Assembly: GCA_026005175.1 (NCBI GenBank)
Contig: BPKO01000001.1
Location: forward strand, 496,001 to 560,000
Length of the DNA: 64,000 nucleotides
Source of the DNA: Candidatus Tectimicrobiota bacterium
Lineage (GTDB): Bacteria > Tectomicrobia > Entotheonellia > Entotheonellales > Entotheonellaceae
Reading direction: 5' to 3'
The notes under the pieces were generated by a model that was not told where the DNA came from, ran no database searches, and saw nothing but the letters and a program-made list of their open reading frames with translations. Position 1 is the first letter of the stretch, and each line of letters starts with the position of its first letter. Below are positions 1 to 64,000 of the stretch, one piece after another. The position numbers and the translations under genes are program-made.

Positions 1-621
1 TACCAGGATAATTTTGGGCGCCTGGCGCAGGGCGGCGCGCAACCCCTCGGCAAAGCTTGGGAAGTCACGTCCCAGCTCGCGCTGGTTGAAAGTGGCCCGC
101 TCGTGGGGATGGAGAAACTCGATGGGGTCTTCCAGGGTCACCACGTGCACGGCGCGCGTGCGGTTCACTTCGTGCAGGATGGCGGCCAGGGTCGAAGACT
201 TGCCGCTGCCCGTGGCGCCAGTCACCAGCACCAGCCCGTTGGGCTCGCGGGCCACTTCGGCCAGCACCGGCGGCAGCCCCAGCTCGGCCAGGGTGGGCAC
301 GCGCGTGGCCAGCCGGCGCAGCACCAGGGCCAGCGCCCCGCGGCTCCAGAAGACGTTGACGCGCAGCCGGCCGACGCCCGACACGCTATAGGCCACGTCG
401 GCAGCGCCCGTCTCCAAGAGCTGGCGCCAAGCACGCCGGTCCTGCCCCAGCACCTCCAGCGCCAGCCGCTCGGTGTGCCACGGGGTTAGCACCGGCCCGC
501 CTACGGGGCGCAGCTCCCCGTCCACCTCGGCCTGCAAGGGGCGGCCCGGGGTGCAGTTGAGGTCCGAAGTGGTGGGGAACTGCGTCAGGGCTTGCTGTAC
601 CAGCGTTGCCAGCACTCCCAT
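1..621 (-). CDS. PilT/PilU-like pilus retraction ATPase (partial)
   Basis: Second PilT-family ATPase, cut by the left window edge after 207 codons. It has a PilT-like N-terminal domain and a Walker A box GATGSGKSS, followed by TLEDPIEF as in retraction ATPases. These hexameric ATPases power depolymerisation of type IV pili at the inner membrane. The start is the ATG at 621, preceded by a strong GGAGGG; it lies 14 bases after the pilT stop, so the two are co-transcribed. The pairing resembles the pilT-pilU tandem of Gammaproteobacteria, but this protein's N-terminus is divergent, so it is not called PilU. The Walker B and His boxes lie outside the window. Confidence 0.85.
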   Translation of the reverse strand, partial: MGVLATLVQQALTQFPTTSDLNCTPGRPLQAEVDGELRPVGGPVLTPWHTERLALEVLGQDRRAWRQLLETGAADVAYSVSGVGRLRVNVFWSRGALALVLRRLATRVPTLAELGLPPVLAEVAREPNGLVLVTGATGSGKSSTLAAILHEVNRTRAVHVVTLEDPIEFLHPHERATFNQRELGRDFPSFAEGLRAALRQAPKIILV

Positions 622-635
622 GGCCCGCCCTCCCA

Positions 636-1712
636 TCAGCTAAAAAGTTCGTCAGCCTGCGCCACCAGCGGCCGGAAGCGCGCTTTGTCCACGCTGTGCA
701 CGTAGGCCTCCTCGGGCCGCACCCAGCCGCGCTGCACGAGCTCCCACAGGGCGTCGTCAAGGGCCTGCATGCCGTACTTCTTGCCCGTCTGCAGCACGGT
801 GGCCAGCTGAAACGTCTTGCCATCGCGAATGAGGTTGCGCACTGCCGGGGTGGCCAGCAGCACTTCCACCGCCGCCACCCGCCCGCGCCGGTCACAGCGC
901 TTAAGCAGCGTCTGGGCCACCACCGCCTGAAGGGTATCGGCCAGGGTGGCCCGCACCTGCTCTTGCTGGTCGGCAGGGAAGACGTCGATGATGCGGTCGA
1001 CCGTTTTCATGGCGTTTTGCGTGTGCAAGGTGGCAAACACCAGGTGTCCCGTGGCTGCCGCCTCCAGCGCCAGGGCCATGGTTTCCAAGTCGCGCATTTC
1101 CCCCACCATGATGATGTCGGGGTCCTCGCGCAGGGCAGCACGCAGCGCCGCGGCAAAGGAGCGTGTGTGGACGCCCACCTCGCGGTGGTTGACCAGGCAA
1201 TTCTTGCTTGCGTGCACGAACTCCACCGGGTCTTCGATGGTCAGGATGTGGTCGCGGCGGTGGGTGTTGGCATAGTCGATGAGTGCCGCCAGGGTCGTCG
1301 ACTTGCCGCTGCCCGTGGGGCCGGTCACCAGCACCAGACCCTTGCGCAGCATCGGCAGCTGCGCCAGCACCGGTGGCAGCCCCAGCTGCTCCAGCGACAG
1401 GATGGTGTCGGGGATCTGGCGAAACACCGCGCCGATGCCGCCGCGGTGGCGGAAGTAGTTGGCGCGGTAGCGCCCCAGGCCGGGCACCTCGTAAGCAAAG
1501 TCGACGTCGCCGGTTTCCTCGAAAAGCTTGAGCTTGTACTCCGGGGCCACCTCGTAGAGCATGGCGGTGAGCTCCTCGTTGCTCAGCACGCCGTAGCGCA
1601 CCCGCTGCAGGTCGCCGTGCACGCGGACGATGGGCTGCGCTCCGGCGACCAGGTGCAAGTCGCTCGCCCCGTGGTCCACCATGAGCTTGAAAAAGGCGTC
1701 TAGCTTTGCCAT
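636..1712 (-). CDS. pilT: Type IV pilus retraction ATPase PilT
   Basis: Full-length PilT (358 aa). It is the cytoplasmic AAA+-like secretion ATPase that drives pilus retraction and twitching. Visible features are the N-terminal PAS-like domain with ASDLHL, Walker A GPTGSGKS at residues 131-138, the Asp box TIEDPVEF, Walker B/GEMRDLET around 200-211, and the His box HLVFATLHT around 223-231. The length is normal for the family. It is first in a two-gene operon with the second PilT-like ATPase. The pilMNOPQ operon lies about 40 kb away in the same window. Confidence 0.96.
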   Translation of the reverse strand: MAKLDAFFKLMVDHGASDLHLVAGAQPIVRVHGDLQRVRYGVLSNEELTAMLYEVAPEYKLKLFEETGDVDFAYEVPGLGRYRANYFRHRGGIGAVFRQIPDTILSLEQLGLPPVLAQLPMLRKGLVLVTGPTGSGKSTTLAALIDYANTHRRDHILTIEDPVEFVHASKNCLVNHREVGVHTRSFAAALRAALREDPDIIMVGEMRDLETMALALEAAATGHLVFATLHTQNAMKTVDRIIDVFPADQQEQVRATLADTLQAVVAQTLLKRCDRRGRVAAVEVLLATPAVRNLIRDGKTFQLATVLQTGKKYGMQALDDALWELVQRGWVRPEEAYVHSVDKARFRPLVAQADELFS

Positions 1713-1810
1713 ACCGAGCTACCCCACCTCATTGACCAGCACCCGCCTCGTTATCGGCAGGGCCCCACGGACACTTTACCCTCGTGCGTGGCGCCCAGCC
1801 GACGGCCGTG

Positions 1811-1819
1811 TGCTATAAT
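1811..1819 (+). promoter_or_regulatory. Extended -10 promoter for ugd
   Basis: TGCTATAAT is a perfect -10 hexamer (1814-1819) with the TGn extension. No good -35 sits at 17 bases, which fits an extended -10 promoter. It reads towards ugd and leaves a leader of about 160 bases. Near the leader's 5' end is a 6-bp hairpin (GGAGAC 1836-1841 / GTCTCC 1849-1854, 7-base loop). Whether the hairpin is regulatory is unknown. Confidence 0.5.
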
Positions 1820-1987
1820 GACTCACCTCTCCTCGGGAGACAAGAGAAGTCTCCTTGACCCTTGTACGGCAGCGTGTGACGGCTGCGCAGGAGAAGACCC
1901 TTGAGGCGGTGCGCCACCATGCCGATAAGATAGCCAGTTGCGATAAGGGACGGGCGGCCCGGAGCCCGGCGAGAAAGGAGGGCGGCA

Positions 1988-3337
1988 GTGCACATCAGCG
2001 TAATTGGCACCGGCTACGTTGGCCTGGTCACCGGGGCATGTTTCGCAGAGTTCGGCATGTATGTCACTTGTGTTGACAACGTTGAAGAAAAAATTGCCGA
2101 GCTGCAAGAAGGGCGGGTATCGATTCACGAGCCTGGCCTGCCGGAGCTGGTGGCCAAGAACCTGCGCGAGGGGCGCCTGAGCTTTACCACCGATGCGGCC
2201 AAAGCCATCGAGCAGTCGCTGGTGGTCTTTATCGCCGTGGGCACCCCCGCCCGCGCCGACGGCGCCGCCGACCTGCGCTATATCGACGAAGTGGCCGACA
2301 CCATTGGCCAGTGCATGCAGGACTACAAAGTTATTGCCACCAAGAGCACCGTGCCGGTGGGAACGGCGATGCGCATCAAAGAGCGCATCCGCGCCGTGCA
2401 GCGCCAGCCCGTGGCCTTCAGCGTCGTTTCCAACCCCGAATTCCTGCGCGAAGGCTCGGCCATCGAGGACTTCATGCGGCCCAACCGGGTGGTCATCGGT
2501 GCGGAGGACCCGCATGCCATTGCCATCATGAAAGAGCTCTACAGCCCGCTCTACCTGATCGAAACGCCTTTCGTGATCACCGACATCCTCACCGCCGAGA
2601 TGATCAAGTACGCCGCCAATGCCTTTCTGGCCATGAAGATCTCGTTCATCAACGAAATCGCCACCCTCTGCGACGCGGTGGGGGCCGACGTCCACGACGT
2701 GGCCAAAGGCATCGGGCTCGACCAGCGCATCGGGCGCAAGTTCTTGCATCCCGGACCGGGCTACGGCGGCTCCTGCTTCCCCAAGGACGTGCAGGGCCTC
2801 ATTCACTTTGCCCGCGAAGCGGGTGTGGAGCTGGAGCTGGCCCCCGCGGTCGATCGCGTCAACCGCCAGCAGCGGCAGCGTATGGTGCACAAGATCCTGG
2901 GGGCCCTCGAAGGCACGGTGGCAGGCAAAACCATCGGCGTGCTGGGGCTCTCGTTTAAGCCCAACACCGATGACATCCGCGAATCGCCGGCCCTTGACAT
3001 CGTCGCTGCCTTGCTGGCGCAAGGGGCCCACGTCAAGGCTTACGACCCGGCGGCGATGCCGGCGGCGCGGCGGGTTCTGCCTGACGTCGAGTACTGCCCC
3101 GACGCGTACGCCGTCTGCAAGGGCAGCGACGCGGTGGTGCTGCTAACCGAATGGAACCAGTTCCGCGCCCTCGACCTGCAGCGCATTCGCGCCCTCCTTG
3201 CCCAGCCGGTGATGGTCGACTTACGCAACGTCTACGAGCCAGAGACCATGCAGCGGCTCGGCTTCCGCTACGTGGCGGTGGGCCGGCGCGGGGCCTTTCG
3301 GCCGCCCCTCCCCGGCATGCCACAGCCCGCTACTTGA
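1988..3337 (+). CDS. ugd: UDP-glucose 6-dehydrogenase
   Basis: NAD-dependent four-electron oxidation of UDP-glucose to UDP-glucuronate, the precursor for acidic capsule/exopolysaccharide or LPS sugars. The 449-aa protein opens with the Rossmann motif VIGTGYVGLVTG. It carries the active-site lysine segment EMIKYAANAFLA (around 207) and the catalytic cysteine in GYGGSCFPKD (Cys263). The length is typical. The start is GTG at 1988, behind AGAAAGGAGGG. The 3' end overlaps the convergent sspB-like gene by 8 bases. With manC and uppP downstream in the window, it suggests an envelope polysaccharide. Confidence 0.95.
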   Translation: MHISVIGTGYVGLVTGACFAEFGMYVTCVDNVEEKIAELQEGRVSIHEPGLPELVAKNLREGRLSFTTDAAKAIEQSLVVFIAVGTPARADGAADLRYIDEVADTIGQCMQDYKVIATKSTVPVGTAMRIKERIRAVQRQPVAFSVVSNPEFLREGSAIEDFMRPNRVVIGAEDPHAIAIMKELYSPLYLIETPFVITDILTAEMIKYAANAFLAMKISFINEIATLCDAVGADVHDVAKGIGLDQRIGRKFLHPGPGYGGSCFPKDVQGLIHFAREAGVELELAPAVDRVNRQQRQRMVHKILGALEGTVAGKTIGVLGLSFKPNTDDIRESPALDIVAALLAQGAHVKAYDPAAMPAARRVLPDVEYCPDAYAVCKGSDAVVLLTEWNQFRALDLQRIRALLAQPVMVDLRNVYEPETMQRLGFRYVAVGRRGAFRPPLPGMPQPAT

Positions 3338-3773
3338 TCAGCCGCAGGTGCCCGCGCTGGCGAGGCGTTTTGGCTTCCGGCTTCGCTGCCGTGCCTTTGC
3401 CGGCAATGACCCGCGGCGTTGGCGCCTGGCTCTCGGAGCGCTGGGCCATCTCGGCCAGCACTTCCGGCGGCACGCTGTCGGGCCAGAGCATGCCCTGCAT
3501 GGTGTGCGGATTGAATGCGGCCCACAGCGCCTGCATGGGAATAAAGCAGGCAAAGCGCCGCCCTCCAAAGGACAGATTGGCGCTGATGCCCGCCTCGGTC
3601 ACCTCGATGGGATGGGGAAACTTGCGGTTCAGGATGAGGCGCAGCGCCGGGTTGCGGGCATGCTCGGGAGGGACGCGCACGCCCTCACAGCGGGCATCGA
3701 GACACAGCATGGTGTCCCCTTCGGCCAGCAGCTGAAGCACCACGGCCTCTTTCCTGGGTGGGCTTTCGGACAT
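3330..3773 (-). CDS. sspB: SspB-like ClpXP specificity-enhancing factor
   Basis: Protein of 147 aa resembling the delta/alpha-type SspB (stringent starvation protein B) adaptor. SspB binds ssrA-tagged peptides and delivers them to ClpXP. The core carries VPPEHARNPALRLILNRKF and a beta-sheet segment ending FACFIPMQALWAAF. An extended polar linker follows and ends in GHLRLIK, matching the C-terminal ClpX-binding tail of SspB proteins. The ATG at 3773 is chosen because AAGGAGG lies 8 bases upstream; the GTG three codons earlier overlaps that ribosome binding site. Convergent with ugd. Confidence 0.75.
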   Translation of the reverse strand: MSESPPRKEAVVLQLLAEGDTMLCLDARCEGVRVPPEHARNPALRLILNRKFPHPIEVTEAGISANLSFGGRRFACFIPMQALWAAFNPHTMQGMLWPDSVPPEVLAEMAQRSESQAPTPRVIAGKGTAAKPEAKTPRQRGHLRLIK

Positions 3774-3865
3774 GGCGCACACCTCCTTATCGTTCCTCCC
3801 TCGCGGCCGGGCGGCACTCTAACACCCCCCTGGCCCGCCGTCAAGACGGCCTGCCCCGCGGGGCG

Positions 3866-3894
3866 TTGCCGTCCACTGCCCGCTCTAGTATGAT
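3866..3894 (+). promoter_or_regulatory. Sigma70-type promoter
   Basis: TTGCCG (3866-3871), a 17-base spacer and TATGAT (3889-3894), reading towards the dehydrogenase gene at 4043. The leader is about 140 bases. Confidence 0.45.
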
Positions 3895-4042
3895 AGCCCC
3901 TGCGGGCAAGGGCCGGCATCCCGGCGCGGCGCTTCCCTCCCACCCGCCGCGGGGTGACAGGCCCTCACCCTGTAAGGAGCGCTGCCCATGCGGGTAGGCG
4001 GCCGCAGGCCTTCTCCCTTCCTGCTTGCAAGGAGAGAGCGTG

Positions 4043-4957
4043 ATGCAACTTGGCTTCATCGGGGTCGGCAACATCGGCACCCCCATCTGCCATCACCTCA
4101 TCAAAGCCGGCCACCGCGTCATCGCTTACGACGTCAATCCGGCCCATCTGGCGCGCATCGTCAACCTGGGGGCGCAGGCGGCCGACAGCCCGCAAGCGGT
4201 GGCCCAGGCCTGTGACCTCGTGTTTACCTCGCTGCCCGGGCCCGCGCGAAGTGGAGCAGGTGGCGCTGGGCGACCACGGCCTTATCGCCGCTGCCCGCCC
4301 CGGCTTGCTCTACGTCGACTTGAGCACCAACGCCCCTTCCGTCGCCCGCCGCATCTGTGAGGCCCTGGCCGCCAAAGGGGTGACCATGCTCGACGCGCCG
4401 GTCAGCGGCGGCGTCGCCGGTGCCGAGCGGGGAACCCTGGCGGTGATGGTGGGGGGGAGAGCGGCAGGCTTTCGAAACCTGCAAACCGTTTCTGGCGCAC
4501 TTTGGCGCCAACATCTTCTACGTGGGACCCATTGGCAGCGGGTGCGTGGCCAAGCTGGTGAACAATATGCTGGCGTTCGTCAACTCGGTGGCCGCCTTTG
4601 AAGGCATGCTGCTGGGAACCAAAGCAGGCGTCGACCCGCAGGTGTTGCACGACGTCATTCAGGCCAGCAGCGGCGCCAGCTGGGCCATGCGGCAGTTTCC
4701 GCAGAAGATCTTCGTGGGGGACTTCTCCCCCGGCTTCACCATTGACTTGGCTTACAAAGACCTGCGCCTGGCCCTCGAGCTGGGCGACGAGCTCTCCTTG
4801 CCCCTGCTCATGGGCAGCGTCTGCCTCAGCGTCATGCGCCAAGCCCGTGCCCTGGGACGCGGGGGGCGACGACCTGAGCGGCCTCATGCGCATGTTCGAG
4901 GACATCCTGGGGCTGCGCGTGCGCGTGCCCTCGCGGCCACCGCAGGAAACGGGTTAA
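4043..4957 (+). pseudogene. NAD-binding beta-hydroxyacid dehydrogenase (3-hydroxyisobutyrate dehydrogenase-like), reading frame broken
   Basis: One beta-hydroxyacid dehydrogenase spread over three frames. Frame 1 (from ATG 4043, SD AAGGAGAG) gives the Rossmann start GFIGVGNIGTPI. Frame 2 continues REVEQVALGD, DLSTNAPSVARR and the family signature DAPVSGGVAGAERGTLA. Frame 3 gives FETCKPFLAHFG, then GPIGSGCVAKLVNNML with the catalytic lysine. The last part returns to frame 1 and ends at TAA 4955. The shifts are all +1: near 4238-4245, in a G7 run (4451-4457) and in a G6 run (4861-4866). Removing one base at each site restores a normal protein of about 300 aa. Either a decayed gene or, more likely, assembly error. 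It overlaps the convergent nuoB end by 4 bases. Confidence 0.8.
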
Positions 4958-5565
4958 AACCCTTGCCAGCGGTGCACGCCGGGATGGGCGTGGGGATCGA
5001 CCACGGCGTCGGCTCTGGTGTCCACCGGTGGCGTGACGTGCACCAGGCGGTGCTCGGAGTAAACGGTGCCATCGACCAGAATGGGCTGGCGCCGCTCGCG
5101 GATGTCCTCGGTGTCGACTTTTTTCTGAAGCAGCATCAGCCCTTCCAAAACAGCCTCAGGGCGGGGAGGACAGCCGGCAATGTAGACGTCAACGGGAATG
5201 ATACGGTCGATGCCTTGCACCGTGGCGTAGTTGCGATAGAAGCCACCGGAAGCGGCACAGGCGCCAAAGGCAATGACCCACTTGGGCTCGCACATCTGGT
5301 CATAGACGCGCTTGAGCACCGGCGCGATTTTGTGGTTGATGGTCCCCACCACCATCAGCAAGTCGGCCTGGCGGGGCGAAAAGCGAGGAAACTCGGCCCC
5401 AAAGCGCGCCACGTCGTAGTGCGAGCCCCAGGTGGCCATAAACTCCATGCCGCAGCAGGCCGTGACAAAGGGAAAGGGGAAAAACGAATACTTGCGCCCC
5501 CAGTTGATCAGCTTGTTGAGCTTGGTGGTCAGAAACCCCTGCCCTAAAAGACTCTCCAGTCCCAT
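4954..5565 (-). CDS. nuoB: NADH-quinone oxidoreductase subunit B
   Basis: NuoB carries the terminal N2 [4Fe-4S] cluster of complex I, close to the quinone site. This 203-aa protein has the expected ligands Cys37-Cys38 (TACCGME), Cys103 (GACAASGG) and Cys132 (AGCPPRPE). The C-terminal extension after about residue 165 is not conserved. No other nuo genes are adjacent: it stands alone between a dehydrogenase and a lipoprotein gene. It is therefore either a detached complex I subunit or a paralogue working with another NiFe-hydrogenase-like module. Confidence 0.92.
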   Translation of the reverse strand: MGLESLLGQGFLTTKLNKLINWGRKYSFFPFPFVTACCGMEFMATWGSHYDVARFGAEFPRFSPRQADLLMVVGTINHKIAPVLKRVYDQMCEPKWVIAFGACAASGGFYRNYATVQGIDRIIPVDVYIAGCPPRPEAVLEGLMLLQKKVDTEDIRERRQPILVDGTVYSEHRLVHVTPPVDTRADAVVDPHAHPGVHRWQGF

Positions 5566-5651
5566 AATCGCGTCCCTTCTGTATGGCCCCCGCCAGCCTG
5601 TTGGCTAATTGTAGATACGCCTGCTCCACTTTGCAAGGCGGTGCGTTGGGC

Positions 5652-6077
5652 TCAAAAGCGCGGCGTGTCGTCGAGCACGGTGATGTCGATGACCTTGCGG
5701 AGGTTGGCAATCGTGATTTCGACGGGCACCCGCCCCGCAGCCGTGGCGCGAAACGTGGCCGTGGCCTGCCCGTGGCGCGTCACCACCGTGTCTGGCACCA
5801 CCTCGGCCGCTGCCGTCCAGGGCGGCAAGGGGCGAAAGCGCACCGGCACGCCGTCTACTGGCTGTCCGGCCGCGTCGCTAAGGCGCACGGTTAGCGGCAG
5901 CGGATGCAGGCGGCGCACTTGCGAAGCGGCCGGCACCTGCACGTGCCACCCTGACGCCGCCAGAGACTGCCCGCGCGCTGCACACCCAACCAGCATGAAG
6001 GCACTGCTCGACAGCAGCCAAGCGCTCACCACCAGTCCCCACCCCCGCCAGCCGTGTCCTCTGTCTTGTCGTGGCAT
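5652..6077 (-). CDS. Predicted lipoprotein with Ig-like domain
   Basis: 141-aa protein beginning MPRQDRGHGW, with a hydrophobic segment ending in the lipobox LVGC. It is predicted to be lipidated and exported. The mature part (LPLTVRLSDAAGQPVDGVPVRF, GQATATFRATAAGRVPVEI) has the look of a bacterial Ig-like (Big_1) beta-sandwich. The ATG at 6077 is preferred over an upstream in-frame start because it places the basic n-region directly before the hydrophobic core. Function not recognised. Confidence 0.6.
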   Translation of the reverse strand: MPRQDRGHGWRGWGLVVSAWLLSSSAFMLVGCAARGQSLAASGWHVQVPAASQVRRLHPLPLTVRLSDAAGQPVDGVPVRFRPLPPWTAAAEVVPDTVVTRHGQATATFRATAAGRVPVEITIANLRKVIDITVLDDTPRF

Positions 6078-6165
6078 GACGCCACCCTTCTGCTCTGGTA
6101 CAATCAAGGCTGCTTGTCCATCGTAGCGAGTCATCAAGCCTCACGCAAGGCGCGCTTTCCGTGGC

Positions 6166-6194
6166 TTGACTTTAGTGCCACGCCCCGCTACAAG
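6166..6194 (+). promoter_or_regulatory. Sigma70-type promoter for the aminotransferase gene
   Basis: TTGACT (6166-6171), a 17-base spacer and TACAAG (6189-6194), about 55 bases upstream of the ATG at 6250. Confidence 0.5.
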
Positions 6195-6249
6195 AGGGCA
6201 TCGGCGGGCGCTGCGGCGCTCTTCCCAGAAGCGTGCAGGAGGAACGGTC

Positions 6250-7602
6250 ATGGCCCTGTCAGCAGCAAAAACGCAAGCCGATCTTGCGCACCTGATTCAC
6301 CCTCTCTACCACCCCTCGGAACACCAGGAGCCGCGCATCTGGGTAGAAGGCCGGGGCGCGATGCTCAAGGACATCGACGGCAACGAGGTGATCGACGGGC
6401 TCAGTGGCCTGTGGAATGTCAACATCGGCCATGGCCGCCGGGAGCTGGCCGAAGCCGCCAGGCGGCAGATGGAAACCCTGGCCTACTGTTCGTCTTACAC
6501 CGGCTCGTCCAACCTGCCGGCCATCGAGCTGGCAGAGCGCTTAAGCACCCTGGTCTATCCTTCGATCAACACCTTCTTTTTTACCAGCGGGGGCGCGGAA
6601 TCCACCGAAAGCTCGATCAAAACGGCGCGCTTTTACTGGAAGACGCAGGGCAAGCCGGACAAGGTGAAAATCATCTCGCGCACCTTTGCCTACCACGGTG
6701 TCACCTTGGCAGCCATGAGCGCCACCGGCATGCCCGAGTACTGGACCATGTTCGAGCCACGGGTGCCCAACTTCGTTCACATCCCCTCGCCTTACCCGTA
6801 CCGCTTTGAGGGCGGCGACGGCCGTACCTCTCCCGGGATTGCGGCGGCTAACCTGCTCGAGGAAGCCATCCTGCGCGAGGGGCCGGAGACGGTGGCCGCG
6901 TTTATCGCCGAGCCCGTGCAGGGCGCCGGCGGCGTCATCGTGCCTCCGGACGACTACTTCCCGCGCATTCGCGAGATCTGCGACAAGTACGAGGTGCTGC
7001 TCATCAGCGACGAAGTGATCACCGGCTTTGGTCGCACCGGCACCTGGTTTGGCCTGGAGCATTGGGGCATCGAGCCGGACATCATGCAGTTTGCCAAAGG
7101 CATCACCAGCGGCTACGTGCCCCTGGGTGGCATTGGCGTTTCGGACACCATCAAGCAGGCGTTTGCCACCACACCGCCCGAGAAGCGCTGGATGCACGCC
7201 TACACGTACTCGGGCCACCCCACGTGCTGCGCCGTGGCGCTGGCCAACCTCAAGATCCTCGAAGAGGAGGGGCTGGTGCAGCGGGCTGCCGAGATGGGCA
7301 ACCGCCTGCTCGAGGGCCTGCGCACGTTGGAGAGCCTCGACGGCGTTGGGGACGTGCGCGGCCTGGGAATGATGGCGGCGGTGGAAATCGTGCAGGACAA
7401 AGCCAGCAAGCAGCCTTACCCGGCGGCGGCCAAAGTTGGCGCGCGGCTGCACAAGGAAATGCTCAACCGCGGCCTCTTTACCCGCGTGCGCGGCGACGTC
7501 ATCTGCCTGGCGCCGCCGCTGGTGACGCCGCCGGAAATCATCGACCGCATCGTGAACATCGTGGGTGAAGCCATCCGCACCGTGATTGCCAGCACGCCCT
7601 GA
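6250..7602 (+). CDS. Class III PLP-dependent aminotransferase
   Basis: 450-aa omega-transaminase-type enzyme (aminotransferase class III; beta-alanine/putrescine-pyruvate family). The PLP lysine is Lys283 in FAKGITSGYVPLGG. The cofactor-contacting Asp254 sits in LISDEVITGFGRTG. The active-site region LSGLWNVNIGHGRREL is typical of omega-amino acid:pyruvate transaminases. ATG 6250 is chosen for the AGGAGG 6 bases upstream. The exact substrate cannot be told from sequence. Monocistronic, with its own promoter. Confidence 0.88.
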   Translation: MALSAAKTQADLAHLIHPLYHPSEHQEPRIWVEGRGAMLKDIDGNEVIDGLSGLWNVNIGHGRRELAEAARRQMETLAYCSSYTGSSNLPAIELAERLSTLVYPSINTFFFTSGGAESTESSIKTARFYWKTQGKPDKVKIISRTFAYHGVTLAAMSATGMPEYWTMFEPRVPNFVHIPSPYPYRFEGGDGRTSPGIAAANLLEEAILREGPETVAAFIAEPVQGAGGVIVPPDDYFPRIREICDKYEVLLISDEVITGFGRTGTWFGLEHWGIEPDIMQFAKGITSGYVPLGGIGVSDTIKQAFATTPPEKRWMHAYTYSGHPTCCAVALANLKILEEEGLVQRAAEMGNRLLEGLRTLESLDGVGDVRGLGMMAAVEIVQDKASKQPYPAAAKVGARLHKEMLNRGLFTRVRGDVICLAPPLVTPPEIIDRIVNIVGEAIRTVIASTP

Positions 7603-7608
7603 GGGGCT

Positions 7609-8199
7609 TCAGGAGCGGCGCTCGACCTCGACGGCCGTGATGCGAAAAGTGAAAGGATAGGCCACCACCTCGCGGCCGTGGCGCAGGGTAAGGACAAAGC
7701 GGAAGCTCTGGCCTTCGTACGCCTTGCCCGCTTCCGGGCGGTTGCCCGTGGCGGGCAGCAGCGGGCGCGGCGCCGCCGACACCGTCACCTCGCCGCTGGC
7801 CGTGCGCGAAATGGTCAGCGGGTTGTAGCGTGGCGGCCCGTCGGGCCGCACCGTCGTTTGCAGGGTAGCGCCAGCGGCCAGGGGCGTTTCGGCAGGAAGC
7901 CAGTCCTGCGGCCGCCACCAGGCCCGCGGCGAGGCCGGCACCGCCGGCCGGCGCTGGCCTTGGGGATCGACGTAATAGCTTTGCTCCCAGAGCACCGCCA
8001 GCGGAGAAGTGCCGGTATTGATCAGCCGCAGGTGCAGCACCCCGGGCTCGGCGGTGGGCAGAAGCTGGAGGTGTACTTGCGGGGTGGTCACGCCTTCGCT
8101 GCCGCCGGCCGGCGCCACCATGGTATAGTGATAAACAAACCGGTAGGTGGCGCCGCAGCCCCCCAGGAGCAGCAGGCACAGCAGGAGGGAGGTTGCCAT
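7609..8199 (-). CDS. Predicted lipoprotein
   Basis: 196-aa protein with a short hydrophobic leader [15 protein letters not shown] ending in a lipobox. The rest looks like a secreted beta-rich protein ([29 protein letters not shown]). The ATG at 8199 overlaps the divergent ilvD ATG in the palindrome CATG. An in-frame GTG 12 codons upstream (8235) would add a basic n-region (three arginines) and may be the real start, in which case the gene overlaps ilvD further. No function recognised. Confidence 0.6.
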
Positions 8200-9871
8200 G
8201 GCAGAGACCCTGAAACACCGCAGCGCCCGGCTCACCGAGGGCCCCGAGCGGGCGCCGGCCCGGGCCATGCTCAAAGCCATCGGCTTTCGTAACGAGGACT
8301 TGGCACGGCCGCTGGTGGGGGTGGTACACGCTTGGATCGAGGTCATGCCCTGTAACTTCCACCACCGCCGCCTGGCAGAAAAAGTCAAAGAAGGCATCCG
8401 CGCCGCTGGCGGCACGCCCATCGAGTGCAACACCATTGCCGTCTCCGATGCCGTGGCCATGGGCACCGAAGGCATGAAAGCCTCGCTCATCAGCCGGGAA
8501 GTCATCGCCGACTCCGTGGAACTCGTGGCCCGTGGCCATCTCTTTGATGCCCTGGTCACCATCTCCGGCTGCGACAAAACCCTGCCGGGCATGGTGATGG
8601 GCATGGTACGCCTCGACTTGCCCTCGCTCATGCTCTACGGGGGCACCATCCTGCCCGGGCAGTACCGCGGCCAGAACATCACCCTGCAAGAAGTCTTCGA
8701 GGCCGTCGGCGCCTACGCAGCCGGTAAGCTCACCGCCGCCGAGCTCGACGAACTGGAAAACCGCGCCTGCCCCGGCCCGGGGGCCTGTGGCGGGCAGTTT
8801 ACCGCCAACACCATGGCCATTGCCTTCGAGCTGCTGGGCCTGTCTCCCATGGGCAGCGGCAGCGTGCCGGCCATGGACCCGCACAAGGACGAGGTGGCGT
8901 ACCGCTGCGGGCAGCTGGTGATGGAGCTGCTGCGCCGCGACTTGCGTCCCAGCCACATCGTCACGCGCCCGGCGCTGGAAAACGCCATCGCCTCGGTGAT
9001 GGCCACCGGTGGCTCCACCAATGCCGTCTTGCACTTGCTGGCCGTGGCCCGAGAGGCAGGCGTGCCCCTGAGCCTCGACGACTTCGACCGCATCAGCGCC
9101 CGCACCCCGCTGCTGGCCGACCTCAAGCCCAGCGGGCGCTTCATGGCCTGGGACCTCTACCGTGCTGGGGGCACGCGCCTGGTGGCCAAGCGCCTGCTGG
9201 AGGCCGGGCTGCTGCACGCCGGGGCCATGACGGTGAGCGGCAAGACGATCGGCGAAGAGGCCCAGGCAGCCCAAGAAACGCCCGGGCAGGAAGTGGTGCG
9301 GCCACTCTCCAATCCGCTCAAGCCTACTGGCGGCCTGGTCATTCTGCGCGGCAACCTGGCGCCAGAAGGCTGCGTGATGAAAGTCAGCGGCCAGCAGCGG
9401 CTGTCGCACCGCGGCCCGGCACGCGTCTTTGACTGCGAGGAAGACGCCTTTGCCGCGGTGCAGCGCCAGGAAATCAAGCCCGGGGACGTGGTGGTCATCC
9501 GCTACGAAGGCCCTCAGGGCGGCCCGGGCATGCGCGAGATGCTGGCCGTCACCGCGGCTCTGGTGGGCGCCGGTCTTTCTGACAGCGTGGCGCTGATCAC
9601 CGACGGGCGCTTCTCGGGCGGCTCACACGGCTTCATTGTCGGCCACATCGCTCCTGAAGCCGCGCGCGGCGGCCCGCTGGCTGTCGTGCGCGACGGCGAC
9701 GTGATCATCCTCGACGTCCCCTCCCGCCGCCTCGACGTCGAGCTCTCCGACGCCGAGCTTCAGGCCCGGCTGCGCGCCTGGACGCCGCCGCCGCCCCGCT
9801 ACCCGCGAGGGGTGATGGCCAAGTACGCGCGGCTGGTGGGCTCGGCCGCCGAAGGCGCCTGTACCGTGTAA
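8198..9871 (+). CDS. ilvD: Dihydroxy-acid dehydratase
   Basis: IlvD converts 2,3-dihydroxy-3-methylvalerate/isovalerate to the 2-keto acids in isoleucine and valine synthesis. At 557 aa it has the cluster ligands Cys52 (MPCNFH), Cys125 ([10 protein letters not shown]) and Cys197 ([13 protein letters not shown]), plus [15 protein letters not shown]. The start at 8198 has GGAGGGAGG just upstream. No other ilv genes are near. The next gene follows 11 bases downstream. Confidence 0.96.
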
Positions 9872-9882
9872 GGGCAAAACCG

Positions 9883-10305
9883 ATGACGCTGCCACGCCAC
9901 GTGCGCTGGGTCAAGCGCTGCCCCCCGCGGCTGCGTCCCATCCTGCGCAACCTGATCATCGTCGGTGCCTCGCTCCTGGCCCTCGCCCGCCTGCAAAACC
10001 TGCACCACTGGCGCGGCAAGCTGCGACGCCTCTATCTCATCACCTTCCGCAAGGGCTACGTGCAGGCCCAGCTGGCCCGCCGCCAGGGCACCTGCAACCA
10101 GTGTGGCGCTTGCTGCCGCCTGGCGGTGACCTGTCCTTTCCTGCACGATAACCTCTGTACCATTTATGGGGATTGCCAGCCGCAGGTATGCCACCTCTTT
10201 CCCATCGACCCCCGCGACCTGGCCGACGTCGGCGAGCAGTGCTCTTACCGCTTTGACGTCGTGACTTCCTTCGACGCCCCTGCCGGGGGCGAGGCGCCGC
10301 GCTAG
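9883..10305 (+). CDS. YkgJ-like cysteine cluster protein with membrane anchor
   Basis: 140-aa protein with an N-terminal hydrophobic segment (about 22-38) and the cluster CNQCGACC (Cys71, 74, 77, 78) followed by further cysteines in PFLHDNLCTIYGDCQPQVC. This CxxCxxCC pattern defines the YkgJ/zinc-iron chelating domain family, whose role is mostly unknown. It starts 11 bases after ilvD and is likely co-transcribed. A link to Fe-S supply for IlvD is possible but speculative. Confidence 0.75.
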   Translation: MTLPRHVRWVKRCPPRLRPILRNLIIVGASLLALARLQNLHHWRGKLRRLYLITFRKGYVQAQLARRQGTCNQCGACCRLAVTCPFLHDNLCTIYGDCQPQVCHLFPIDPRDLADVGEQCSYRFDVVTSFDAPAGGEAPR

Positions 10306-10323
10306 GGATGTCGCCATGCTCCC

Positions 10324-11343
10324 CTAGCCGCCGAGCTCCCGGCGCACCAGCGCGGTGCCGGCCACCATGGCGCGCAGCTTGGCCACCGCCATGTTGCGCG
10401 GGTTCCAGCCAAAGCCGCAGTCGGGGTTGACGTACACCTTCTCCGGGTCGGCGTACTGCAACACCTTGCGGAGGCGGGCGGCCACGTCCTCGGGCGTCTC
10501 CGGGTAAAACGACTTGACGTCAATGACGCCAGCGCCCAACTCGCGGCCGTCGTTCCACTCCCGCCACTTGTCGATTTCGGCCATCTCGCGGCTGGCGAAC
10601 TCGAGCACGAACTGGTCTGCCCGCGCCTCCAGGAGGCCGGGGAAGTAGTCGCTGTAGCTGCGCTTAAAGCGCGCCCGCCCATGGCGATTGCCAAAGCAGA
10701 CGTGCAGCGCCAGCTTGGCTTGCACCCCCTCGGTGGCCAGGTTGAAGAGGCGCGCCATTTCCGTGCCCGAGACGTTGCCGCGCGCCGGCTCGTCGATCTG
10801 GATGAAGCGCGCCCCGGCGGCCACCAGGGCCTTGAGCTCAGCGTTGATGACGTGGGCAAACTCCTCAGCAATTTCCACCGGATTGCGGTAGACGTTGCCG
10901 GGGCGAATGCGCGAGCCAAACGTAAGCGGCCCGGCGCAAGTCACTTTGGTTGGCTTCTGGGTGTGCGCCTTCAAGTACTCAAACTCGCGCACGATGCCCA
11001 GCCCTGCCGGGGCCTCGATGCGGGCCACGGCTTCGTAGCGCGTTTGCTGGTCGTAGCCCCAGGGGCCGGCCTTGCGCGTGGCATACAGCGGGCGCAGGCC
11101 CTCGATGCGGCTGTAGTAGGTGTCGACGTAGCCGTCGAGCCGACGCGCCTCGCCGTCGGTGATGATGTCGATGCCGGCGCGTTCCTGATCGAGGATGGCG
11201 ATGTCCACGGCGTCGCTCAGCAGTTCTTCGAGGTCGTCGGGTCCCCACTCGCCTTTTTCCACCAGGTCCTTGCAGGTATGCCACCAGCCGGGGCGGGCGT
11301 GAGAGCCCACCACCGTGGTGGGCAGCAGCGGTAGCTCGCTCAT
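10324..11343 (-). CDS. MetE C-terminal-domain methyltransferase (cobalamin-independent methionine synthase-like)
   Basis: 339-aa single-domain relative of the catalytic half of MetE. The Zn ligands appear intact: His214 and Cys216 (LHVCFGNRHG), Glu248 (FVLEFASRE) and Cys309 (NPDCGFGW). The N-terminal MetE half that contributes to folate binding is absent, as in archaeal-type MetE and other stand-alone methyltransferases. The methyl donor is therefore uncertain. It overlaps the aconitase stop by 4 bases (ATGA), so it is the last gene of the gltA-prpF-acn operon. Confidence 0.82.
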   Translation of the reverse strand: MSELPLLPTTVVGSHARPGWWHTCKDLVEKGEWGPDDLEELLSDAVDIAILDQERAGIDIITDGEARRLDGYVDTYYSRIEGLRPLYATRKAGPWGYDQQTRYEAVARIEAPAGLGIVREFEYLKAHTQKPTKVTCAGPLTFGSRIRPGNVYRNPVEIAEEFAHVINAELKALVAAGARFIQIDEPARGNVSGTEMARLFNLATEGVQAKLALHVCFGNRHGRARFKRSYSDYFPGLLEARADQFVLEFASREMAEIDKWREWNDGRELGAGVIDVKSFYPETPEDVAARLRKVLQYADPEKVYVNPDCGFGWNPRNMAVAKLRAMVAGTALVRRELGG

Positions 11344-13265
11344 GCTCGGCTCTCCTTGGCAACAAAGCGCAGCAGCCCGCCGGCCAGCAGGATCTGGCGC
11401 TGGCGCGGCGTCACTTCCAGCAACGTCTCCACGACCACCTGTCGGCTTTGGTTGACTACGGGAATCCCCGTGGCGCCGGTGGCCAGCAGGCGCCGCACGT
11501 CGCCGATTTCCAGTCGGTCTCCTGGGGCAAAGGCCGCGTAATCTGCTTCGTGCTTCAGGGTAAGCGGCAACACGGCATAGTTGATGAGGTTATCACGGTG
11601 AATGCGGGCAAAGGACTTGGCAATCACCGCTTTCACCCCCAGGTACATGGGGCACAGCGCCGCGTGCTCCCGCGAGCTGCCCTGCCCGTAGTTGTGGCCC
11701 GCGACGAGGAAGCCGCCTCCCTTGGCGCGGCAGCGGGCCACGAACTCGGGGTCGACGTAGCGAAACACGTACTCGGCAATGGCCGGCACGTTGGAGCGTA
11801 GCGGCAGCACCTGCGGCCCGGCAGGCAAAATGTGGTCCGTAGAGATGTTGTCTCCCAGGCACAGCAGCACTTCCCCAGTGAGGGTGGCTTCGAGCTCGCC
11901 GCGCGTGGGAAGGGGCTTGATGTTGGGACCGCGGCGAATGACCACGCCCTCTGGGTCGGCCGCCGGCGGCAGGATTCCCGAATCGTCCACCAGGTACTTG
12001 GCCGGCAGGCGGATGCGCCGCGTGGCAAACTCCCGCGGGTCAGCGATTTCCCCGGCCAGGGCGGCGGCGGCGCACACCGCCGGGCTGGCGAGGTAGACGC
12101 GGTTGTCGAGGCCGCCGGAGCGGCCGGGGAAGTTGCGGTTGAAGGAGCGCAGCGACACCGCTCCCGAGCCCGGCACCTGCCCCATGCCGGCGCAGGGACC
12201 GCAGGCCGACTCGAGAATGCGGGCCCCGGCGGCAATGAGGTCGGCTAGGGCGCCGTTGCGCGCCAGCATGTGCAACACCTGGCGCGACCCCGGGGCGATC
12301 ACCAGGCTGACGTGCGGGTGCACGCGGCGGCCCTTGAGCATGGCGGCCACCGTCATCAAGTCGCTGTACGACGAGTTGGTGCAGCTGCCGATGGCCACCT
12401 GCTGCACCGGCGTGCCCAGCACCTCGCGCACGGCGCAGACGTTGTCCGGGCTGTCGGGGCAGGCAATGAGCGGCTCGAGCTGGCTTAAGTCGAGCTGCAG
12501 CGTCTCGTCATAGGTGGCATCGGCGTCGGCGCGCTGTTCGGAAAAATGGTGCGCGCGCTGCTGGCGCTTGAGGAACTCCAGGGTGCGGGCGTCGCTGGGG
12601 AAAATGGAGGTGGTGGCGCCCAGCTCGGCACCCATGTTGGTAATCGTCGCCCGCTCCGGCACCTCCAGGCTTTCCACCCCCGGACCGTAGTACTCCAGCA
12701 CTCGCCCCACGCCGCCCTTGACCGTCAGGCGCCGCAGCAGCTCCAGGATGACGTCTTTGGCCGTCACCCCCGGCTGCAGGCGACCGCGCAGCTCCACCCC
12801 CAGCACTTTGGGCATGCGCAGGAAGTAGGGGCTGCCGGCCATGGCAATGGCCACGTCGAGGCCGCCGGCGCCGATGGCCAGCACCCCCATGCCGCCGCAG
12901 GTGGGGGTGTGGCTGTCGGTGCCCAGCAGGGTGGTGCCGGGAATGGCAAAGCGCTCGAGGTGCACCTGGTGGCAGATGCCGTTGCCCGGCCGCGAGAAGT
13001 AAATGCCGTACTTGGCCGCCACGTCCTGAAGGTAAGCGTGGTCGTCGGCGTTGCGGGCGTCAGCTTGCAGCATGTTGTGGTCGACGTAGCTCACCGAGAG
13101 CTGGGTGCGTACCCGCGGCACGCCGATGGCTTCAAATTGCAAATAACAAAGCGTGCCCGTGGCATCCTGGGTGAGGGTCTGATCGATGCGCAGGGCGATT
13201 TCCTCCCCCGGCCGCAGGTCGCCGCTAACCAGGTGGGCGCGAATCAGCTTCTGGGTCAGGTTCAT
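11340..13265 (-). CDS. acn: Aconitate hydratase (Aquifex type)
   Basis: 641-aa aconitase-family enzyme, citrate-isocitrate isomerisation. The [4Fe-4S] ligands are Cys295 (GSCTNSSYSDL), Cys355 and Cys358 (ESACGPCAGMGQVPGSG). The C-terminal swivel domain carries GQGSSREHAALCP. Its length and compact linker match the short Aquifex-type aconitase rather than the roughly 890-aa AcnA. Its place downstream of prpF allows 2-methylcitrate or another tricarboxylate as substrate. It starts 6 bases after prpF. Confidence 0.9.
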   Translation of the reverse strand: MNLTQKLIRAHLVSGDLRPGEEIALRIDQTLTQDATGTLCYLQFEAIGVPRVRTQLSVSYVDHNMLQADARNADDHAYLQDVAAKYGIYFSRPGNGICHQVHLERFAIPGTTLLGTDSHTPTCGGMGVLAIGAGGLDVAIAMAGSPYFLRMPKVLGVELRGRLQPGVTAKDVILELLRRLTVKGGVGRVLEYYGPGVESLEVPERATITNMGAELGATTSIFPSDARTLEFLKRQQRAHHFSEQRADADATYDETLQLDLSQLEPLIACPDSPDNVCAVREVLGTPVQQVAIGSCTNSSYSDLMTVAAMLKGRRVHPHVSLVIAPGSRQVLHMLARNGALADLIAAGARILESACGPCAGMGQVPGSGAVSLRSFNRNFPGRSGGLDNRVYLASPAVCAAAALAGEIADPREFATRRIRLPAKYLVDDSGILPPAADPEGVVIRRGPNIKPLPTRGELEATLTGEVLLCLGDNISTDHILPAGPQVLPLRSNVPAIAEYVFRYVDPEFVARCRAKGGGFLVAGHNYGQGSSREHAALCPMYLGVKAVIAKSFARIHRDNLINYAVLPLTLKHEADYAAFAPGDRLEIGDVRRLLATGATGIPVVNQSRQVVVETLLEVTPRQRQILLAGGLLRFVAKESRA

Positions 13266-13271
13266 GCGCGC

Positions 13272-14453
13272 TTAGCCCTCAAACCACGGCTTGCCTTCCA
13301 GGTAGCGCCGCGGCACCAGCACGTACCCTTCCATGATGCGCCGCGCGGTGCGCTGGGTGGTGACGCTTTCCACGTGCCAGGCGCCGTGGCGCTGCTGCAC
13401 CCGCGCGCCCACTTCCATAACCCCGGCGGGATGGCCGATGCGCAGCAGCCCGGGGCGGGCCGGGTGCGCCACTTCCTGCACCACGGTGCCGGGAATGGCC
13501 GCGGCGGCTGCTGTGCACATCGACACCGTGCCGGGAAAAGTGCGGTGCGTGTTGCCCATGGAGATCGCCCGCGCCACCAGGTCGACCTGCTCTGCCGTGA
13601 TCGGCCTGCCGCTGCTGCTCACGTAGGCGGCCGGCGGCGCCACCATGGCGATTTTGGGGATGGCCTGCACGCGCGTGTGGGCTTCCTCCAGGCTCTGCGC
13701 CAGGCCCAGCAGGAGGGCGGCGTGGCAGCGCAGTGCCTCGAGCGTCTCTTGCAGAGAACGGTCGGCGTCGAGCTCCGGGGCCAGGCGCGTGGCGTCGGCG
13801 CCAAGCTCGGCGGCGCGCACGTACACCACGGGCACGGCGACGTCGACCAGCGAGATGGTCACGCGGCGGCCGTCGGCCAGGGTCACCTCCTGGCGGGGGG
13901 TGCCGGTGGGCAGCACCGGGCCTCCCAGCGACCCGCCGGGTTCTAGGTACTCTAGGGTAATGCGGGCGCCGGGGGCGGGCACGCCGTCGATGGTGTAGTC
14001 GCCTTCCACCGCCGCCATGCCGTCTTGCACCGGCACGTAAGCGATGTAGCGCTTGCCGGTGTTGGTGGCCAGCACCCGCACCGGCGTCACCGGAGCCACC
14101 GCCGGCACCAGGCCCTCGTCGATGGCAAACGGCCCTACCGCCGCCGAGATGTTGCCGCAGGTGCCACGCCAGTCAATAAAGGGCCGGTAGACGTCCACCT
14201 GGCCAAATGTGAAAGTCACGTCGCTGTGCGCCTCGGTGCTGCGGCCGATAATCGCCACTTTGCTGAGCGACGAGATGCCGCCGCCTAGCCCGTCGATCTG
14301 CCGCCCGTAAGGGTCAGGGCTGCCCAGGGCGGCTAGGATGATACGTTCGCGCGTGGCCTGGTCGTACGGCGCCAGGGCGTCCTCGCGGAAGCAGACGGCG
14401 CGGCTGGTGCCGCCGCGCATGAAGACCGCCGGAATGCGGTATTGCATGCTCAC
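13272..14453 (-). CDS. PrpF-family isomerase (methylaconitate / oxalomesaconate type)
   Basis: 393-aa member of the PrpF family (diaminopimelate-epimerase fold) of aconitate-type double-bond isomerases. Family features are the start YRIPAVFMRGGTSRAVCF, DGLGGGISSLSKVA, WRGTCGNISAAVGPFAI and GTVSMCTAAAA. In the methylcitrate cycle PrpF acts with AcnD. Here the partner is an Aquifex-type aconitase and no methylisocitrate lyase is visible, so the substrate is open. SD GGAGGAG; 7 bases after gltA. Confidence 0.85.
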   Translation of the reverse strand: MSMQYRIPAVFMRGGTSRAVCFREDALAPYDQATRERIILAALGSPDPYGRQIDGLGGGISSLSKVAIIGRSTEAHSDVTFTFGQVDVYRPFIDWRGTCGNISAAVGPFAIDEGLVPAVAPVTPVRVLATNTGKRYIAYVPVQDGMAAVEGDYTIDGVPAPGARITLEYLEPGGSLGGPVLPTGTPRQEVTLADGRRVTISLVDVAVPVVYVRAAELGADATRLAPELDADRSLQETLEALRCHAALLLGLAQSLEEAHTRVQAIPKIAMVAPPAAYVSSSGRPITAEQVDLVARAISMGNTHRTFPGTVSMCTAAAAAIPGTVVQEVAHPARPGLLRIGHPAGVMEVGARVQQRHGAWHVESVTTQRTARRIMEGYVLVPRRYLEGKPWFEG

Positions 14454-14460
14454 TCCTCCG

Positions 14461-15588
14461 TCACGACGCCACGTTCAGTTTGCGACCCCGCGGGCCGGTG
14501 TAGAGCGCCCGCGGCCGGATGAGCCGGTTGTTGGCGTACTGTTCCATGATGTGGGCCGACCAGCCGACGATGCGGGTGCTGGCAATCACATTGGTGAACA
14601 GATTGAGTGGCACCCCCAGGTGGTAAAACACCGGCGCGGCATAGTAATCGACGTTGGGGATGATCCCCTTGCTTTGGCGCATGCGCTGCTCGGCGGCCGT
14701 GGCAATGGCAAACCATTTTTCGTCGCCTCGCGCGGCGCTAAGCTGCTGCGCCATCCCACGCAGCAGCGCAGCTCGCGGATCCCCGGCGCGGTAGACGCGG
14801 TGGCCAAAGCCTGGCAGCTTGCGCTTGGCTGCCAGTGCCTCGTCTACGTACGCCGCGGCGCGCTCGGGCGCCCCGATGTCCATGAGCATGCGCATGACGT
14901 CGTCGATGGCGCCGCCGTGCAGCGGCCCTTTCAAGGCCCCGATACCTGCCACCACCGCCGAGTAGTAATCTGACTGCGTGCCCACCACCACGCGGCAAGC
15001 AAACGTCGAGGCGTTGGTTTCGTGCTCGGCATAGAGAATGAGCGCCGTCTCTAGCGTCCGTGCCGTGGTGACGTCGGGCCGCTCGCCGCTGAGCATGTAG
15101 GCGTAATTGGCGGCGTGAGACAGGGACGGATCCGGGGCGATGGGTGCCAGCCCCCGGTGCAGCCGCGCCTGCGCCGCTACCAGGGTGGGCAGCTGCGCTG
15201 TCAGCGTTTTGGCCTTGCGCAGCAGTTCCGGTGGACTGCAGTCTTCGGCGCGCTCGTCGAGGGCGCCGAGCATGGACACGGCAGTGCGCAGGCTGGCCAT
15301 GGGATGGGCGCTGGCCGGCAGCGCCTTTAGCATCTCCAACACCGACTGCGGCACGGGGCGCAGGCTGGCCAGTTCGGCTTCAAAGGCCCGCAGCTCTTCG
15401 CCCTGCGGGATGCGATCGTGCCACAGCAAAAAGACCACCTGCTCGTAAGACAGGGCCCGCACCACGTCGGCAATGTCGTACCCGCGGTAGGACAGCTCCG
15501 GAGCTGACCCGTCGATGTAGGCAATTTGCGACTCGCAGGCCAGCACGCCTTCGAGCCCGGAGATGACCCGCTCCGTTGCCTCGCTCAT
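14461..15588 (-). CDS. gltA: Citrate synthase (or 2-methylcitrate synthase)
   Basis: 375-aa short-type citrate synthase. The catalytic triad is visible: His224 (GPLHGGAIDDV), His263 (GFGHRVYRAGDPRA) and Asp314 (NVDYYAAPVFYHLG). Start ATG 15588, after GGGGAGGT. First gene of the four-gene operon with prpF, acn and the MetE-like gene. The short form and PrpF neighbour allow methylcitrate synthase activity, which sequence alone cannot separate. Confidence 0.9.
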   Translation of the reverse strand: MSEATERVISGLEGVLACESQIAYIDGSAPELSYRGYDIADVVRALSYEQVVFLLWHDRIPQGEELRAFEAELASLRPVPQSVLEMLKALPASAHPMASLRTAVSMLGALDERAEDCSPPELLRKAKTLTAQLPTLVAAQARLHRGLAPIAPDPSLSHAANYAYMLSGERPDVTTARTLETALILYAEHETNASTFACRVVVGTQSDYYSAVVAGIGALKGPLHGGAIDDVMRMLMDIGAPERAAAYVDEALAAKRKLPGFGHRVYRAGDPRAALLRGMAQQLSAARGDEKWFAIATAAEQRMRQSKGIIPNVDYYAAPVFYHLGVPLNLFTNVIASTRIVGWSAHIMEQYANNRLIRPRALYTGPRGRKLNVAS

Positions 15589-15674
15589 GATGCACCTCCC
15601 CTTGCGCCAGGATGGGGCACGCTCTTGCCCATTCTTGCCCCTTTTTTCTCGCATGTCAAGGACTGCGCCTGCGC

Positions 15675-15950
15675 TCAGCGCTTGCCGTAGGCGGCGTTGA
15701 GGCGATAGACAAAGGCGAGGATTTCCGCTACCGCCCGGTAAAGCGAGGGGGGGATCTCCTGCTGCAGGTCGAGCTGGGCCAGGGCCTGTACCAGGTCGGC
15801 GTCCTCGCGGATGGGCACGCCTTTTTCCCGCGCCAGGGCCAGGATCTTGTCGGCAAGAAGGCCGTGGCCTTTGGCGGTGACGCGCGGCGCTGCGTCTTTT
15901 GCCGCGTCGTAGCGCAGGGCCACGGCGGTCTTGCGCCTGGGCGTCTTCAT
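15675..15950 (-). CDS. FlhB C-terminal-domain-like protein (YlqH/FhlB type)
   Basis: 91-aa protein matching only the cytoplasmic C-terminal domain of FlhB/YscU: ALRYDAAKDAAPRVTAKGHG, then ADKILALAREKGVPIRED and a C-terminal helix. The NPTH autocleavage motif is absent. Such stand-alone proteins can replace the FlhB C-domain in some bacteria. The ATG overlaps the stop of the FliK-like gene by 4 bases, so the pair is an operon. No other flagellar gene is in the window. Confidence 0.75.
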   Translation of the reverse strand: MKTPRRKTAVALRYDAAKDAAPRVTAKGHGLLADKILALAREKGVPIREDADLVQALAQLDLQQEIPPSLYRAVAEILAFVYRLNAAYGKR

Positions 15951-17024
15951 ACGCGGCAATCCACGCTTGGCGCTTGCGGCCCGGGGGCTTCCGCCGACGC
16001 CGCCTCTGCGGGTGGCAGCAAGCGGCAAGCCACACGCGCCTGGAAGCCCAGGGCTTGTAGCTGCGCGGCCAAAGCCGGCAGGTGGGGCTCGAGGTAGGCC
16101 GCCACCTCGGGGCGCTCGACGTAGAGGGTGGTTGCCAGCGCTGCCCCTTGCAGGCGAGCCTCGACGTGCAGCTCTCCCAGGGCGGTGGTCGGCAGGATTA
16201 GGCTCAGCGCCCAGCGCGCCTGCGGATCGTGGCGCTGCCGGTGCCCCTCGCGGTGGACGAGGAGCCAGGCCGTCTGGCGCGTTACCTCTGAAGGCAGCAG
16301 CAACGGCACAAGCAGCGGCTGGTGTTGCTGCTGGGCAAAGAGGTTGGCCAGCTGGTAGCGCTCCAGCTGCCGCAACGCTTCTTCCACGTGCTCAAGCACC
16401 ACGTTGGCCGCTGGCGTGCGCAGAACCGCTAACCGCTGCCGCAGCGCCAAGAGCTGGCCTTTGAGGTCGGCAGCGAGGCCTGTTGGCTCCGGCCCCTCCC
16501 CGCCCAGCAGGCGCCAGAGGGCGGCTTCGTAGTTGAGGCCGGAGAGCTTCACCTGGGCCGCCAGGGCCGCGGCGTCGGGGAGCGTCGCGGGCTGCAGCAA
16601 GGAGAGCGTCTCGGCCAGGCGCTGGTGCAGCTGCGGGGCTTGCTGGCGCAGCCAGGCGCTGGAGAGCACGTGTTGGGCCACAGCCAGCCAGCAGCTCGGC
16701 AAAGGGTTGCAGGGGCGGCACTTGGCTGCTGACGGGCGGGGACACGGCCGGCGCCTGCTGGCCGTGCAGGGTGACCTGGAGCAGCAGCCGCGGCGCCGTT
16801 TGCAGCACGGTCGCCTGCAAGGGCTGGCCGACCGCCACCCGAGGGCCGAGGGCGGCACGCACCGGCTGCCCGCCCAGCACCAGCAGGGCTTCGCCGTCGG
16901 GCAAAAGGCGAACCACGCGGCCGCTGAGGCGCTGCCCGACGGCAAACGGCAGCGGAGACTTGGCAAGCGGCGTGGCCGCCACCGGCGATACCGGGCGACC
17001 TGCCGGCACGGGTTGCGGCGGCAC
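15947..17024 (-). CDS. FliK-like hook-length control domain protein (frameshifted)
   Basis: The N-terminal half, from GTG 17024 (SD AGGAGG), reads VGQRLSGRVVRLLPDGEALLVLGG to LQPFAELLA. The C-terminal half continues one frame away from VAQHVLSSAWLRQQAPQ. It includes LLVPLLLPSEVTRQTAWLLVHRE and LGELHVEARLQGAALATTLYVERPEVAAYLEPHLPAL split over two strands, the profile of FliK/flagellar hook-length C-domains. The break coincides with a tandem AGCC repeat (16682-16689); one copy too many explains it. Linked to the FlhB-like gene as in the ylqG-ylqH pair of Bacillus. Confidence 0.65.
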
Positions 17025-17116
17025 CGGGCCTCTTTCCTCCTGGCGCGATTCGGCGTGGCTCAGCGCAAGTGTAGCACACGCCGGCGCGCCGCCGCACCCG
17101 GGGTTGCTGCGTGCCC

Positions 17117-17752
17117 TCAGGCTCCAGGAAACAGCTGCGCCAGGGCACGGGCGGCCGCTTCCACGTCGTCGGCACCAAAGACCGCCGACACCACGGCGAT
17201 GCCGTCGGCGCCGGCGGCAATCACCTGGGGCGCGTTGGCCAGGGTGATGCCGCCGATGGCAAACACCGGCACGCGCAGGCGGCGCTTGGCCTCGCGCAGC
17301 ACCTCCAGCGAGGTATCGGTGGACTTGGCCTTGGTCGGCGAGGGGAAGGGGGTGCTAAAGGCCACATAACTGGCGCCTGCCTGCTCCGCCGCCAGCGCCC
17401 GTGCCAGCTCGCCATAACACGAGGCCCCCACGATGGCCTGAGGGCCAAGCAGAGCCCGCGCTTCAGCCACCGGCGGATCGTCGCGCCCCACGTGCACGCC
17501 GTCGGCGCCAATGGCGCGGGCGATCTCGGGGCGGTCATTGACGATCAGCGGCACGCCGTAGCGCCGGGTCACCTCCAGCAGCGCCCGTCCCAGGCGGATA
17601 ATTTCCTCGGCCGGCGCTTCTTTTTCCCGCAGCTGCACCATACGGGCGCCCCCGCGCAGCGCCGCTTCCACGGTTTCCACAAAGCGCTGGCGCGGGATCA
17701 GGCGCGCGTCGGTAATCACGTAGAGTCCGCAAAGCCGGAAGTCCGGAGGCAT
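17117..17752 (-). CDS. thiE: Thiamine-phosphate synthase
   Basis: ThiE joins HMP-PP and THZ-P to make thiamine phosphate. The 211-aa TIM barrel carries LREKEAPAEEI, VNDRPEIARAIGADGVHVG, GASCYGELA, the phosphate-binding STPFPSPTKAKS and VFAIGGIT. Start ATG 17752 is preceded by CAGGAGGGAAGGC; an upstream in-frame start would add a non-conserved tail. No other thi genes are nearby and no TPP riboswitch is seen upstream. Confidence 0.92.
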   Translation of the reverse strand: MPPDFRLCGLYVITDARLIPRQRFVETVEAALRGGARMVQLREKEAPAEEIIRLGRALLEVTRRYGVPLIVNDRPEIARAIGADGVHVGRDDPPVAEARALLGPQAIVGASCYGELARALAAEQAGASYVAFSTPFPSPTKAKSTDTSLEVLREAKRRLRVPVFAIGGITLANAPQVIAAGADGIAVVSAVFGADDVEAAARALAQLFPGA

Positions 17753-17833
17753 GCCTTCCCTCCTGCGTAGAGGCGCCTGTGTGACTGTACCAGCGAGCGG
17801 CCTGGCGGTCAATGCGCGATCAGCCGGCCGCAT

Positions 17834-17862
17834 TTGGCAGCCGCAGGCATCACAGGTACAAT
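17834..17862 (+). promoter_or_regulatory. Sigma70-type promoter for phoBR-like operon
   Basis: TTGGCA (17834-17839), a 17-base spacer and TACAAT (17857-17862), about 27 bases upstream of the response-regulator ATG. No clear direct-repeat Pho box was seen. Confidence 0.6.
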
Positions 17863-17889
17863 ATCGCCGTGAGAGGCAAGGAGCGGGTC

Positions 17890-18579
17890 ATGGCCCATGT
17901 GCTGGTCGTCGAGGACGAGCCGGACATTGCCGAGCTGGTACGCTACACCCTGGAGCAGCACGGCTACACGGCCGCCTGCGCGGCCTCGGGAGAAGAGGCG
18001 CTGGCCTCCCTGCGCACCCGCCTGCCCGACTTGATCGTCCTTGACCTCATGCTGCCGGGGATGGACGGCCTGGAAGTCTGCCGCTTGCTCAAGCACGACG
18101 CCCGCACCGCCAACCTTCCCATCGTCATGCTCACCGCCAGGGACAGCGAGGCCGATGTGGTGGTGGGTCTCGAGCTGGGCGCCGACGACTATCTCACCAA
18201 GCCCTTCAGTCCCCGCGTGCTGGTGGCCCGCATCAAGGCAGTACTGCGGCGACGCCAGGTGCCCTCTCCGGCCGAAAACGAGGTGATCGTGCGTGACCAG
18301 CTCGTGATTCACCCTGGCCGCCACCAAGTGCTGGTGGCGGGGCAGGTGGCAGCCCTCACCCCCACCGAGTTCCGCATCTTGCACTTGCTGGCGCGGCGCC
18401 CGGGCTGGGTATTTACCCGCGCGCAGATCGTTGCCCGGGTGCAGGGAGAGGAGGCGGCGGTCACCGAGCGGGCGGTGGACGTCCACATCGTGGCCCTGCG
18501 CCGCAAGCTGGGCCCCTGCGCCGGGCTCATCGAAACCATCCGCGGCGTTGGCTATCGCTTCAAGGCGCCGGAGGATTGA
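17890..18579 (+). CDS. phoB: PhoB-like DNA-binding response regulator
   Basis: 229-aa OmpR/PhoB-class regulator. The receiver domain has the acidic pair EDE (9-10), the phospho-acceptor Asp52 (IVLDLMLPGMDG) and the switch lysine in TKPFSPR. A winged-helix C-domain follows (LTPTEFRILHLLARRPGWVFTRAQI, ETIRGVGYRFK). ATG 17890 has AAGGAGCG upstream. The stop is 3 bases before the histidine kinase start. Phosphate as the signal is inferred only from PhoR-like architecture of the partner. Confidence 0.85.
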   Translation: MAHVLVVEDEPDIAELVRYTLEQHGYTAACAASGEEALASLRTRLPDLIVLDLMLPGMDGLEVCRLLKHDARTANLPIVMLTARDSEADVVVGLELGADDYLTKPFSPRVLVARIKAVLRRRQVPSPAENEVIVRDQLVIHPGRHQVLVAGQVAALTPTEFRILHLLARRPGWVFTRAQIVARVQGEEAAVTERAVDVHIVALRRKLGPCAGLIETIRGVGYRFKAPED

Positions 18580-18582
18580 GGC

Positions 18583-20394
18583 ATGCTGCGGGCGCGGCTT
18601 TTCTGGAAGCTGTATGCGGGCTGTGCTGCCCTGCTCCTTCTTACCCTGGCCGGAGCGAGCTGGCTCGTCGGGCAGCGCCTCGAGCGGCAGCTCATAGCGG
18701 AAGTGGAGCAGCAGCTGCACGCACACGCCGCGGCCTTGCGGGAGGTGGCACGGGAGGCACTGCGCACGGCGGAAGTAGCCACGCTGGGACAGCAAGTGCG
18801 CGGGCTGAGCGTGGCGCTTGGCGTGCGCTTAACGGTGCTGCGCGACGACGGATCCGTGCTGGCCGATTCGGCCGGACGCCCGGCGCCGGCCGAGCTCCAC
18901 CTCGAGCGTCCCGAAATCGAACAGGCTCGCCGCCACGGCCTGGGGAAAGCGGTGCGTCACAGCCACCTTCTGGGCCTGCGCATGCGCTACGTGGCCTTGG
19001 CCATCGTCGACGACGGACGGCTGCTGGGCTATGCGCGGGCGGCCTTGCCAGAAACGCAGGTGACGGCCAAGCAGGCCGCCTTCCGCCGCCGTCTTGCCGG
19101 CGCGGCCGCGCTTGCCGGACTCGGTGGCCTAGCGCTCGCGCTGCTGCTGGTGCGACGGCTGACGCGCCCGCTAACTGCCCTGGCCAGCACGGCCGAAGCC
19201 ATGGCGGCCGGCACCTATGACCGAGCGGTGCGCGTGCGGGCACAGGACGAGGTGGGGACCCTGGGGCGTGCCTTCAACCGCATGGCGCAAGACCTGCGCG
19301 AGCGCCTGACCACCCTCACTCGCGAGCATACGCAGCTCTTGGCCATTCTCGACAGCATGGTAGAGGGCGTGATTGCCGTTGACGCCGAGGAGCGCATCGT
19401 GCACCTCAACGACGCCGCCGGCGTGATCTTGCGCCTGAGCCCTGCCGAGGCGCTGGGCAAGCCCGTGTGGGAAGTGACCCGGGTGCGCCCCGTCGTCGAG
19501 GCGATTACTGCCACCCTGCGCCATGGCGGCAAGACCAGGCGCGAGGCTCGGGTGATGGGGCAAGGGGGCGAACAGGTCCTGTCGATCCACGCAGCGCCTT
19601 GGGGAAACGGACAGGGCAACGTGGCTGGTGCGGTGGTGGTCTTGCACGACGTCACCGACCTGCGCCGTCTGGAAACGGTGCGCCGTGATTTTGTGGCCAA
19701 CGTCTCGCACGAGCTCAAGACGCCGGTGACGGCCATCAAGGGCTTCGTCGAAACCCTGCGGGACAGTGCCCTCGATGACCGGGCGCAGGCCGAGCGCTTT
19801 CTCGACATCATCGCGCGCCACGCCGAGCGCCTACACACCATCATTGAAGACCTGCTCACTCTGGCCCGTCTCGAGCAGAGCCCTGAGGACGCTGCCCTGC
19901 CCCGCGACGCGCACTTGGTTGCCGAGGTCTTGCAGGCGGCCGTCCAGGACTGTGCGGCCAAGGCTGTGGCACGCCAGATCCGGATCGAGGTCCGCTGTGA
20001 CCCGGCGTTGCGTGCCCCCCTCAATGCGCCGCTGCTTGAGCAGGCGCTGGTCAACCTCCTCGATAACGCCATGAATGCCAGCAAAGACGGCAGCACGGTA
20101 TGGCTAGAAGCCGAACCCGAAGGCGGCGACCTCGTCATTCGGGTGCGCGACCAGGGCATCGGCATTGCCCCGCAGCACTTGCCGCGCATCTTCGAGCGCT
20201 TCTACCGGGTCGACAAGGCCCGCAGCCGCGAGCACGGCGGCACCGGGCTGGGGTTGGCCATCGTCAAGCACATTGCCCTGGCCCACGGCGGCAGGGTGTC
20301 GGTCACCAGCGCCGTGGGCCAGGGCAGCACCTTTTGCCTCCACCTGCCGCTTGCTGCAGCACCGCAGGCTTCCGCTGCGTCTGTAGCCACCTAG
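18583..20394 (+). CDS. phoR: PhoR-like sensor histidine kinase
   Basis: 603-aa membrane kinase. TM1 about 13-30, a periplasmic domain of roughly 130 residues, TM2 about 171-190, then HAMP, a PAS domain (about 250-355), HisKA with His376 (FVANVSHELKTPVTAIKGF), and HATPase with LLDNAMNASK, DQGIGIAPQ and GTGLGLAIVKH. This TM-HAMP-PAS-HisKA layout is that of PhoR of Gram-positive and delta-type bacteria. Co-transcribed with the PhoB-like regulator. No pst/phoU genes lie downstream. Confidence 0.85.
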   Translation: MLRARLFWKLYAGCAALLLLTLAGASWLVGQRLERQLIAEVEQQLHAHAAALREVAREALRTAEVATLGQQVRGLSVALGVRLTVLRDDGSVLADSAGRPAPAELHLERPEIEQARRHGLGKAVRHSHLLGLRMRYVALAIVDDGRLLGYARAALPETQVTAKQAAFRRRLAGAAALAGLGGLALALLLVRRLTRPLTALASTAEAMAAGTYDRAVRVRAQDEVGTLGRAFNRMAQDLRERLTTLTREHTQLLAILDSMVEGVIAVDAEERIVHLNDAAGVILRLSPAEALGKPVWEVTRVRPVVEAITATLRHGGKTRREARVMGQGGEQVLSIHAAPWGNGQGNVAGAVVVLHDVTDLRRLETVRRDFVANVSHELKTPVTAIKGFVETLRDSALDDRAQAERFLDIIARHAERLHTIIEDLLTLARLEQSPEDAALPRDAHLVAEVLQAAVQDCAAKAVARQIRIEVRCDPALRAPLNAPLLEQALVNLLDNAMNASKDGSTVWLEAEPEGGDLVIRVRDQGIGIAPQHLPRIFERFYRVDKARSREHGGTGLGLAIVKHIALAHGGRVSVTSAVGQGSTFCLHLPLAAAPQASAASVAT

Positions 20395-20421
20395 CCCCTC
20401 TGCATGGAGGCTCGTTCTGGC

Positions 20422-20443
20422 CCTGTTGCCATCTGGCAACAGG
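20422..20443 (+). terminator. Perfect 9-bp hairpin after phoR
   Basis: CCTGTTGCC (20422-20430) and GGCAACAGG (20435-20443) with the loop ATCT, 28 bases past the kinase stop. No T tract follows, so it may protect the 3' end or pause transcription rather than act as a classic intrinsic terminator. Confidence 0.4.
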
Positions 20444-20507
20444 CCGCCGTGGCCGTTTCTGTGCCCGCCACCTTGGCGAGCCTTTCTCCGTGTCGTCACG
20501 GGGTGAC

Positions 20508-20582
20508 AGCCACGTGGCAAAAGCGCCCTTGTGGCTCGGCCTCTCCCCTAGGGCGACACGCTGGCACGTGGCTTGCTTTTTT
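20508..20582 (+). terminator. Two-stem hairpin followed by T6 (terminator or attenuator)
   Basis: Outer stem AGCCACGTG (20508-20516) pairs with CACGTGGCT (20565-20573). Inner stem CGCCCT (20524-20529) pairs with AGGGCG (20550-20555). TGCTTTTTT follows (20574-20582). The length of the enclosed region is unusual for a simple terminator. Matches no riboswitch consensus I recognise. Confidence 0.45.
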
Positions 20583-20679
20583 AACCGAACAGCCCACCCT
20601 TTGGGTCCTGTCGGCGTTCCGCAGGAACCGCGTTGGGCAGGTGGTTCGGCAGTCTTCAGGAGTAGGGTACGCAGGCGGA

Positions 20680-20907
20680 ATGACTTTGGAGGAGTGCTTG
20701 CGGCAGTGCGCCATGCTCTCTAGCGGCGGTTATGTGTTATTACGGCGGGGCATGGCGGGAAAACCCAAACGCAAGAAGTGGAAAGTCAACGTGCGCAAGG
20801 GAGGGCGCGAGTTTACCGTCACCGGGCCCTCCTTGCATGCCGTTCTCTATCGGGCCGCCATGCTGCTCCAGCAACCGGTCCCTCGTTCCTGCTCTGAAGG
20901 GGGCTAG
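20680..20907 (+). CDS. Hypothetical small basic protein
   Basis: 75-aa ORF starting MTLEECLRQCAML, with a basic centre GKPKRKKWKVNVRKGGREFTV. It follows the structured region after phoR. No family recognised and no strong ribosome binding site (a weak GGAGTAGGG lies about 20 bases upstream). It overlaps the convergent methyltransferase stop by 4 bases. Coding is plausible but unproven. Confidence 0.35.
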   Translation: MTLEECLRQCAMLSSGGYVLLRRGMAGKPKRKKWKVNVRKGGREFTVTGPSLHAVLYRAAMLLQQPVPRSCSEGG

Positions 20908-21560
20908 GGGCGGCGCTCGGCCACGAACTGCCAGTGATAGGCGCCCGGGCGCCGCTGCTCGACGTCGCTCAGGCGCAGCAATTCAAAGTCGCGCAGCAGC
21001 GCCACCAGCTCGGCGGCATTACAGTAGTAGTGCGGGTGGTGCTTGTCCTCGGTTCCCTCATTGACAAAAGTATTGGGGGCAATTTCCCTGCCGGTGCGCA
21101 CGTCGACGTTGCGCTTCGACAGCATAGTCGCTTGCAGCAGGGCGCCGGGCTTGAGGACCCGGGCGATCTCGGCCAGCACCTGGCGCACCACCGTCTCATC
21201 GCCGTGGTAGATGACATTCCAGGCCAGCACGTAGTCCAGGCAGGCAGCGCGATAGGGCAAGGCGGTCATCTGCGCCTGGCACAACAGCAGCCGGCTGCCC
21301 CGCAGGTTGCCGTCCTGCCGCAGGTAAGCCAGACCGTGCCAGCTGGCATCGCAGGCATAGACGACAAACCCTTGCTGGGCCAGGAAGCGGGCGTGGCGTC
21401 CTACCCCGCAGCCCAAGTCGAGCACCGTGCGCACGCCCCGCGCCCGCAACAGCGGCACCACCGCCTGCACTTCGGCCTCCGGTTCAAGCCAGGCGGCTCG
21501 CCCTGCCTCTGTCTGCCAGCGCGCATCCCAGGCCTCAAAAGCGGTATCGGTGCGGGTCAT
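20904..21560 (-). CDS. Class I SAM-dependent methyltransferase
   Basis: 218-aa Rossmann methyltransferase. The SAM-binding motif I is LDLGCGVGRHARFL, followed by acidic motif II (YACDAS), QAQMTALPYRAACLDYVLAWNV and VLKPGALLQATMLSKRN. The layout resembles the TehB/Methyltransf_11 class; the substrate cannot be told. ATG 21560 is chosen over an earlier start because of the GGAG 10 bases upstream. Confidence 0.78.
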   Translation of the reverse strand: MTRTDTAFEAWDARWQTEAGRAAWLEPEAEVQAVVPLLRARGVRTVLDLGCGVGRHARFLAQQGFVVYACDASWHGLAYLRQDGNLRGSRLLLCQAQMTALPYRAACLDYVLAWNVIYHGDETVVRQVLAEIARVLKPGALLQATMLSKRNVDVRTGREIAPNTFVNEGTEDKHHPHYYCNAAELVALLRDFELLRLSDVEQRRPGAYHWQFVAERRP

Positions 21561-21623
21561 CTGGCGTTTGCTCCGCAATACTTTGGGGCTTGCGCCTATG
21601 TCTCGCCGTAGAGATACCGCCTG

Positions 21624-21652
21624 ATGGTACCAGAGCTTTCGCGGATAGACAA
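21624..21652 (-). promoter_or_regulatory. Sigma70-type promoter for the methyltransferase gene
   Basis: On the minus strand TTGTCT (21647-21652), a 17-base spacer and TACCAT (21624-21629), about 65 bases upstream of the start codon. This separates the methyltransferase from the ParA gene upstream. Confidence 0.4.
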
Positions 21653-21704
21653 GCCACGGGAGCGGCTGCCGGGGCGATCTGACCGGTTTCCCACCGGCTG
21701 CGGA

Positions 21705-22712
21705 TTACGGTGGCCTGCTGTGGCATGGCCCCTCCAGCCCAATGCGTTGCCCAATCTTGAGCGCCAGAGCGCGGAAGTCGCGGTAGCAACCCTGAACTGC
21801 CTGCGCATGTCCACCAATTGCGCCATCGGCGGGTTTAAGCGCAAACATCGGCTTCCGTGCTTCCTGTGCCAGTGGCATGAGGCTTCGATAGTGCTTGAGC
21901 GTGGCAAGGCAAGAGGGGTCGGTGTCGATAGTCAGCGAGGTCTCTTGGTCTTGTCCGAGCACCGATCGCGCGTACTCGTTCGGAATGCGGTCCATCCAGC
22001 GGTTGTAGGCCTTGACGGGACGGTCCAGACGAATGGCGTGCTGCATAACGACGTACCCCACGGGCTCCATCGTACCGTGAGGAAGCGCCAAGTCCAGCTC
22101 CTGAGGTTTGCGCTCCCGTCGCTCTCGCCATTCCTCACGCCAGCGCCGCAGCGTAGGGCCGAGATTCCGCAGCCCCTGCAGCGAGAAAAGATCTGCGGCG
22201 AGTGGCACGACGACGTAATCGGCCGCCACCATGGCCGCTCGATTGAGCGCACCGAGATTGGGGCCAATGTCAATCAAAACGAGCTGCGCCTCCCGAGCCA
22301 GGGCAGCCTGGCGAAGAATACGCCACAAGGCCGAAAGAACGCGAAAAGCCCGGGGCTTGCGGTCTAGGCAGTCAGGCCATTGGGAAGAGAGTTCGTCCTC
22401 CGCCAAGGACAGCCAAAGGTCGCCCACCACCAGACCCAACCCCGGCGCCACGTCTTCGATGTGGGGCTCGGCGATGTCCCCGATGCCTTCCAGAATCGGA
22501 CTGAGGGCACCAAAGACGGTCGCGCGCGTTGGCGCTTCCCATAACGCCTCTAGGCGATCTTCGTCGAGAAACATGCCGGTGAGGTTTGCCTGGGGATCGA
22601 GGTCGGCGGCAATCACCGAGAAGCCAAGGTCGGCGTACATCCATGCAAGATGGTAGACGAGCGAGGTCTTGCCCACACCGCCCTTGTGGTTGAAGAACGC
22701 GACGGTTCTCAT
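21705..22712 (-). CDS. ParA/Soj-family P-loop ATPase
   Basis: 335-aa ParA-type ATPase with deviant Walker A HKGGVGKTSLVYHLA near the N-terminus, switch I AADLDPQANLTGMFLD and LVLIDIGPNLGALNRAAMVAADYVVVPL. ParA proteins dimerise on ATP and position DNA or protein cargo. No parB or parS-like partner is adjacent. Instead its ATG overlaps the stop of the AlbA/RecG-like gene by 4 bases, making a tight two-gene operon. About 65 residues longer than typical Soj. Base composition looks slightly lower in GC than the neighbours, consistent with an accessory module. Confidence 0.8.
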   Translation of the reverse strand: MRTVAFFNHKGGVGKTSLVYHLAWMYADLGFSVIAADLDPQANLTGMFLDEDRLEALWEAPTRATVFGALSPILEGIGDIAEPHIEDVAPGLGLVVGDLWLSLAEDELSSQWPDCLDRKPRAFRVLSALWRILRQAALAREAQLVLIDIGPNLGALNRAAMVAADYVVVPLAADLFSLQGLRNLGPTLRRWREEWRERRERKPQELDLALPHGTMEPVGYVVMQHAIRLDRPVKAYNRWMDRIPNEYARSVLGQDQETSLTIDTDPSCLATLKHYRSLMPLAQEARKPMFALKPADGAIGGHAQAVQGCYRDFRALALKIGQRIGLEGPCHSRPP

Positions 22713-23899
22713 GGCGCCGGCCTCACCGTGACCAGCACCCACGTGGGGGTAAATCGGAACTCGGGTGGCGGATTCCCGTTTTCGGCCAGTGCCTTCTCGG
22801 CCAAAAGAAGGCCCAGCCCAAACCGCTGCGCGAAGCCAAGATGGTACATGATTTCGGCGATCAGGGGATTACGGTAGTCCGTTGCCCCCTTGCCGAAGTT
22901 CTGCTCATTCACTTGCCCGTACAAGCCGCCGGGACTGTGAATTTCCACCCGATCAGAAAACCAGTAGACACGTACGGGGGCATTTGTTCCTTGATAGCTG
23001 CGATGCATAATGGCATTGCGGGTGTACTGTCGGAGTGCTTCCAGTGGGTAGTCGGGGGTCTGGTGCTCGCGCGCGAGGCCGGCTACCTTCGTGCGCAGCG
23101 AGATGTTGAGCGCGAGCAGTTCTTCTAGGCGCCGCAGAATGTCTTCAAGCCGACCCGTCAGCTCTTTTCGATCGCGAATGGGATCCGTGAGCGCCCCGCC
23201 CGCAAGACGCAGGAACTGAACGTACGCTCCGGGCACCCACCGCTGGGGATCGCGGCCAAAGGCCAGGATGGCCCCGTAGTTTGGCGCTCCGTTGGTCAAG
23301 AGGCGAAGGGAATACAGCTGCTGCTCAAGCGGGCGTGTATTCTGCTCTAGGACGTCCAGCGCCACCGCACGGGGGAGATATTGGGTGCGGAGGTAATCGA
23401 GATCCAGATCATTCAGGGTGGCACCGGGCACAGGCGTATGATCGAAGGGAAGGTGATGTGCGCGACGTCGCTCCGCCAGGCGTTGTTCCTCCTCAGGGGT
23501 GGCCTGGCGTGCTGTCGGGCCAATTTTCACCCATACACGACCTTGGTAGCGTACTGGAGGGTCGCTACTCGGAAAAACGGTAATGACCACGATGTCGCAG
23601 TCATCAAGTGTCCGCTTTTCCACGAGCATAGAAGGCAAGGGTAAGATGTTGCCGTCATCCCGCATGCTCGCGAGGTCGCGCAGCAGTCGATCTGTGATCG
23701 GAAGAGACGCGCAGCGACCATCATCTTGGACACCGATCAGAATCACCCCAGGCCGTCCATATCCCGCCAAATCGTTCGCAAACGCACAAATGTTACGGCG
23801 AATCCCGCTTCGATCGGCAGCAGAAGGCTTACGTTCAATCAAGTCTGATTCCAAATCAAAGCGCATCTGATTAAGTTCTTCATCGGTGTACGGTCTCAT
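22709..23899 (-). CDS. AlbA_2-domain ATP-binding protein (RecG-like/COG2865 type)
   Basis: 396-aa protein. The N-terminal AlbA_2 (Schlafen-related, PF04326-like) domain shows ESDLIERKPSAADRSGIRR, AFANDLAG and GVILIGVQDDG. The C-terminal HATPase_c_4-type part shows ALRQYTRNAIMHRSYQGTN, FSDRVEIHSPGGLYG and YRNPLIAEIMYHLGFAQRFG. Proteins of this layout are annotated as predicted regulators or RecG-like and often occur in mobile or defence islands, but their biochemistry is poorly known. Start ATG 23899 after GGAG. First gene of the operon with the ParA ATPase, between a methyltransferase and tRNA-Asn. Confidence 0.8.
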   Translation of the reverse strand: MRPYTDEELNQMRFDLESDLIERKPSAADRSGIRRNICAFANDLAGYGRPGVILIGVQDDGRCASLPITDRLLRDLASMRDDGNILPLPSMLVEKRTLDDCDIVVITVFPSSDPPVRYQGRVWVKIGPTARQATPEEEQRLAERRRAHHLPFDHTPVPGATLNDLDLDYLRTQYLPRAVALDVLEQNTRPLEQQLYSLRLLTNGAPNYGAILAFGRDPQRWVPGAYVQFLRLAGGALTDPIRDRKELTGRLEDILRRLEELLALNISLRTKVAGLAREHQTPDYPLEALRQYTRNAIMHRSYQGTNAPVRVYWFSDRVEIHSPGGLYGQVNEQNFGKGATDYRNPLIAEIMYHLGFAQRFGLGLLLAEKALAENGNPPPEFRFTPTWVLVTVRPAP

Positions 23900-24259
23900 G
23901 ACTTCTGGGGCTCCTCCGCAGCCTCCAGCAACTTCCCCATGTCTCATGCACACGCAGGGCTCTGAAGCCCGACTCGTGCCGAAAGAAATGCCGAGTCATG
24001 GCCATCCGCGTTCCCCTTATGGATAGACCCCAGCACGGACGCCCTCGCCCGCCGCGAGGCGTATTGTATCTCCTAGCGCCCTGGCTCATCATCGTTGCAG
24101 GACGCTAGGAGGTACCAAACGGGAGGCCACAAGGCGGTTGCAGGAGCGGCGCCTCATCAGGGCAGACAGCGGAAGCGGTAACTCCACACCGCAGACTCTC
24201 GCCCCAACGTGCTGCTACTCTCAGCAAGGCGTCGCGTAGAGATGGAGAGATAGGGAAAG
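23900..24259. other. Non-coding interval between AlbA gene and tRNA-Asn
   Basis: 360 bases with no convincing gene. It holds the inverted repeat listed at 24070-24111 and presumably the promoter of the AlbA/ParA operon, though no clear -35/-10 pair was recognised. No integrase remnant and no repeat of the tRNA 3' end were seen. Confidence 0.5.
24070..24111. repeat. Inverted repeat, 9-bp arms
   Basis: CTCCTAGCG (24070-24078) and CGCTAGGAG (24103-24111) with a 24-base spacer. No T tract. It could be a protein-binding site, a transcript hairpin or a trace of an element boundary. Confidence 0.5.
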
Positions 24260-24332
24260 CTCCCCGGGCCGGATTCGAACCAGCGACCAGTTGGTTAACA
24301 GCCAACCGCTCTACCTGCTGAGCTACCGGGGA
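24260..24332 (-). tRNA. tRNA-Asn (GTT)
   Basis: 73-nt cloverleaf on the minus strand: acceptor TCCCCGG pairs with CCGGGGA, D-arm AGCTCAGCAGGTAGAGC, anticodon loop CTGTTAA (anticodon GTT), and T-loop GGTTCGAATCC. CCA is not encoded. Asn GUU tRNA is a queuosine target, and queG lies immediately divergent. Confidence 0.96.
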
Positions 24333-24345
24333 AGGCGACGCCGAT

Positions 24346-24373
24346 ATTATACCCTATTTTGCGCGAGCGTCCA
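24346..24373 (-). promoter_or_regulatory. Promoter of tRNA-Asn
   Basis: On the minus strand a perfect TATAAT (24346-24351) with TGGACG (24368-24373) 16 bases upstream. Transcription would begin just before the tRNA 5' end. Confidence 0.55.
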
Positions 24374-24439
24374 GAGGGAAATGCCGGGCTGCCGCGGCGT
24401 GCGGTAAAATTGGGCAAAGCGCCGCAGGGGAGCACCCGC

Positions 24440-25504
24440 ATGCACGCCACGCTGTCGCGCCGCGAACTCACCGAGCGCCTCAAGGCCCACGCTCTGGCGC
24501 TGGGCTTCGACTTGGTGGGCGTGGCCCCGGTGCAAGAAAGCCCGGAGCTGGCCTTTTTCGAGCGCTGGCTGGAAGCCGGTTATGCCGGTGAGATGCACTA
24601 CTTACAGCGCAGCCGCGCGCGCCGTCTTGACCCGCGCCAGGTGCTGCCCGAGGTGCAGTCGATCGTCGTCTGCGGTCTCAACTACGACACCGACGCCCCC
24701 TACTCTACCGAACAGCCCGATCCCTGCCGCGGCTGGATCGCCCGCTATGCCTGGGGCAAGGACTACCACCAGGTGGTACTCGACAAGCTCCAGCAGTTGG
24801 AAGCCTTTTTGCACCAGCTGGTGCCCACCGCCCGCAGCAAGCCCTACGTGGATACCGGCCCGGTGGTGGAGCGCGTGCACGCCAAGTACGCTGGCCTGGG
24901 CTGGTTTGGCAAGAACACGTGCCTGCTCAATACCCGCCTGGGCTCGTGGTTCTTCTTGGGCGAGCTGCTGGTGAGCATCCCTCTGGAGTACGATCGTCCC
25001 ACGCCAGACCACTGCGGCACCTGCCGGCGCTGCCTTGACGCTTGCCCCACCCAGGCCTTTCCGGCCCCCTACGTGCTCGACGCGCGGCGCTGCATTTCTT
25101 ACTTGACCATCGAGCTCAAAGGAGCCATTCCCGAGGCGCTGCGCCCGCTCATGGGCAACCACGTCTTTGGCTGCGACATCTGCCAGGACGTCTGTCCCTG
25201 GAACCGCAAGCGGCGCTTTACCCGCGAGCCCGAGTTGCAGCCGCGCCCCGCCCAGCACCACCCGCCGCTGGCCGAGCTGGCCCAGCTCACCCCGGAGGCC
25301 TTCCGCCAGCGCTTCCGCGGCACGGCGCTCGAGCGCGCCAAGCGCCGCGGCCTGCTGCGCAACGTCTGCGTGGCCATGGGCAACTCCGGCAACCCGGACT
25401 TTATTCCCCTGCTGGAGCGCCTGAGTGCGGACGAAGACGCGCTGGTGCGCGAGCACGCCGCCTGGGCCCTGGCGCGGTTGCGCCAGCAAGCCTCAGTCGG
25501 CTGA
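24440..25504 (+). CDS. queG: Epoxyqueuosine reductase
   Basis: QueG reduces epoxyqueuosine to queuosine in GUN tRNAs, using cobalamin and two [4Fe-4S] clusters. The 354-aa protein has SKPYVDTGPVVER (conserved Asp), the first ferredoxin motif CGTCRRCLDACPTQAF, then RRCISYLT, and the second FGCDICQDVCPWN. A C-terminal HEAT-like repeat holds NVCVAMGNSGNPDF. Start ATG 24440, with GGGGAG upstream. It is divergent from tRNA-Asn(GTT), one of its expected substrates, and its 3' end overlaps convergent def by 12 bases. Confidence 0.95.
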   Translation: MHATLSRRELTERLKAHALALGFDLVGVAPVQESPELAFFERWLEAGYAGEMHYLQRSRARRLDPRQVLPEVQSIVVCGLNYDTDAPYSTEQPDPCRGWIARYAWGKDYHQVVLDKLQQLEAFLHQLVPTARSKPYVDTGPVVERVHAKYAGLGWFGKNTCLLNTRLGSWFFLGELLVSIPLEYDRPTPDHCGTCRRCLDACPTQAFPAPYVLDARRCISYLTIELKGAIPEALRPLMGNHVFGCDICQDVCPWNRKRRFTREPELQPRPAQHHPPLAELAQLTPEAFRQRFRGTALERAKRRGLLRNVCVAMGNSGNPDFIPLLERLSADEDALVREHAAWALARLRQQASVG

Positions 25505-26023
25505 GCCGTACTTGATGAACTCTTCTAGAAAGGCCAGGCTGCGCAGGTCGCGCATGCGATCGAGGTAGACGTGCCCCTGCAGGTGGTCGACCTCGTGCTG
25601 GATGACGCGGGCGTGGAAGCCTTCGGCGATCACTTCCACCGGCTTGCCCTCGCGGTCGTAGGCGCGCAGGCGCAGGCGGGTGTAACGCGGCACCAGGCCG
25701 CGCAAGTCGGGAATGCTGAGGCAGCCTTCCCAGTCTTCCGCCTGCTCCTCGCTCAAGGGGGTAATCTGGGGGTTGATGTAAACCGACAGCGGCACCGGGG
25801 GCGTCTGGGAATGGCGCACGCCGGCCGGCACTTCCATGACGAAGATCTGCTGCGACACGTGCACCTGCGGCGCCGCCAGGCCGACGCCGTCGTACTCGTG
25901 CATGGTCTCGATCATGCTGTCGATGAGTTGCTGCATCGCCGGGGTGGAGATGGCTTCGACAGGCACCGGCTTGGCCACCTGACGCAGCACCGGGTGGCCA
26001 AGCCGGGCAACTTTGAGAATCAT
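25493..26023 (-). CDS. def: Peptide deformylase
   Basis: 176-aa metallo-enzyme removing the N-formyl group from nascent proteins. All three motifs are intact: GVGLAAPQVH, EGCLSIPD (Cys101) and QHEVDHLQG (His143, Glu144, His147). It lies downstream of the cobalamin adenosyltransferase gene (15-base gap). No fmt gene is adjacent. Confidence 0.96.
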   Translation of the reverse strand: MILKVARLGHPVLRQVAKPVPVEAISTPAMQQLIDSMIETMHEYDGVGLAAPQVHVSQQIFVMEVPAGVRHSQTPPVPLSVYINPQITPLSEEQAEDWEGCLSIPDLRGLVPRYTRLRLRAYDREGKPVEVIAEGFHARVIQHEVDHLQGHVYLDRMRDLRSLAFLEEFIKYGSAD

Positions 26024-26038
26024 CGCGGACAGGCTCCT

Positions 26039-26590
26039 CTACCAGGGTAGTTCGGCGTGGCCGCGGCGCAGATTTTCCAGCCTGGCCGCCACGAACAGCA
26101 AGTCTGAGAGCCGGTTCATGTACATGATGACCACGGGCGGCACCGCCACTTGCCGGCTCAGGGCCACGATGCGCCGCTCGGCACGGCGACAGACGGTGCG
26201 CGCCAGGTGCAGGGTGGCGCCCCCTTTGGAGCCGCCAGGCAGGATGAACTGCCGCAGCGGCGGTAACTGCGCCTCAAACTGGTCAATCCAGCGCTCGAGC
26301 TGCGCGACTTTCTCGGCGTCCAGGCTGGCCTTCTCGCCCCGCTTGGCCTCCACACGGGCGCTGGGGTCGGCCAGGTGGGCACCGATAACGAAGAGGTCGC
26401 GCTGCACCGCCAGCAGGCAGGCCCGCAGCTCTTCGTCGTCGCGGATAAACGCCAGCGCCAGGCCAAGCACGGCGTTGAGCTCGTCCACTTCGCCGTAGGC
26501 TTCCACGCGCGGGGCATCTTTGGGCACACGTGTACCGTCAAAGAGTCCCGTCTCGCCGCTATCGCCGGTTCTGGTGTAGATCCTGGCCAC
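26039..26590 (-). CDS. Cob(I)alamin adenosyltransferase, PduO type
   Basis: 183-aa PduO-type ATP:cob(I)alamin adenosyltransferase making adenosylcobalamin. Motifs are IYTRTGDSGETGLFDGTRVPKD, EVDELNAVLGLAL, FILPGGSKGGATLHLARTVCRRAERR and YMNRLSDLLFVAAR. The GTG at 26590 is chosen because AAAGGGG precedes it and the protein then begins VARIYTRTGD as in homologues; a GTG 10 codons earlier is less likely. Confidence 0.93.
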   Translation of the reverse strand: MARIYTRTGDSGETGLFDGTRVPKDAPRVEAYGEVDELNAVLGLALAFIRDDEELRACLLAVQRDLFVIGAHLADPSARVEAKRGEKASLDAEKVAQLERWIDQFEAQLPPLRQFILPGGSKGGATLHLARTVCRRAERRIVALSRQVAVPPVVIMYMNRLSDLLFVAARLENLRRGHAELPW

Positions 26591-26666
26591 GGGTCCCCTT
26601 TCTACGACATACACACCCACGCCGGGTAAGCCGTTCCCCCTGCGGCGTCACCCGCCCGCTTGCCGT

Positions 26667-27185
26667 TCAGGTGCGCCGCCCGCCGTCCTCGCTCACGTCA
26701 ACGCCGGTGGGAGGGGTCTCGAGCCACCACTTCACCCGTCCGTCGACGAGGTAGACAAAGACCATGGTCTCAAAAAAGCCCCGCCGGCTGCCGTATGCCA
26801 GCAAGTCCCAGGTGGAGCCCAGATAGTACCAGTGCTCGTAGTGTCCTGTCCAGCCCTCGGTGTGGTAGGGCTCGCCCCACAGGAAGCGCAGGGCGTCGGC
26901 ACTCATTCCCGGGCGCGGCTGGCCGGCCAGCACCGCCTCGCGGTCGGCGGCATCCAGGGCCTGGAAGCGCTGCGCCAGCCCGGTGGCTTCCAGATAGGCA
27001 GCGCGCGCGGCGGCAGTGGGCTGGCGCAAGTAGGCGCGCGCCTGCTCGGGGGTCATCACCTTGCTATAAATGCGAAACAGCGTTTGCTCTTCTGGTGGCA
27101 GCTGCCGCAGCGCCGTGGCGTATGCGCAGCCCCCAAGGGCTGCGGCCAGTACGAGCAGACCCACCTCACGTGCCAGGTTGCGCAT
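26667..27185 (-). CDS. Predicted lipoprotein
   Basis: 172-aa protein with signal MRNLAREVGLLVLAAALGGC ending in a lipobox. The mature part contains PGMSADALRFLWGEPYHTEG, reminiscent of the SmpA/BamE-like 'GMs..eV...~GeP' turn, and a tryptophan/tyrosine-rich strand HYEHWYYLGSTWDLLAYG. ATG 27185 follows GGGAGGGAAAG. No specific function recognised. Confidence 0.65.
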   Translation of the reverse strand: MRNLAREVGLLVLAAALGGCAYATALRQLPPEEQTLFRIYSKVMTPEQARAYLRQPTAAARAAYLEATGLAQRFQALDAADREAVLAGQPRPGMSADALRFLWGEPYHTEGWTGHYEHWYYLGSTWDLLAYGSRRGFFETMVFVYLVDGRVKWWLETPPTGVDVSEDGGRRT

Positions 27186-27251
27186 CGCTTTCCCTCCCCT
27201 TTTGCGGTGTTCCTGCTGAGACAACGTCGGCGGCCGGGCATCACATTCCCG

Positions 27252-27980
27252 CTATTCCACCCGTGCCACGCAGGAAGGGGGCAGGAGGGCCAGCAGGCGC
27301 GCGCAGGCCCGCGCCACGTAGTCGGGGTCCTTGGACTCCAGGGTGAGCTTGACGCGGTAATCGGGGTGGCCCAGCTGGGGATAGGAGCCCAGCTGGAGTT
27401 CGGGGAACTCCGCCAACAGTGCCTCGAGCAAGTGGGCAATACTGCTTTCGGGCACCGTCACGTAGACCTCGCGTCCCCAGTAAGGCGACTCCCGGAAGCG
27501 CTCTTTGATGGCGGCGAACTTGCGCTGCAAAAGCTGCGGGATACCGGGAAAGATGTAGACGTTGTCCACCTGCAGCACGGGAATGGGCAGGCTGGGTTCC
27601 AGGAGCAGCTGCGTGCCTGCGGGGACGCTGGCCATTTTGCGGCGCAGCGTCTCCGGCCGGTCGGCCCAGTGGGTCTCGAAAAGGGCTTGCAATTCGGGGT
27701 GCACCACCAGGGGGCGCTGCAGGCCGTGGGCCACCGCGGCAATCGTCACGTCGTCGTGCGTGGGCCCCACGCCGCCGGTAGTGAAGACGTAATCGTAGGT
27801 GCGGGCGCAGGCTGCCACTTCCTCGGCAATGGCGGCCAGGTCGTCGGGCACCACCACGATGCGACGCACGTCGACCCCCAGGGCACGCAGTTCCCGGCAC
27901 AAGAAAGGCGAATTGGTGTCGGTGACTTTGCCCGAGAGGATCTCGTTGCCGATGACGACGATGGCGGCAGTCTTGGCCAT
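27252..27980 (-). CDS. CinA-type competence/damage-inducible protein A, MoaB/Mog-like domain
   Basis: 242-aa protein with only the molybdopterin-binding-like N-terminal domain of CinA: VVIGNEILSGKVTDTNSPFL, FTTGGVGPTHDDVT and VYIFPGIPQLLQRKF. The C-terminal PncC amidase half of full CinA is missing. Single-domain relatives are called COG1058 or nucleotide-utilising enzymes related to molybdopterin biosynthesis. Start ATG 27980, SD GGAGG. Confidence 0.82.
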   Translation of the reverse strand: MAKTAAIVVIGNEILSGKVTDTNSPFLCRELRALGVDVRRIVVVPDDLAAIAEEVAACARTYDYVFTTGGVGPTHDDVTIAAVAHGLQRPLVVHPELQALFETHWADRPETLRRKMASVPAGTQLLLEPSLPIPVLQVDNVYIFPGIPQLLQRKFAAIKERFRESPYWGREVYVTVPESSIAHLLEALLAEFPELQLGSYPQLGHPDYRVKLTLESKDPDYVARACARLLALLPPSCVARVE

Positions 27981-28014
27981 GGCCCACCTCCTGCCCGGCC
28001 GGGGCACCTCTCTT

Positions 28015-29196
28015 TCAAGCCTCGGCGGCCAGCGGGAGCAGCGGCCGCGTCACCGCCAGCCGGCATATCTCGTTGGTTCCAGAGAGAATCTGAGTCATTT
28101 TGGCGTCGCGAAAGTACTTTTCCACCCCGGCTTTGGCCGTGGTGCCGTAAGCGCCCATGAGCTGCACGGCGTCGGTGGTAACTTTGACGGCCACGTCGCT
28201 GGCCAGCACCTTGGCCATGGCGCTCAGCGTTGCCTCGGGAGGCTCGCTCGCTGCCGCTTTGTACGTGAGCAAGCGGGCGGCTTCGATGTGGATGGCCATG
28301 TCAGCCAGTAAGTGGCGCACCAGCTGGTGCTGTACCAGAGGTCCCCCGCCCTGCACCCGCGCCAGCGTATGCTGCCGCGCCAGGGCAAAGGCACCGTCGG
28401 CGATGCCCACGGCAATGGCTGCCCCCTGGCAGCGGTCGTACGCGCCCAGGCGCTGCACCAGGGCGTAGCCCTGCCCCTCAGGGGTCAGCCTCTGCTCTGC
28501 CGGCACCACGGCGCCTTCGAAGTAAAACTCTACCAGCGGGCAGGCCCGCAGTCCCAGGGTGGGCAGCACCTCGGTGACGCGAAACCCCGGTTGCTCGGTG
28601 GCCACCGCAAACCCCGTCAGCCCTGCGCTGTGGCGCTGGGGATGGACGGTGGCAAAAGCCACCAGCCACTTGGCAACGTTGCCGCCGGCGCAGTACGCCT
28701 TGCGACCTGAAAGCACGTAGGCATCGTTACGGCGCCTGGCCACCACCATCAAGCGCGTGGGCTGCAGCCCGTCTGGATGCAGCAAGTCACTGCCGGCGCG
28801 GCGCTCGGTGAGGGCCAGGGCGCAGAGCAGCGGCTCCTGGCGGGCTTCGGCGGCAGCGATTTCCCCAAAAATACGCTCCCCGAGGGCGGCGTTGCCGGCC
28901 AGAGCGATGGCCGTTTGCGCCAGGCTGTTGGCAGCCAGCAGTGTCGCAAAGCCGGCCTCCCAGCGTGCCAGCTCCTCAAGGGCCACGGCAGCGGCCAGGC
29001 GGTCGAGGGTACCGCCGTAAGGCGGCGGCAGCTGGCCGGAAAGCAAGCCCAGCGCGCAGCTCTTGCGCAGCAGCTCCCAGTCGACACTGCCGGCAGGGGC
29101 GGCATCGAGCTTGCGCGCGCGCCAGCGCAGCTCGCGCTGGGCAAAGCGGCGGACGCTGCTTTGCAGGGCGCGGTGTGCTTCGTCGAGCGTGAACAT
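28015..29196 (-). CDS. Acyl-CoA dehydrogenase family protein (atypical active site)
   Basis: 393-aa acyl-CoA dehydrogenase fold: all-alpha N-domain, beta middle (ALTERRAGSD, FAVATEQPGFRV) and a helical C-domain ending YFRDAKMTQILSGTNEICRLAV. The usual catalytic glutamate in QIYEGT is Ser372 here (QILSGT). Asp254 (GAYDRC) sits where isovaleryl-CoA dehydrogenase keeps its alternative Glu. It may use that Asp, or not be a dehydrogenase. It lies 1 base after the HpaB-family gene, so the two probably act on one CoA substrate. Confidence 0.85.
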   Translation of the reverse strand: MFTLDEAHRALQSSVRRFAQRELRWRARKLDAAPAGSVDWELLRKSCALGLLSGQLPPPYGGTLDRLAAAVALEELARWEAGFATLLAANSLAQTAIALAGNAALGERIFGEIAAAEARQEPLLCALALTERRAGSDLLHPDGLQPTRLMVVARRRNDAYVLSGRKAYCAGGNVAKWLVAFATVHPQRHSAGLTGFAVATEQPGFRVTEVLPTLGLRACPLVEFYFEGAVVPAEQRLTPEGQGYALVQRLGAYDRCQGAAIAVGIADGAFALARQHTLARVQGGGPLVQHQLVRHLLADMAIHIEAARLLTYKAAASEPPEATLSAMAKVLASDVAVKVTTDAVQLMGAYGTTAKAGVEKYFRDAKMTQILSGTNEICRLAVTRPLLPLAAEA

Positions 29197-29197
29197 G

Positions 29198-30640
29198 CTA
29201 CTCCCCGAGGCCGGCCATGTAGCGCACCAGCGCCAGGCTATCGCGGAAGTCGTACTCGCGGTGGATGGTCAGCTTCTCGGCTTCGATGGAGCCCTCGGCG
29301 TGAATGGCCAGCACTTCCTGGTAGCCGCCGAAGTCCGAAGCCGTCAGGTCGGTAATCAGGCTGAGCAGCCGCAGCCGCTCCTCCGCCGACACCCCGGCGC
29401 GGCCGCCCAGGTACTTCTCCACCAGCGGCCGCGTGGCCGGATGGCGCAGCGCCGCTTCGCCCGGGGCAGTGACCAGGATACCACCGCTCAGGTCTTGAAG
29501 GTAAGCCACCATGCGGTGGTAGTTCTCGGCAAAGTGGAGCTTGGCGATATTGACCAGCAGGGGATTGGGCACGGCGATCTGCTCCTCGGCGAGGCGACAC
29601 TGGAGCGCCGCCTGGCGGGTGAGGGCGCGCAGGGTCTCGGTGTAAGCAATAAGGCGGGTGATTTTTTCACGCACGTGGCCGGCACGCGTCAGGCCGTGGT
29701 AGTCGGCAATGAGCTGTGCTGCCCCCACCAGGGCGTCGGTGAGGGGCAGCTTGTAAGAAATGGCGGTAAAGCGGTGAAACTCCACGAACGTGCGCGCCAG
29801 GGCGCCGGCGTACTGCCACTCCTTGCACATAAAGACCCGCTCGCGGGGCACGAAAACGTCTTCGAACACGGTCAGGGTTTCGGTCATCTTGTGGCGCGAG
29901 GTGATGGGATGGTCGAAGGTGCCCTCGCGGGGTGGGCCGTAAGGGCTGCAGATGAGCGTCAGGCCCGGGGTGTTGACCGGAATGGCAAAGGCCACCGCAT
30001 AGGCCTTGTCGGCTTCGCCCAGGGCGCGGGTGGGGAGCACGATCACCTCGTTGGCGTTGGTGAGCACCGAGGTGTGGATCTTGGCGCCGCGCACCACGAT
30101 GCCGTCGGGGCGCTCATCAACGACGCGCAGGTAGTAGTCAGGGTGAGGCTGCGCCGAAGGCGGCAGGCTGCGGTCGCCTTTGACGTCGGTCTGCGCCACG
30201 GCCACCGCCAGGTCGTTGCTGGCACAGTAGCGGTAAAAGGCCTTCACCCGCTCCAGGTAATCGGTGTGTAGCTTGTCGTCCATTTGCCGGGCGACGATAT
30301 GGAGGGCAAAGAGGGCGTCGCTGCCGATCTCTTTGATGAGCACCACCAGGGTGCGTCCCAGGCGGGTGGCGGTCTCGATAAGGCGGCTGCGCTGCAGCAA
30401 ATCCTCGCTGCTGCGCGGCAGCTGGTAGTAGCGGCTGATAGGCTCGCCGCTGGCATCGGTGACCACGGCCAGGTCCCGATAGCGCGGGTCCTCGGCCATC
30501 TGGTAGTCGATGCTGGCGTGCTCTACCGCCACGCGCAGCACCGGGTGCGTGGTGACGTCCTGCACCCGCTCGCCCTTGTAGTAAATGACACGCCCGTCTT
30601 GCAAGCTGGCTCGGTACTGTTGTGGCGTGCGAAGCGCCAT
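29198..30640 (-). CDS. HpaB-family flavoprotein (4-hydroxyphenylacetate 3-monooxygenase / 4-hydroxybutyryl-CoA dehydratase family)
   Basis: 480-aa member of the HpaB superfamily. Segments shared with 4-hydroxybutyryl-CoA dehydratase include TDVKGDRSLPPS, VVRGAKIHTS, SRHKMTETLTVFEDVFVPRERVFMCKEW and the His289 region (FVEFHRFTA). The dehydratase [4Fe-4S] cysteines are not in place: the cysteine pair region reads RTLVVLIKEIG and the Cys after the His is absent. A cluster-free flavin monooxygenase- or isomerase-like role is more likely than dehydration. Start ATG 30640, SD AAAGGAGAAGG. Coupled to the acyl-CoA dehydrogenase gene. Confidence 0.82.
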   Translation of the reverse strand: MALRTPQQYRASLQDGRVIYYKGERVQDVTTHPVLRVAVEHASIDYQMAEDPRYRDLAVVTDASGEPISRYYQLPRSSEDLLQRSRLIETATRLGRTLVVLIKEIGSDALFALHIVARQMDDKLHTDYLERVKAFYRYCASNDLAVAVAQTDVKGDRSLPPSAQPHPDYYLRVVDERPDGIVVRGAKIHTSVLTNANEVIVLPTRALGEADKAYAVAFAIPVNTPGLTLICSPYGPPREGTFDHPITSRHKMTETLTVFEDVFVPRERVFMCKEWQYAGALARTFVEFHRFTAISYKLPLTDALVGAAQLIADYHGLTRAGHVREKITRLIAYTETLRALTRQAALQCRLAEEQIAVPNPLLVNIAKLHFAENYHRMVAYLQDLSGGILVTAPGEAALRHPATRPLVEKYLGGRAGVSAEERLRLLSLITDLTASDFGGYQEVLAIHAEGSIEAEKLTIHREYDFRDSLALVRYMAGLGE

Positions 30641-30687
30641 GGCCTTCTCCTTTTCACGCAACGAGGCGCGGCAGCGGCCCGCCGTGC

Positions 30688-31725
30688 TTAGGGGGTGGCG
30701 CGCCGGGCGTTGCCGGCGCGCGCCAGCGCTTCTTCTACGAGTTCCTGGAAGCGCTCGTAAGGCACTGCCCCGGTGAGCGGCTGGCCGTTAATAAAAAACG
30801 ACGGCGTGGCACTGACCCCGGCCCGCACGCCGTCTTGCAGGTCCTTTTCCACCTCGGCGGCGTACTTACCAGAGTCAAGACAAGTGGCAAACTGCTGCAC
30901 ATCGAGGCCGAGTTCTGCGGCATACTGCTTCAGATCTGCAACCTCCAGCCGATCGGCGGCAAACAGCCGGTCATGGTAAGGCCAGAACTGCCGCTGCTCG
31001 GCGGCGCACTGTGCCGCTTCGGCCGCTTTCTGCGCCTGGGGATGGATGTTGCGCAAGGGAAAGTCGCGATAGACCAGCCGTACCTTGCCGTCGTACTCGC
31101 GCAGCAGCCGCTTCAGCGTCGGCTGCACGCGGCGGCAGTAAGGGCACTGGAAGTCGGAAAACTCGACGATGGTCACCGGTGCCTCGGCCGGCCCCAGTGC
31201 CGGGTCGTCGTCGACGCTGACGTTTACCGTGGGTGGAGCCAGCGCCACGTGGACGGCGTAGCGCTCGCGAAGCGACCGCAGCCAGATGCGCTGGCGGGCT
31301 TCGCGGGCTTGCTGCTGCAAGTAAGCGCGAATGCGCGGCGCCAGTGCCTCAAAAGGCTGCTGCAGGCGCTCTTTGTGGGTCTCGTAGAACTGCCGCACCT
31401 GCGCTTCGGTTACCGGCGCCACTTTGTTGGCGACTTCTTCTTCCTGAAGCTGGGCCACGCTCACCCCGCGCCGGGCCGCTTCGAGCTGCATGAGGCGGGC
31501 GGCGATGAGCTCGTCGAGCTTTTCCTTGAGGATGCGGTAGCGCTCCAGCTCCAAGCGCCGCAGCTCGGCCAGCGCCGCCTCCTCTAGCTGCGTCGCGCGG
31601 ATCGGCTCGCCCGCCACCGTGGCCACCACTTCGGGCAGCGTCTGCCCCCATGCCGCAGCGGCCAGGATCAGCCACACGGCGAGCATTCCCCCTGTGCTTT
31701 TCCAATGCCGTCGTTTCAGGGCCAT
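30688..31725 (-). CDS. SurA-like N-domain fused to DsbA-type thioredoxin domain
   Basis: 345-aa exported protein. The signal peptide runs to about residue 27. A helical SurA/SecA-accessory type N-domain (VVATVAGEPIRATQLEEAAL, LIAARLMQLEAARRGVSV) is followed by a DsbA-like thioredoxin fold with CPYC (Cys194, Cys197), PLRNIHPQAQKAAEAAQCA and the cis-Pro loop GVSATPSFFINGQPLTGAVP. It is likely a periplasmic disulfide oxidase or isomerase with chaperone-like N-domain. The start ATG 31725 has GGGAGAAGG upstream. Divergent from uspA. Confidence 0.87.
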   Translation of the reverse strand: MALKRRHWKSTGGMLAVWLILAAAAWGQTLPEVVATVAGEPIRATQLEEAALAELRRLELERYRILKEKLDELIAARLMQLEAARRGVSVAQLQEEEVANKVAPVTEAQVRQFYETHKERLQQPFEALAPRIRAYLQQQAREARQRIWLRSLRERYAVHVALAPPTVNVSVDDDPALGPAEAPVTIVEFSDFQCPYCRRVQPTLKRLLREYDGKVRLVYRDFPLRNIHPQAQKAAEAAQCAAEQRQFWPYHDRLFAADRLEVADLKQYAAELGLDVQQFATCLDSGKYAAEVEKDLQDGVRAGVSATPSFFINGQPLTGAVPYERFQELVEEALARAGNARRATP

Positions 31726-31776
31726 GCGCCTTCTCCCCGGGTAGAAATTGCGCCTCGCCGTGGGTGACTTGCGGCA

Positions 31777-31805
31777 TTGACGCAAATGACAAGGTATGCG
31801 ACAAT
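31777..31805 (+). promoter_or_regulatory. Promoter for the UspA gene
   Basis: TTGACG (31777-31782), a 17-base spacer and GACAAT (31800-31805). A second -10-like TATATT lies at 31815-31820 without a good -35. Confidence 0.45.
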
Positions 31806-31848
31806 AACTGCCCCTATATTGTGCCACATCCGCAAGAGCGAGGGTACC

Positions 31849-32289
31849 ATGTTTCACCGGGTGCTCGTGGCCACGGGCGGCTCCCCGTGGTCAAACAAAG
31901 CGGTGGAATACGCCATTGGATTGGCCAAGGACTACGGCGTCGAGCTGGTGATCCTGCACGTGGTGGCCGACACCCCTCCCTATTTTATCGCCGAAGCCGG
32001 CACCTCTCTAGACAGCATCATGGAAGGCAGCGAAGAGACCGGGCGCCGCATCCTGGCGGAAGCGGCGCGCTGGGCCGAAGAAGCCGGTGTGTCGTACGAA
32101 ACCGAACTGGCCTGGGGCCGGGTGGCAGAAGTCATCTGCCGCGTGGCGAGCGAACGCCAGTGTGACCTCATCGTCGTCGGCTCGCGGGGACTCACGGGCT
32201 TCAAGCGGCTCATGCTAGGCAGCATCTCTAACGCCGTGGCAGCCAAGGCGCCGTGTCCGGTCTTGGTGGTGAAGTGGTACGAAAAATAG
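31849..32289 (+). CDS. Universal stress protein UspA family
   Basis: 146-aa single-domain USP. Nucleotide-binding pattern GSRGLTGFKRLMLGSISNAVAAKAPCPVLVV (positions 114-145) fits the ATP-binding G-2x-G-9x-G-S form. N-terminal VLVATGGSPWSNKAVEYAI is typical. ATG 31849 is preceded by GAGGGT. Single gene; stress role inferred from the family. Confidence 0.92.
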   Translation: MFHRVLVATGGSPWSNKAVEYAIGLAKDYGVELVILHVVADTPPYFIAEAGTSLDSIMEGSEETGRRILAEAARWAEEAGVSYETELAWGRVAEVICRVASERQCDLIVVGSRGLTGFKRLMLGSISNAVAAKAPCPVLVVKWYEK

Positions 32290-32296
32290 CCTCCTG

Positions 32297-33856
32297 TCAC
32301 AGCCGGGCCAGCGGATAGTCGCTCAAGTCGACACGCATGTAGCGTGCCAGCAAGGGGTGCGTGGCCTCCAGAACCCGGTAGATGGCTTGGGCCACGCGCC
32401 GGTAGGCGGGGTGACCTTGCTTGGCCGAGCGCAGCTGCACGAAGTGGTACATTTCCCGCAGGTTCCAGGTCATGAGCACGCGGACTCGGTAGGCCAGCGG
32501 CAGCACGTAGATGGCCAGCTCGGGCGCCACCGTGGCAATCTGCGTGTAGGCCTCGGCCGCACGCGCAAGGCAGGCTTCGATTTCGGTGCGGCAGCCGTAG
32601 AGGTCGAGGTCCTCGGGCAGGCTGTAGCCATGCTGTGGCGAAGGCAGCTGCCGGATCTGGGTGGCCATGCGGTGGCGCTGGATGTCACGATAGGCGCCAA
32701 AGTCGATGCATAGCTCCCACGTGTAAGTAAGCTGTTCTAAAGCCCGCAGCGGCTGGTCGTGCGGCCCGCGCCGCTTCAGGTACTCGTCGATGACGCGCGC
32801 TTTTTCTTCTGGCGACAGCGCCCTGGCCCGTGCCAGCACCTGGTGCCAGGCGTGGCGACTATAGCCGTAGAGGATGGCTGCCACCAGCTGCGTTTCGGCC
32901 TCTGGCGGAGCCACCACCAGCTGCACTGAGTCAGCCGCTGGCGCAGGCGCTTCTGGCACCGGGGCCATGAGCTCGTCTGCCAGCCCCTGCATGGCGGCGT
33001 TGGTCTCGGCGAGGTAGGGGCTCTTCTGTGCGTACTTAAGCAGCGTGGGCACGATGTGGGACGCTTCTTCTTTCATCCAGGCGGCGAGGCGCTGCACTTC
33101 CGGCAGCGGATGGGAGAACATCTTGGTGAGCAGGTGCTCAAGGGCACGGCCGTTGATGGTCATGCCGAGGTTGGTCAGCGTACCGGCGGGCAGAAGGTAG
33201 CGCAACACGTCCAGCGCCTTAGCGCGGCAGGCCGCTTCGTGGGCGCGTTCGCTCTGGTTGGGGCGGCGCGGCCACAGGGTCGCCACGGTACGCATCACTT
33301 GGGGGAGAAGTCGCCGGTAGGTGGCAAAAAGAAGCTGTACCGTCGCCTGGTAGGCCTCTTCAGCCGGGGTGCCCCGCAGCTCGCAAAGCGGGTAGTAGCG
33401 GGCAGGGTCAAACGGCACGTAGCGGGTCGACTTCTCTGTGAAGGAAGCCAGTCGCATATCCTCGACCACCTTACTGGCCACGATGGAGACGTCCTCAAGG
33501 GCCAGGTGCACCACGGCATGCTCGGCGACCGAGGCGTGGCCGTAACCGATGACCCACTTTTCGTGAAATTTCCTTGCCCTCTCCCGAGCCAGGGCCAGGT
33601 CTGCAGGAGCCCCGACGCCTTGCAGCGCCAGGTCGCCGGCGGTGAGGAGCTCCAGCAAGTTGCGCCGCAAGCTCTGGCGGCTGCGGCTGTAGTAGGCAAA
33701 GAGCACCGCCACCACCTCTTCGGGCAAGTTCTTAAGGGCAAACACCGGCCGCTCAAGGTTGGTGACGTATGGCGCCAGCAAGGCCCGCTCTTCAGCGCGC
33801 CAGTGCTCGGCAGTGCCGGCGTTGGCCGTAGGCTCAAAGGGCCTTTCCTCTAGCAT
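32297..33856 (-). CDS. Double-domain ThyX-like protein (FAD-dependent thymidylate synthase family)
   Basis: 519-aa protein made of two ThyX-like halves (about 30-285 and 320-515). Half 1 shows HASVAEHAVVHLALEDVS, MRLASFTEKSTRYVPFD and LPAGTLTNLGMTINGRALEHLL. Half 2 shows DFGAYRDIQRHRMATQ and LPLAYRVRVLMTWNLREMYHFVQLRS. The ThyX motif RHRxxSxNxxSxR is split: half 1 keeps the S..E.S.R part but lacks RHR; half 2 keeps RHR but lacks the serine-rich end. It may form active sites across the halves, or have another role. No dut, folA or thyA is nearby. Confidence 0.8.
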   Translation of the reverse strand: MLEERPFEPTANAGTAEHWRAEERALLAPYVTNLERPVFALKNLPEEVVAVLFAYYSRSRQSLRRNLLELLTAGDLALQGVGAPADLALARERARKFHEKWVIGYGHASVAEHAVVHLALEDVSIVASKVVEDMRLASFTEKSTRYVPFDPARYYPLCELRGTPAEEAYQATVQLLFATYRRLLPQVMRTVATLWPRRPNQSERAHEAACRAKALDVLRYLLPAGTLTNLGMTINGRALEHLLTKMFSHPLPEVQRLAAWMKEEASHIVPTLLKYAQKSPYLAETNAAMQGLADELMAPVPEAPAPAADSVQLVVAPPEAETQLVAAILYGYSRHAWHQVLARARALSPEEKARVIDEYLKRRGPHDQPLRALEQLTYTWELCIDFGAYRDIQRHRMATQIRQLPSPQHGYSLPEDLDLYGCRTEIEACLARAAEAYTQIATVAPELAIYVLPLAYRVRVLMTWNLREMYHFVQLRSAKQGHPAYRRVAQAIYRVLEATHPLLARYMRVDLSDYPLARL

Positions 33857-33979
33857 CCTAGCGCCTCTGGACAGCAGTACGGTCGCTTAAGGACGGCAGC
33901 CGCCGTCTTAGCACAAGACCCCTTCGGTGTCAACAGGCGCGGCGGGACGGCAAGGCGCCGTCCCGGCCACTGGGGGGCT

Positions 33980-34613
33980 CTAGTCGAGCATTTGTCCGCG
34001 GATTTCGCCAGCAGGGAAGGCTTCGGTATGCACGTTGGCGTAAATGCCGCCTTCGTCCATGGCAAAAAACAGGGAAGCAATGTTGGTCACCGGCCGGCCG
34101 ATTTCGGGGAGGCAGTCTGCCTGCTGGAAGTCGGCGTTGGTGAGCGTGCACGTGAGCGTGCCTGCGGTGGCGTCAAAGGTACAGGGGCCGGGGTTGAAGA
34201 GCCCCAAGGCCACCGGGCCGTTGTCACCGGCAAAGGCGCAGTGGAAGTGGGCTGCCGTCACCGTCGTGGCAAAGCCACTCACGTTGAGCTGCACCTGCAC
34301 CTGGGTGAGCCCTTCGTCAAACTCGGCGGTGATGGTCCCTGTGGCGGTGGTGTCCACCCCACCCGGAGGGTCAGTGACTTCCTGCGCGCCGCTTAGGGTG
34401 GCACGGAATGTCCGCTCCGGACCGTTGGCGAGTGCTGCGGTATTGGCGGCGACCTGCTGCACGATGGCATTGAGGTCGGCGGCAAACAGCACCTGGCCAT
34501 CTTGGAACGTCGGCAACGCGGTGCCGTTGCCATTCTGGGCAGTGACATACCAGGTAAGGCCCCGCGCTCAGGGCCACGAGCAAGGCACCTATAAGCATCA
34601 GACGCTTTTGCAT
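33980..34613 (-). CDS. CHRD-domain secreted protein (frameshifted)
   Basis: Starts at ATG 34613 (SD AGGAGG) with signal MQKRLMLIGALLVALSAG. One shift later it continues LTWYVTAQNGNGTALPTFQDG and then a CHRD domain: FRATLSGAQEVTDPPG, ATGTITAEFDEGLTQVQVQLNVSGF, HFHCAFAGDNGPVALGLF and YANVHTEAFPAGEIRGQ. CHRD domains occur in chordin and many bacterial secreted proteins; function is unknown. The shift is one extra base in a C4 run (34560-34563 on the plus strand). A 46-aa lipoprotein gene lies just upstream. Confidence 0.75.
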
Positions 34614-34673
34614 GCCAATGGCCTCCTCGTCGAAGGGTGGGGTTCACCTGGCACTTCTGGGCATCCCTGCCGC

Positions 34674-34814
34674 TTACTGCAACCGGCAGTCAGGGTCACC
34701 GAGCCGGCATTCTCCAAGCACGAAAGCGCGCGGGCCCTCGTCCTCGCAGCCGGTCGTTAGCAGGGGAAGCATAAAGAGCAGGGTCAACAGGAGGACCGCT
34801 GTCCACGTGCGCAT
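34674..34814 (-). CDS. Small lipoprotein (46 aa)
   Basis: Short ORF, MRTWTAVLLLTLLFMLPLLT followed by lipobox TTGC, then a 23-residue acidic mature tail with two more cysteines, ending DCRLQ. A strong AAGGAGG lies 11 bases before the ATG. The signal peptide, lipobox and ribosome binding site together support a real gene despite the size. It sits 60 bases upstream of the CHRD gene on the same strand and may be co-transcribed. No family recognised. Confidence 0.6.
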   Translation of the reverse strand: MRTWTAVLLLTLLFMLPLLTTGCEDEGPRAFVLGECRLGDPDCRLQ

Positions 34815-34942
34815 AGGCCTTGCCTCCTTCCTGCGGGTGGGAACGGAAGATCCCAGGTGCGGCCGCCCCCGGGATATGCGGTTGCTACGAAGAAAACGTC
34901 CGGGAAGGCCTGTTGGATGCCGGCAAGGGACCGATGTGAAGG

Positions 34943-35398
34943 CTACGCTTCTGAGTCGGGGTTATCAGAAGGTGGCGGTGCGGGGCCGCCGGTGAGGGTA
35001 ACGCAGTAGCGGTCCTCGGCGTCGAGGGCGCACTCGAGCACGCCCACGTACTCCAGGGTAGCGCTTTGCCCCGGGCAGGTCTCCCGCAGCACGCGGATGG
35101 CTGCCACCGGCATGCCGCTTTCTTGGAACTCGGCCCGCAGCCGGGCATGGGTGGTGAAAAAGCGGCGAATGCGCTCGTCAAGCTGGCGGCCGCCCACGGG
35201 GAGGAGGGCGCGCTCGGCCTCGTAAGTGGAAAGGCGCCGCCAGGCTCCGAGCCAGCGGTGGCGCCGTGGAATGCACAGGCGCTTAAAGTACGGCTTGCCG
35301 GCCTCGCGAAAGAGCAAGTCGCGCAGCAGCTCTTTAAACGTCGCCGCGTCGAGGGTCAGCCGCAGCGTCTCGCGCTGCAGCCGGGTCTCTGTGGCCAT
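34943..35398 (-). CDS. Hypothetical protein
   Basis: 151-aa soluble protein: TLRLTLDAATFKELLRDLLF, FKRLCIPRRHRWLGAWRRLS, a helix-rich middle and a C-terminal strand pair around ATLEYVGVLECAL. Polar tail. It starts 12 bases after the CYTH gene (SD GGAGG) and is likely translated from the same message. No family recognised. Confidence 0.6.
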   Translation of the reverse strand: MATETRLQRETLRLTLDAATFKELLRDLLFREAGKPYFKRLCIPRRHRWLGAWRRLSTYEAERALLPVGGRQLDERIRRFFTTHARLRAEFQESGMPVAAIRVLRETCPGQSATLEYVGVLECALDAEDRYCVTLTGGPAPPPSDNPDSEA

Positions 35399-35410
35399 GG
35401 GGGACCTCCC

Positions 35411-36008
35411 TCAGGTGAGCTGGCATGCCCGCAGGTCGACGTGCACGCCCTGAAACTGGGCAAAGGTCAGGTCGGTGCACGGCAGGCAGTAGTGGCTGCA
35501 GACGGCGTCGAAGATCTCGCCATAGCTTGCTGTCAAGCGCGCAGCAAAGTCGAGGCCGAGCTTGGTGGCGACGGCACGGATGGCGTCGCGGGGCCCCTCG
35601 ATTTCCAAAAAGGCGCCAAACGGCACCTCGTCGAGCAGCAGCTTGGCTCCGTCGTAAACAAACGTCTCGCGGTACTTCTCGTAGCGCAGGGTGACGACAA
35701 AGCCTAGCCGGGTGAGCAGCGCCTGCATGGTGTCGAAGTCGCTCACTTCCACTTCGTACTCACGCAGCACTTTGAAGTCTCCGTCGGCGGTGGCCGGCGG
35801 TTCCTTGTAAGTGAGGGTGGTGCGCCGGTCACGCCGCAGGCGCAGCAGGCAGCCCTGGCGCTGCAGGCGCCGCTCTGGGGTATCGAAGCGGAGATTTTCC
35901 TCGTAGGTGCGGGGGGTTTCCAGGCGGGCCCCCCAGGGCCAGCAGGCGCTGGCGCATGGCGGCCACGTCGTCGACGATGAACTTTACTTCGATTTCTTCG
36001 TGGGCCAT
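35411..36008 (-). CDS. CYTH-domain protein (class IV adenylate cyclase / ThTPase-like), frameshifted
   Basis: Start ATG 36008 gives MAHEEIEVKFIVDDVAAMRQRLLAL with the CYTH signature ExExK. After one shift it continues RLETPRTYEENLRFDTPERRL, LLRLRRDRRTTLTYKEP and, in the second half, REYEVEVSDFDTMQALL, YEKYRETF and LDEVPFGAFLEIEGP. CYTH enzymes bind triphosphates with metal (adenylate cyclase, thiamine triphosphatase, tripolyphosphatase). The break falls in a C6 run (35929-35934); adding one base restores about 198 codons. Confidence 0.78.
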
Positions 36009-36165
36009 AGGGGTGGCTCCGCAAGGACAGCTAGGACGTCATAGTAGTGGCTGCCGGGAGTGGCGTCAAGGCGGGATCGCTTTCCCATGCGGCGGGAGCC
36101 AATTGCCGGTATACTGTGCCAAACGACGCTTTGTCACCTGTTACGTGCAGGAAGGAGACTCTGTC

Positions 36166-37221
36166 ATGCGCGGAGGGAGCAACGATCCACTGCGGGACCT
36201 CTTCCAGGATACCCCATTGCCGCGCGTGCCGCGCGGGCTGATCGTGATCGCGATTCTTGCCTTGCTGGGCTTAAGTGCGCTGCTCACCATGTTTTACACC
36301 GTCGAGGCCGACGAGGTGGCGGTAGTGCAGCGCTTTGGCAAGTACGTGCGCCAGACCGGCCCGGGGCTGAACTTCAAGCTGCCCTTTGGCATCGAGACGG
36401 TGCGCAAGGTCAAAGCCCAGCGCGTCTTGAAGGAGGAGTTTGGCTTCCGTACCGAAGAGGCGGGGGTGCGCACCCGCTTCAGCGAGAGCGAGTTCCCCGA
36501 CGAGTCGCTTATGCTTACCGGCGACCTCAACGTCGCCGACGTACGCTGGATCGTGCAGTACCGCATTGCCGATCCGGTCAAGTACCTCTTTGGCAACCGC
36601 AACCCTCGCAAGGCGCTGCGTGACGCGGCGGAAATCGCCATGCGCACCGTAGTGGGCGACTACACGGTTACCGAAGTGCTGACCGAGAGCCGCCTGGAAA
36701 TCGCCAACAAGGCCCAGGAGAAGCTGCAGCGGCTTCTTGACCTCTACGAAACTGGCCTGCGCGTCGAGACGGTAAAGATGCAGAACGTCACGCCGCCTTC
36801 GGAGGCGGTCAAGCGCGCCTTCAACGAGGTCAACGAGGCGCAGCAGGAAAAAGCGCGCAAGATCAACGAGGCGCTGCAGGCTTACAACCAAGCCGTGCCG
36901 CGCGCCCGCGGCGAAGCCGAGCGCACCATTGCCAAAGCCGAAGGGTACGCTATCAACCGCATCAACGCCGCAAAAGGCGATGCCGCCCGCTTTACGGCCC
37001 TGCTGGCCGAATACCAAAAGGCGCCCGACGTCACCCGCCGCCGCCTCTACCTTGAGACCATGCGCGCCGTGCTGCCGGCCGTCAAGCAAGTGTTCGTCTT
37101 TGACGCCGATCAGCCGGCCTCACTGCTGCCGTTTCTGGATCTGCAGCGCGGTGACCGCCTGCCGGAAGCGGCGCTGCCTGGCGAGCGGCCGCTGGCCCAA
37201 CAGAGAGGAGAGGTGCAATGA
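36166..37221 (+). CDS. hflK: HflK, FtsH protease modulator
   Basis: 351-aa SPFH/prohibitin-family membrane protein that, with HflC, forms the complex controlling FtsH. One N-terminal TM (about 22-43), then the SPFH domain (TVEADEVAVVQRFGKYVRQTGPGLNFKLPFGIE in two parts) and a long coiled coil (NEAQQEKARKINEAL, ERTIAKAEGYAINRINAAKGDA). ATG 36166 chosen for GAAGGAG. Its stop overlaps hflC's ATG by 4 bases. Confidence 0.93.
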   Translation: MRGGSNDPLRDLFQDTPLPRVPRGLIVIAILALLGLSALLTMFYTVEADEVAVVQRFGKYVRQTGPGLNFKLPFGIETVRKVKAQRVLKEEFGFRTEEAGVRTRFSESEFPDESLMLTGDLNVADVRWIVQYRIADPVKYLFGNRNPRKALRDAAEIAMRTVVGDYTVTEVLTESRLEIANKAQEKLQRLLDLYETGLRVETVKMQNVTPPSEAVKRAFNEVNEAQQEKARKINEALQAYNQAVPRARGEAERTIAKAEGYAINRINAAKGDAARFTALLAEYQKAPDVTRRRLYLETMRAVLPAVKQVFVFDADQPASLLPFLDLQRGDRLPEAALPGERPLAQQRGEVQ

Positions 37222-38246
37222 ACCGCTTGGTCATCCCGATCGCCGTGCTGGCACTGGTGGTGATCATCGTCCTCAGCAGCGCCTTGTACCACGTCGACGA
37301 AACCGAGCAGGTGATCATCACCCAGTTTGGCGAGCCGGTGGGGGAGCCCATCACCACCCCCGGCCTGCACCTCAAGGCGCCCTTTATTCAGAAAGTGCGG
37401 CGCTTTGACAAGCGCATCCTGGAGTGGGACGGCTCGCCCGACCAGATCCCGACCCTTGACAAGCGCTTTATTTTGCTCGACACCACGGCGCGTTGGCGCA
37501 TCGTCGACCCGCTGCGCTTCTTGCAGTCGGTAGGCGACGAGCGCTCGGCGCAGAGCCGCCTCGACGACCTCATCGAGTCGGCAGCGCGCGACATCGTCAG
37601 CGGCAACTTGCTCATTCAGGCGGTGCGCAACTTCGAGCGCGAGCTGCCGGTGCAGAGCCTCGAAGAAGAGCCCGGTGGCGAGCAGCCTTCAGAGACCGAG
37701 GGCCTGGTGGAGCAGGCGGTGCGCTCTTTTGTCCCGCAGCCGCTGGCTCGCGACATTGCCCCCGAGGAGCGGCTGGGGCGCGACAGGCTCACCGAGCTGA
37801 TGGTGCAGCGGGCCCAGGAAAACCTGCCCAACCTGGGCATCGAGCTCATCGACGTGCGCATCAAGCGCATTAACTACGTGCCCGAGGTGCGGCAGAAGGT
37901 CTACGAGCGCATGATCTCCGAGCGGCGCCGCATCGCCGCCCGCTTTCGCTCCGAAGGCGATGGGGTAAGCGCCAAGATCCAGGGCGAAAAAGAGCGCGAG
38001 CTCGACCGCATCCGCTCCGAGGCCTACCGGCGCGCTCAGGAGATCATGGGCAAGAGCGATGCCGAAGCGGCGCGCATTTACGCCGAAGCCTACGGCCAGG
38101 ACCCCGAGTTTTACTCCTTCCTGCAGACCCTGGAGACTTACAAGCAGACCCTGCAGGGCAACGCCAGCCTGCTGCTTACCACCGACAGCGACTTTTACCG
38201 CTACCTCAAAGGCGCCCTTCGCGACGGCTACGGCGGGCGCGAGTAA
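37218..38246 (+). CDS. hflC: HflC, FtsH protease modulator
   Basis: 342-aa SPFH protein: N-terminal TM (about 6-22), LYHVDETEQVIITQFGEP, RFDKRILEWDGSPDQIPTLDKRFI, DVRIKRINYVPEVRQKVYERM and the coiled coil EKERELDRIRSEAYRRAQ, ending FYSFLQTLETYKQTL. An insert around 140-165 (SLEEEPGGEQPSETEG) is longer than in E. coli HflC. Translationally coupled to hflK. Confidence 0.94.
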   Translation: MNRLVIPIAVLALVVIIVLSSALYHVDETEQVIITQFGEPVGEPITTPGLHLKAPFIQKVRRFDKRILEWDGSPDQIPTLDKRFILLDTTARWRIVDPLRFLQSVGDERSAQSRLDDLIESAARDIVSGNLLIQAVRNFERELPVQSLEEEPGGEQPSETEGLVEQAVRSFVPQPLARDIAPEERLGRDRLTELMVQRAQENLPNLGIELIDVRIKRINYVPEVRQKVYERMISERRRIAARFRSEGDGVSAKIQGEKERELDRIRSEAYRRAQEIMGKSDAEAARIYAEAYGQDPEFYSFLQTLETYKQTLQGNASLLLTTDSDFYRYLKGALRDGYGGRE

Positions 38247-38253
38247 CCTGCCG

Positions 38254-38281
38254 GGGGCCTGCCCCCCCGGGGGCAGGCCCC
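38254..38281. terminator. GC-rich hairpin between convergent genes
   Basis: 12-bp perfect stem (38254-38265 / 38270-38281) with a 4-base loop, lying between the stops of hflC and the enoyl-CoA hydratase gene. No T tract on either side, but the position suits a bidirectional terminator. Confidence 0.5.
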
Positions 38282-38289
38282 GGTAGCCC

Positions 38290-39078
38290 TCAGCGGCCCT
38301 GGAAGGTGGGCCGGCGCTTTTCGGCAAAGGCAAAAACGCCCTCGCGGAAGTCGGCGGTGCGGCCGCACGCGGCAATCGCTTGCGCCTCGAGCTCCATTTG
38401 CGTCTCCAAAGTCTCGCTGCTGCTGCCATAAAGCAAGCGCTTGGCGTGACCATAGGCCACCGTTGGCCCCTGGGCCAGCTGGGTGGCGATGGCCCGCACT
38501 TCCTGCGCGAACTGGTCGTCGGCAAAGACGCGGTTCACCAGCCCCCAGGCCAGCGCATCGCGGGCGCTCAGCACGGGGTTAAGATACGTGAGCTCCAGGG
38601 CGCGCTTGAGGCCGATGAGGCGCGGCAGGAAAAACGTCGAGCTGCCGTCGGGGGAAGCGCCAATCTGGGTGTAGGCCATAGTGAAGCGGGCCGATTCGGC
38701 GGCCAGGACGAGGTCGCCGGCCAGGGCCAAGGCCATGCCGCCGCCGGCAGCCACGCCGTTGACGGCGCTGATGGTCGGCTTGGGCATGCGCACCAGGCGT
38801 GACACCGCGGCGTGCATTTCGGCAGTGAGCAGCTTGACATGGGCGCCGATGGCGTCGATGTGCTTGCAGAAATCCTTGACGTCTCCTCCGGCACAGAACG
38901 CGCGGCCGCTGCCGGTGATCACCACCACGCGCACGCTGTCGTCTTCGCTGCAGGTGACCACCGCATGGTGGAACTCGCGCGCCAGCTGCAAGTCGAGGGC
39001 GTTGAAGGCCTCAGGACGGTTAAGGGTGATGGTGGCGATGGCGTCGCGCACCTCGAGCTGGATCTTTTCATAGGCCAT
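38290..39078 (-). CDS. Enoyl-CoA hydratase/isomerase (PaaG-like)
   Basis: 262-aa crotonase-fold enzyme. Oxyanion-hole segments are AFCAGGDVKDF and NGVAAGGGMALALAGDL. In place of the hydratase Glu pair it has Asp144 in IGASPDGSSTFFLPRLIG, the pattern of PaaG-type isomerases, so isomerisation is more likely than hydration. Start ATG 39078 after GAGGAGAA. It overlaps the upstream unknown gene by 11 bases and is in an operon with a CaiB-family CoA-transferase. Confidence 0.87.
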   Translation of the reverse strand: MAYEKIQLEVRDAIATITLNRPEAFNALDLQLAREFHHAVVTCSEDDSVRVVVITGSGRAFCAGGDVKDFCKHIDAIGAHVKLLTAEMHAAVSRLVRMPKPTISAVNGVAAGGGMALALAGDLVLAAESARFTMAYTQIGASPDGSSTFFLPRLIGLKRALELTYLNPVLSARDALAWGLVNRVFADDQFAQEVRAIATQLAQGPTVAYGHAKRLLYGSSSETLETQMELEAQAIAACGRTADFREGVFAFAEKRRPTFQGR

Positions 39079-40242
39079 GGCATTCTCCTCTGTGTGGGCC
39101 GGCGGCGTGGCCCAGCTGCGCGCCGACGCGGGCCAGTACCGCCGGGATTTCCGACACCGGGAACCACCACGACGGCGGCAGGCGCCCGGCCTGCACCGCC
39201 GCGGCGTAGTCACCCCAGCGCCGGCACGTCTCGCGCCAGGCCATCTCTGGCGCGTGCTCTGCCCGCAGGCGCGTGTAGGTGGCGTGCACGCAGTCCTCTT
39301 TCAGCCAGTCCTCCTGGCGGGCAAAGGCTCCTTGCTGGAAGAGGCGCCACTGCTGGCGGGCCAGCCGTGCGGCGTGAGGTCCAAAGCGCCGCCGCAGGGC
39401 GGCTTCCATGCGCCGGCAGAAAACCGCTTCGGGCATCTGGCGGTCAAAAGGATGGCGGCCGTCGCTCAGGTAGCCGCTGGCAGTGATGAGGCTGCCCAGG
39501 ATGGCGTGCAGGTGCTCGGCCAGGGAAGCCGCGGGGGCCAGTTCCCGGGCCGTGGTCAGCTTGACCGCCACCACCTCGTCGCCCACCACGCGGCCTACGA
39601 AGTCACCGGCCTGGATGTTGACGCCACGCAGCTCGGGGTACCACCAGAGGACTTCCACGATCTGGCGCCAGATGCGGCGCGAGGCCTGGGGGCTGAAGCG
39701 GCGGTGCGCCCCGTGGGCGTTGACCAGGAAGACGCCGCCGTCGCAGGCCGCCTCGAACACCAGCTCTTTGTAATCCTCAAGCCACTCCACGGCGTACGCC
39801 GCCACCCCCGCCGGCCAGCGGCAGCGTGCCCCCGAGGTAGGGGCGGGCGCAGTACTGCGGCTGGCGCGCGTGCAGCGCCCGCAAGTGGCAAAAGTCGCGC
39901 TGCGTCAGGGCGCTGCTGGCGCCCGGGGCACGAGCGGCGATGAGGCCAAAGACACCACAGCGGCCGTCCCGCAGCGTTACCTGGGCGCGCCAGACGCGCT
40001 GGTCAGCGCCTTCCTGGTAAAAGGCAATTTCCAGGCGCTCTAGGTCTTCCAGATGGGGAGCGGGGGCAAACAGGTGGCGCAGCGTCTGGGCCAGGAACGC
40101 CCCCTGCTGGGCCACGCAGCAGCGTCTGCAAGCCGCGCACCGTGTCCATCACCGACAGCTCGCCGGCCTGCGGCGGGCGGCGCAGGTGCCAGGTGGGCTG
40201 CAGCTGCCAGAAGAGGCGGGCACGCAAAGCGGCGCGGTCCAT
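39068..40242 (-). pseudogene. Unknown protein, reading frame broken twice
   Basis: One gene across three frames. It starts MDRAALRARLFWQLQPTWHL at ATG 40242, continues VAQQGAFLAQTLRHLF, DLERLEIAFYQEGADQ and RDFCHLRALHARQPQYCARPY, and then VEWLEDYKELVFEAA, FLVNAHGAHRRFSP, WWYPELRGVNIQAGDF to WWFPVSEIPAVLARVG. The first shift lies at about 40114-40121 and the second in a C5 run (39805-39809); both are +1. Repaired length about 390 aa. The middle (GGTLPLAG...EWLEDYKELVFE) has a faint kinase-like look, not enough for a call. Placed between CaiB-type CoA-transferase and enoyl-CoA isomerase genes. Confidence 0.6.
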
Positions 40243-40251
40243 GGCAGCCCC

Positions 40252-41451
40252 TCAGACGATGCCGCGGGCACGCAGGGCGTCGATGTCTTGTGGCGACAGG
40301 CCCAGCAGCGCCGAGAGCACCTCGGCGGTGTGCTCGCCCAGCGCCGGGGCGGGACGGTACTGCGTCGGCGAGGCCGACAGCTGGATGGGGTTGCCCAGCA
40401 TGGGGAAGACGCCGTGGCCGGGCTGCGCGAGGTCCACCACCATACGGCGCGCGCGCAGGTGTGCATCGGCGAGCAGCTCCTGGGTGTCAAGCGTCGCCGC
40501 CGCCGGAATGCCTGCCCGCCCGAGCTGCTCCATTGCTTCGTGCTTGGTGCGCTGCCGCGTCCAGGCGGCAAGGGTCTCGTACACCGCTGCGGCGTGCTGC
40601 AGGCGCGCTTGCGGCGAGGCAAAGCGCGGGTCGGCCAGCAAGTCGGGGCGCCCGATGGCCCGCAGCAGGTCCTGCCACATCGCCTCGCCCAGGACGAAAA
40701 TGTAAACGTAATCGTTTGGTCCCCCCGGTTTACAGGGGAAGACCTCGCTGGGCACTTGGCCCGGGAGGCGGTTGCCGCGCCGCGGCGCCGGCTTTTGGGT
40801 GTTGTACTGCTGGATCAGCGCCGAGCGCATGAAGTTGGCCACCACGTCCTGCATCGACACCTCGACACGCTGCCCGGTGCCGGTACGCAGGCGCTGGATG
40901 TAGGCGGCCAGGATGCCTACGGCGCAGTGGATCCCGGCGCCGGTGTCGGCAAAGGTGGCGCCACAGCGCAGGGGCGGGCCATCGGGGGTGCCGGTGACGC
41001 TCATTGCGCCGCCGCTGGCCTGGGCCAGCATGTCGAAGCTCTTAAAGGCGGCGTACGGCCCGTACGTGCCGTAGCCCTTGATGCTGGCATAGATGAGGCG
41101 CGGGTTGAGGGGGCGCAGCGCCTCGTAGCCCAGCCCTCGCTTCTCCAGGGCGCCTGGGGAAAAGTTCTCCACCAGCACGTCGGCGTGGGGCAGCAAGGCT
41201 TTAAAGAGGGCCATCCCTTCGGGGTGCTGGAGGTTAAGCGTCACGCTGCGCTTGTTGCTGTTGAGGGAGCAGAAGTACTTGCTGTCGGCTTGCGGATCGG
41301 GGCTACCCAGGCGGCGGCCCTGCTCGCCGCTGCCTGGCGGCTCGAACTTGATCACCTCGGCGCCCAGCCAGGCCAGGATCTCGGTGCAGGCAGGGCCGGC
41401 TTCGTACTGCGTGAGGTCAAAGATGACCATCCCTTGCAGGGCGCTGCTCAT
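40252..41451 (-). CDS. CaiB/BaiF family CoA-transferase
   Basis: 399-aa class III CoA-transferase. The catalytic aspartate is Asp169 in GATFADTGAG, as in formyl-CoA transferase. Family segments are FDLTQYEAGPACTEILAWLGAEVIK (in two pieces), NKRSVTLNLQHPEG, ENFSPGALEKRGLGYEAL and SIKGYGTYGPYA. Acid and CoA donors cannot be read from sequence. It heads a minus-strand run with the unknown gene and the enoyl-CoA isomerase. Confidence 0.9.
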   Translation of the reverse strand: MSSALQGMVIFDLTQYEAGPACTEILAWLGAEVIKFEPPGSGEQGRRLGSPDPQADSKYFCSLNSNKRSVTLNLQHPEGMALFKALLPHADVLVENFSPGALEKRGLGYEALRPLNPRLIYASIKGYGTYGPYAAFKSFDMLAQASGGAMSVTGTPDGPPLRCGATFADTGAGIHCAVGILAAYIQRLRTGTGQRVEVSMQDVVANFMRSALIQQYNTQKPAPRRGNRLPGQVPSEVFPCKPGGPNDYVYIFVLGEAMWQDLLRAIGRPDLLADPRFASPQARLQHAAAVYETLAAWTRQRTKHEAMEQLGRAGIPAAATLDTQELLADAHLRARRMVVDLAQPGHGVFPMLGNPIQLSASPTQYRPAPALGEHTAEVLSALLGLSPQDIDALRARGIV

Positions 41452-41473
41452 CGCGTCGTGTTCCTCGTTGGGC

Positions 41474-42184
41474 CTATTCCTCCAGCGCCGAAGGCAAGAA
41501 AGGGCTGGTGCTGTAGAGGCGCCGCTCGCGGCCTGGAATGCGCTCGGCGTGCAGGGTGCCGTCCTGCAAGGTCACCAGGGCGTAGCCTCCCTGGGCGAAC
41601 ATGCCCGGATTGATCACCAGGGTGCGGCCGATGCGGTCTTCGCCTGGGGCTTCGTGAATGTGGCCGCAAATGCACACGTCAGGCTGATACCTTTCCAGGA
41701 AGCGCCGCACGCTAAGACTGCCTACGTGCCGGCCGCTCCAGAGGCGATCCACGGCGGTGCCGTAGGGGGGGCAGTGGGCCACCAGCAGCTTGAAAGGAGC
41801 ATCGGCAACCGTGGCGTAGCCTGCTTCCAGGGCGGCCGCGAGCTCTTCTTCGCTGAACTCCGTCGGGGTGCCAAAGGGGGTGAAGGTTGACCCTCCCACG
41901 CCAAAGAGGCCCAAAGGGCCAAAGCGGTGGCCTTGCCCATGGAGGTTGATGCCTTGCTGGGTCAGCCACGCGTTGGTTTCCCACAAGTCGGTGTTGCCGA
42001 CTTGCGCCAGGACCCGTGGGTTGTATTGCCGGATGGCGGCCAGGACCTTGGCGGCGACCCGGGCGCCGCGCCAGCGCGTGAGGTCTCCCGTGACCACCAC
42101 CAGGTCGGCTTGGCGCAGGGTCTCGGCCAGGGCAGGCAGCGGGTGCAGGTACTCGTGGACATCGCCAAATAGGACGAGGCGCAT
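41474..42184 (-). CDS. Metallophosphoesterase
   Basis: 236-aa calcineurin-like phosphoesterase. Metal ligands in order are FGDVHEYLH (Asp-x-His), VVTGDLTRW, VGNTDLWET (Asn-Asp for the GNHD box, His replaced by Thr), VAHCPPYG and CGHIHEAPG. The small size and UDP-sugar-hydrolase-free layout match the MPPE/YfcE-like group. ATG 42184 has AAGGGGA upstream. The upstream hexamers at 42222-42249 give its promoter. Confidence 0.83.
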   Translation of the reverse strand: MRLVLFGDVHEYLHPLPALAETLRQADLVVVTGDLTRWRGARVAAKVLAAIRQYNPRVLAQVGNTDLWETNAWLTQQGINLHGQGHRFGPLGLFGVGGSTFTPFGTPTEFSEEELAAALEAGYATVADAPFKLLVAHCPPYGTAVDRLWSGRHVGSLSVRRFLERYQPDVCICGHIHEAPGEDRIGRTLVINPGMFAQGGYALVTLQDGTLHAERIPGRERRLYSTSPFLPSALEE

Positions 42185-42221
42185 CGGTATCCCCTTGTCG
42201 TTGTGGCAGCGGTGCGACACG

Positions 42222-42249
42222 ATTGTAGCAAGCGAGGCGAGGATTGCAA
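42222..42249 (-). promoter_or_regulatory. Promoter for the metallophosphoesterase gene
   Basis: On the minus strand TTGCAA (42244-42249), a 16-base spacer and TACAAT (42222-42227). About 38 bases upstream of the ATG. Confidence 0.5.
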
Positions 42250-42265
42250 CGGCCGGCGCTGGCGG

Positions 42266-42294
42266 TTGGTGCTTCTTGAGTTTGGCTATACAAT
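42266..42294 (+). promoter_or_regulatory. Promoter for the pilMNOPQ operon
   Basis: TTGGTG (42266-42271), a 17-base spacer and TACAAT (42289-42294), divergent from the metallophosphoesterase promoter. The leader to pilM is about 130 bases. Confidence 0.55.
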
Positions 42295-42425
42295 TGCCGA
42301 AACGGTGGTGGGGGAACCCGGTGGCAGCGTAGGCTGGACCTGCGGCTGTTACCGACGGACGGCTTGCATCGCAGGGTTTCCCTGTGCCATATTGGAACCG
42401 GCACCCGGGGGTAGAGGAAGGGGGC

Positions 42426-43496
42426 ATGTTCTTCGCATCCAAAAAACCCGTGGTGGGCATTGACATTGGTACGTATGCCATCAAGCTGGTCCAGCTCAAG
42501 CGCAGCGGCAAGCAGTACCACCTGCTGCATTTCGGGTATATGCCGTTGCCGCCCGAAGCCATCGTCGACGGGGCCATTGCCGATCGAGGGGCGGTGGTGG
42601 AGGCCCTGCGCCATCTCCTGCAAATGGAGCGCCTCAAAGTCAAAGAAGTGGCCACGGCCATTGCCGGACAGGCGGTCATCGTCAAGCGCATCCAGATGCC
42701 GCGCATGACGGAAAAAGAACTGGCCGAGGCCATTCAGTGGGAAGCCGAGCAGCACATCCCCTTTTCGCTGGCCGACGTGCACCTGGACTTCCAGATTCTT
42801 CCCGCGGCGGGTAAGGCAGAAGAAGGCGCGGCGGACACCATGGACGTCCTGCTCGTGGCGGCGAAGAAAACCAAAGTTCACGAAGTGGCGAGCGTGCTTA
42901 GCGAAGCAGGATTAACGCCAGCCATCGTCGATGTGGAGGTCTTTGCCATAGAAAACAGCTTTGCGCTGAACTATGGGACGTCCTCCGGGGTGGTGGCCCT
43001 TGTGGACATCGGGGCAGCCACGATGAACATCAACATCCTGAAAGACGGGGTGACGCTTTTCCAGCGCGACATTGCCATGGGCGGCAACCACTATACCACG
43101 GCCTTGCAGAAGGAGTTCGGGATCAGCTTCGAGCAAGCCGAGCAGCTCAAACGGGGCGTTGGCTTTACGCCCGAGCGCAGCCCGGCGCGGGTGCTGGAGG
43201 TGATGGCCGCGGTAAGCGAAGACATCTGCGAAGAACTCCAACGCTCTTTTGAGTTCTTTCGGACCACGACGGCCGAAGAAGGGGTTGAGAAGGTCATCCT
43301 CAGCGGCGGCTGTGCCCACCTCAAAGGGTTGGACCGCTTTTGCAGCGAGCGGCTGGGCCTTCCGGTCGACATCGCCAACCCCTTTCTCAACCTCCAGTAC
43401 AACGAAAAAACCTTCGATCCGGAGTACTTGCAGGAGATGGCCCCCGTCGCCGCGGTGGGCGTGGGGCTGGCTTTGCGGAGGATCCACGACCGATGA
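42426..43496 (+). CDS. pilM: Type IV pilus assembly protein PilM
   Basis: 356-aa actin-like (FtsA-fold) cytoplasmic ATPase that binds the PilN N-terminus and anchors the PilNOP alignment complex. Features are VVGIDIGTYAIKLVQLK (phosphate 1), KRIQMPRMTEKELAEAIQWEAEQHIPF split around residue 100, VALVDIGAATMNINIL (phosphate 2) and KVILSGGCAHLKGL (adenosine). Start ATG 42426 after AGGAAGGGGG. It overlaps pilN by 4 bases. Confidence 0.95.
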   Translation: MFFASKKPVVGIDIGTYAIKLVQLKRSGKQYHLLHFGYMPLPPEAIVDGAIADRGAVVEALRHLLQMERLKVKEVATAIAGQAVIVKRIQMPRMTEKELAEAIQWEAEQHIPFSLADVHLDFQILPAAGKAEEGAADTMDVLLVAAKKTKVHEVASVLSEAGLTPAIVDVEVFAIENSFALNYGTSSGVVALVDIGAATMNINILKDGVTLFQRDIAMGGNHYTTALQKEFGISFEQAEQLKRGVGFTPERSPARVLEVMAAVSEDICEELQRSFEFFRTTTAEEGVEKVILSGGCAHLKGLDRFCSERLGLPVDIANPFLNLQYNEKTFDPEYLQEMAPVAAVGVGLALRRIHDR

Positions 43497-44059
43497 TCCG
43501 CATCAACCTGCTGCCAACGCGTCGGCTGCAGCGCCGCCTCGAGCTCAAGCGCCAGCTGCTTGTCGCCGCAGTGGTCTTGGGCCTGACCGTGGGAGGGGGG
43601 GGATGGCTTGGGCAGCAGCAGCAAGAGACCAAGTCGACGCTGCTGCGGCGCCTGGACCAGCTCGAGGCCGAGCTCAAGTCACTGGAGAAAATCATCAAGG
43701 AAGTGCAGCAGTTTGAAAAGCAAAGCAAGCTCTTGCAGCAAAAGATCGATGTGATCAACGATCTCAAAACCAATCAGCGCCGTCCTGCCTTGCTGCTTGA
43801 TGAGATCAGCCGCAGTCTCCCTGATCAGGTATGGCTGGAGACCATTCAGGAAACCGGCTCTAGTGTGAAAATCAGTGGGAAGTCATTGAACGGCAATCCC
43901 GGTATCGCTGCCTTCATGGAGAACCTGGAACACTCGCCGCTGTTTGGCACCGCCGAGCTCGTCGAGTCGAAGTCCGAAATTTTCCGCCAGCGGCGGGTGA
44001 TGTCCTTTACCATTACGGTTCCCATCCGCTTGCCCCAGAAAAAGCAGGCCACCACCTGA
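43493..44059 (+). CDS. pilN: Type IV pilus assembly protein PilN
   Basis: 188-aa bitopic inner-membrane protein. The conserved PilM-binding tail MIRINLLPTRR is at the N-terminus, TM at about 20-38, then a periplasmic coiled coil (LEAELKSLEKIIKEVQQF) and ferredoxin-like fold. ATGA overlap with pilM; 11 bases before pilO. Confidence 0.93.
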   Translation: MIRINLLPTRRLQRRLELKRQLLVAAVVLGLTVGGGGWLGQQQQETKSTLLRRLDQLEAELKSLEKIIKEVQQFEKQSKLLQQKIDVINDLKTNQRRPALLLDEISRSLPDQVWLETIQETGSSVKISGKSLNGNPGIAAFMENLEHSPLFGTAELVESKSEIFRQRRVMSFTITVPIRLPQKKQATT

Positions 44060-44070
44060 AGGAGGTCCCC

Positions 44071-44652
44071 ATGCAGGCGCTGCTGGCTCGACTGGAAGCC
44101 ATTCCCTCGCTCTATCGGTGGCTGATGATTCCGGCGCTCTGGCTGGTGGTGGCTGCCGGCTACTACTACGTTGTCTACCTGCCCAATGCCGAGGCCATCG
44201 CCCGGCTCAGGGAGCAGATTGCCGCCAAAGAACAAACACTGCGCAAGCACCAGAAAATAGCCGCCAAGTACGATGCCTTTAAAGCCAAAGTGGCCGAGCT
44301 CGACGCTGAGCTGCGCCGGGCATTGTTGCAGCTGCCGGAGAGCAAAGAAATTCCAGACTTGATTCGCCAGATCTCCGATCTTGGCGTGCAGACGGGCCTG
44401 GAAATCAGCCTCCTACGACCACAGGCCGAGCAGCAAAAGACGTTTTACGCTGAGGTCCCTATTACCGTAAAAGTTGTTGGCCCCTATCATGCCGTGGGTC
44501 AGTTCTTCGATGCACTGGCCCGCCTGCCGCGTATCGTCAGCGTCAGCAACGTGCGCATGAATGCCCAGACGCGCGAGACCGAGTGTCTGGCCGTCACCTA
44601 TCGCTTCTTGGAAGAGGAGGAAAAGCCCAATGCTGCCGCTGCCCGCCGCTGA
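44071..44652 (+). CDS. pilO: Type IV pilus assembly protein PilO
   Basis: 193-aa bitopic protein: TM about 19-37 (LMIPALWLVVAAGYYYVVYL), coiled coil IARLREQIAAKEQTLRKHQ, and a ferredoxin-like domain ending RMNAQTRETECLAVTYRFLEEE. It forms the periplasmic heterodimer with PilN. SD AAGGAGG; its 3' end overlaps pilP by 23 bases. Confidence 0.93.
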   Translation: MQALLARLEAIPSLYRWLMIPALWLVVAAGYYYVVYLPNAEAIARLREQIAAKEQTLRKHQKIAAKYDAFKAKVAELDAELRRALLQLPESKEIPDLIRQISDLGVQTGLEISLLRPQAEQQKTFYAEVPITVKVVGPYHAVGQFFDALARLPRIVSVSNVRMNAQTRETECLAVTYRFLEEEEKPNAAAARR

Positions 44653-45220
44653 CCGCCTGCGGCATACGGCCATCCGCTTGAGTGCTTTTTTGATGCACGG
44701 CGCCGCTGCTGCTGCTATCTTTGTGTCGCTAATGGCCACCCCCGCCCCGGCCGGACCGCCAGCGAATGGTCCAAAGGACGGGGAGGCCCCACGGCACCGC
44801 AGTGAGGCGCTTGTGCTGGCGCAGCAGGTGACCTCCCCAGCGCCCGAGCACTACCGCTATGATCCTGAAGGCCGACGTGATCCGTTTGAGTCGCTCGTAA
44901 AGGAGCAGACGCCCGTCGAACTCCAGCGGCTGCCGCGTGAAAACGGGCGACCCCGGGGGCCGCTGGAGCGGTATGATCTTTCGGCGTTGCAGCTCGTCGG
45001 TATTGTCTGGGGAGGGTTGGGCCGACTGGCGATCATTCGGGCCCCGGACGGAAAGGGGTATTTTGTGCGCGTGGGGACTTATGTGGGGGAAAACGGCGGC
45101 CGTGTGGTGGCCATCGAAGACGACCGCCTGGTGCTGGAAGAGCGGTATGTAGACGCGGAGGGCAACATTGTTCCCAAAACCCTCACCATCCCGCTGCGAC
45201 GGCAAGAAGAGAAAGGCTAG
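44630..45220 (+). CDS. pilP: Type IV pilus assembly protein PilP
   Basis: 196-aa protein. An N-terminal hydrophobic segment (about 17-40) serves as signal or anchor; a clear lipobox is not seen, unlike most PilP lipoproteins. The linker carries YDPEGRRDPFESLV and the C-terminal beta domain YDLSALQLVGIVWGGLGRLAIIR / RVGTYVGENGGRVVAIEDDRLVLEE contacts the secretin. Start ATG 44630 inside pilO with GAGGAGGAAAAG. Confidence 0.88.
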   Translation: MLPLPAADRLRHTAIRLSAFLMHGAAAAAIFVSLMATPAPAGPPANGPKDGEAPRHRSEALVLAQQVTSPAPEHYRYDPEGRRDPFESLVKEQTPVELQRLPRENGRPRGPLERYDLSALQLVGIVWGGLGRLAIIRAPDGKGYFVRVGTYVGENGGRVVAIEDDRLVLEERYVDAEGNIVPKTLTIPLRRQEEKG

Positions 45221-47385
45221 ATGGTGTTGCGCGTGTTTGTTGCCTCTCTTCCTCGTGCTGGTCCTCGGCAGTTGCCGCCCCGCTACCCTCCCTGCCCCCT
45301 CCCCTCCCAAGGTTTCTGAGGTCGTACCCTCCCTTCCGGTGATCACCGAGATTGCGGTGACGAGCGAGGGGGAACTTGTCCGCTTGACGGTCCATGCCAC
45401 GGGGAGTCTGCGCTACACGGCCTTTACCGTGCCCGATCCGCCGCGCCTGGTGGTAGACATCGCGGACGCCACCCTGGGCCAGCTGCCCTCCCCGCTGCCT
45501 GCGGCCCCACCGCTCGTGCGCCAGATCGAACCGGTAACGTTCCCAGATCGCGACCTCGTCCGCCTCCTCGTCCACCTCTCCCAGCTCGTGCCGTACACGG
45601 TGACCACCGCGGAGCAGCGTCTGGTGGTGACGTTTACCCCCGGCGGCGGCGCCTTCTGCCCCGGCGCCGCCCGCCATCTCTGCGGCGGAGGTGGCGTCGA
45701 TCGCCGTGTCCACGACGCCCACCGCTGCCGTCCTCGCCGTCGAAACGCGGGGTCCGGCGCCCACGGTGCAGGTGCGGCAGCGGCGCGAGCCGCTCCGCTT
45801 GGCGCTCGAGCTGCGCCCGGCCCGGCTCCGCCCCGATGTGCCACGGGAAACGGCAGTGAATGACCCCGAAGGGGTGATCACCCGGCTGCAGGCCGTGCAG
45901 CACCAGGTGGACGCAACGCCCCTGGTGACGATTACCGCTTACTTGCGGGAGCAGGCGCCTTTCGAGGTCGAGCAGTCTGGCGGGACCGTGCGCCTGGTCC
46001 TTGCCAAACCGGCAGCGGCGGCTGCTGCGACTGCCTCCGTGCCAAGCCCTGCCCCCGCGGAGCCCCCGGCGCCTCCGCAAGGCCCTGCGACACCCAAGTA
46101 CACGGGTGAGCGAATTTCTTTGGATTTTCAAGACGCCGACATCAAAGACGTCCTGCGGCTGATTGCCGAGGTGAGCGGCCTCAATATCATTGCCGGTCCC
46201 GACGTGAAAGGCACCGTAACCACCCGGATGGTCGACGTCCCCTGGGATCAAGCCCTCGATGTCATTTTGAAAGTAAACGGCCTTGGGCAGGAACGCGAAG
46301 GCAATATCATTCGGGTCGCGCCCCTTGAGCGCTTTATCAGCGAGCGGCAAGCGCTGCTGCGGGCGCAGGAAACCGAGGTGCAGATCGAGCCGACGGTAAC
46401 CCGGGTGGTGCCCATCAGCTATGCCGACGTCAACCAGCTCAAGCAGAGCCTTGAGCCCCTGCTGAGCGGCCGGGGCTCGATTTTCATCGACGAGCGCACC
46501 AATACCCTGATCATTTCCGATACCGCCAAAAATCTCGAGACCCTACTGGAGCTAGTCAAGACGCTCGACCGCCAAACACCGCAGGTGATGATCGAAGCAC
46601 GCATCGTAGAGACTTCGCGCAACTTCCTGCGCAACCTCGGCGTGCAGCTCGCCGGCCAGTTCGTGCAGCTCACCGATGCCCGCTTCCCCAACCGCATTGC
46701 CGTGCGTGGCGGCATCCCCGCCGCTGAGGGCGGGGTGCTGGCCCCACCCGATGCCGGCAACTTCCTCCTCGACTTGCCGGCCGCGGTGACCACTGGCCAG
46801 GGGGCAGCCATTGGCTTTTCGCTGGCCAATCCCGGGTTGAGCCAGATTCTCGACATCCAGCTCTCGGCGCTGGAAGCTTCGGGGCAGGGCAAGGTGATCT
46901 CGAATCCCAAAATTGCGACGCTCGATAATACCGAAGCGCTCATCCAGAGCGGCCTGCGCATTCCGTTCGAGACGGTGTCGGCCGAAGGCACGCAGACGCA
47001 GTTTGTCGACGCCAGCATCAGCCTCAAAGTGACCCCGCATGTTACCCCGGACGGCTACATCAGCATGAAGATTACCGCCACCAAGAACGAGCCTGACTTC
47101 TCGCGCACCTCGGCGCAGGGGGCCCCCACGATCATTACCCGCGAAGCGACGACCGAGATGCTGGTGCGCGACGGCGACACGGTGGTCATCGGCGGCCTGT
47201 TCCGGCGCACGGTGCAGGCCGAGCGCAGCGGCGTGCCAGGCCTCTCCAAGGTCCCGGTGCTCGGCTGGCTGTTTCAGACCACCCGCCAGAGCGAGGAAAA
47301 CGACGAGTTGCTTATTTTCATCACCCCGCGTATCATTCGCCAGCCAGAGGAGGAGCCTTCGGCACGCCGCGCCCCGGCTTATTGA
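45221..47385 (+). CDS. pilQ: Type IV pilus secretin PilQ (two frameshifts)
   Basis: Outer-membrane secretin pore. ATG 45221 abuts pilP; after an extra T (TTT 45236-45238) the frame reads LLPLFLVLVLGSC and an AMIN-type domain (RLTVHATGSLRYTAFTVPDPPRL in two parts, LVVDIADATLG). A second +1 lies near 45637-45660. The main part then runs AMIN2, a secretin N0/N1 region (RISLDFQDADIKDVLRLIAEVSGLN in pieces) and the secretin domain (MIEARIVETSRNFLRNLGVQ, VISNPKIATLDN, RDGDTVVIGGLF, LLIFITPRII). Repaired length about 720 aa, normal for PilQ. Essential to piliation, so sequencing error is the likelier cause. Confidence 0.9.
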
Positions 47386-47397
47386 GGACCCGTGTCT

Positions 47398-48518
47398 ATG
47401 CCTGAGAGGCTGATGCATGCCCGGTGTATCCCGGTGCGCACCCCCAACGAGCAGTACGACATTTACGTCGGTGCAGGCCTGCTGCCGCAGGTGGGGGAAC
47501 ATGTTGCCGCGCTGAGCCCAGGCCCGCCGCGCCTTTATCGTGTCGCATCCCTCGCTCTACGCGTTGTACGGCCATCCCCTGGCCGCATCTTTGGCGGAGC
47601 AGGGCTTTGCGGTCGAGGCGTGCCTGGTGCCGGAAGGCGAGCGCAGCAAAACGCTGTCCATGGCCGCGCGACTCTACACCCGCCTTGCCCGCGCGGGGGC
47701 GGATCGCCACAGCGTGCTGTGCGCCCTGGGCGGTGGCGTCATCGGCGACCTCGGAGGCTTCGTGGCCGCCACTTACATGCGCGGCATTCCCCTGGTCCAC
47801 CTTCCCACCTCGCTGCTGGCCATGGTGGACAGCAGCATCGGGGGCAAAACCGCCGTCAACCACCGGCTGGGCAAAAACCTCATCGGGGCCTTTTATCCGC
47901 CGCGCGCCGTCTTTACCGACGTGACCCTGCTGGCTTCGCTGCCGCCGCGGGAGTACCGCAGCGGCTTGAGCGAGGGTGGTTAAAGCCGGCGTAATTGCTG
48001 ACGCCGAGCTCTTTGCGTTTCTGGAAGCCCATGCCGCCGAAGTGCGGCAGCGCCAGGAGGCGGCCCTTCGCTTTTGCATCGAGCGCGCCGTGGCCGTCAA
48101 AGTGAACGTGGTGCAGCAAGATCCCACGGAGCGCGGCGTGCGTGCCATTCTCAACTTTGGCCATACCATCGGCCATGCCTTGGAAGCGGCAACCGCCTAT
48201 ACCCGCTACACCCACGGCGAAGCGGTGGCCATCGGCATGGCCCTGGTGGCACACCTTTCGGTTGAGCTCGGCTACTGCCGTAGCGAAACCCGGGATCGCT
48301 TGCTGCGCCTGCTGCAAGCCCTCGAGCTGCCGGTAACGGGAATTGAGGTGGCGCCTTCTCGGCTGCTGGAGCTGATGAGCCGGGATAAAAAAGCCCTGCA
48401 CGGCATCGTCCGCTTCGTTTTGCTGAAAGACATCGGCGCGGTTTGCTACCATCAGGAAGTGCCGGCAGCGGTCTTGCACGCCCTGTTGCAGCAGCACGCC
48501 TCGCCCTCCGGAGGCTAG
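47398..48518 (+). CDS. aroB: 3-dehydroquinate synthase (two frameshifts)
   Basis: AroB converts DAHP to 3-dehydroquinate, step two of the shikimate pathway. Segment 1 (ATG 47398; an in-frame ATG at 47413 is also possible) reads PVRTPNEQYDIYVGAGLLPQV. Segment 2 has FIVSHPSLYALYGH, EGERSKTLSMA, LGGGVIGDLGGFVAATYMRGI and DSSIGGKTAVNH. Segment 3 has VVKAGVIADAELF, ILNFGHTIGHALEA and HGEAVAIGMAL. The shifts are one extra G near 47521 and one in GGG 47974-47976. Repaired length about 370 aa. Part of the pil-aro operon. Confidence 0.92.
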
Positions 48519-48534
48519 GACAGGAGGACCCCTC

Positions 48535-48843
48535 ATGGCACAGGAAGCGGCGCCTGGTCCTGCTTCCCCGGTTTTCTACACCGAGACCCTGGCCCGGCTT
48601 TACCTTCGCCAGGGCTTTGTCCACGAAGCCCTGGCCATCTACCGCCACCTGGCGCGCGTGCATCCCGACCAGCCCGCCTTGCAGGCCCGGGTTGCCGAGC
48701 TGGAGCGCCGGCTGGCTGCCCCGCCCACCCCGGAGGCCGCCCCGGCCCGGCAGCGAGCTACCGCTGGCGTGCTTGCCGAACTCGAGCGCTGGTTGCGCTA
48801 TGTCCGGCGCCTCCGCCACAAAACCCCGCCGTCTGCCCCTTGA
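48535..48843 (+). CDS. Small TPR-like protein
   Basis: 102-aa protein with one tetratricopeptide-like helix pair ([37 protein letters not shown] in two helices) followed by a leucine/arginine-rich helix and a Pro/Ala linker. SD CAGGAGG. It lies between aroB and aroQ and is co-transcribed. A single repeat suggests a protein-interaction module; function unknown. Confidence 0.65.
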
Positions 48844-48848
48844 GTGCC

Positions 48849-49298
48849 ATGGCCCGCATTCTCGTCCTGCACGGCCCTAATCTCAACCTTCTTGGCCGCC
48901 GCGAACCGCAGTTGTACGGCCAGACTTCACTGGCGGCCATTGACACCATGCTGCGTCAGGCGGCGGCCGAGGCAGGCCACGAGCTGCTCAGCTTCCAGTC
49001 CAACCACGAAGGGGAGCTGGTGACGTGGATTCAGCAGCAGGGGGCGCAGGCTGACGTGCTGATCATCAACCCGGGGGCATATACCCACACCAGCGTGGCG
49101 TTGCGGGATGCCGTGCTGGCCGTGGGCCTTCCCACCATCGAGGTGCACCTCTCTAACGTCTACCGGCGGGAAGCCTTCCGGCACCACTCCTACCTGGCCG
49201 ATGTGGCTCGCGGTCAGATTGCGGGCTTGGGCGCTTATGGCTACTTGCTGGCTTTGCAGGCGGCCTGTGCGCTCTTGCGCGGGGAGATCGGCACTTAG
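48849..49298 (+). CDS. aroQ: 3-dehydroquinate dehydratase, type II
   Basis: 149-aa dodecameric type II dehydroquinase, step three of the shikimate pathway. Motifs are [17 protein letters not shown], catalytic Tyr23 (QLYGQTS), [28 protein letters not shown] with the catalytic His, and [23 protein letters not shown] 48849 lies 5 bases after the TPR stop. With aroB it places two consecutive shikimate steps in the pilus operon. Its end overlaps convergent uppP by 4 bases. Confidence 0.95.
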
Positions 49299-50116
49299 CG
49301 GGAAAAGAGCAGCGCTCCCAGACCCACCAGCCAGCAGTAGGGGGCGAAGCGCCAGAACTGTCCCTGGGACACCACGCGGAGGAGGAAGCGCAGGGCGAGG
49401 TAGCCAACCCCAAAGGCCCCGGCCATGCCCAGCAGCAGGGCAGGAGCGGGCGTCGTCGTGCCGGGGACCCGCTGCACGGCCGTGAGCAGCGCTGCTCCGG
49501 CAATCGCGGGAATGGCCATGAGAAAAGAAAAGCGCGCTGCCGCTTCACGCTGCAGGCCGCACCACAGGGCCGCGGCAATCGTCCATCCCGAGCGCGACAG
49601 GCCAGGGATGACGGCCACGCCCTGCACCAGCCCCAGCATCAAAGCATGGGAGATGCCAAGGGTATCCAGGTCTCGCCAGCTTTTGGGGGTATAGCGCAGG
49701 CTCCACAGCGCGCCGCCACTGGCGAGCAAGGCGAGCCCTACCGCCCACGGAGTGGCAAACAGTTCCTCCAGAGCGGTGGCCACCACCAGCCCCAGAAGGG
49801 CGGTCGGCACGTTGGCCAGCAACACCAGCAGTCCCAGGCGCCGATACTGCGCCAGCGCCAGGCCGTCCAGCGCCAGCGGCCGGCGCCACGCCGCCGGCAG
49901 CCCAGGGCAGGCCACCACCATCGCCCAGATGTCGCGGCGGTAAATGCAGAACACCGCGCCCAGGGTGGCTACGTGCACAAAGACATCGAACAGCAGGGCC
50001 GGTTCGCGCAGGCCAAAGAAGGCTTGCAGCAACACCAGATGGCCGGAGCTGCTCACCGGCAGAAACTCGGTAAGCCCTTGCAGCACTCCGAGGAGGAGGG
50101 CTTGCAGCGTCGTCAC
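49295..50116 (-). CDS. uppP: Undecaprenyl-diphosphatase UppP (BacA)
   Basis: 273-aa polytopic membrane phosphatase recycling the lipid carrier of peptidoglycan and polysaccharide synthesis. Motif 1 is [16 protein letters not shown] with the catalytic Glu and His. Motif 2 is [16 protein letters not shown]. About eight membrane segments. GTG 50116 is taken as start, 1 base after the manC stop, giving [14 protein letters not shown]; a longer form would run back into manC. Confidence 0.93.
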
Positions 50117-50117
50117 C

Positions 50118-51194
50118 TCACAGGTACTCCTGGGCACCACGGGCGCGCAGCGCCTCGACCAGCTGCCGCACCTCCTGGTCGCGGTCTTTGGGGCAGACAA
50201 GCACCACGTCGCCGGCGTGCACCACGATGAGGTCGCGCACCCCGATGGTGGCCACAAGCCTGTCCGGACTGTAGACAATGAGGCCTGAGGAGTCATGACC
50301 CACGTGCTGGCCGACGACCACGTTGCCCTCGGCATCCGGGGGGTATAGCTCGCCCAGGGCGCGCCAGCTGCCCACGTCGCTCCAGCCAAAGCGCACGGGC
50401 ACCACACCGACGCGGGCGGAGCGCTCCAGTACCCCTTGGTCGATGGAAAGGCTCGGCAGCTGGCGATAACGCGCGGCGAGTTCTGCGGCACTTTCGCCCT
50501 GGCGGGCGGCCGCCACGTAGGCTTGCAGGCCTTGCCACAGCTTGGGCAGGTGGGTGGCGAGTGCTTCGGCAATGGTCGCCGCCTGCCAGACGAAAATGCC
50601 GCTGTTCCAGAGGTAGCGGCCGGAGGCCAGCAGCCGGGCTGCCGTCTCGGCATCGGGTTTTTCCACAAAGCGCGTTACCCGGTGCGCCCTGGGCACGCCG
50701 GGCGTGGCCAGCAGCGGGCCCACTTCGATGTACCCGTAGCCGGTGGCGGCATACGTCGGCGCGACGCCCAGGGTCATCAACAGGCCGTGCTGCTGCGCCA
50801 CCGCGGCCGCCTGCTGCACGCTTTGGCAGAGGGCCGCGGCATCGGCAATCACGTGATCGGCCGGGAAAACGGCCATGATCGCCGCCGCGTCGCGTGCCAG
50901 CAGGTGCAAGGCGGCCAGGCCGACCGCCGCCGCGGTATTTCGCCCCTGCGGCTCCCCCAGCACGTTTTCCGGCGGCAGCTGTGGCAGCTGCGCCCGCGTG
51001 GTGGCGCACAGCGCGTCGGCGGTCACCACCACGGTACGCTCCGGGGGGCAAAGGGGAGCAATGCGGTCGGCAGTGGCTTGCAGCAGTGAGCGCTTGCCCT
51101 GCAAGACGAGAAACTGTTTGGGCCGCGTAGCCCGGCTCTGCGGCCAGAACCGCGTGCCGCTGCCGCCCGCCAGAATCGTGGCATACAGGGTCAT
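50118..51194 (-). CDS. manC: Mannose-1-phosphate guanylyltransferase
   Basis: 358-aa GDP-mannose pyrophosphorylase domain without the isomerase half. Motifs are ILAGGSGTRFWPQSR, PKQFLVL, VLGEPQGRNTAAAVGLAAL, VFPADHVI, YGYIEVG, VTRFVEKP and YLWNSGIFVW. It supplies GDP-mannose for polysaccharide or glycolipid. Start ATG 51194 overlaps the VTT gene stop by 4 bases. In an operon with uppP. Confidence 0.92.
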   Translation of the reverse strand: MTLYATILAGGSGTRFWPQSRATRPKQFLVLQGKRSLLQATADRIAPLCPPERTVVVTADALCATTRAQLPQLPPENVLGEPQGRNTAAAVGLAALHLLARDAAAIMAVFPADHVIADAAALCQSVQQAAAVAQQHGLLMTLGVAPTYAATGYGYIEVGPLLATPGVPRAHRVTRFVEKPDAETAARLLASGRYLWNSGIFVWQAATIAEALATHLPKLWQGLQAYVAAARQGESAAELAARYRQLPSLSIDQGVLERSARVGVVPVRFGWSDVGSWRALGELYPPDAEGNVVVGQHVGHDSSGLIVYSPDRLVATIGVRDLIVVHAGDVVLVCPKDRDQEVRQLVEALRARGAQEYL

Positions 51195-51811
51195 AGCACG
51201 AACCTCACCACCGCAAACCCAAGCAACAAGAGCAGCACGAAGACCACCGAGAGGAGGTTGAAGTAGCGATCGATAAACGCCCGCACCGGGGGCCCAAACT
51301 GCCAAGCCAGGGCGCCCAGGAGGCCAAAGCGCGCCGTGCGGCTCAGCGCCGAGGCCAGCAGGAAGGTGCCGACGTCGAGGCGAAAGACGCCGGCCGCCAG
51401 CGTGAAGACTTTATACGGAATCGGGGTAAAGCCGGCGCTGAAGACCGCCCAGAAGCCATACGCGTGGTATTTGCTGCCTACCAGGGCAAACGCTTCCGGG
51501 GTGACCCCAGGGACGTAGGCAAAAAACAGCCAGCCGACGGCTTCCCATAAGCCCCAGCCGATGAGATACCCGCCCAGGCCGCCCAGCACCGAGCTGATAG
51601 AGCAGACCAACGCATACCAGAGCGCCCGTCGCGGCTGTCCCAGCCCCAGGGCGAGGAGCAAGGGATCCGGAGGCAGGGGAAAGAAGGAGGCTTCGCTAAA
51701 GGCCAATGCGGCCAGCGCCGGTCCCCCGTAAGGCGTTTCCGCCCAGTGCAGCACCCAGTGGTAAAGCCGATGGAGGACGTTGGTACGCCGGGGAAGCGCG
51801 CGCTGTGACAC
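51191..51811 (-). CDS. VTT/DedA-like inner-membrane protein (YqaA type)
   Basis: 206-aa polytopic protein with the VTT (SNARE-associated) domain: FSEASFFPLPPDPLLLALGLG, SSVLGGLGGYLIGWGLWEAVG, FSAGFTPIPYKVFTLAAGVF and SRTARFGLLG. DedA-related proteins help flip undecaprenyl phosphate or maintain membrane homeostasis, which would suit the uppP neighbour. Start is taken as GTG 51811 with AGGAGA upstream. Heads the operon. Confidence 0.83.
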   Translation of the reverse strand: MSQRALPRRTNVLHRLYHWVLHWAETPYGGPALAALAFSEASFFPLPPDPLLLALGLGQPRRALWYALVCSISSVLGGLGGYLIGWGLWEAVGWLFFAYVPGVTPEAFALVGSKYHAYGFWAVFSAGFTPIPYKVFTLAAGVFRLDVGTFLLASALSRTARFGLLGALAWQFGPPVRAFIDRYFNLLSVVFVLLLLLGFAVVRFVL

Positions 51812-52081
51812 CGTTTGGATTTCTCCTGGGCTGCTGCCGTCTCCACCGCACAAGGACCCGCGCTACCCCTCTTTGGGCCAGGGGAGCCCGGCGTACCCGC
51901 TGGCGGGGCAGTCTTCTTGCAGACTTTTCCAACTGTACACAACAGGGCTGGCTGGATGCAACTCGTTGTTTGCTGACTTCAGGCCAAGCGCTGGCGTGTC
52001 GGCTGCCAGCCTCGACATCAGCCGCGGCAATGCGTAGAGTAATGCGGCGTGTGAGTGCGATCTCAGGCAGGAGGAAACGTC

Positions 52082-52867
52082 ATGCCCTTTGCCGACCTCG
52101 ATGGCTTGCGCATTTACTACCATACCGCAGGCGACGTCACCGCCCGCCGCGGCCAGCGCGTGCTCTACGTGCACGGCACCGGCTGCAACGGCCGCGTCTG
52201 GCTGCAGCACATGCAGGCGATAGCGGCCGTGCATACCCCGGTGGCCATTGACTTGCCCGGCCATGGCCAGTCTGCGGGGCGGGGCTTTCGCGGTGCTGCC
52301 GACTACGGTCACGTGGTCGCCGCGCTCGCCCGCCACTTGGGCTGGGAGCGCTGCGTGGTGGTTGGCCATTCTCTGGGGGGGGCCGTGGCCCTCACAGTGG
52401 CCGTCTACGAGTCGGAGCTGCTCAGCGGCCTGGTGCTCGTCGACACCGGCGCCCGTCTGCGCGTGCATCCCGACATTTTGCGCGCTGCCCGCCAGGCCGC
52501 CGCCAGCGGGCAGGCCTTGCCCTTAGACCGCGCCTGGGCCTATGCCCCCACCACGCCACAGACCGTGGTCGATGCCGTGCACGCCCTGACCGCCGACACC
52601 GACCCGCGGGTGACCTATGCCGACTGGATCTGCGACGACAGCTTTGACTTCATGGCCCGCCTCAAGGACATCCACGTTCCGGCGCTGGCGGTGTGTGGGG
52701 CCGAAGATCGCCTCACCCCGGTCCACTACCACCGCTACTTGCAGCGCCACCTGCCCCGCTGCCAGCTGGCCGTCCTGCGCCACGCCGGCCACTGGTCCTT
52801 TGTGGAGCAGCCGGCGCTCTTCAACCAGGTACTTTTGGCATTCCTCAGCGAGCTGCCCGCCGCGTGA
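52082..52867 (+). CDS. Alpha/beta hydrolase
   Basis: 261-aa alpha/beta hydrolase. The oxyanion strand is LYVHGTGCNGRVW, nucleophile elbow VVVGHSLGGAVAL, acid AVCGAEDRLTPV and the catalytic His HAGHWSFVEQP. C-C hydrolase, esterase and lactonase members share this pattern, so substrate is open. ATG 52082 follows CAGGAGGAAAC. Confidence 0.87.
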   Translation: MPFADLDGLRIYYHTAGDVTARRGQRVLYVHGTGCNGRVWLQHMQAIAAVHTPVAIDLPGHGQSAGRGFRGAADYGHVVAALARHLGWERCVVVGHSLGGAVALTVAVYESELLSGLVLVDTGARLRVHPDILRAARQAAASGQALPLDRAWAYAPTTPQTVVDAVHALTADTDPRVTYADWICDDSFDFMARLKDIHVPALAVCGAEDRLTPVHYHRYLQRHLPRCQLAVLRHAGHWSFVEQPALFNQVLLAFLSELPAA

Positions 52868-52948
52868 GGGACACTTGACACGAAAGCCTGGCGTTTCTAC
52901 CATCGCCGGCAAGGCCGATCCCGTCTCGCAGGCAAGGAGGGAACTCCC

Positions 52949-53779
52949 ATGCGCGTCCGGCGCCTTTCTCTGCTGGTTGGTCTTACCCTGCTGGTTGCGG
53001 CGCTACCCTTGTGGGCCCAACCCGGCACCATTGAGGTGCTCTGGCTGGGGCAGGCGGCAACGAAAATCACCTCGGTGGGCGGCAAGGTGATTCTCATCGA
53101 CCCCTTTCTGACGCAAAATCCCAAGACGCCCGAGCGCTTCAAAAACCTCGACGCCCTGGGGCGTATCGACCTCATCCTGGTTACCCACGCCCACCGCGAC
53201 CACCTGGGCGACGGGCCAGCGCTGGCCAAGAAGCACAACGTGCCGCTCATCGGCCCGGCTGGCCTCAACCAGTCCCTGGTGACCCTGGGCGTGCTGCCGG
53301 CCAACCTGGCCCCGCGCATGAACAAGGGCGGCACCATTACCCCGCTGGGGCCGGAGATCAAGATTACCATGACGCGGGCCGAGCACAGCTCGGAGCTGCT
53401 GTGGACCAACCCCACAACGGGCAAGCAGGAAACGCACGTGGGCGGCGAGCCGGTGGGGTTTATCATCGAGTTTGAAAACGGCTTCAAGCTCTACCATATG
53501 GGCGACACCGGGGTCTTTGGCGACATGAAGTGGATCGGAGAATACTACCAGCCCGACCTGGTACTCATTCCCATTGGCGGCCACTTCGTCATGGACCCCA
53601 AGGATGCCGCTTTTGCCACGCGGGCTTACTTGCGGCCCAAGTACGCTATTCCCATTCACTACGGGACGTTTCCCGTGCTGCGGGGCACCCCTGAAGAATA
53701 CATCCAGGCGCTGGGTGACAGCCCCACGCGGGTGTTCGCCATCCAGCCTGGAGACAGCCTGAGGTTTCCACCGCAGTGA
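52949..53779 (+). CDS. Exported metallo-beta-lactamase-fold hydrolase (UPF0173/YtkL-like)
   Basis: 276-aa protein with a cleavable signal (MRVRRLSLLVGLTLLVAALP to about residue 23). Metal ligands are THAHRDHLGD (His80, His82, Asp84, His85), AEHSSE, HMGDTGVFGD and PIHYGTFPV. The UPF0173 group is usually cytoplasmic, so the export signal is unusual. SD AAGGAGG. Upstream of the MaoC-like gene. Confidence 0.87.
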   Translation: MRVRRLSLLVGLTLLVAALPLWAQPGTIEVLWLGQAATKITSVGGKVILIDPFLTQNPKTPERFKNLDALGRIDLILVTHAHRDHLGDGPALAKKHNVPLIGPAGLNQSLVTLGVLPANLAPRMNKGGTITPLGPEIKITMTRAEHSSELLWTNPTTGKQETHVGGEPVGFIIEFENGFKLYHMGDTGVFGDMKWIGEYYQPDLVLIPIGGHFVMDPKDAAFATRAYLRPKYAIPIHYGTFPVLRGTPEEYIQALGDSPTRVFAIQPGDSLRFPPQ

Positions 53780-53792
53780 AGAGGAGCCGTCC

Positions 53793-54611
53793 GTGGCGGA
53801 GCCGGTGCTCGACTACGAGGCGCTGCGCCCAGGACAGCCGTACCCGGCGATTCCTTGCTGCCTGGAACCGGGCCAGGTGGCGCAGTACTTGCAGGCCACG
53901 GCAGAACACCACCCCCTTTATGCCCAGGGCTACGTGCCACCGCTTTTTCCCAGCATGGTGCGCTGGGTAAAAGCCTCCCTGGGCGGGCGGTGGCCCAGCG
54001 GCACCCTGCACCTGGCGCAGCACCTTGAGCTGCGCCGGCCGCTGCACGGCGGCGAAGCCCTGCGCCTCGGAGTGACCGTTGGTGATAAGGAAGTGCGCCA
54101 CGGCAGGCGCTATGTGCAGCTACACGCCACTGCCTGGGATGCCAAGGCGCAGCCCGTGGTACAAAGCCGCATGCACTTGCTGTGGGCCGGCGCTACGCAA
54201 GAGGCGGCGCCTCGCCCTGCTGCGTTCCCAGGCGACACGGCCGAGCCAGAGGGCCGGCCGCTGCCGCGGCTTGCTGCCACTTTCACCCGCGCCATGGTCG
54301 AGGCCTATGCCGAGATTGCGGCAGCGCGCGATCCCCTGCACCTTGATCCCGACTACGCGCGCCATACCCGCTTTGGGGCCAACGTCGTGCAGGGACTGCT
54401 GCTTCTCACTCTGCCCGCGCGCTTGCTGGTGCAGGCCTTTGGCCTGCGCTGGCTCGCCAGCGGTACCCTGTCTGCACGCTTTCGCCAGCCGGTGTTTGTC
54501 GGCGAGCAGGCGACCGTGCAGGGCGTAGAGACAAGGCCCGGACACTGTCTGCTATGGTGCACCAACGCCCGCGGGGAGCGCGTGCTCAGCGCCGAGGCTT
54601 TGCTGGGATAA
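53793..54611 (+). CDS. Double-hotdog MaoC/FAS1-like dehydratase domain protein
   Basis: 272-aa protein with two hotdog halves. The N-half (VAQYLQATAEHHPLYAQGYVPP, HLAQHLELRRPLHGGEALRL) resembles MaoC_dehydrat_N. The C-half (FTRAMVEAYAEIAAARDPLHLDPDYARHTRFG in pieces, LARLLVQAF-like helix, SARFRQPVFVGEQATVQG) resembles MaoC. In such pairs one half carries the catalytic Asp/His; ARDPLHLDPDYA fits that position. (R)-specific enoyl-CoA or hydroxyacyl dehydration is likely. GTG 53793 start. Confidence 0.8.
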   Translation: MAEPVLDYEALRPGQPYPAIPCCLEPGQVAQYLQATAEHHPLYAQGYVPPLFPSMVRWVKASLGGRWPSGTLHLAQHLELRRPLHGGEALRLGVTVGDKEVRHGRRYVQLHATAWDAKAQPVVQSRMHLLWAGATQEAAPRPAAFPGDTAEPEGRPLPRLAATFTRAMVEAYAEIAAARDPLHLDPDYARHTRFGANVVQGLLLLTLPARLLVQAFGLRWLASGTLSARFRQPVFVGEQATVQGVETRPGHCLLWCTNARGERVLSAEALLG

Positions 54612-54617
54612 CGAGGG

Positions 54618-54947
54618 ATGCGTTATCAGGTCACGACCACGCAGGCGCCTGCCGAGGTGGCTGCCGCCGCCATCGAGACCTTTGGCCCTGGCGGCAGCGG
54701 CCTCACCCTGGTTACCCACACCCCGCAGCGCCTGGTCTTTACCGGCGGTGGGGGCTACGTGGCCTTGACCCTTGAGCCGCGCGGCGCGGCAACGGTGGTG
54801 GAAATCGAAGCGCGCGAGTGGGACGCAGCCGTGCAGCGTTTCGTGGCACGCCTGGGACGGCGGCGCCTGAACTGGAAGCGCTGGTGGCAGCGCCTGCGGC
54901 AACGCGGGCGGCCGGCGGCTTCACCCGACTTTCCTCCGCCTCCGTAA
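54618..54947 (+). CDS. Hypothetical protein
   Basis: 109-aa protein. Its N-terminal 75 residues form predicted strands and helices (YQVTTTQAPAEVAAAAIETF, GGYVALTLEPRGAATVVEIEA) that resemble a small SRPBCC/START-like half-domain. The C-terminal tail is Arg/Trp-rich (RRRLNWKRWWQRLRQRGR). It starts 6 bases after the MaoC-like gene. No family recognised. Confidence 0.55.
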   Translation: MRYQVTTTQAPAEVAAAAIETFGPGGSGLTLVTHTPQRLVFTGGGGYVALTLEPRGAATVVEIEAREWDAAVQRFVARLGRRRLNWKRWWQRLRQRGRPAASPDFPPPP

Positions 54948-54983
54948 GCGCCCGCAGCGAGGTGTCGTGCAAAGGGAGAAGCA

Positions 54984-55829
54984 GTGCTGCGACACGTGGT
55001 CATGGACATGGACGGCGTCATTTACCGCGGGGAGGCGCTGCTTCCAGGGGTCCGGACCCTGCTGCAGCAGCTGCAGCAGCGGGGAGTGCAGGTGGCTTTC
55101 CTCACCAACAACGCCAGCCGCCACCGCCAGGAGCTGGCGGAGAAGCTAAAGGCCATGGGCCTGCCCTGCACTCTCGAGCAAGTGTGGGGGTCGGCGTACA
55201 TCACGGCACGCTACCTGGCCCGCGAAGCCCCCGCGGCGCGGGTGTTCGTGGTGGGCACGGCCGGCACAGTGCGCGAGCTGCAAGAAGCCGGCCTCACCGT
55301 GGTGCCCACGCACGAGGGTGCCACGCACGTGGTGGTGGGCCTGGACTGGGGCTTGACGTACGAGAAGCTGCGCCAGGCGCACTACGCCATCTGCCAGGGC
55401 GCTCACTTCATTGCCACCAACCTCGATCCCACCTATCCCGACTCCCTGCACACCACGGCTCCCGGCGGCGGCGCCATCGTTGCCGCGCTGCGCACTTCCA
55501 CGGGGGTGGCGCCGCAGGTGATGGGCAAGCCGCAGCCCACCGGCCTGGCCCTTATTGCCGCCGCCTGGGGAGTGCGCCCCAGCGAGATGGTGGCGGTGGG
55601 CGACCGGCTCGACACCGACATCGCGGCTGCCAGAGCCTTTGGCTGCCGTGCCGTGCTGGTGCTCACCGGCGTCACCCGTCGCGCCGAGGCCGAGCAAGCC
55701 CCGGCAGCGCTGCGGCCCGATGCGGTGATTGCCGACCTCACCGAACTGGTGCCGCTGCTGGAGCGCTGGGGTCGGGACGAGTCCGGCCCCCTCCCCGAGA
55801 CCCACAAAAAAGTGGACCCCGAGGGTTGA
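54984..55829 (+). CDS. HAD-IIA family phosphatase (NagD/phosphoglycolate phosphatase-like)
   Basis: 281-aa HAD hydrolase. Motif I is MDMDGVIYRGE (Asp8, Asp10), motif II LTNNASRHRQEL, motif III lysine in GKPQPTGLALI and motif IV VGDRLDTDIAAARAFG. The C2-type cap (YARYL-like, VVVGLDWGLTYEKL) puts it with NagD, 4-nitrophenylphosphatases and phosphoglycolate phosphatases. Start GTG 54984 with AAAGGGAGAAG. Its stop codon overlaps the -35 of the downstream promoter. Confidence 0.88.
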   Translation: MLRHVVMDMDGVIYRGEALLPGVRTLLQQLQQRGVQVAFLTNNASRHRQELAEKLKAMGLPCTLEQVWGSAYITARYLAREAPAARVFVVGTAGTVRELQEAGLTVVPTHEGATHVVVGLDWGLTYEKLRQAHYAICQGAHFIATNLDPTYPDSLHTTAPGGGAIVAALRTSTGVAPQVMGKPQPTGLALIAAAWGVRPSEMVAVGDRLDTDIAAARAFGCRAVLVLTGVTRRAEAEQAPAALRPDAVIADLTELVPLLERWGRDESGPLPETHKKVDPEG

Positions 55830-55854
55830 CAAAGGCAGGAGGGGCTCGTATACT
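55826..55854 (+). promoter_or_regulatory. Near-consensus promoter of the formate dehydrogenase cluster
   Basis: Perfect TTGACA (55826-55831), a 17-base spacer and TATACT (55849-55854; 5 of 6). This is the strongest sigma70-type match in the window and reads into the gene at 55932. Confidence 0.7.
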
Positions 55855-55931
55855 GCCTCTTGCTTCCGAAGAGGCCGTTGAAAGAAAAGGCCTTTTCGGC
55901 TGCGGCCACTCCGGCACAGGAGTAGCGTGAT

Positions 55932-57881
55932 ATGGCCGCACCATGGGCAGTCTTCCTCTGTGATTGCCGTCAGACGCTGCGGGTAGAGCCCGCACGACTT
56001 GATCTCCCCACGCTTCACGTACAGTGTGCCAGCGATCCTGAACGCGACGCCCCGCGGTTTGCCGAGCTTCTCAGGCGCGAGCGCTGCACGCACGCCCTGG
56101 TGGCCTGCTGCACCCCGCCCGAATTCTTTGCCGAGATGCTGGGCGCGGATGGCAACCGCTTGCCTCTGCTACACCACGTCAACCTCAAAGAGTTCTGCTT
56201 CTGGCCCCACCCCGATAGCGCGGCGGCCCATGCCAAGGCCAGCCGTTTGCTGCGGGCGGCGATGCGCGCGGCCGAAGCGCAGGGCGACCCCGAGTACCGG
56301 CCGCTGCACGTGGGCGACCGCGTCCTGATCGTTACCGACTTGCCGCAGGGGGTGCGGCTGGCCGAGCAAGTGCGTGCTGTGGCGCAGCCTTCCTTGCTGC
56401 TGCTCGACGCCACCCTGGTGGCTCAGGGGGTGCCGCGCTGGCGCCTCCACCGCGGTCAGTTGCTTTCCGTAAGCGGACGGCTGGGCGACTTTCACGTCAC
56501 GTTCACCGAAGCGGCATCCGGTGCCGAAACGCGCGAGCTGCATGCCGACCAGGTGGTCTTGGTGACCCGCGAAGCGCCGCCGGTCAAGGCGCGCACCGGC
56601 TGCCACGTGCTGGTCAACCCGAGCGAGGCGGCGCTGGCCTCGCTGGTGGCGCGCCTGGGTGACCTCATGGGCGACTTCCTCAAAGTCGTGCATGTCAGTT
56701 ACGATGCGGATATCTGTGCCGGAGGGGCCTCCGGGCGCGAGGCGTGCGGGATGTGCTTGTCGGCGTGTCCCTACACGGCGATCGCGCGTGATCCCGAAAA
56801 CCACCTGCGCGTGCGGGTAGACCACCTGGCCTGCGAGGGCTGTGGGGCCTGTGTGGCCGCCTGCCCCACGTCGGCGCTGCGCTTCACCGACCCGGCACCG
56901 GCTGCCTTTTACGCCCGCCTGGCTGGCTTGCTGGCACCGCTTGCCGGCGGCGACGGGGAGCGACTGGTGGTGCTCTTTCACTGTGGGGAAGAAGGGCGGC
57001 GCCTCCTTGAAGAGGCAGGGCGGCGTCCCTTGCCTTACCCGGCCACGGTGCTGCCGGTGGAAGTGCCCTGCCTGCGCTTTGTCTCTGCCGCCGCCATGCT
57101 GACGGCGTTTCGCCTGGGTGCTGCCGGGGTGGCGCTGCTGGGCTGCGAGACCTGCCAGCACGGCGAGCGAGAAGTGCTCTTGCAGCAGCTTGCCTTTGGC
57201 CACCTCACCCTGGAGGCCTTTGCCTTAGGGAAGGAGCGGCTGCGGCTGTTTACCACCGCCTCGGGCCAGGAAGAAACGACGGTGGCCAGCCTGAGCCGCT
57301 TTGCCCAGTCGCTGGACGCCGCGCCGCTGCGCTGGCAAGAGGTTGCCTGGCGCCAGACGGGAAACCGCGAGGTGCTTGCCGCCGCCGTCGGTGCCTTTAT
57401 CGAGCAGCTGGGGCGCGAGCCCGGGCAGCGGCGCCTGCCGCCTTCGCAGCCTTTTGCTTTTGCTGAGGTCAACGCGGCCGGCTGCACCCTGTGCCGCTCC
57501 TGCGTCAATGTCTGCCCTGTGCACGCCTTCCAGCTGGACAAGGCCACCTCGTCATTGCAGTACAAGCACTTTGCTTGCACCGCCTGCGGCCTGTGCGCCG
57601 CGGTGTGCCCGGAGCAGGTGATCGCCCTGCGGCACGAGGTGTACTTTGAGCGCGCCGCCTTGGACTACCAGACGGTGGTGCAGGACGAGATGGTGGGCTG
57701 CAGCAAGTGCGGCAAGCCCTTTGTCAACCGCAAGGCCCTGGAAGCCGTCGAAGCCCGGGTGCTCTCCCTGGCCTCTTTGCTTGACACTTTCAGCGGCAAG
57801 CGGCGGGCGCTGCTGCGGATGTGTCCGGACTGCCGCGCGGTAGCTGCCATGTTCGAAGTAGAAGCGGGCTGGGAACCCTAA
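55932..57881 (+). CDS. HdrA-N / ferredoxin / MvhD-like multi-cluster iron-sulfur protein
   Basis: 649-aa fusion. Residues 1-115 resemble the HdrA N-terminal domain (ALVACCTPPEFFAEML, HHVNLKEFCFWPHPDSAAAHA). The FAD-binding core of HdrA is not seen. Ferredoxin clusters: Cys262, 272, 275, 279 and Cys301, 304, 307, 311. An MvhD-like domain (about 345-420) holds LPVEVPCLRF and GCETCQHG. More clusters are Cys518-528 and Cys549-559 (CTACGLCAAVCP). A CxxC pair follows (590/593, 631/634). It likely shuttles electrons for, or matures, the formate dehydrogenase downstream. Transcribed from the strong promoter before it. Confidence 0.75.
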   Translation: MAAPWAVFLCDCRQTLRVEPARLDLPTLHVQCASDPERDAPRFAELLRRERCTHALVACCTPPEFFAEMLGADGNRLPLLHHVNLKEFCFWPHPDSAAAHAKASRLLRAAMRAAEAQGDPEYRPLHVGDRVLIVTDLPQGVRLAEQVRAVAQPSLLLLDATLVAQGVPRWRLHRGQLLSVSGRLGDFHVTFTEAASGAETRELHADQVVLVTREAPPVKARTGCHVLVNPSEAALASLVARLGDLMGDFLKVVHVSYDADICAGGASGREACGMCLSACPYTAIARDPENHLRVRVDHLACEGCGACVAACPTSALRFTDPAPAAFYARLAGLLAPLAGGDGERLVVLFHCGEEGRRLLEEAGRRPLPYPATVLPVEVPCLRFVSAAAMLTAFRLGAAGVALLGCETCQHGEREVLLQQLAFGHLTLEAFALGKERLRLFTTASGQEETTVASLSRFAQSLDAAPLRWQEVAWRQTGNREVLAAAVGAFIEQLGREPGQRRLPPSQPFAFAEVNAAGCTLCRSCVNVCPVHAFQLDKATSSLQYKHFACTACGLCAAVCPEQVIALRHEVYFERAALDYQTVVQDEMVGCSKCGKPFVNRKALEAVEARVLSLASLLDTFSGKRRALLRMCPDCRAVAAMFEVEAGWEP

Positions 57882-57882
57882 G

Positions 57883-58683
57883 ATGCCCTACATCTACCGC
57901 TACGAAAACGGGCGTTTCGAGCAGTTCGAACGGCCGGTGGTGCGCGAGCAGCCGCTGACCATCCTCGTCAACGGCAAGGAGCTGGCCACCTTTCTCTGCA
58001 CGCCGGTGAAGCTTGACTGCCTGACCCTTGGCTTCCTGGCCTTTGAAGGCCTCATCCGCGGTCCCGAGGATGTGCGCGAGCTCGACGTCGATGCCGAGCA
58101 TGGCGTCGTGGAAGTTGAGCTGCGCCACGCGCCGCTGCGGCCGCAGCGGCGCGTCTTTACCTCAGGTTGCGGCATGGGCCTGACCTTCAGCCTGCGCCTG
58201 TCGCAGTACCCGCCGCTGGAGAGCGCGGTGCGGCTGACCCCAGAGCAGGTGTTTCCCCTCATGCAGCAGCTCTTCGATGGCGCTGCGATGTACAAAGCCT
58301 CGCGCGGCATCCACGCGGCGGCGCTCAGCGACGGCGAGCGCGTGCTGCTGCTGGCCGAGGACGTGGGGCGGCACAACGCCCTCGACAAGATCCTGGGAGA
58401 GGCCCTGCTGCGCGGGATAGAAACGCGCGACCGCCTGCTGCTGACCACTGGGCGCATTTCTTCAGAAATGCTGCGCAAAGGGGCGTACATGCGCACGCCG
58501 TTTCTCATTTCGCGCACCTCACCCACCACCTTGGCCATCGAAGGGGCCAAGCGCCTGGGGATCACCCTTATTGGCTACGTGCGCCGCAACAGCTTCAACC
58601 TCTACACCCACCCCGAGCGCTTGGCGTGCGGCGAAGTGCGCGCGCCGGCGCTAAGCGAGGTGCTGTCGGGCAAGGAGGCCTGA
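57883..58683 (+). CDS. fdhD: FdhD, formate dehydrogenase sulfurtransferase
   Basis: 266-aa FdhD moves sulfur from IscS to the molybdenum cofactor of formate dehydrogenase and is required for its activity. It keeps TSGCGMG with Cys96, AAALSDGERVLLLAEDVGRHNALDKILG (in two pieces) and TTGRISSEM. The second cysteine of the E. coli CxxC loop is missing (only Cys96). It starts 1 base after the iron-sulfur gene, within the cluster. Confidence 0.94.
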   Translation: MPYIYRYENGRFEQFERPVVREQPLTILVNGKELATFLCTPVKLDCLTLGFLAFEGLIRGPEDVRELDVDAEHGVVEVELRHAPLRPQRRVFTSGCGMGLTFSLRLSQYPPLESAVRLTPEQVFPLMQQLFDGAAMYKASRGIHAAALSDGERVLLLAEDVGRHNALDKILGEALLRGIETRDRLLLTTGRISSEMLRKGAYMRTPFLISRTSPTTLAIEGAKRLGITLIGYVRRNSFNLYTHPERLACGEVRAPALSEVLSGKEA

Positions 58684-58686
58684 GGC

Positions 58687-59100
58687 ATGCCGCGGGGCAA
58701 GCAGGGAAAACGCCAGGGCAAGGAGTTCATGGATGCGGCGCTTGACGCCTACATCCGGCACCTGGCTCTGGAGAAGTGGCGGGAAGTGACGGACCTGCAG
58801 GAAGCTCTGGGGCCCGAGCCGCTGCAGGCGCTGCGTGCCGCCGGCGACTTTGCTCCCCGTGGTCCGTACCGAGCGATTTGGGAGCGCTGGTGGCAGGCGC
58901 AAGTGGTGGAAGGCGAAGCGAGCGCTCCCCTTTTGGGGCGGATCGAAGCGGCGGTGCGGGGGGCGTTGCACGAGGAGCGGCAGGCGCGCCGCCAATGCGG
59001 CGACGTCGCGCTCGAGGATACCCGGGACTACAAAGCGTTCCTTGACCAGGCCCTGGGGCAGCTCTTTGCCGAAGAGGCCGGGGCCATCGAAGAGCTGTAG
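58687..59100 (+). CDS. Hypothetical protein of the formate dehydrogenase cluster
   Basis: 137-aa hydrophilic, mainly helical protein (FMDAALDAYIRHLALEKWRE, LGRIEAAVRGALHEERQARR) with a basic N-terminus. It lies 3 bases after fdhD and 11 before the TorD-like gene, SD GGAGG. Conserved domain not recognised; context implies a role in FDH assembly. Confidence 0.6.
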   Translation: MPRGKQGKRQGKEFMDAALDAYIRHLALEKWREVTDLQEALGPEPLQALRAAGDFAPRGPYRAIWERWWQAQVVEGEASAPLLGRIEAAVRGALHEERQARRQCGDVALEDTRDYKAFLDQALGQLFAEEAGAIEEL

Positions 59101-59111
59101 CGGGAGCCGCT

Positions 59112-59849
59112 ATGTTGGTGGACCGCGAGCTGCTGGCTTTTCGCCAGACGTACTACGGGCTCTTCGTGCGCTTGCTGTGGCAGGAGCCGCCGCCAGAGGT
59201 GGTCGCCGCCTTGCGCGAGGACCTCGACGCGCGGGCCGCGGCGGCAGCCGAAGTGCATCCGTGGCTAGGAGAAGGCTGGGCGCTGGTGGCGCAGTTTTTA
59301 GCTACCCACCCGGCAGAGGCGGTGGCCGAGGAGTTCACCCGCCTGTTTCTCGGTCCTTACGGCGTGGTGCTACACCCGTACGAGTCGTATTACCTCACTG
59401 GGCGCTTCTTTGCCGAACCCCTGGTGGCGCTGCGCCGCTTCCTGCGCCGTCTGGGCCTGGAAAAGCAAGGCCTGGCCGAACCCGAAGACGTCCTGGCCTT
59501 CGAGCTCGAGGTGATGCGCTGGCTGGTCGGCAAGCAGCTGGCCGCTGCCACGGTGAGCGAAGCCGAGCGCTGGCTGAGGTGGCAGACGGCGTTTCTGCGC
59601 GAACACCTGCTCGTGTGGGCGCCTGCCTGTGCCGAGGACCTGGAACGCGCCCCGGGAGTCGCGTTTTACCGCGGCGTGGCGCGCATGCTGCGCGGCTTTC
59701 TGGACGTCGAGCAGGAGCTCCTGCGCCCTTGGGGCCTGGGAGAAGTCCCCTCGCTGGCAGTGGCGCGCCAGCGCTACGGCAGCGGTGCGGTGTGGAAAGG
59801 GCCGACGTTCGACCTCGACGCCGGACCCGCCGAAGAAGAGGAGGGGTGA
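59112..59849 (+). CDS. TorD/DmsD-family molybdoenzyme chaperone
   Basis: 245-aa all-helical chaperone that binds the Tat signal and cofactor-free form of molybdenum enzymes. The family core is VAEEFTRLFLGPYGVVLHPYESYYLTG, then FLRRLGLEKQGLAEPEDVLAFELEVMRWL in two helices. It sits between fdhD and fdhA, whose leader is twin-arginine. Predicted to act on FdhA. Confidence 0.85.
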   Translation: MLVDRELLAFRQTYYGLFVRLLWQEPPPEVVAALREDLDARAAAAAEVHPWLGEGWALVAQFLATHPAEAVAEEFTRLFLGPYGVVLHPYESYYLTGRFFAEPLVALRRFLRRLGLEKQGLAEPEDVLAFELEVMRWLVGKQLAAATVSEAERWLRWQTAFLREHLLVWAPACAEDLERAPGVAFYRGVARMLRGFLDVEQELLRPWGLGEVPSLAVARQRYGSGAVWKGPTFDLDAGPAEEEEG

Positions 59850-59932
59850 ACGACAAAAATTTCTTGTCATCGGCAGTTGACTTGTCGATGGCGTCGTGGT
59901 AAGGGAAAGGGCACGAAAGAGGAGGGAGGACG

Positions 59933-60181
59933 GTGATCACGGGACGCATCAAGACCCTAGACGTCGCAAACCGCCGGGCGGTGCTTGCCACCGAAGACGG
60001 CCGCGAGATCACGCTCACCTTCCCCGAGGGGGCGACGATCGAGGTGGCCGAAGCAGAGACCATGGGGACGGTAGGCGGCGAGCTGGCGGATCTGCGCGAG
60101 GGCTACTACGTCGAAGTCGAGCTGGGCGAGCACGGCGCCGACGGCAGCTGCGCCTGCACTTCCCTGGTCTGTGTGAGCTGA
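59933..60181 (+). CDS. Small protein of the formate dehydrogenase cluster
   Basis: 82-aa beta-rich protein starting GTG 59933 (SD GGAGGGAGG): ITGRIKTLDVANRRAVLATEDG, ITLTFPEGATIEVAEAE. The tail ends CACTSLVCVS with three cysteines. It resembles small OB-like/KOW-like folds but no family is certain. Likely accessory to FDH by position. Confidence 0.6.
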   Translation: MITGRIKTLDVANRRAVLATEDGREITLTFPEGATIEVAEAETMGTVGGELADLREGYYVEVELGEHGADGSCACTSLVCVS

Positions 60182-60214
60182 GGCGACACGGTGTCTTCCA
60201 TGGAGGGACACAGT

Positions 60215-60424
60215 ATGCAGCACAGAGCGTCGCAGGAAGGGCAACCACGGCGGACGTTTCTCGCCGGCTTGCTGGCCGGGGCAAGCGCGGCGGCGGCGCT
60301 ACTGGCGGCCCCGCGGCGGGCGCGGGCGGCGCGCCAGACCCCCACGATTTCGGCACGGGGGCCGATTCTCTACCGCCGCACCGCGGAAGCGGAGCGCTAC
60401 TACCGGACGCTCTACTACCGCTAG
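60215..60424 (+). CDS. Formate dehydrogenase-associated small Tat-signal protein
   Basis: 69-aa protein with a twin-arginine leader (QPRRTFLAGLLAGASAAAALL), followed by a short tail ending TAEAERYYRTLYYR. It matches the small FDH-region Tat-target proteins found beside fdhA. Start ATG 60215 with GGAGGG just upstream; a GTG 8 codons earlier is less likely. Lies 36 bases before fdhA. Confidence 0.75.
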   Translation: MQHRASQEGQPRRTFLAGLLAGASAAAALLAAPRRARAARQTPTISARGPILYRRTAEAERYYRTLYYR

Positions 60425-60460
60425 CCTGGCCGGCTGGTCACACCGCAGGGAGGACGAGGG

Positions 60461-63295
60461 ATGAAACTCATCCGCATCCAGAGCAACGGGGCCCGCGAAT
60501 CGTCTCCTGGCTGGCCTGCGGCCCTCAATCCCCGCCTTGACCGGCGCAGCTTCTTGCGCGCTGCCGGGCTGGGCGTGGGGCTGGCTGCCGCTGCCGGGCC
60601 GTCGCTGGTCAGGGAAGTCGAGGCCGCCGAAGAGAAAGTGGAAGTGCCGCAGTTTGAGCAGCACAAGACGATCTGCGGCAACTGCGCTGTGGGCTGTGGC
60701 TTCATCGGCGAAGTGCAGGACGGCGTCTGGGTGGCGCAGGAGCCCTGGTTCGAGCACCCCATCAACCTGGGTAGTCTGTGCTCCAAGGGCGCCGCGGCGC
60801 GCGAGCACGTCATCAGCGAAAAGCGCCTGCGCTATCCCATGAAGCTCGAAGGCGGCCAGTGGAAGCGCATCTCCTGGGATCAGGCGATGAGCGAAATCGT
60901 CGCCAAGCTGCAGGCCATCCGCGAGAAGTACGGGCCGGATGCCTTGATGATCCTGGGCTCGGCGCACCACACCAACGAAACGGCCTACGCGCTGCGCAAG
61001 TTTGCCGCCTTCTGGGGGTCGAACAACATCGACCACCAGGCGCGCATCTGCCACTCTACCACGGTAGCCGGGCTCGCCAACGTCTGGGGCTACGGCGCGA
61101 TGACCAACTCGATGAACGACATCCGCAACAGCCGCAGCATCCTGATCATTGGCGAGAACGTCTGCACCTCGCACCCCATCGCCATGCAGCACATCCTGAC
61201 GGCGAAGGAGGTGAACCGGGCGCAGGTGATCGTGGTGGACCCGCGTTTTAGCAAAACGGCCGCCTTTGCCAACCAGTTCGTGCGCATCCGTTCGGGGACG
61301 GATGTGGCTTTCATTTACGGCCTCATCTACCTCATCCTCAAGAACGGATGGGAAGACAAGAAGATGCTCACCGAGCGCACCTACGGCTTCGAGTACCTGG
61401 TGGAGGAGGTGGCCAAGTTTGACCCCGACACCGTGGAAGACATCACCGGGGTGCCCAAGCGCGAGCTGGAGCGGGTGGCCAAGACGCTGGCCGACAACCG
61501 GCCCGGGACGGTGATCTGGGCCATGGGCGGCACGCAGCACACCAACGGCACCTCGATCACGCGCTCGTATTGTGCCTTGCAGCTGGTGCTGGGCAACATG
61601 GGCGTGCCGGGTGGTGGCACCAACGTCTTCCGCGGCCACGATAACGTGCAGGGGGCCACGGACCTGGGGGTGCTCTCCAACACCCTGCCCGGCTACTACG
61701 GCCTGGGCGCCGGGGCCTGGAAGCACTGGGCCAACGTCTGGGGCGTGGACTACGAGTGGCTCAAGTCGCGCTTCAAAGACGAGAAGATGATGCAGAAAGT
61801 GGGCTTCACGGTGGCGCGCTGGTACGAGGGCGTGCTGCTGGATCCCAAAGAGCTGGGGCAGGACGTGAACATCCACGCCGCCATTTACTGGGGCCACTCC
61901 TCCAACTGCCAGTCGCAGATGGACCGCGTCAAGCGCGCCCTGGAAAAAGTCGATTTGCTGGTGGACATCGACCCCTTTGTGACCACCACCGCCATTTTGC
62001 CGGACCGCCAGGATGGCGTCTACATCCTGCCGGCGGCAACGGTGTACGAGCAGTGGGGCACGGTGACCAACTCCAACCGCGACATCCAGTGGCGTAACCG
62101 CATCGTTTCGCCGGTGTGGGAAGCGCGCACCGACCTGGCCATCCTGCTGGAGCTGGCCGAGCGGCTGGGCTTCAAGGACGACTTCACCAAGAACGCGCGC
62201 GGCAGCTGGAAGGGCGTGCCGAAGAGCCTCAAAGGGGTGAAGGAGCTGCCCGAGGAGACCATCGCCTCGATCATCGGCGAGTGGAACCTCGGCATGCGCA
62301 CCATCGGCATGACCGGCCAGACCTATGAGCGCCTCAAGCGCCAGCAGGAGTGGGCGCACGTCTTCGACGTGAAGACCAAGAAGGCGGTGGGCGGCCCGGT
62401 GGATGGCGAGCAGTGGGGGCTGCCGTGGCCGTGCTGGACAGAGAAGCATCCCGGCACGCACATCCTCTACCGCATCGACATTCCGGTCTCCGAAGGCGGC
62501 ATGGGCTTCCGGGCGCGCTGGGGCACCACGGCGCCCGACGGCCAGACGCTGCTGGCGGCAGAAGGCTCGGCGCCGGTGGGCAGCTCGATCAACGGCGGCT
62601 ATCCCGAGCTGCCCGACTGGAAGACCGACCTCACCGGCAAGGTCTTCGAGGAAGCCCTGGCCAAGGGGCTGGCGCCTTACGGCAACGGCCGGGCGCGCTT
62701 CAACGCCTGGAACATCCCCGAGGATCCGGTGCCGCGGCACCGCGAGCCCATCCACAGCCCGCGGCCTGATCTGGTAGAGAAATGGCCGACCTACGAGGAC
62801 GTCAAGGACCACTTCCGCGTGCCGACGCTCTACAAGAGCATCCAGAAAGCCGACTGGGTGAAGGAGTATCCCATCATCCTCTCCAGCGGCCGGCAAGTGG
62901 AGTTCGAGGGCGGCGGCAACAGCGAGCGGGCTTGCTGGTGGCTGGTGGAGCTGCAGCCCGAGATGTACGTGGAGATCCATCCCAAGCTGGCGCACGACCA
63001 CGGCATCAAGCACGGCGACTGGGTATGGATCGAGAGCCCCGAGGATCTCGACGGCCGGCCGAGCCGCATCAAGGTGCGGGCCAAGGTCACCAAGCGGGTC
63101 AGCCCCGACATGGTCTACTTGCCTTTCCACTGGGGTGGCGTGTTCGAAGGCAAATCGCTGGCGCACAAGTACCCGGCGGGATACGTCCCCTACGGCCTGG
63201 GCGAGTCGGCCAACACGGTGACCAACTACGGCTACGACCGCGTCACCCAGATGCAGGAAACCAAAACCGGTCTGTGCCGGATCCGCAAGGCCTAA
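60461..63295 (+). CDS. fdhA: Formate dehydrogenase catalytic (alpha) subunit, Cys-dependent
   Basis: 944-aa molybdopterin oxidoreductase. A twin-arginine leader RRSFLRAAGLG (28-38) directs it out. The [4Fe-4S] ligands are Cys72, 75, 79 and 107. The active-site residue is Cys197 (RICHSTTVAGLANVWG), codon TGC, where E. coli FdnG has selenocysteine; the following His is kept. Bis-MGD segments include GSNNIDHQARICH, GTNVFRGHDNVQGATDLG and GHSSNCQSQMDR. The C-terminal domain has the usual beta-barrel (YVEIHPKLAHDHGIKHGDWV). Active as a formate dehydrogenase with FdhB after export. Confidence 0.93.
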   Translation: MKLIRIQSNGARESSPGWPAALNPRLDRRSFLRAAGLGVGLAAAAGPSLVREVEAAEEKVEVPQFEQHKTICGNCAVGCGFIGEVQDGVWVAQEPWFEHPINLGSLCSKGAAAREHVISEKRLRYPMKLEGGQWKRISWDQAMSEIVAKLQAIREKYGPDALMILGSAHHTNETAYALRKFAAFWGSNNIDHQARICHSTTVAGLANVWGYGAMTNSMNDIRNSRSILIIGENVCTSHPIAMQHILTAKEVNRAQVIVVDPRFSKTAAFANQFVRIRSGTDVAFIYGLIYLILKNGWEDKKMLTERTYGFEYLVEEVAKFDPDTVEDITGVPKRELERVAKTLADNRPGTVIWAMGGTQHTNGTSITRSYCALQLVLGNMGVPGGGTNVFRGHDNVQGATDLGVLSNTLPGYYGLGAGAWKHWANVWGVDYEWLKSRFKDEKMMQKVGFTVARWYEGVLLDPKELGQDVNIHAAIYWGHSSNCQSQMDRVKRALEKVDLLVDIDPFVTTTAILPDRQDGVYILPAATVYEQWGTVTNSNRDIQWRNRIVSPVWEARTDLAILLELAERLGFKDDFTKNARGSWKGVPKSLKGVKELPEETIASIIGEWNLGMRTIGMTGQTYERLKRQQEWAHVFDVKTKKAVGGPVDGEQWGLPWPCWTEKHPGTHILYRIDIPVSEGGMGFRARWGTTAPDGQTLLAAEGSAPVGSSINGGYPELPDWKTDLTGKVFEEALAKGLAPYGNGRARFNAWNIPEDPVPRHREPIHSPRPDLVEKWPTYEDVKDHFRVPTLYKSIQKADWVKEYPIILSSGRQVEFEGGGNSERACWWLVELQPEMYVEIHPKLAHDHGIKHGDWVWIESPEDLDGRPSRIKVRAKVTKRVSPDMVYLPFHWGGVFEGKSLAHKYPAGYVPYGLGESANTVTNYGYDRVTQMQETKTGLCRIRKA

Positions 63296-63313
63296 GTCTG
63301 AGGAGGACAACCC

Positions 63314-63958
63314 ATGGCGAAGACGCAGGTGACCATCCCCTTCAGAGAGGCCGGGGGACCGCAGCTCAAGCACGCGCCGGCACGCCTGAAGTTCTATGTG
63401 GACGTCAAGCGCTGCATCGAGTGTGGCGGCTGCGAGGTGGCGTGCAAGAACGAGAACAACATCCCGCCGGGCATTGCGCGCATCCGCGTGGTGACCATCA
63501 ACGAGGGCGAACCGGGCGAGACCAACGTGGCGGTGCCTTGCATGCACTGCTCCAAGGCGCCCTGCGTGGCGGTGTGCCCGGTGGACGCCCTCTTCCACCG
63601 CCCCGACGGCATCGTGCACGTCAACAAAGAGACCTGCATCGGCTGTGGCTACTGCCTCTACGCCTGTCCCTTCGGCGCGCCGCAGTTCCCCGAGTCGTCG
63701 CCTTTTGGGGCGCGCGGCGTGATGGACAAGTGCACGTACTGTGCCGGCGGGCCGGAGGTGCCGTTCTCGGAGCGGGAGCGCCGCCTCTACGGCTCTAACC
63801 GCATTGCCGAGGGCAAGCTGCCGATGTGCGCCTCGGTCTGCGCCACCAAGGCGCTGGTGGCCGGCGACGCCGAGGAAGTGGCTAACGTGGTGCGGCAGCG
63901 CATGGCCGCCCGCGGCTCCGGCGGCGGCGCCTGGGGCTGGGAGACCGCTTACCGCTAA
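63314..63958 (+). CDS. fdhB: Formate dehydrogenase iron-sulfur (beta) subunit
   Basis: 214-aa four-cluster ferredoxin subunit that takes electrons from FdhA. Cluster motifs are CIECGGCEVAC (Cys34, 37, 40, 44), CMHCSKAPCVAVCP, CIGCGYCLYACP, and CTYC...CASVC in the C-terminal half. There is no C-terminal membrane helix as in FdnH, so it may couple to a separate membrane subunit beyond the window. SD GAGGAGG. Confidence 0.92.
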   Translation: MAKTQVTIPFREAGGPQLKHAPARLKFYVDVKRCIECGGCEVACKNENNIPPGIARIRVVTINEGEPGETNVAVPCMHCSKAPCVAVCPVDALFHRPDGIVHVNKETCIGCGYCLYACPFGAPQFPESSPFGARGVMDKCTYCAGGPEVPFSERERRLYGSNRIAEGKLPMCASVCATKALVAGDAEEVANVVRQRMAARGSGGGAWGWETAYR

Positions 63959-63969
63959 GCGCGCAACGG

Positions 63970-63990
63970 GCGGCAGGGAAGGCCTGCCGC
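63970..63990. terminator. 8-bp hairpin downstream of fdhB
   Basis: GCGGCAGG (63970-63977) pairs with CCTGCCGC (63983-63990) around the loop GAAGG. No T tract is visible in the 10 bases that remain, so it could be an intercistronic hairpin before a further fdh gene. Confidence 0.4.
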
Positions 63991-64000
63991 ATGCTGCCTG

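Follow-up and report, generated by a model that had tools for sequence, protein, structure and literature searches.

Two-gene operons that couple a predicted RNase to a ParA-like ATPase have been known since 2013, when proteins of the MAE_18760 family of HEPN domains were found in dyads with ParA/Soj and predicted to be toxin-antitoxin systems, with ParA proposed as the antitoxin (Anantharaman et al., PMC3710099). More recently, a 2026 survey of BREX loci (PMC12839542) described Schlafen RNases that combine a minimal histidine-kinase-type domain with a wHTH and are encoded beside BREX and DUF499 systems. These proteins occur in at least 1017 taxa and are proposed to be backup suicidal effectors, and the survey cites a preprint from 2025 on the role of bacterial Schlafens in anti-phage defence. 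Neither "ParA" nor DISARM occurs in the survey's main text. A third relevant system is PARIS (AriA-AriB, PMC9122126), in which an ATPase and a nuclease form a second line behind restriction and BREX.

Here we describe a gene pair found in a 64,000-nucleotide stretch of DNA from a Candidatus Tectimicrobiota bacterium (the window), in which an AlbA_2/GHKL protein is encoded together with a ParA-family ATPase. Like the HEPN-ParA dyad, it consists of two genes in an operon, one for an RNase-type protein and the adjacent one for a ParA-like ATPase, and the ParAs of the HEPN pairs that we found (partners matching PF18735) fall within the long ParA family to which the ParA described here belongs. The two differ in that the presumed effector here is an AlbA_2/GHKL protein encoded upstream, whereas that of the dyad is a HEPN protein with an RxxxxH motif encoded downstream, and their ParAs form separate clades. 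With the Schlafens of the BREX survey, as its main text describes them, the pair shares the domain combination of its AlbA_2 protein (theirs also has the wHTH) and its nesting in BREX and Hma (DUF499) loci. The likeness to PARIS lies in the two genes, ATPase plus nuclease, and the second-line position; its ATPase, AriA, however, is an ABC protein of the OLD type, and its nuclease, AriB, is a TOPRIM enzyme, neither homologous to this pair. Searches for a ParA linked to DISARM, to SIR2 or prophages, or to anti-phage defence returned nothing relevant in the literature searched, and a study of a ParA-like protein and plasmid cost (PMC8544851) was set aside as unrelated. The first-pass annotation of this DNA knew of no named system with these two parts. 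As far as the literature searched goes, that holds for the AlbA_2-ParA pair, as it does for its nesting in DISARM and for SIR2 and RelA/SpoT partners of this ParA family, but HEPN-ParA dyads were already predicted in 2013, and BREX-associated Schlafen RNases have been surveyed in 2026.

Results

A two-gene operon beside tRNA-Asn

The first-pass annotation placed the pair in a tight operon between a methyltransferase gene and tRNA-Asn(GTT), with AlbA_2 and HATPase_c_4 domains in the upstream protein, ParA downstream and a 4-base overlap between the genes, all of which proved correct (Table 1). We placed the start of the AlbA_2 gene at ATG 23899, which has GGAGGAG upstream, and not at GTG 23953, because of the sequence and the start position in relatives. 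The inverted repeat upstream of the operon has 24-nt arms, 83% complementary, and a 14-nt spacer, and could be an operator or a terminator.

Table 1. Features of the locus in the window, followed by partner genes of long ParAs at other loci
Feature	Position or locus	Strand	Basis
Long ParA-family ATPase, about 335 aa; ATG overlaps preceding stop	21705..22712	-	Pfam, fold
AlbA_2 (Schlafen-type) + GHKL/HATPase_c_4 gene, presumed RNase effector, 396 aa	22709..23899	-	Pfam, fold
ATGA stop/start overlap of AlbA_2 and ParA genes	22709..22712	-	sequence
Imperfect inverted repeat upstream of operon, between operon start and tRNA-Asn	24060..24121	.	
tRNA-Asn(GTT), outside module	24259..24332	-	
SAM methyltransferase, flanking gene	20904-21578	-	
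queG, flanking gene	24359-25504	+	
SIR2 partner of long ParA	L057, L058		PF13289
RelA/SpoT-like partner of long ParA	L049		PF04607
RiboL-PSP-HEPN partner of long ParA	L050, L070, L091-L098, L100, L101		PF18735
Cyclase-like partner of long ParA	L051		read from sequence; no Pfam match

The lower GC suspected for the module was confirmed, at 60.2% against 66.7% for the remainder of the window, and values this low occur in only 1.2% of same-size windows. Its accessory character likewise holds. The first-pass annotation remarked that tRNA-Asn is a common integration site. The tRNA does lie next to the module, but the cassette by itself is unlike a tRNA-integrated element, because the window yielded no repeat of the tRNA 3' end. 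With no integrase adjoining the pair either, we rejected such an element. The neighbourhood of the tRNA nevertheless varies among relatives. Two further genomes of the family, G002 and G003, also have queG and tRNA-Asn side by side, and there (loci L148 and L149) a type I methyltransferase gene lies near or directly beyond tRNA-Asn in the pair's stead; the site beyond the tRNA-Asn 3' end is a variable defence spot in family members. L148 additionally carries a partial second queG, which suggests recombination at the tRNA-Asn/queG spot. A ParA profile search of a 386-genome sample found no ParA of the window's clade in sister genomes of the family, which speaks for transfer.

As the first-pass annotation had also noted, there is no ParB partner: none adjoins the pair in the window, and none was seen as an adjacent partner in the relatives examined. 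The genome's own parA-parB lies ~500 kb away (G000:C1:13.6-14.7 kb). A second AlbA_2/GHKL protein of this genome (L002, G000:C1:301359-302339) is 32% identical to that of the pair and has no ParA match within 1.5 kb.

The upstream protein resembles Schlafen RNases and the downstream protein is a long ParA

The upstream protein matches AlbA_2 (PF04326, E 1.5e-11) and HATPase_c_4 (PF13749, E 1e-17) in Pfam. The best structural match of its AlphaFold2 model (pLDDT 83) is DIP2311 of Corynebacterium diphtheriae (3lmm; Z 20.6, ~20% identity), followed by the SAMD9 tRNase domain (Z 9.7) and SLFN11/13/14 (Z 7.5-8.4, with the SLFN11 N-domain at 8.4). The C-domain matches histidine-kinase ATP-binding domains at Z ~7-8, which may reflect mere shared arrangement on this scale. 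"RecG-like", the earlier label for this protein, is a misnomer, as its C-domain is of the GHKL/histidine-kinase ATP-binding type and its N-domain is Schlafen-like. As modelled, the AlbA_2 domain has a fold of the Schlafen/SAMD9 tRNase-domain type. Within the clade, E35 and E40 are invariant (36/36 each) and D77, found in 30/36, is not universal; we take these residues to correspond to the SLFN11 catalytic acids E209, E214 and D252. The pair's protein thus appears to keep both the PF04326 fold and the catalytic acids of the Schlafen/AlbA_2 RNase family, for which RNA cleavage would be predicted, and judging from the model it is a probable Schlafen-type RNA-cutting enzyme. The catalytic Glu of the GHKL N-box is replaced by Gln309 in 35 of 37 clade members, while all 18 other AlbA_2/GHKL relatives have Glu. 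By analogy with Hsp90 and GyrB, this change should slow ATP hydrolysis.

The downstream protein matches AAA_31/ParA (PF13614, E 5e-25) and has a deviant Walker A motif, KGGVGKT, with the signature lysine. The best structural match of its model (pLDDT 88) is DIP2308, also of C. diphtheriae (3pg5; ~23% identity), with Soj next, and the protein falls within a long ParA family (~330-390 aa) that takes in 3pg5/DIP2308 (profile E 8e-73). The tags DIP2308 and DIP2311 are only three apart, which, going by the locus tags, suggests an independent, old pairing. Fold and ATPase motifs (KGGVGKT, PF13614, Soj-like fold) are as in ParABS; unlike ParABS, the pair has no adjoining ParB and is not tied to replicons.

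The pair is conserved across phyla

Searched against GTDB contigs, the AlbA_2 protein gave 19 loci. Going by their record titles, these come from Acidobacteria, Pseudomonadota, Gemmatimonadota, Nitrospirae, Latescibacteria, SAR324, Bacillota, Planctomycetota and Omnitrophota (at least nine phyla). Conserved adjacency was the check that the first-pass annotation had proposed, and it was found from both sides. A ParA gene lies directly downstream in 17 of the 18 loci with a full-length or nearly full-length match, the 17 ParAs being matched at 55-72% identity; in the exception, L038, only the ParA end remains. In a spread sample of 386 genomes, a ParA profile found clade ParAs in eight (the window's own included), and all eight have an AlbA_2 gene upstream, truncated in one case. 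The NTGA overlap is preserved in 37 of 38 intact pairs, and the AlbA_2-paired ParAs form one clade (40 rows, support 100/99). Distances within one set of proteins correlate with those within the other (r 0.60; the highest r in 2000 permutations was 0.29), indicating, at the level of sequence, that they are co-inherited. Judged by conserved adjacency across phyla, the pairing is beyond chance, and the AlbA_2-ParA pair is a conserved module common to many unrelated bacteria and carried by some phages. ORF calls outside annotated records were mechanical. No E. coli homologue was found at the DNA level, and viral contigs yielded the AlbA_2 protein in no case by single-sequence search and in two with an alignment.

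AlbA_2 proteins without ParA are also widespread: among L003-L021, a ParA was found beside L003 only. In damaged copies of the pair it is mostly the AlbA_2 gene that is affected: L032, L108, L109, L110, L111 and L125 have a broken or truncated AlbA_2 gene and an intact ParA, and L038 has the damage in ParA instead. Some of these seven may be assembly errors. Such lopsided decay fits, weakly, a costly effector. In L108, from the one-contig genome G622, ~650 bp (~9897-10544) are inserted inside the AlbA_2 gene and ParA is intact. L086/L115, considered as a broken AlbA case, was rejected, since the tree places it in a lone-ParA clade. Downstream of the pair, L022 (8703-9884) and L029 (5228-6796) carry a second, distant AlbA_2-like gene.

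A minority of copies are nested in defence loci

Most copies, that of the window included, stand alone among housekeeping genes. A minority adjoin a methyltransferase within named defence loci, and in seven (L022, L030, L031, L102, L109, L117 and L154; neither the window nor most others) the pair is encoded inside a core BREX, DISARM or Hma locus. The Hma locus L030 reads HmaA, pair, HmaB, HmaC by profile scan (E 0 to 4e-137). L031 has the same gene clusters as L030, by clustering, with HmaA at its contig position. L022 has a truncated HmaA upstream and an HmaB-like fragment after the second AlbA_2-like gene, and L117 has a pair-HmaC arrangement. The class 1 DISARM locus L102 has the pair between DrmD (E 0) and DrmMI (2.5e-284), and L109 is a decayed class 1 DISARM with the pair. 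In the BREX locus L154, PglX (E 0) is followed by the pair, PglZ (2e-281) and BrxL (3e-255). Elsewhere, HEC-01A and a type IIG enzyme follow the pair (L122), and on a prophage-type contig (L052) its neighbours, as read from the sequences, include genes for phage structural proteins, a RelE/HigA-like pair and a methylase of the Dam type.

A strong HmaA match occurs in ~10 of 45 genomes tested and is beside the pair in three of these, where position alone would give an estimated ~0.03 (~10 kb of ~3-4 Mb). An obligate link to Hma was rejected, as HmaA is not beside the pair in most pair-bearing genomes. Membership in a PADLOC system was also rejected, since both proteins match general or partial profiles only. 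The Argonaute-associated PADLOC matches probably arise from Schlafen domains fused or linked to Argonaute-associated proteins, and PDC-M28B was dismissed because its matches span the P-loop only.

Distant long ParAs have other partners

Distant members of the long ParA family have different partner genes, which as a rule lie downstream and in many cases overlap the ParA gene (Table 1). The RxxxxH motif is present in 12 of 12 aligned HEPN partners (RRN[K/Q]IAH). Partner type tracks the ParA tree, with 9 changes against 23.7 when shuffled; the positions in it of the SIR2, RelA and cyclase branches, which are long, are quite uncertain. A tblastn search of IMG/VR gave 407 stretches with a ParA relative, not all necessarily of the long type, and a redundant sample of the best 80 (81 loci, near-duplicates included) had as neighbours SIR2 in 17, RelA/SpoT-like in 14, HEPN in 2, cyclase-like in 1 and AlbA_2 in 2. 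Roughly half of the 81 loci have no same-strand partner, so ParA may act alone. In two viral contigs (L202, L203), a long ParA is followed by a gene of yet another partner family, with proteins of up to 310 aa. Lone long ParAs occur between c2 and gene 24 of the P22-like phage ST160 (L060 3980-5086), an interval where lambdoid phages carry exclusion genes, and in a P2-like prophage, where the ParA gene is flanked by tail genes and lies on the strand opposite to them (L053 4918-5922).

Discussion

We propose that the pair is an abortive-infection module, an RNase effector under a ParA-type ATPase that sometimes serves as a second line behind methylation-based defence, and we give this reading a probability of roughly 0.6. 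It is supported by the conserved pairing and gene overlap, the single ParA clade, the domains and predicted folds, the kept Schlafen acids, the nesting in defence loci and prophages, and the effector-type partners of the same ParA family. The first-pass annotation had left defence, plasmid-like positioning and regulation open; defence is the best supported, and the other two are unsupported. Against abortive infection stand AlbA_2 relatives without ParA (L004, L152, and L038 with its remnant), the IMG/VR long ParAs, about half of them, that have no partner on their strand, and the fact that D77 is not universal. As most copies are alone among housekeeping genes, the case for backup defence draws on a minority of loci.

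We hypothesize that the AlbA_2/GHKL protein is a triggered Schlafen-type RNase, probably acting against tRNA, whose GHKL domain would bind ATP with the usual catalytic Glu lost. The long ParA would be the controller that keeps it silent until an infection signal alters the ATP- or DNA-bound state of ParA, and the effector would then be released or activated. ParA proteins bind DNA non-specifically. Because of this, and because of the module's nesting in BREX, DISARM and Hma loci, we guess that the trigger may be an anti-restriction DNA mimic, as for PARIS.

The same gene overlap and effector-type partners would suit a toxin-antitoxin pair, with AlbA_2 as an RNase toxin that is constitutively active and ParA as the antitoxin, an arrangement of the kind proposed in 2013 for a relative, the HEPN-ParA dyad (PMC3710099). 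We consider this unlikely, as AlbA_2 persists without ParA in L004 and L152 and beside a mere remnant in L038, and PARIS, the nearest functional analogue, is non-toxic on deletion of either gene (PMC9122126). The target could also be incoming replicons or co-infecting phages, so that the pair would serve plasmid or superinfection exclusion and not abortive infection by phage. What speaks for exclusion is that prophages and plasmids carry long ParAs, lone or paired, one of them in the c2-gene 24 interval of a P22-like phage; however, the AlbA_2-ParA copies are mostly chromosomal, several inside anti-phage operons, making it improbable. A transcriptional or metabolic regulator without a conflict role would account for stand-alone copies beside housekeeping genes, yet the patchy cross-phylum spread, the low GC and the copies in prophages and defence operons leave it very little room. 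Least probable of all is a module for DNA partition or positioning, in which the AlbA_2 protein would stand in for ParB as the DNA-binding component, since the true ParA fold and the signature lysine in Walker A are set against chromosomal copies among housekeeping genes, no adjoining ParB, a parAB of the genome's own elsewhere, and distant relatives paired with SIR2, HEPN and RelA/SpoT genes.

Returning to abortive infection, the pair is most likely part of a larger group of systems that link the same kind of ATPase to various killer enzymes. More tentatively, we speculate that the long ParA family might be a general infection sensor, one ATPase scaffold whose killer can be exchanged (Schlafen RNase, HEPN RNase, SIR2 NADase, RelA/SpoT-like synthetase, cyclase-like enzyme). 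Prophages would spread it, and within BREX, DISARM and Hma it would serve as a fallback when phages disable these systems.

ParA ATPases are the textbook motors of DNA segregation. If one ParA family controls killer enzymes in infection, many "partition proteins" of prophages would be misannotated defence controllers. Swapping of effectors on one ATPase, if true, would mean that a trigger found once could apply to many systems. The pair would also offer a compact bacterial model of Schlafen regulation, with relevance to human SLFN11 and SAMD9.
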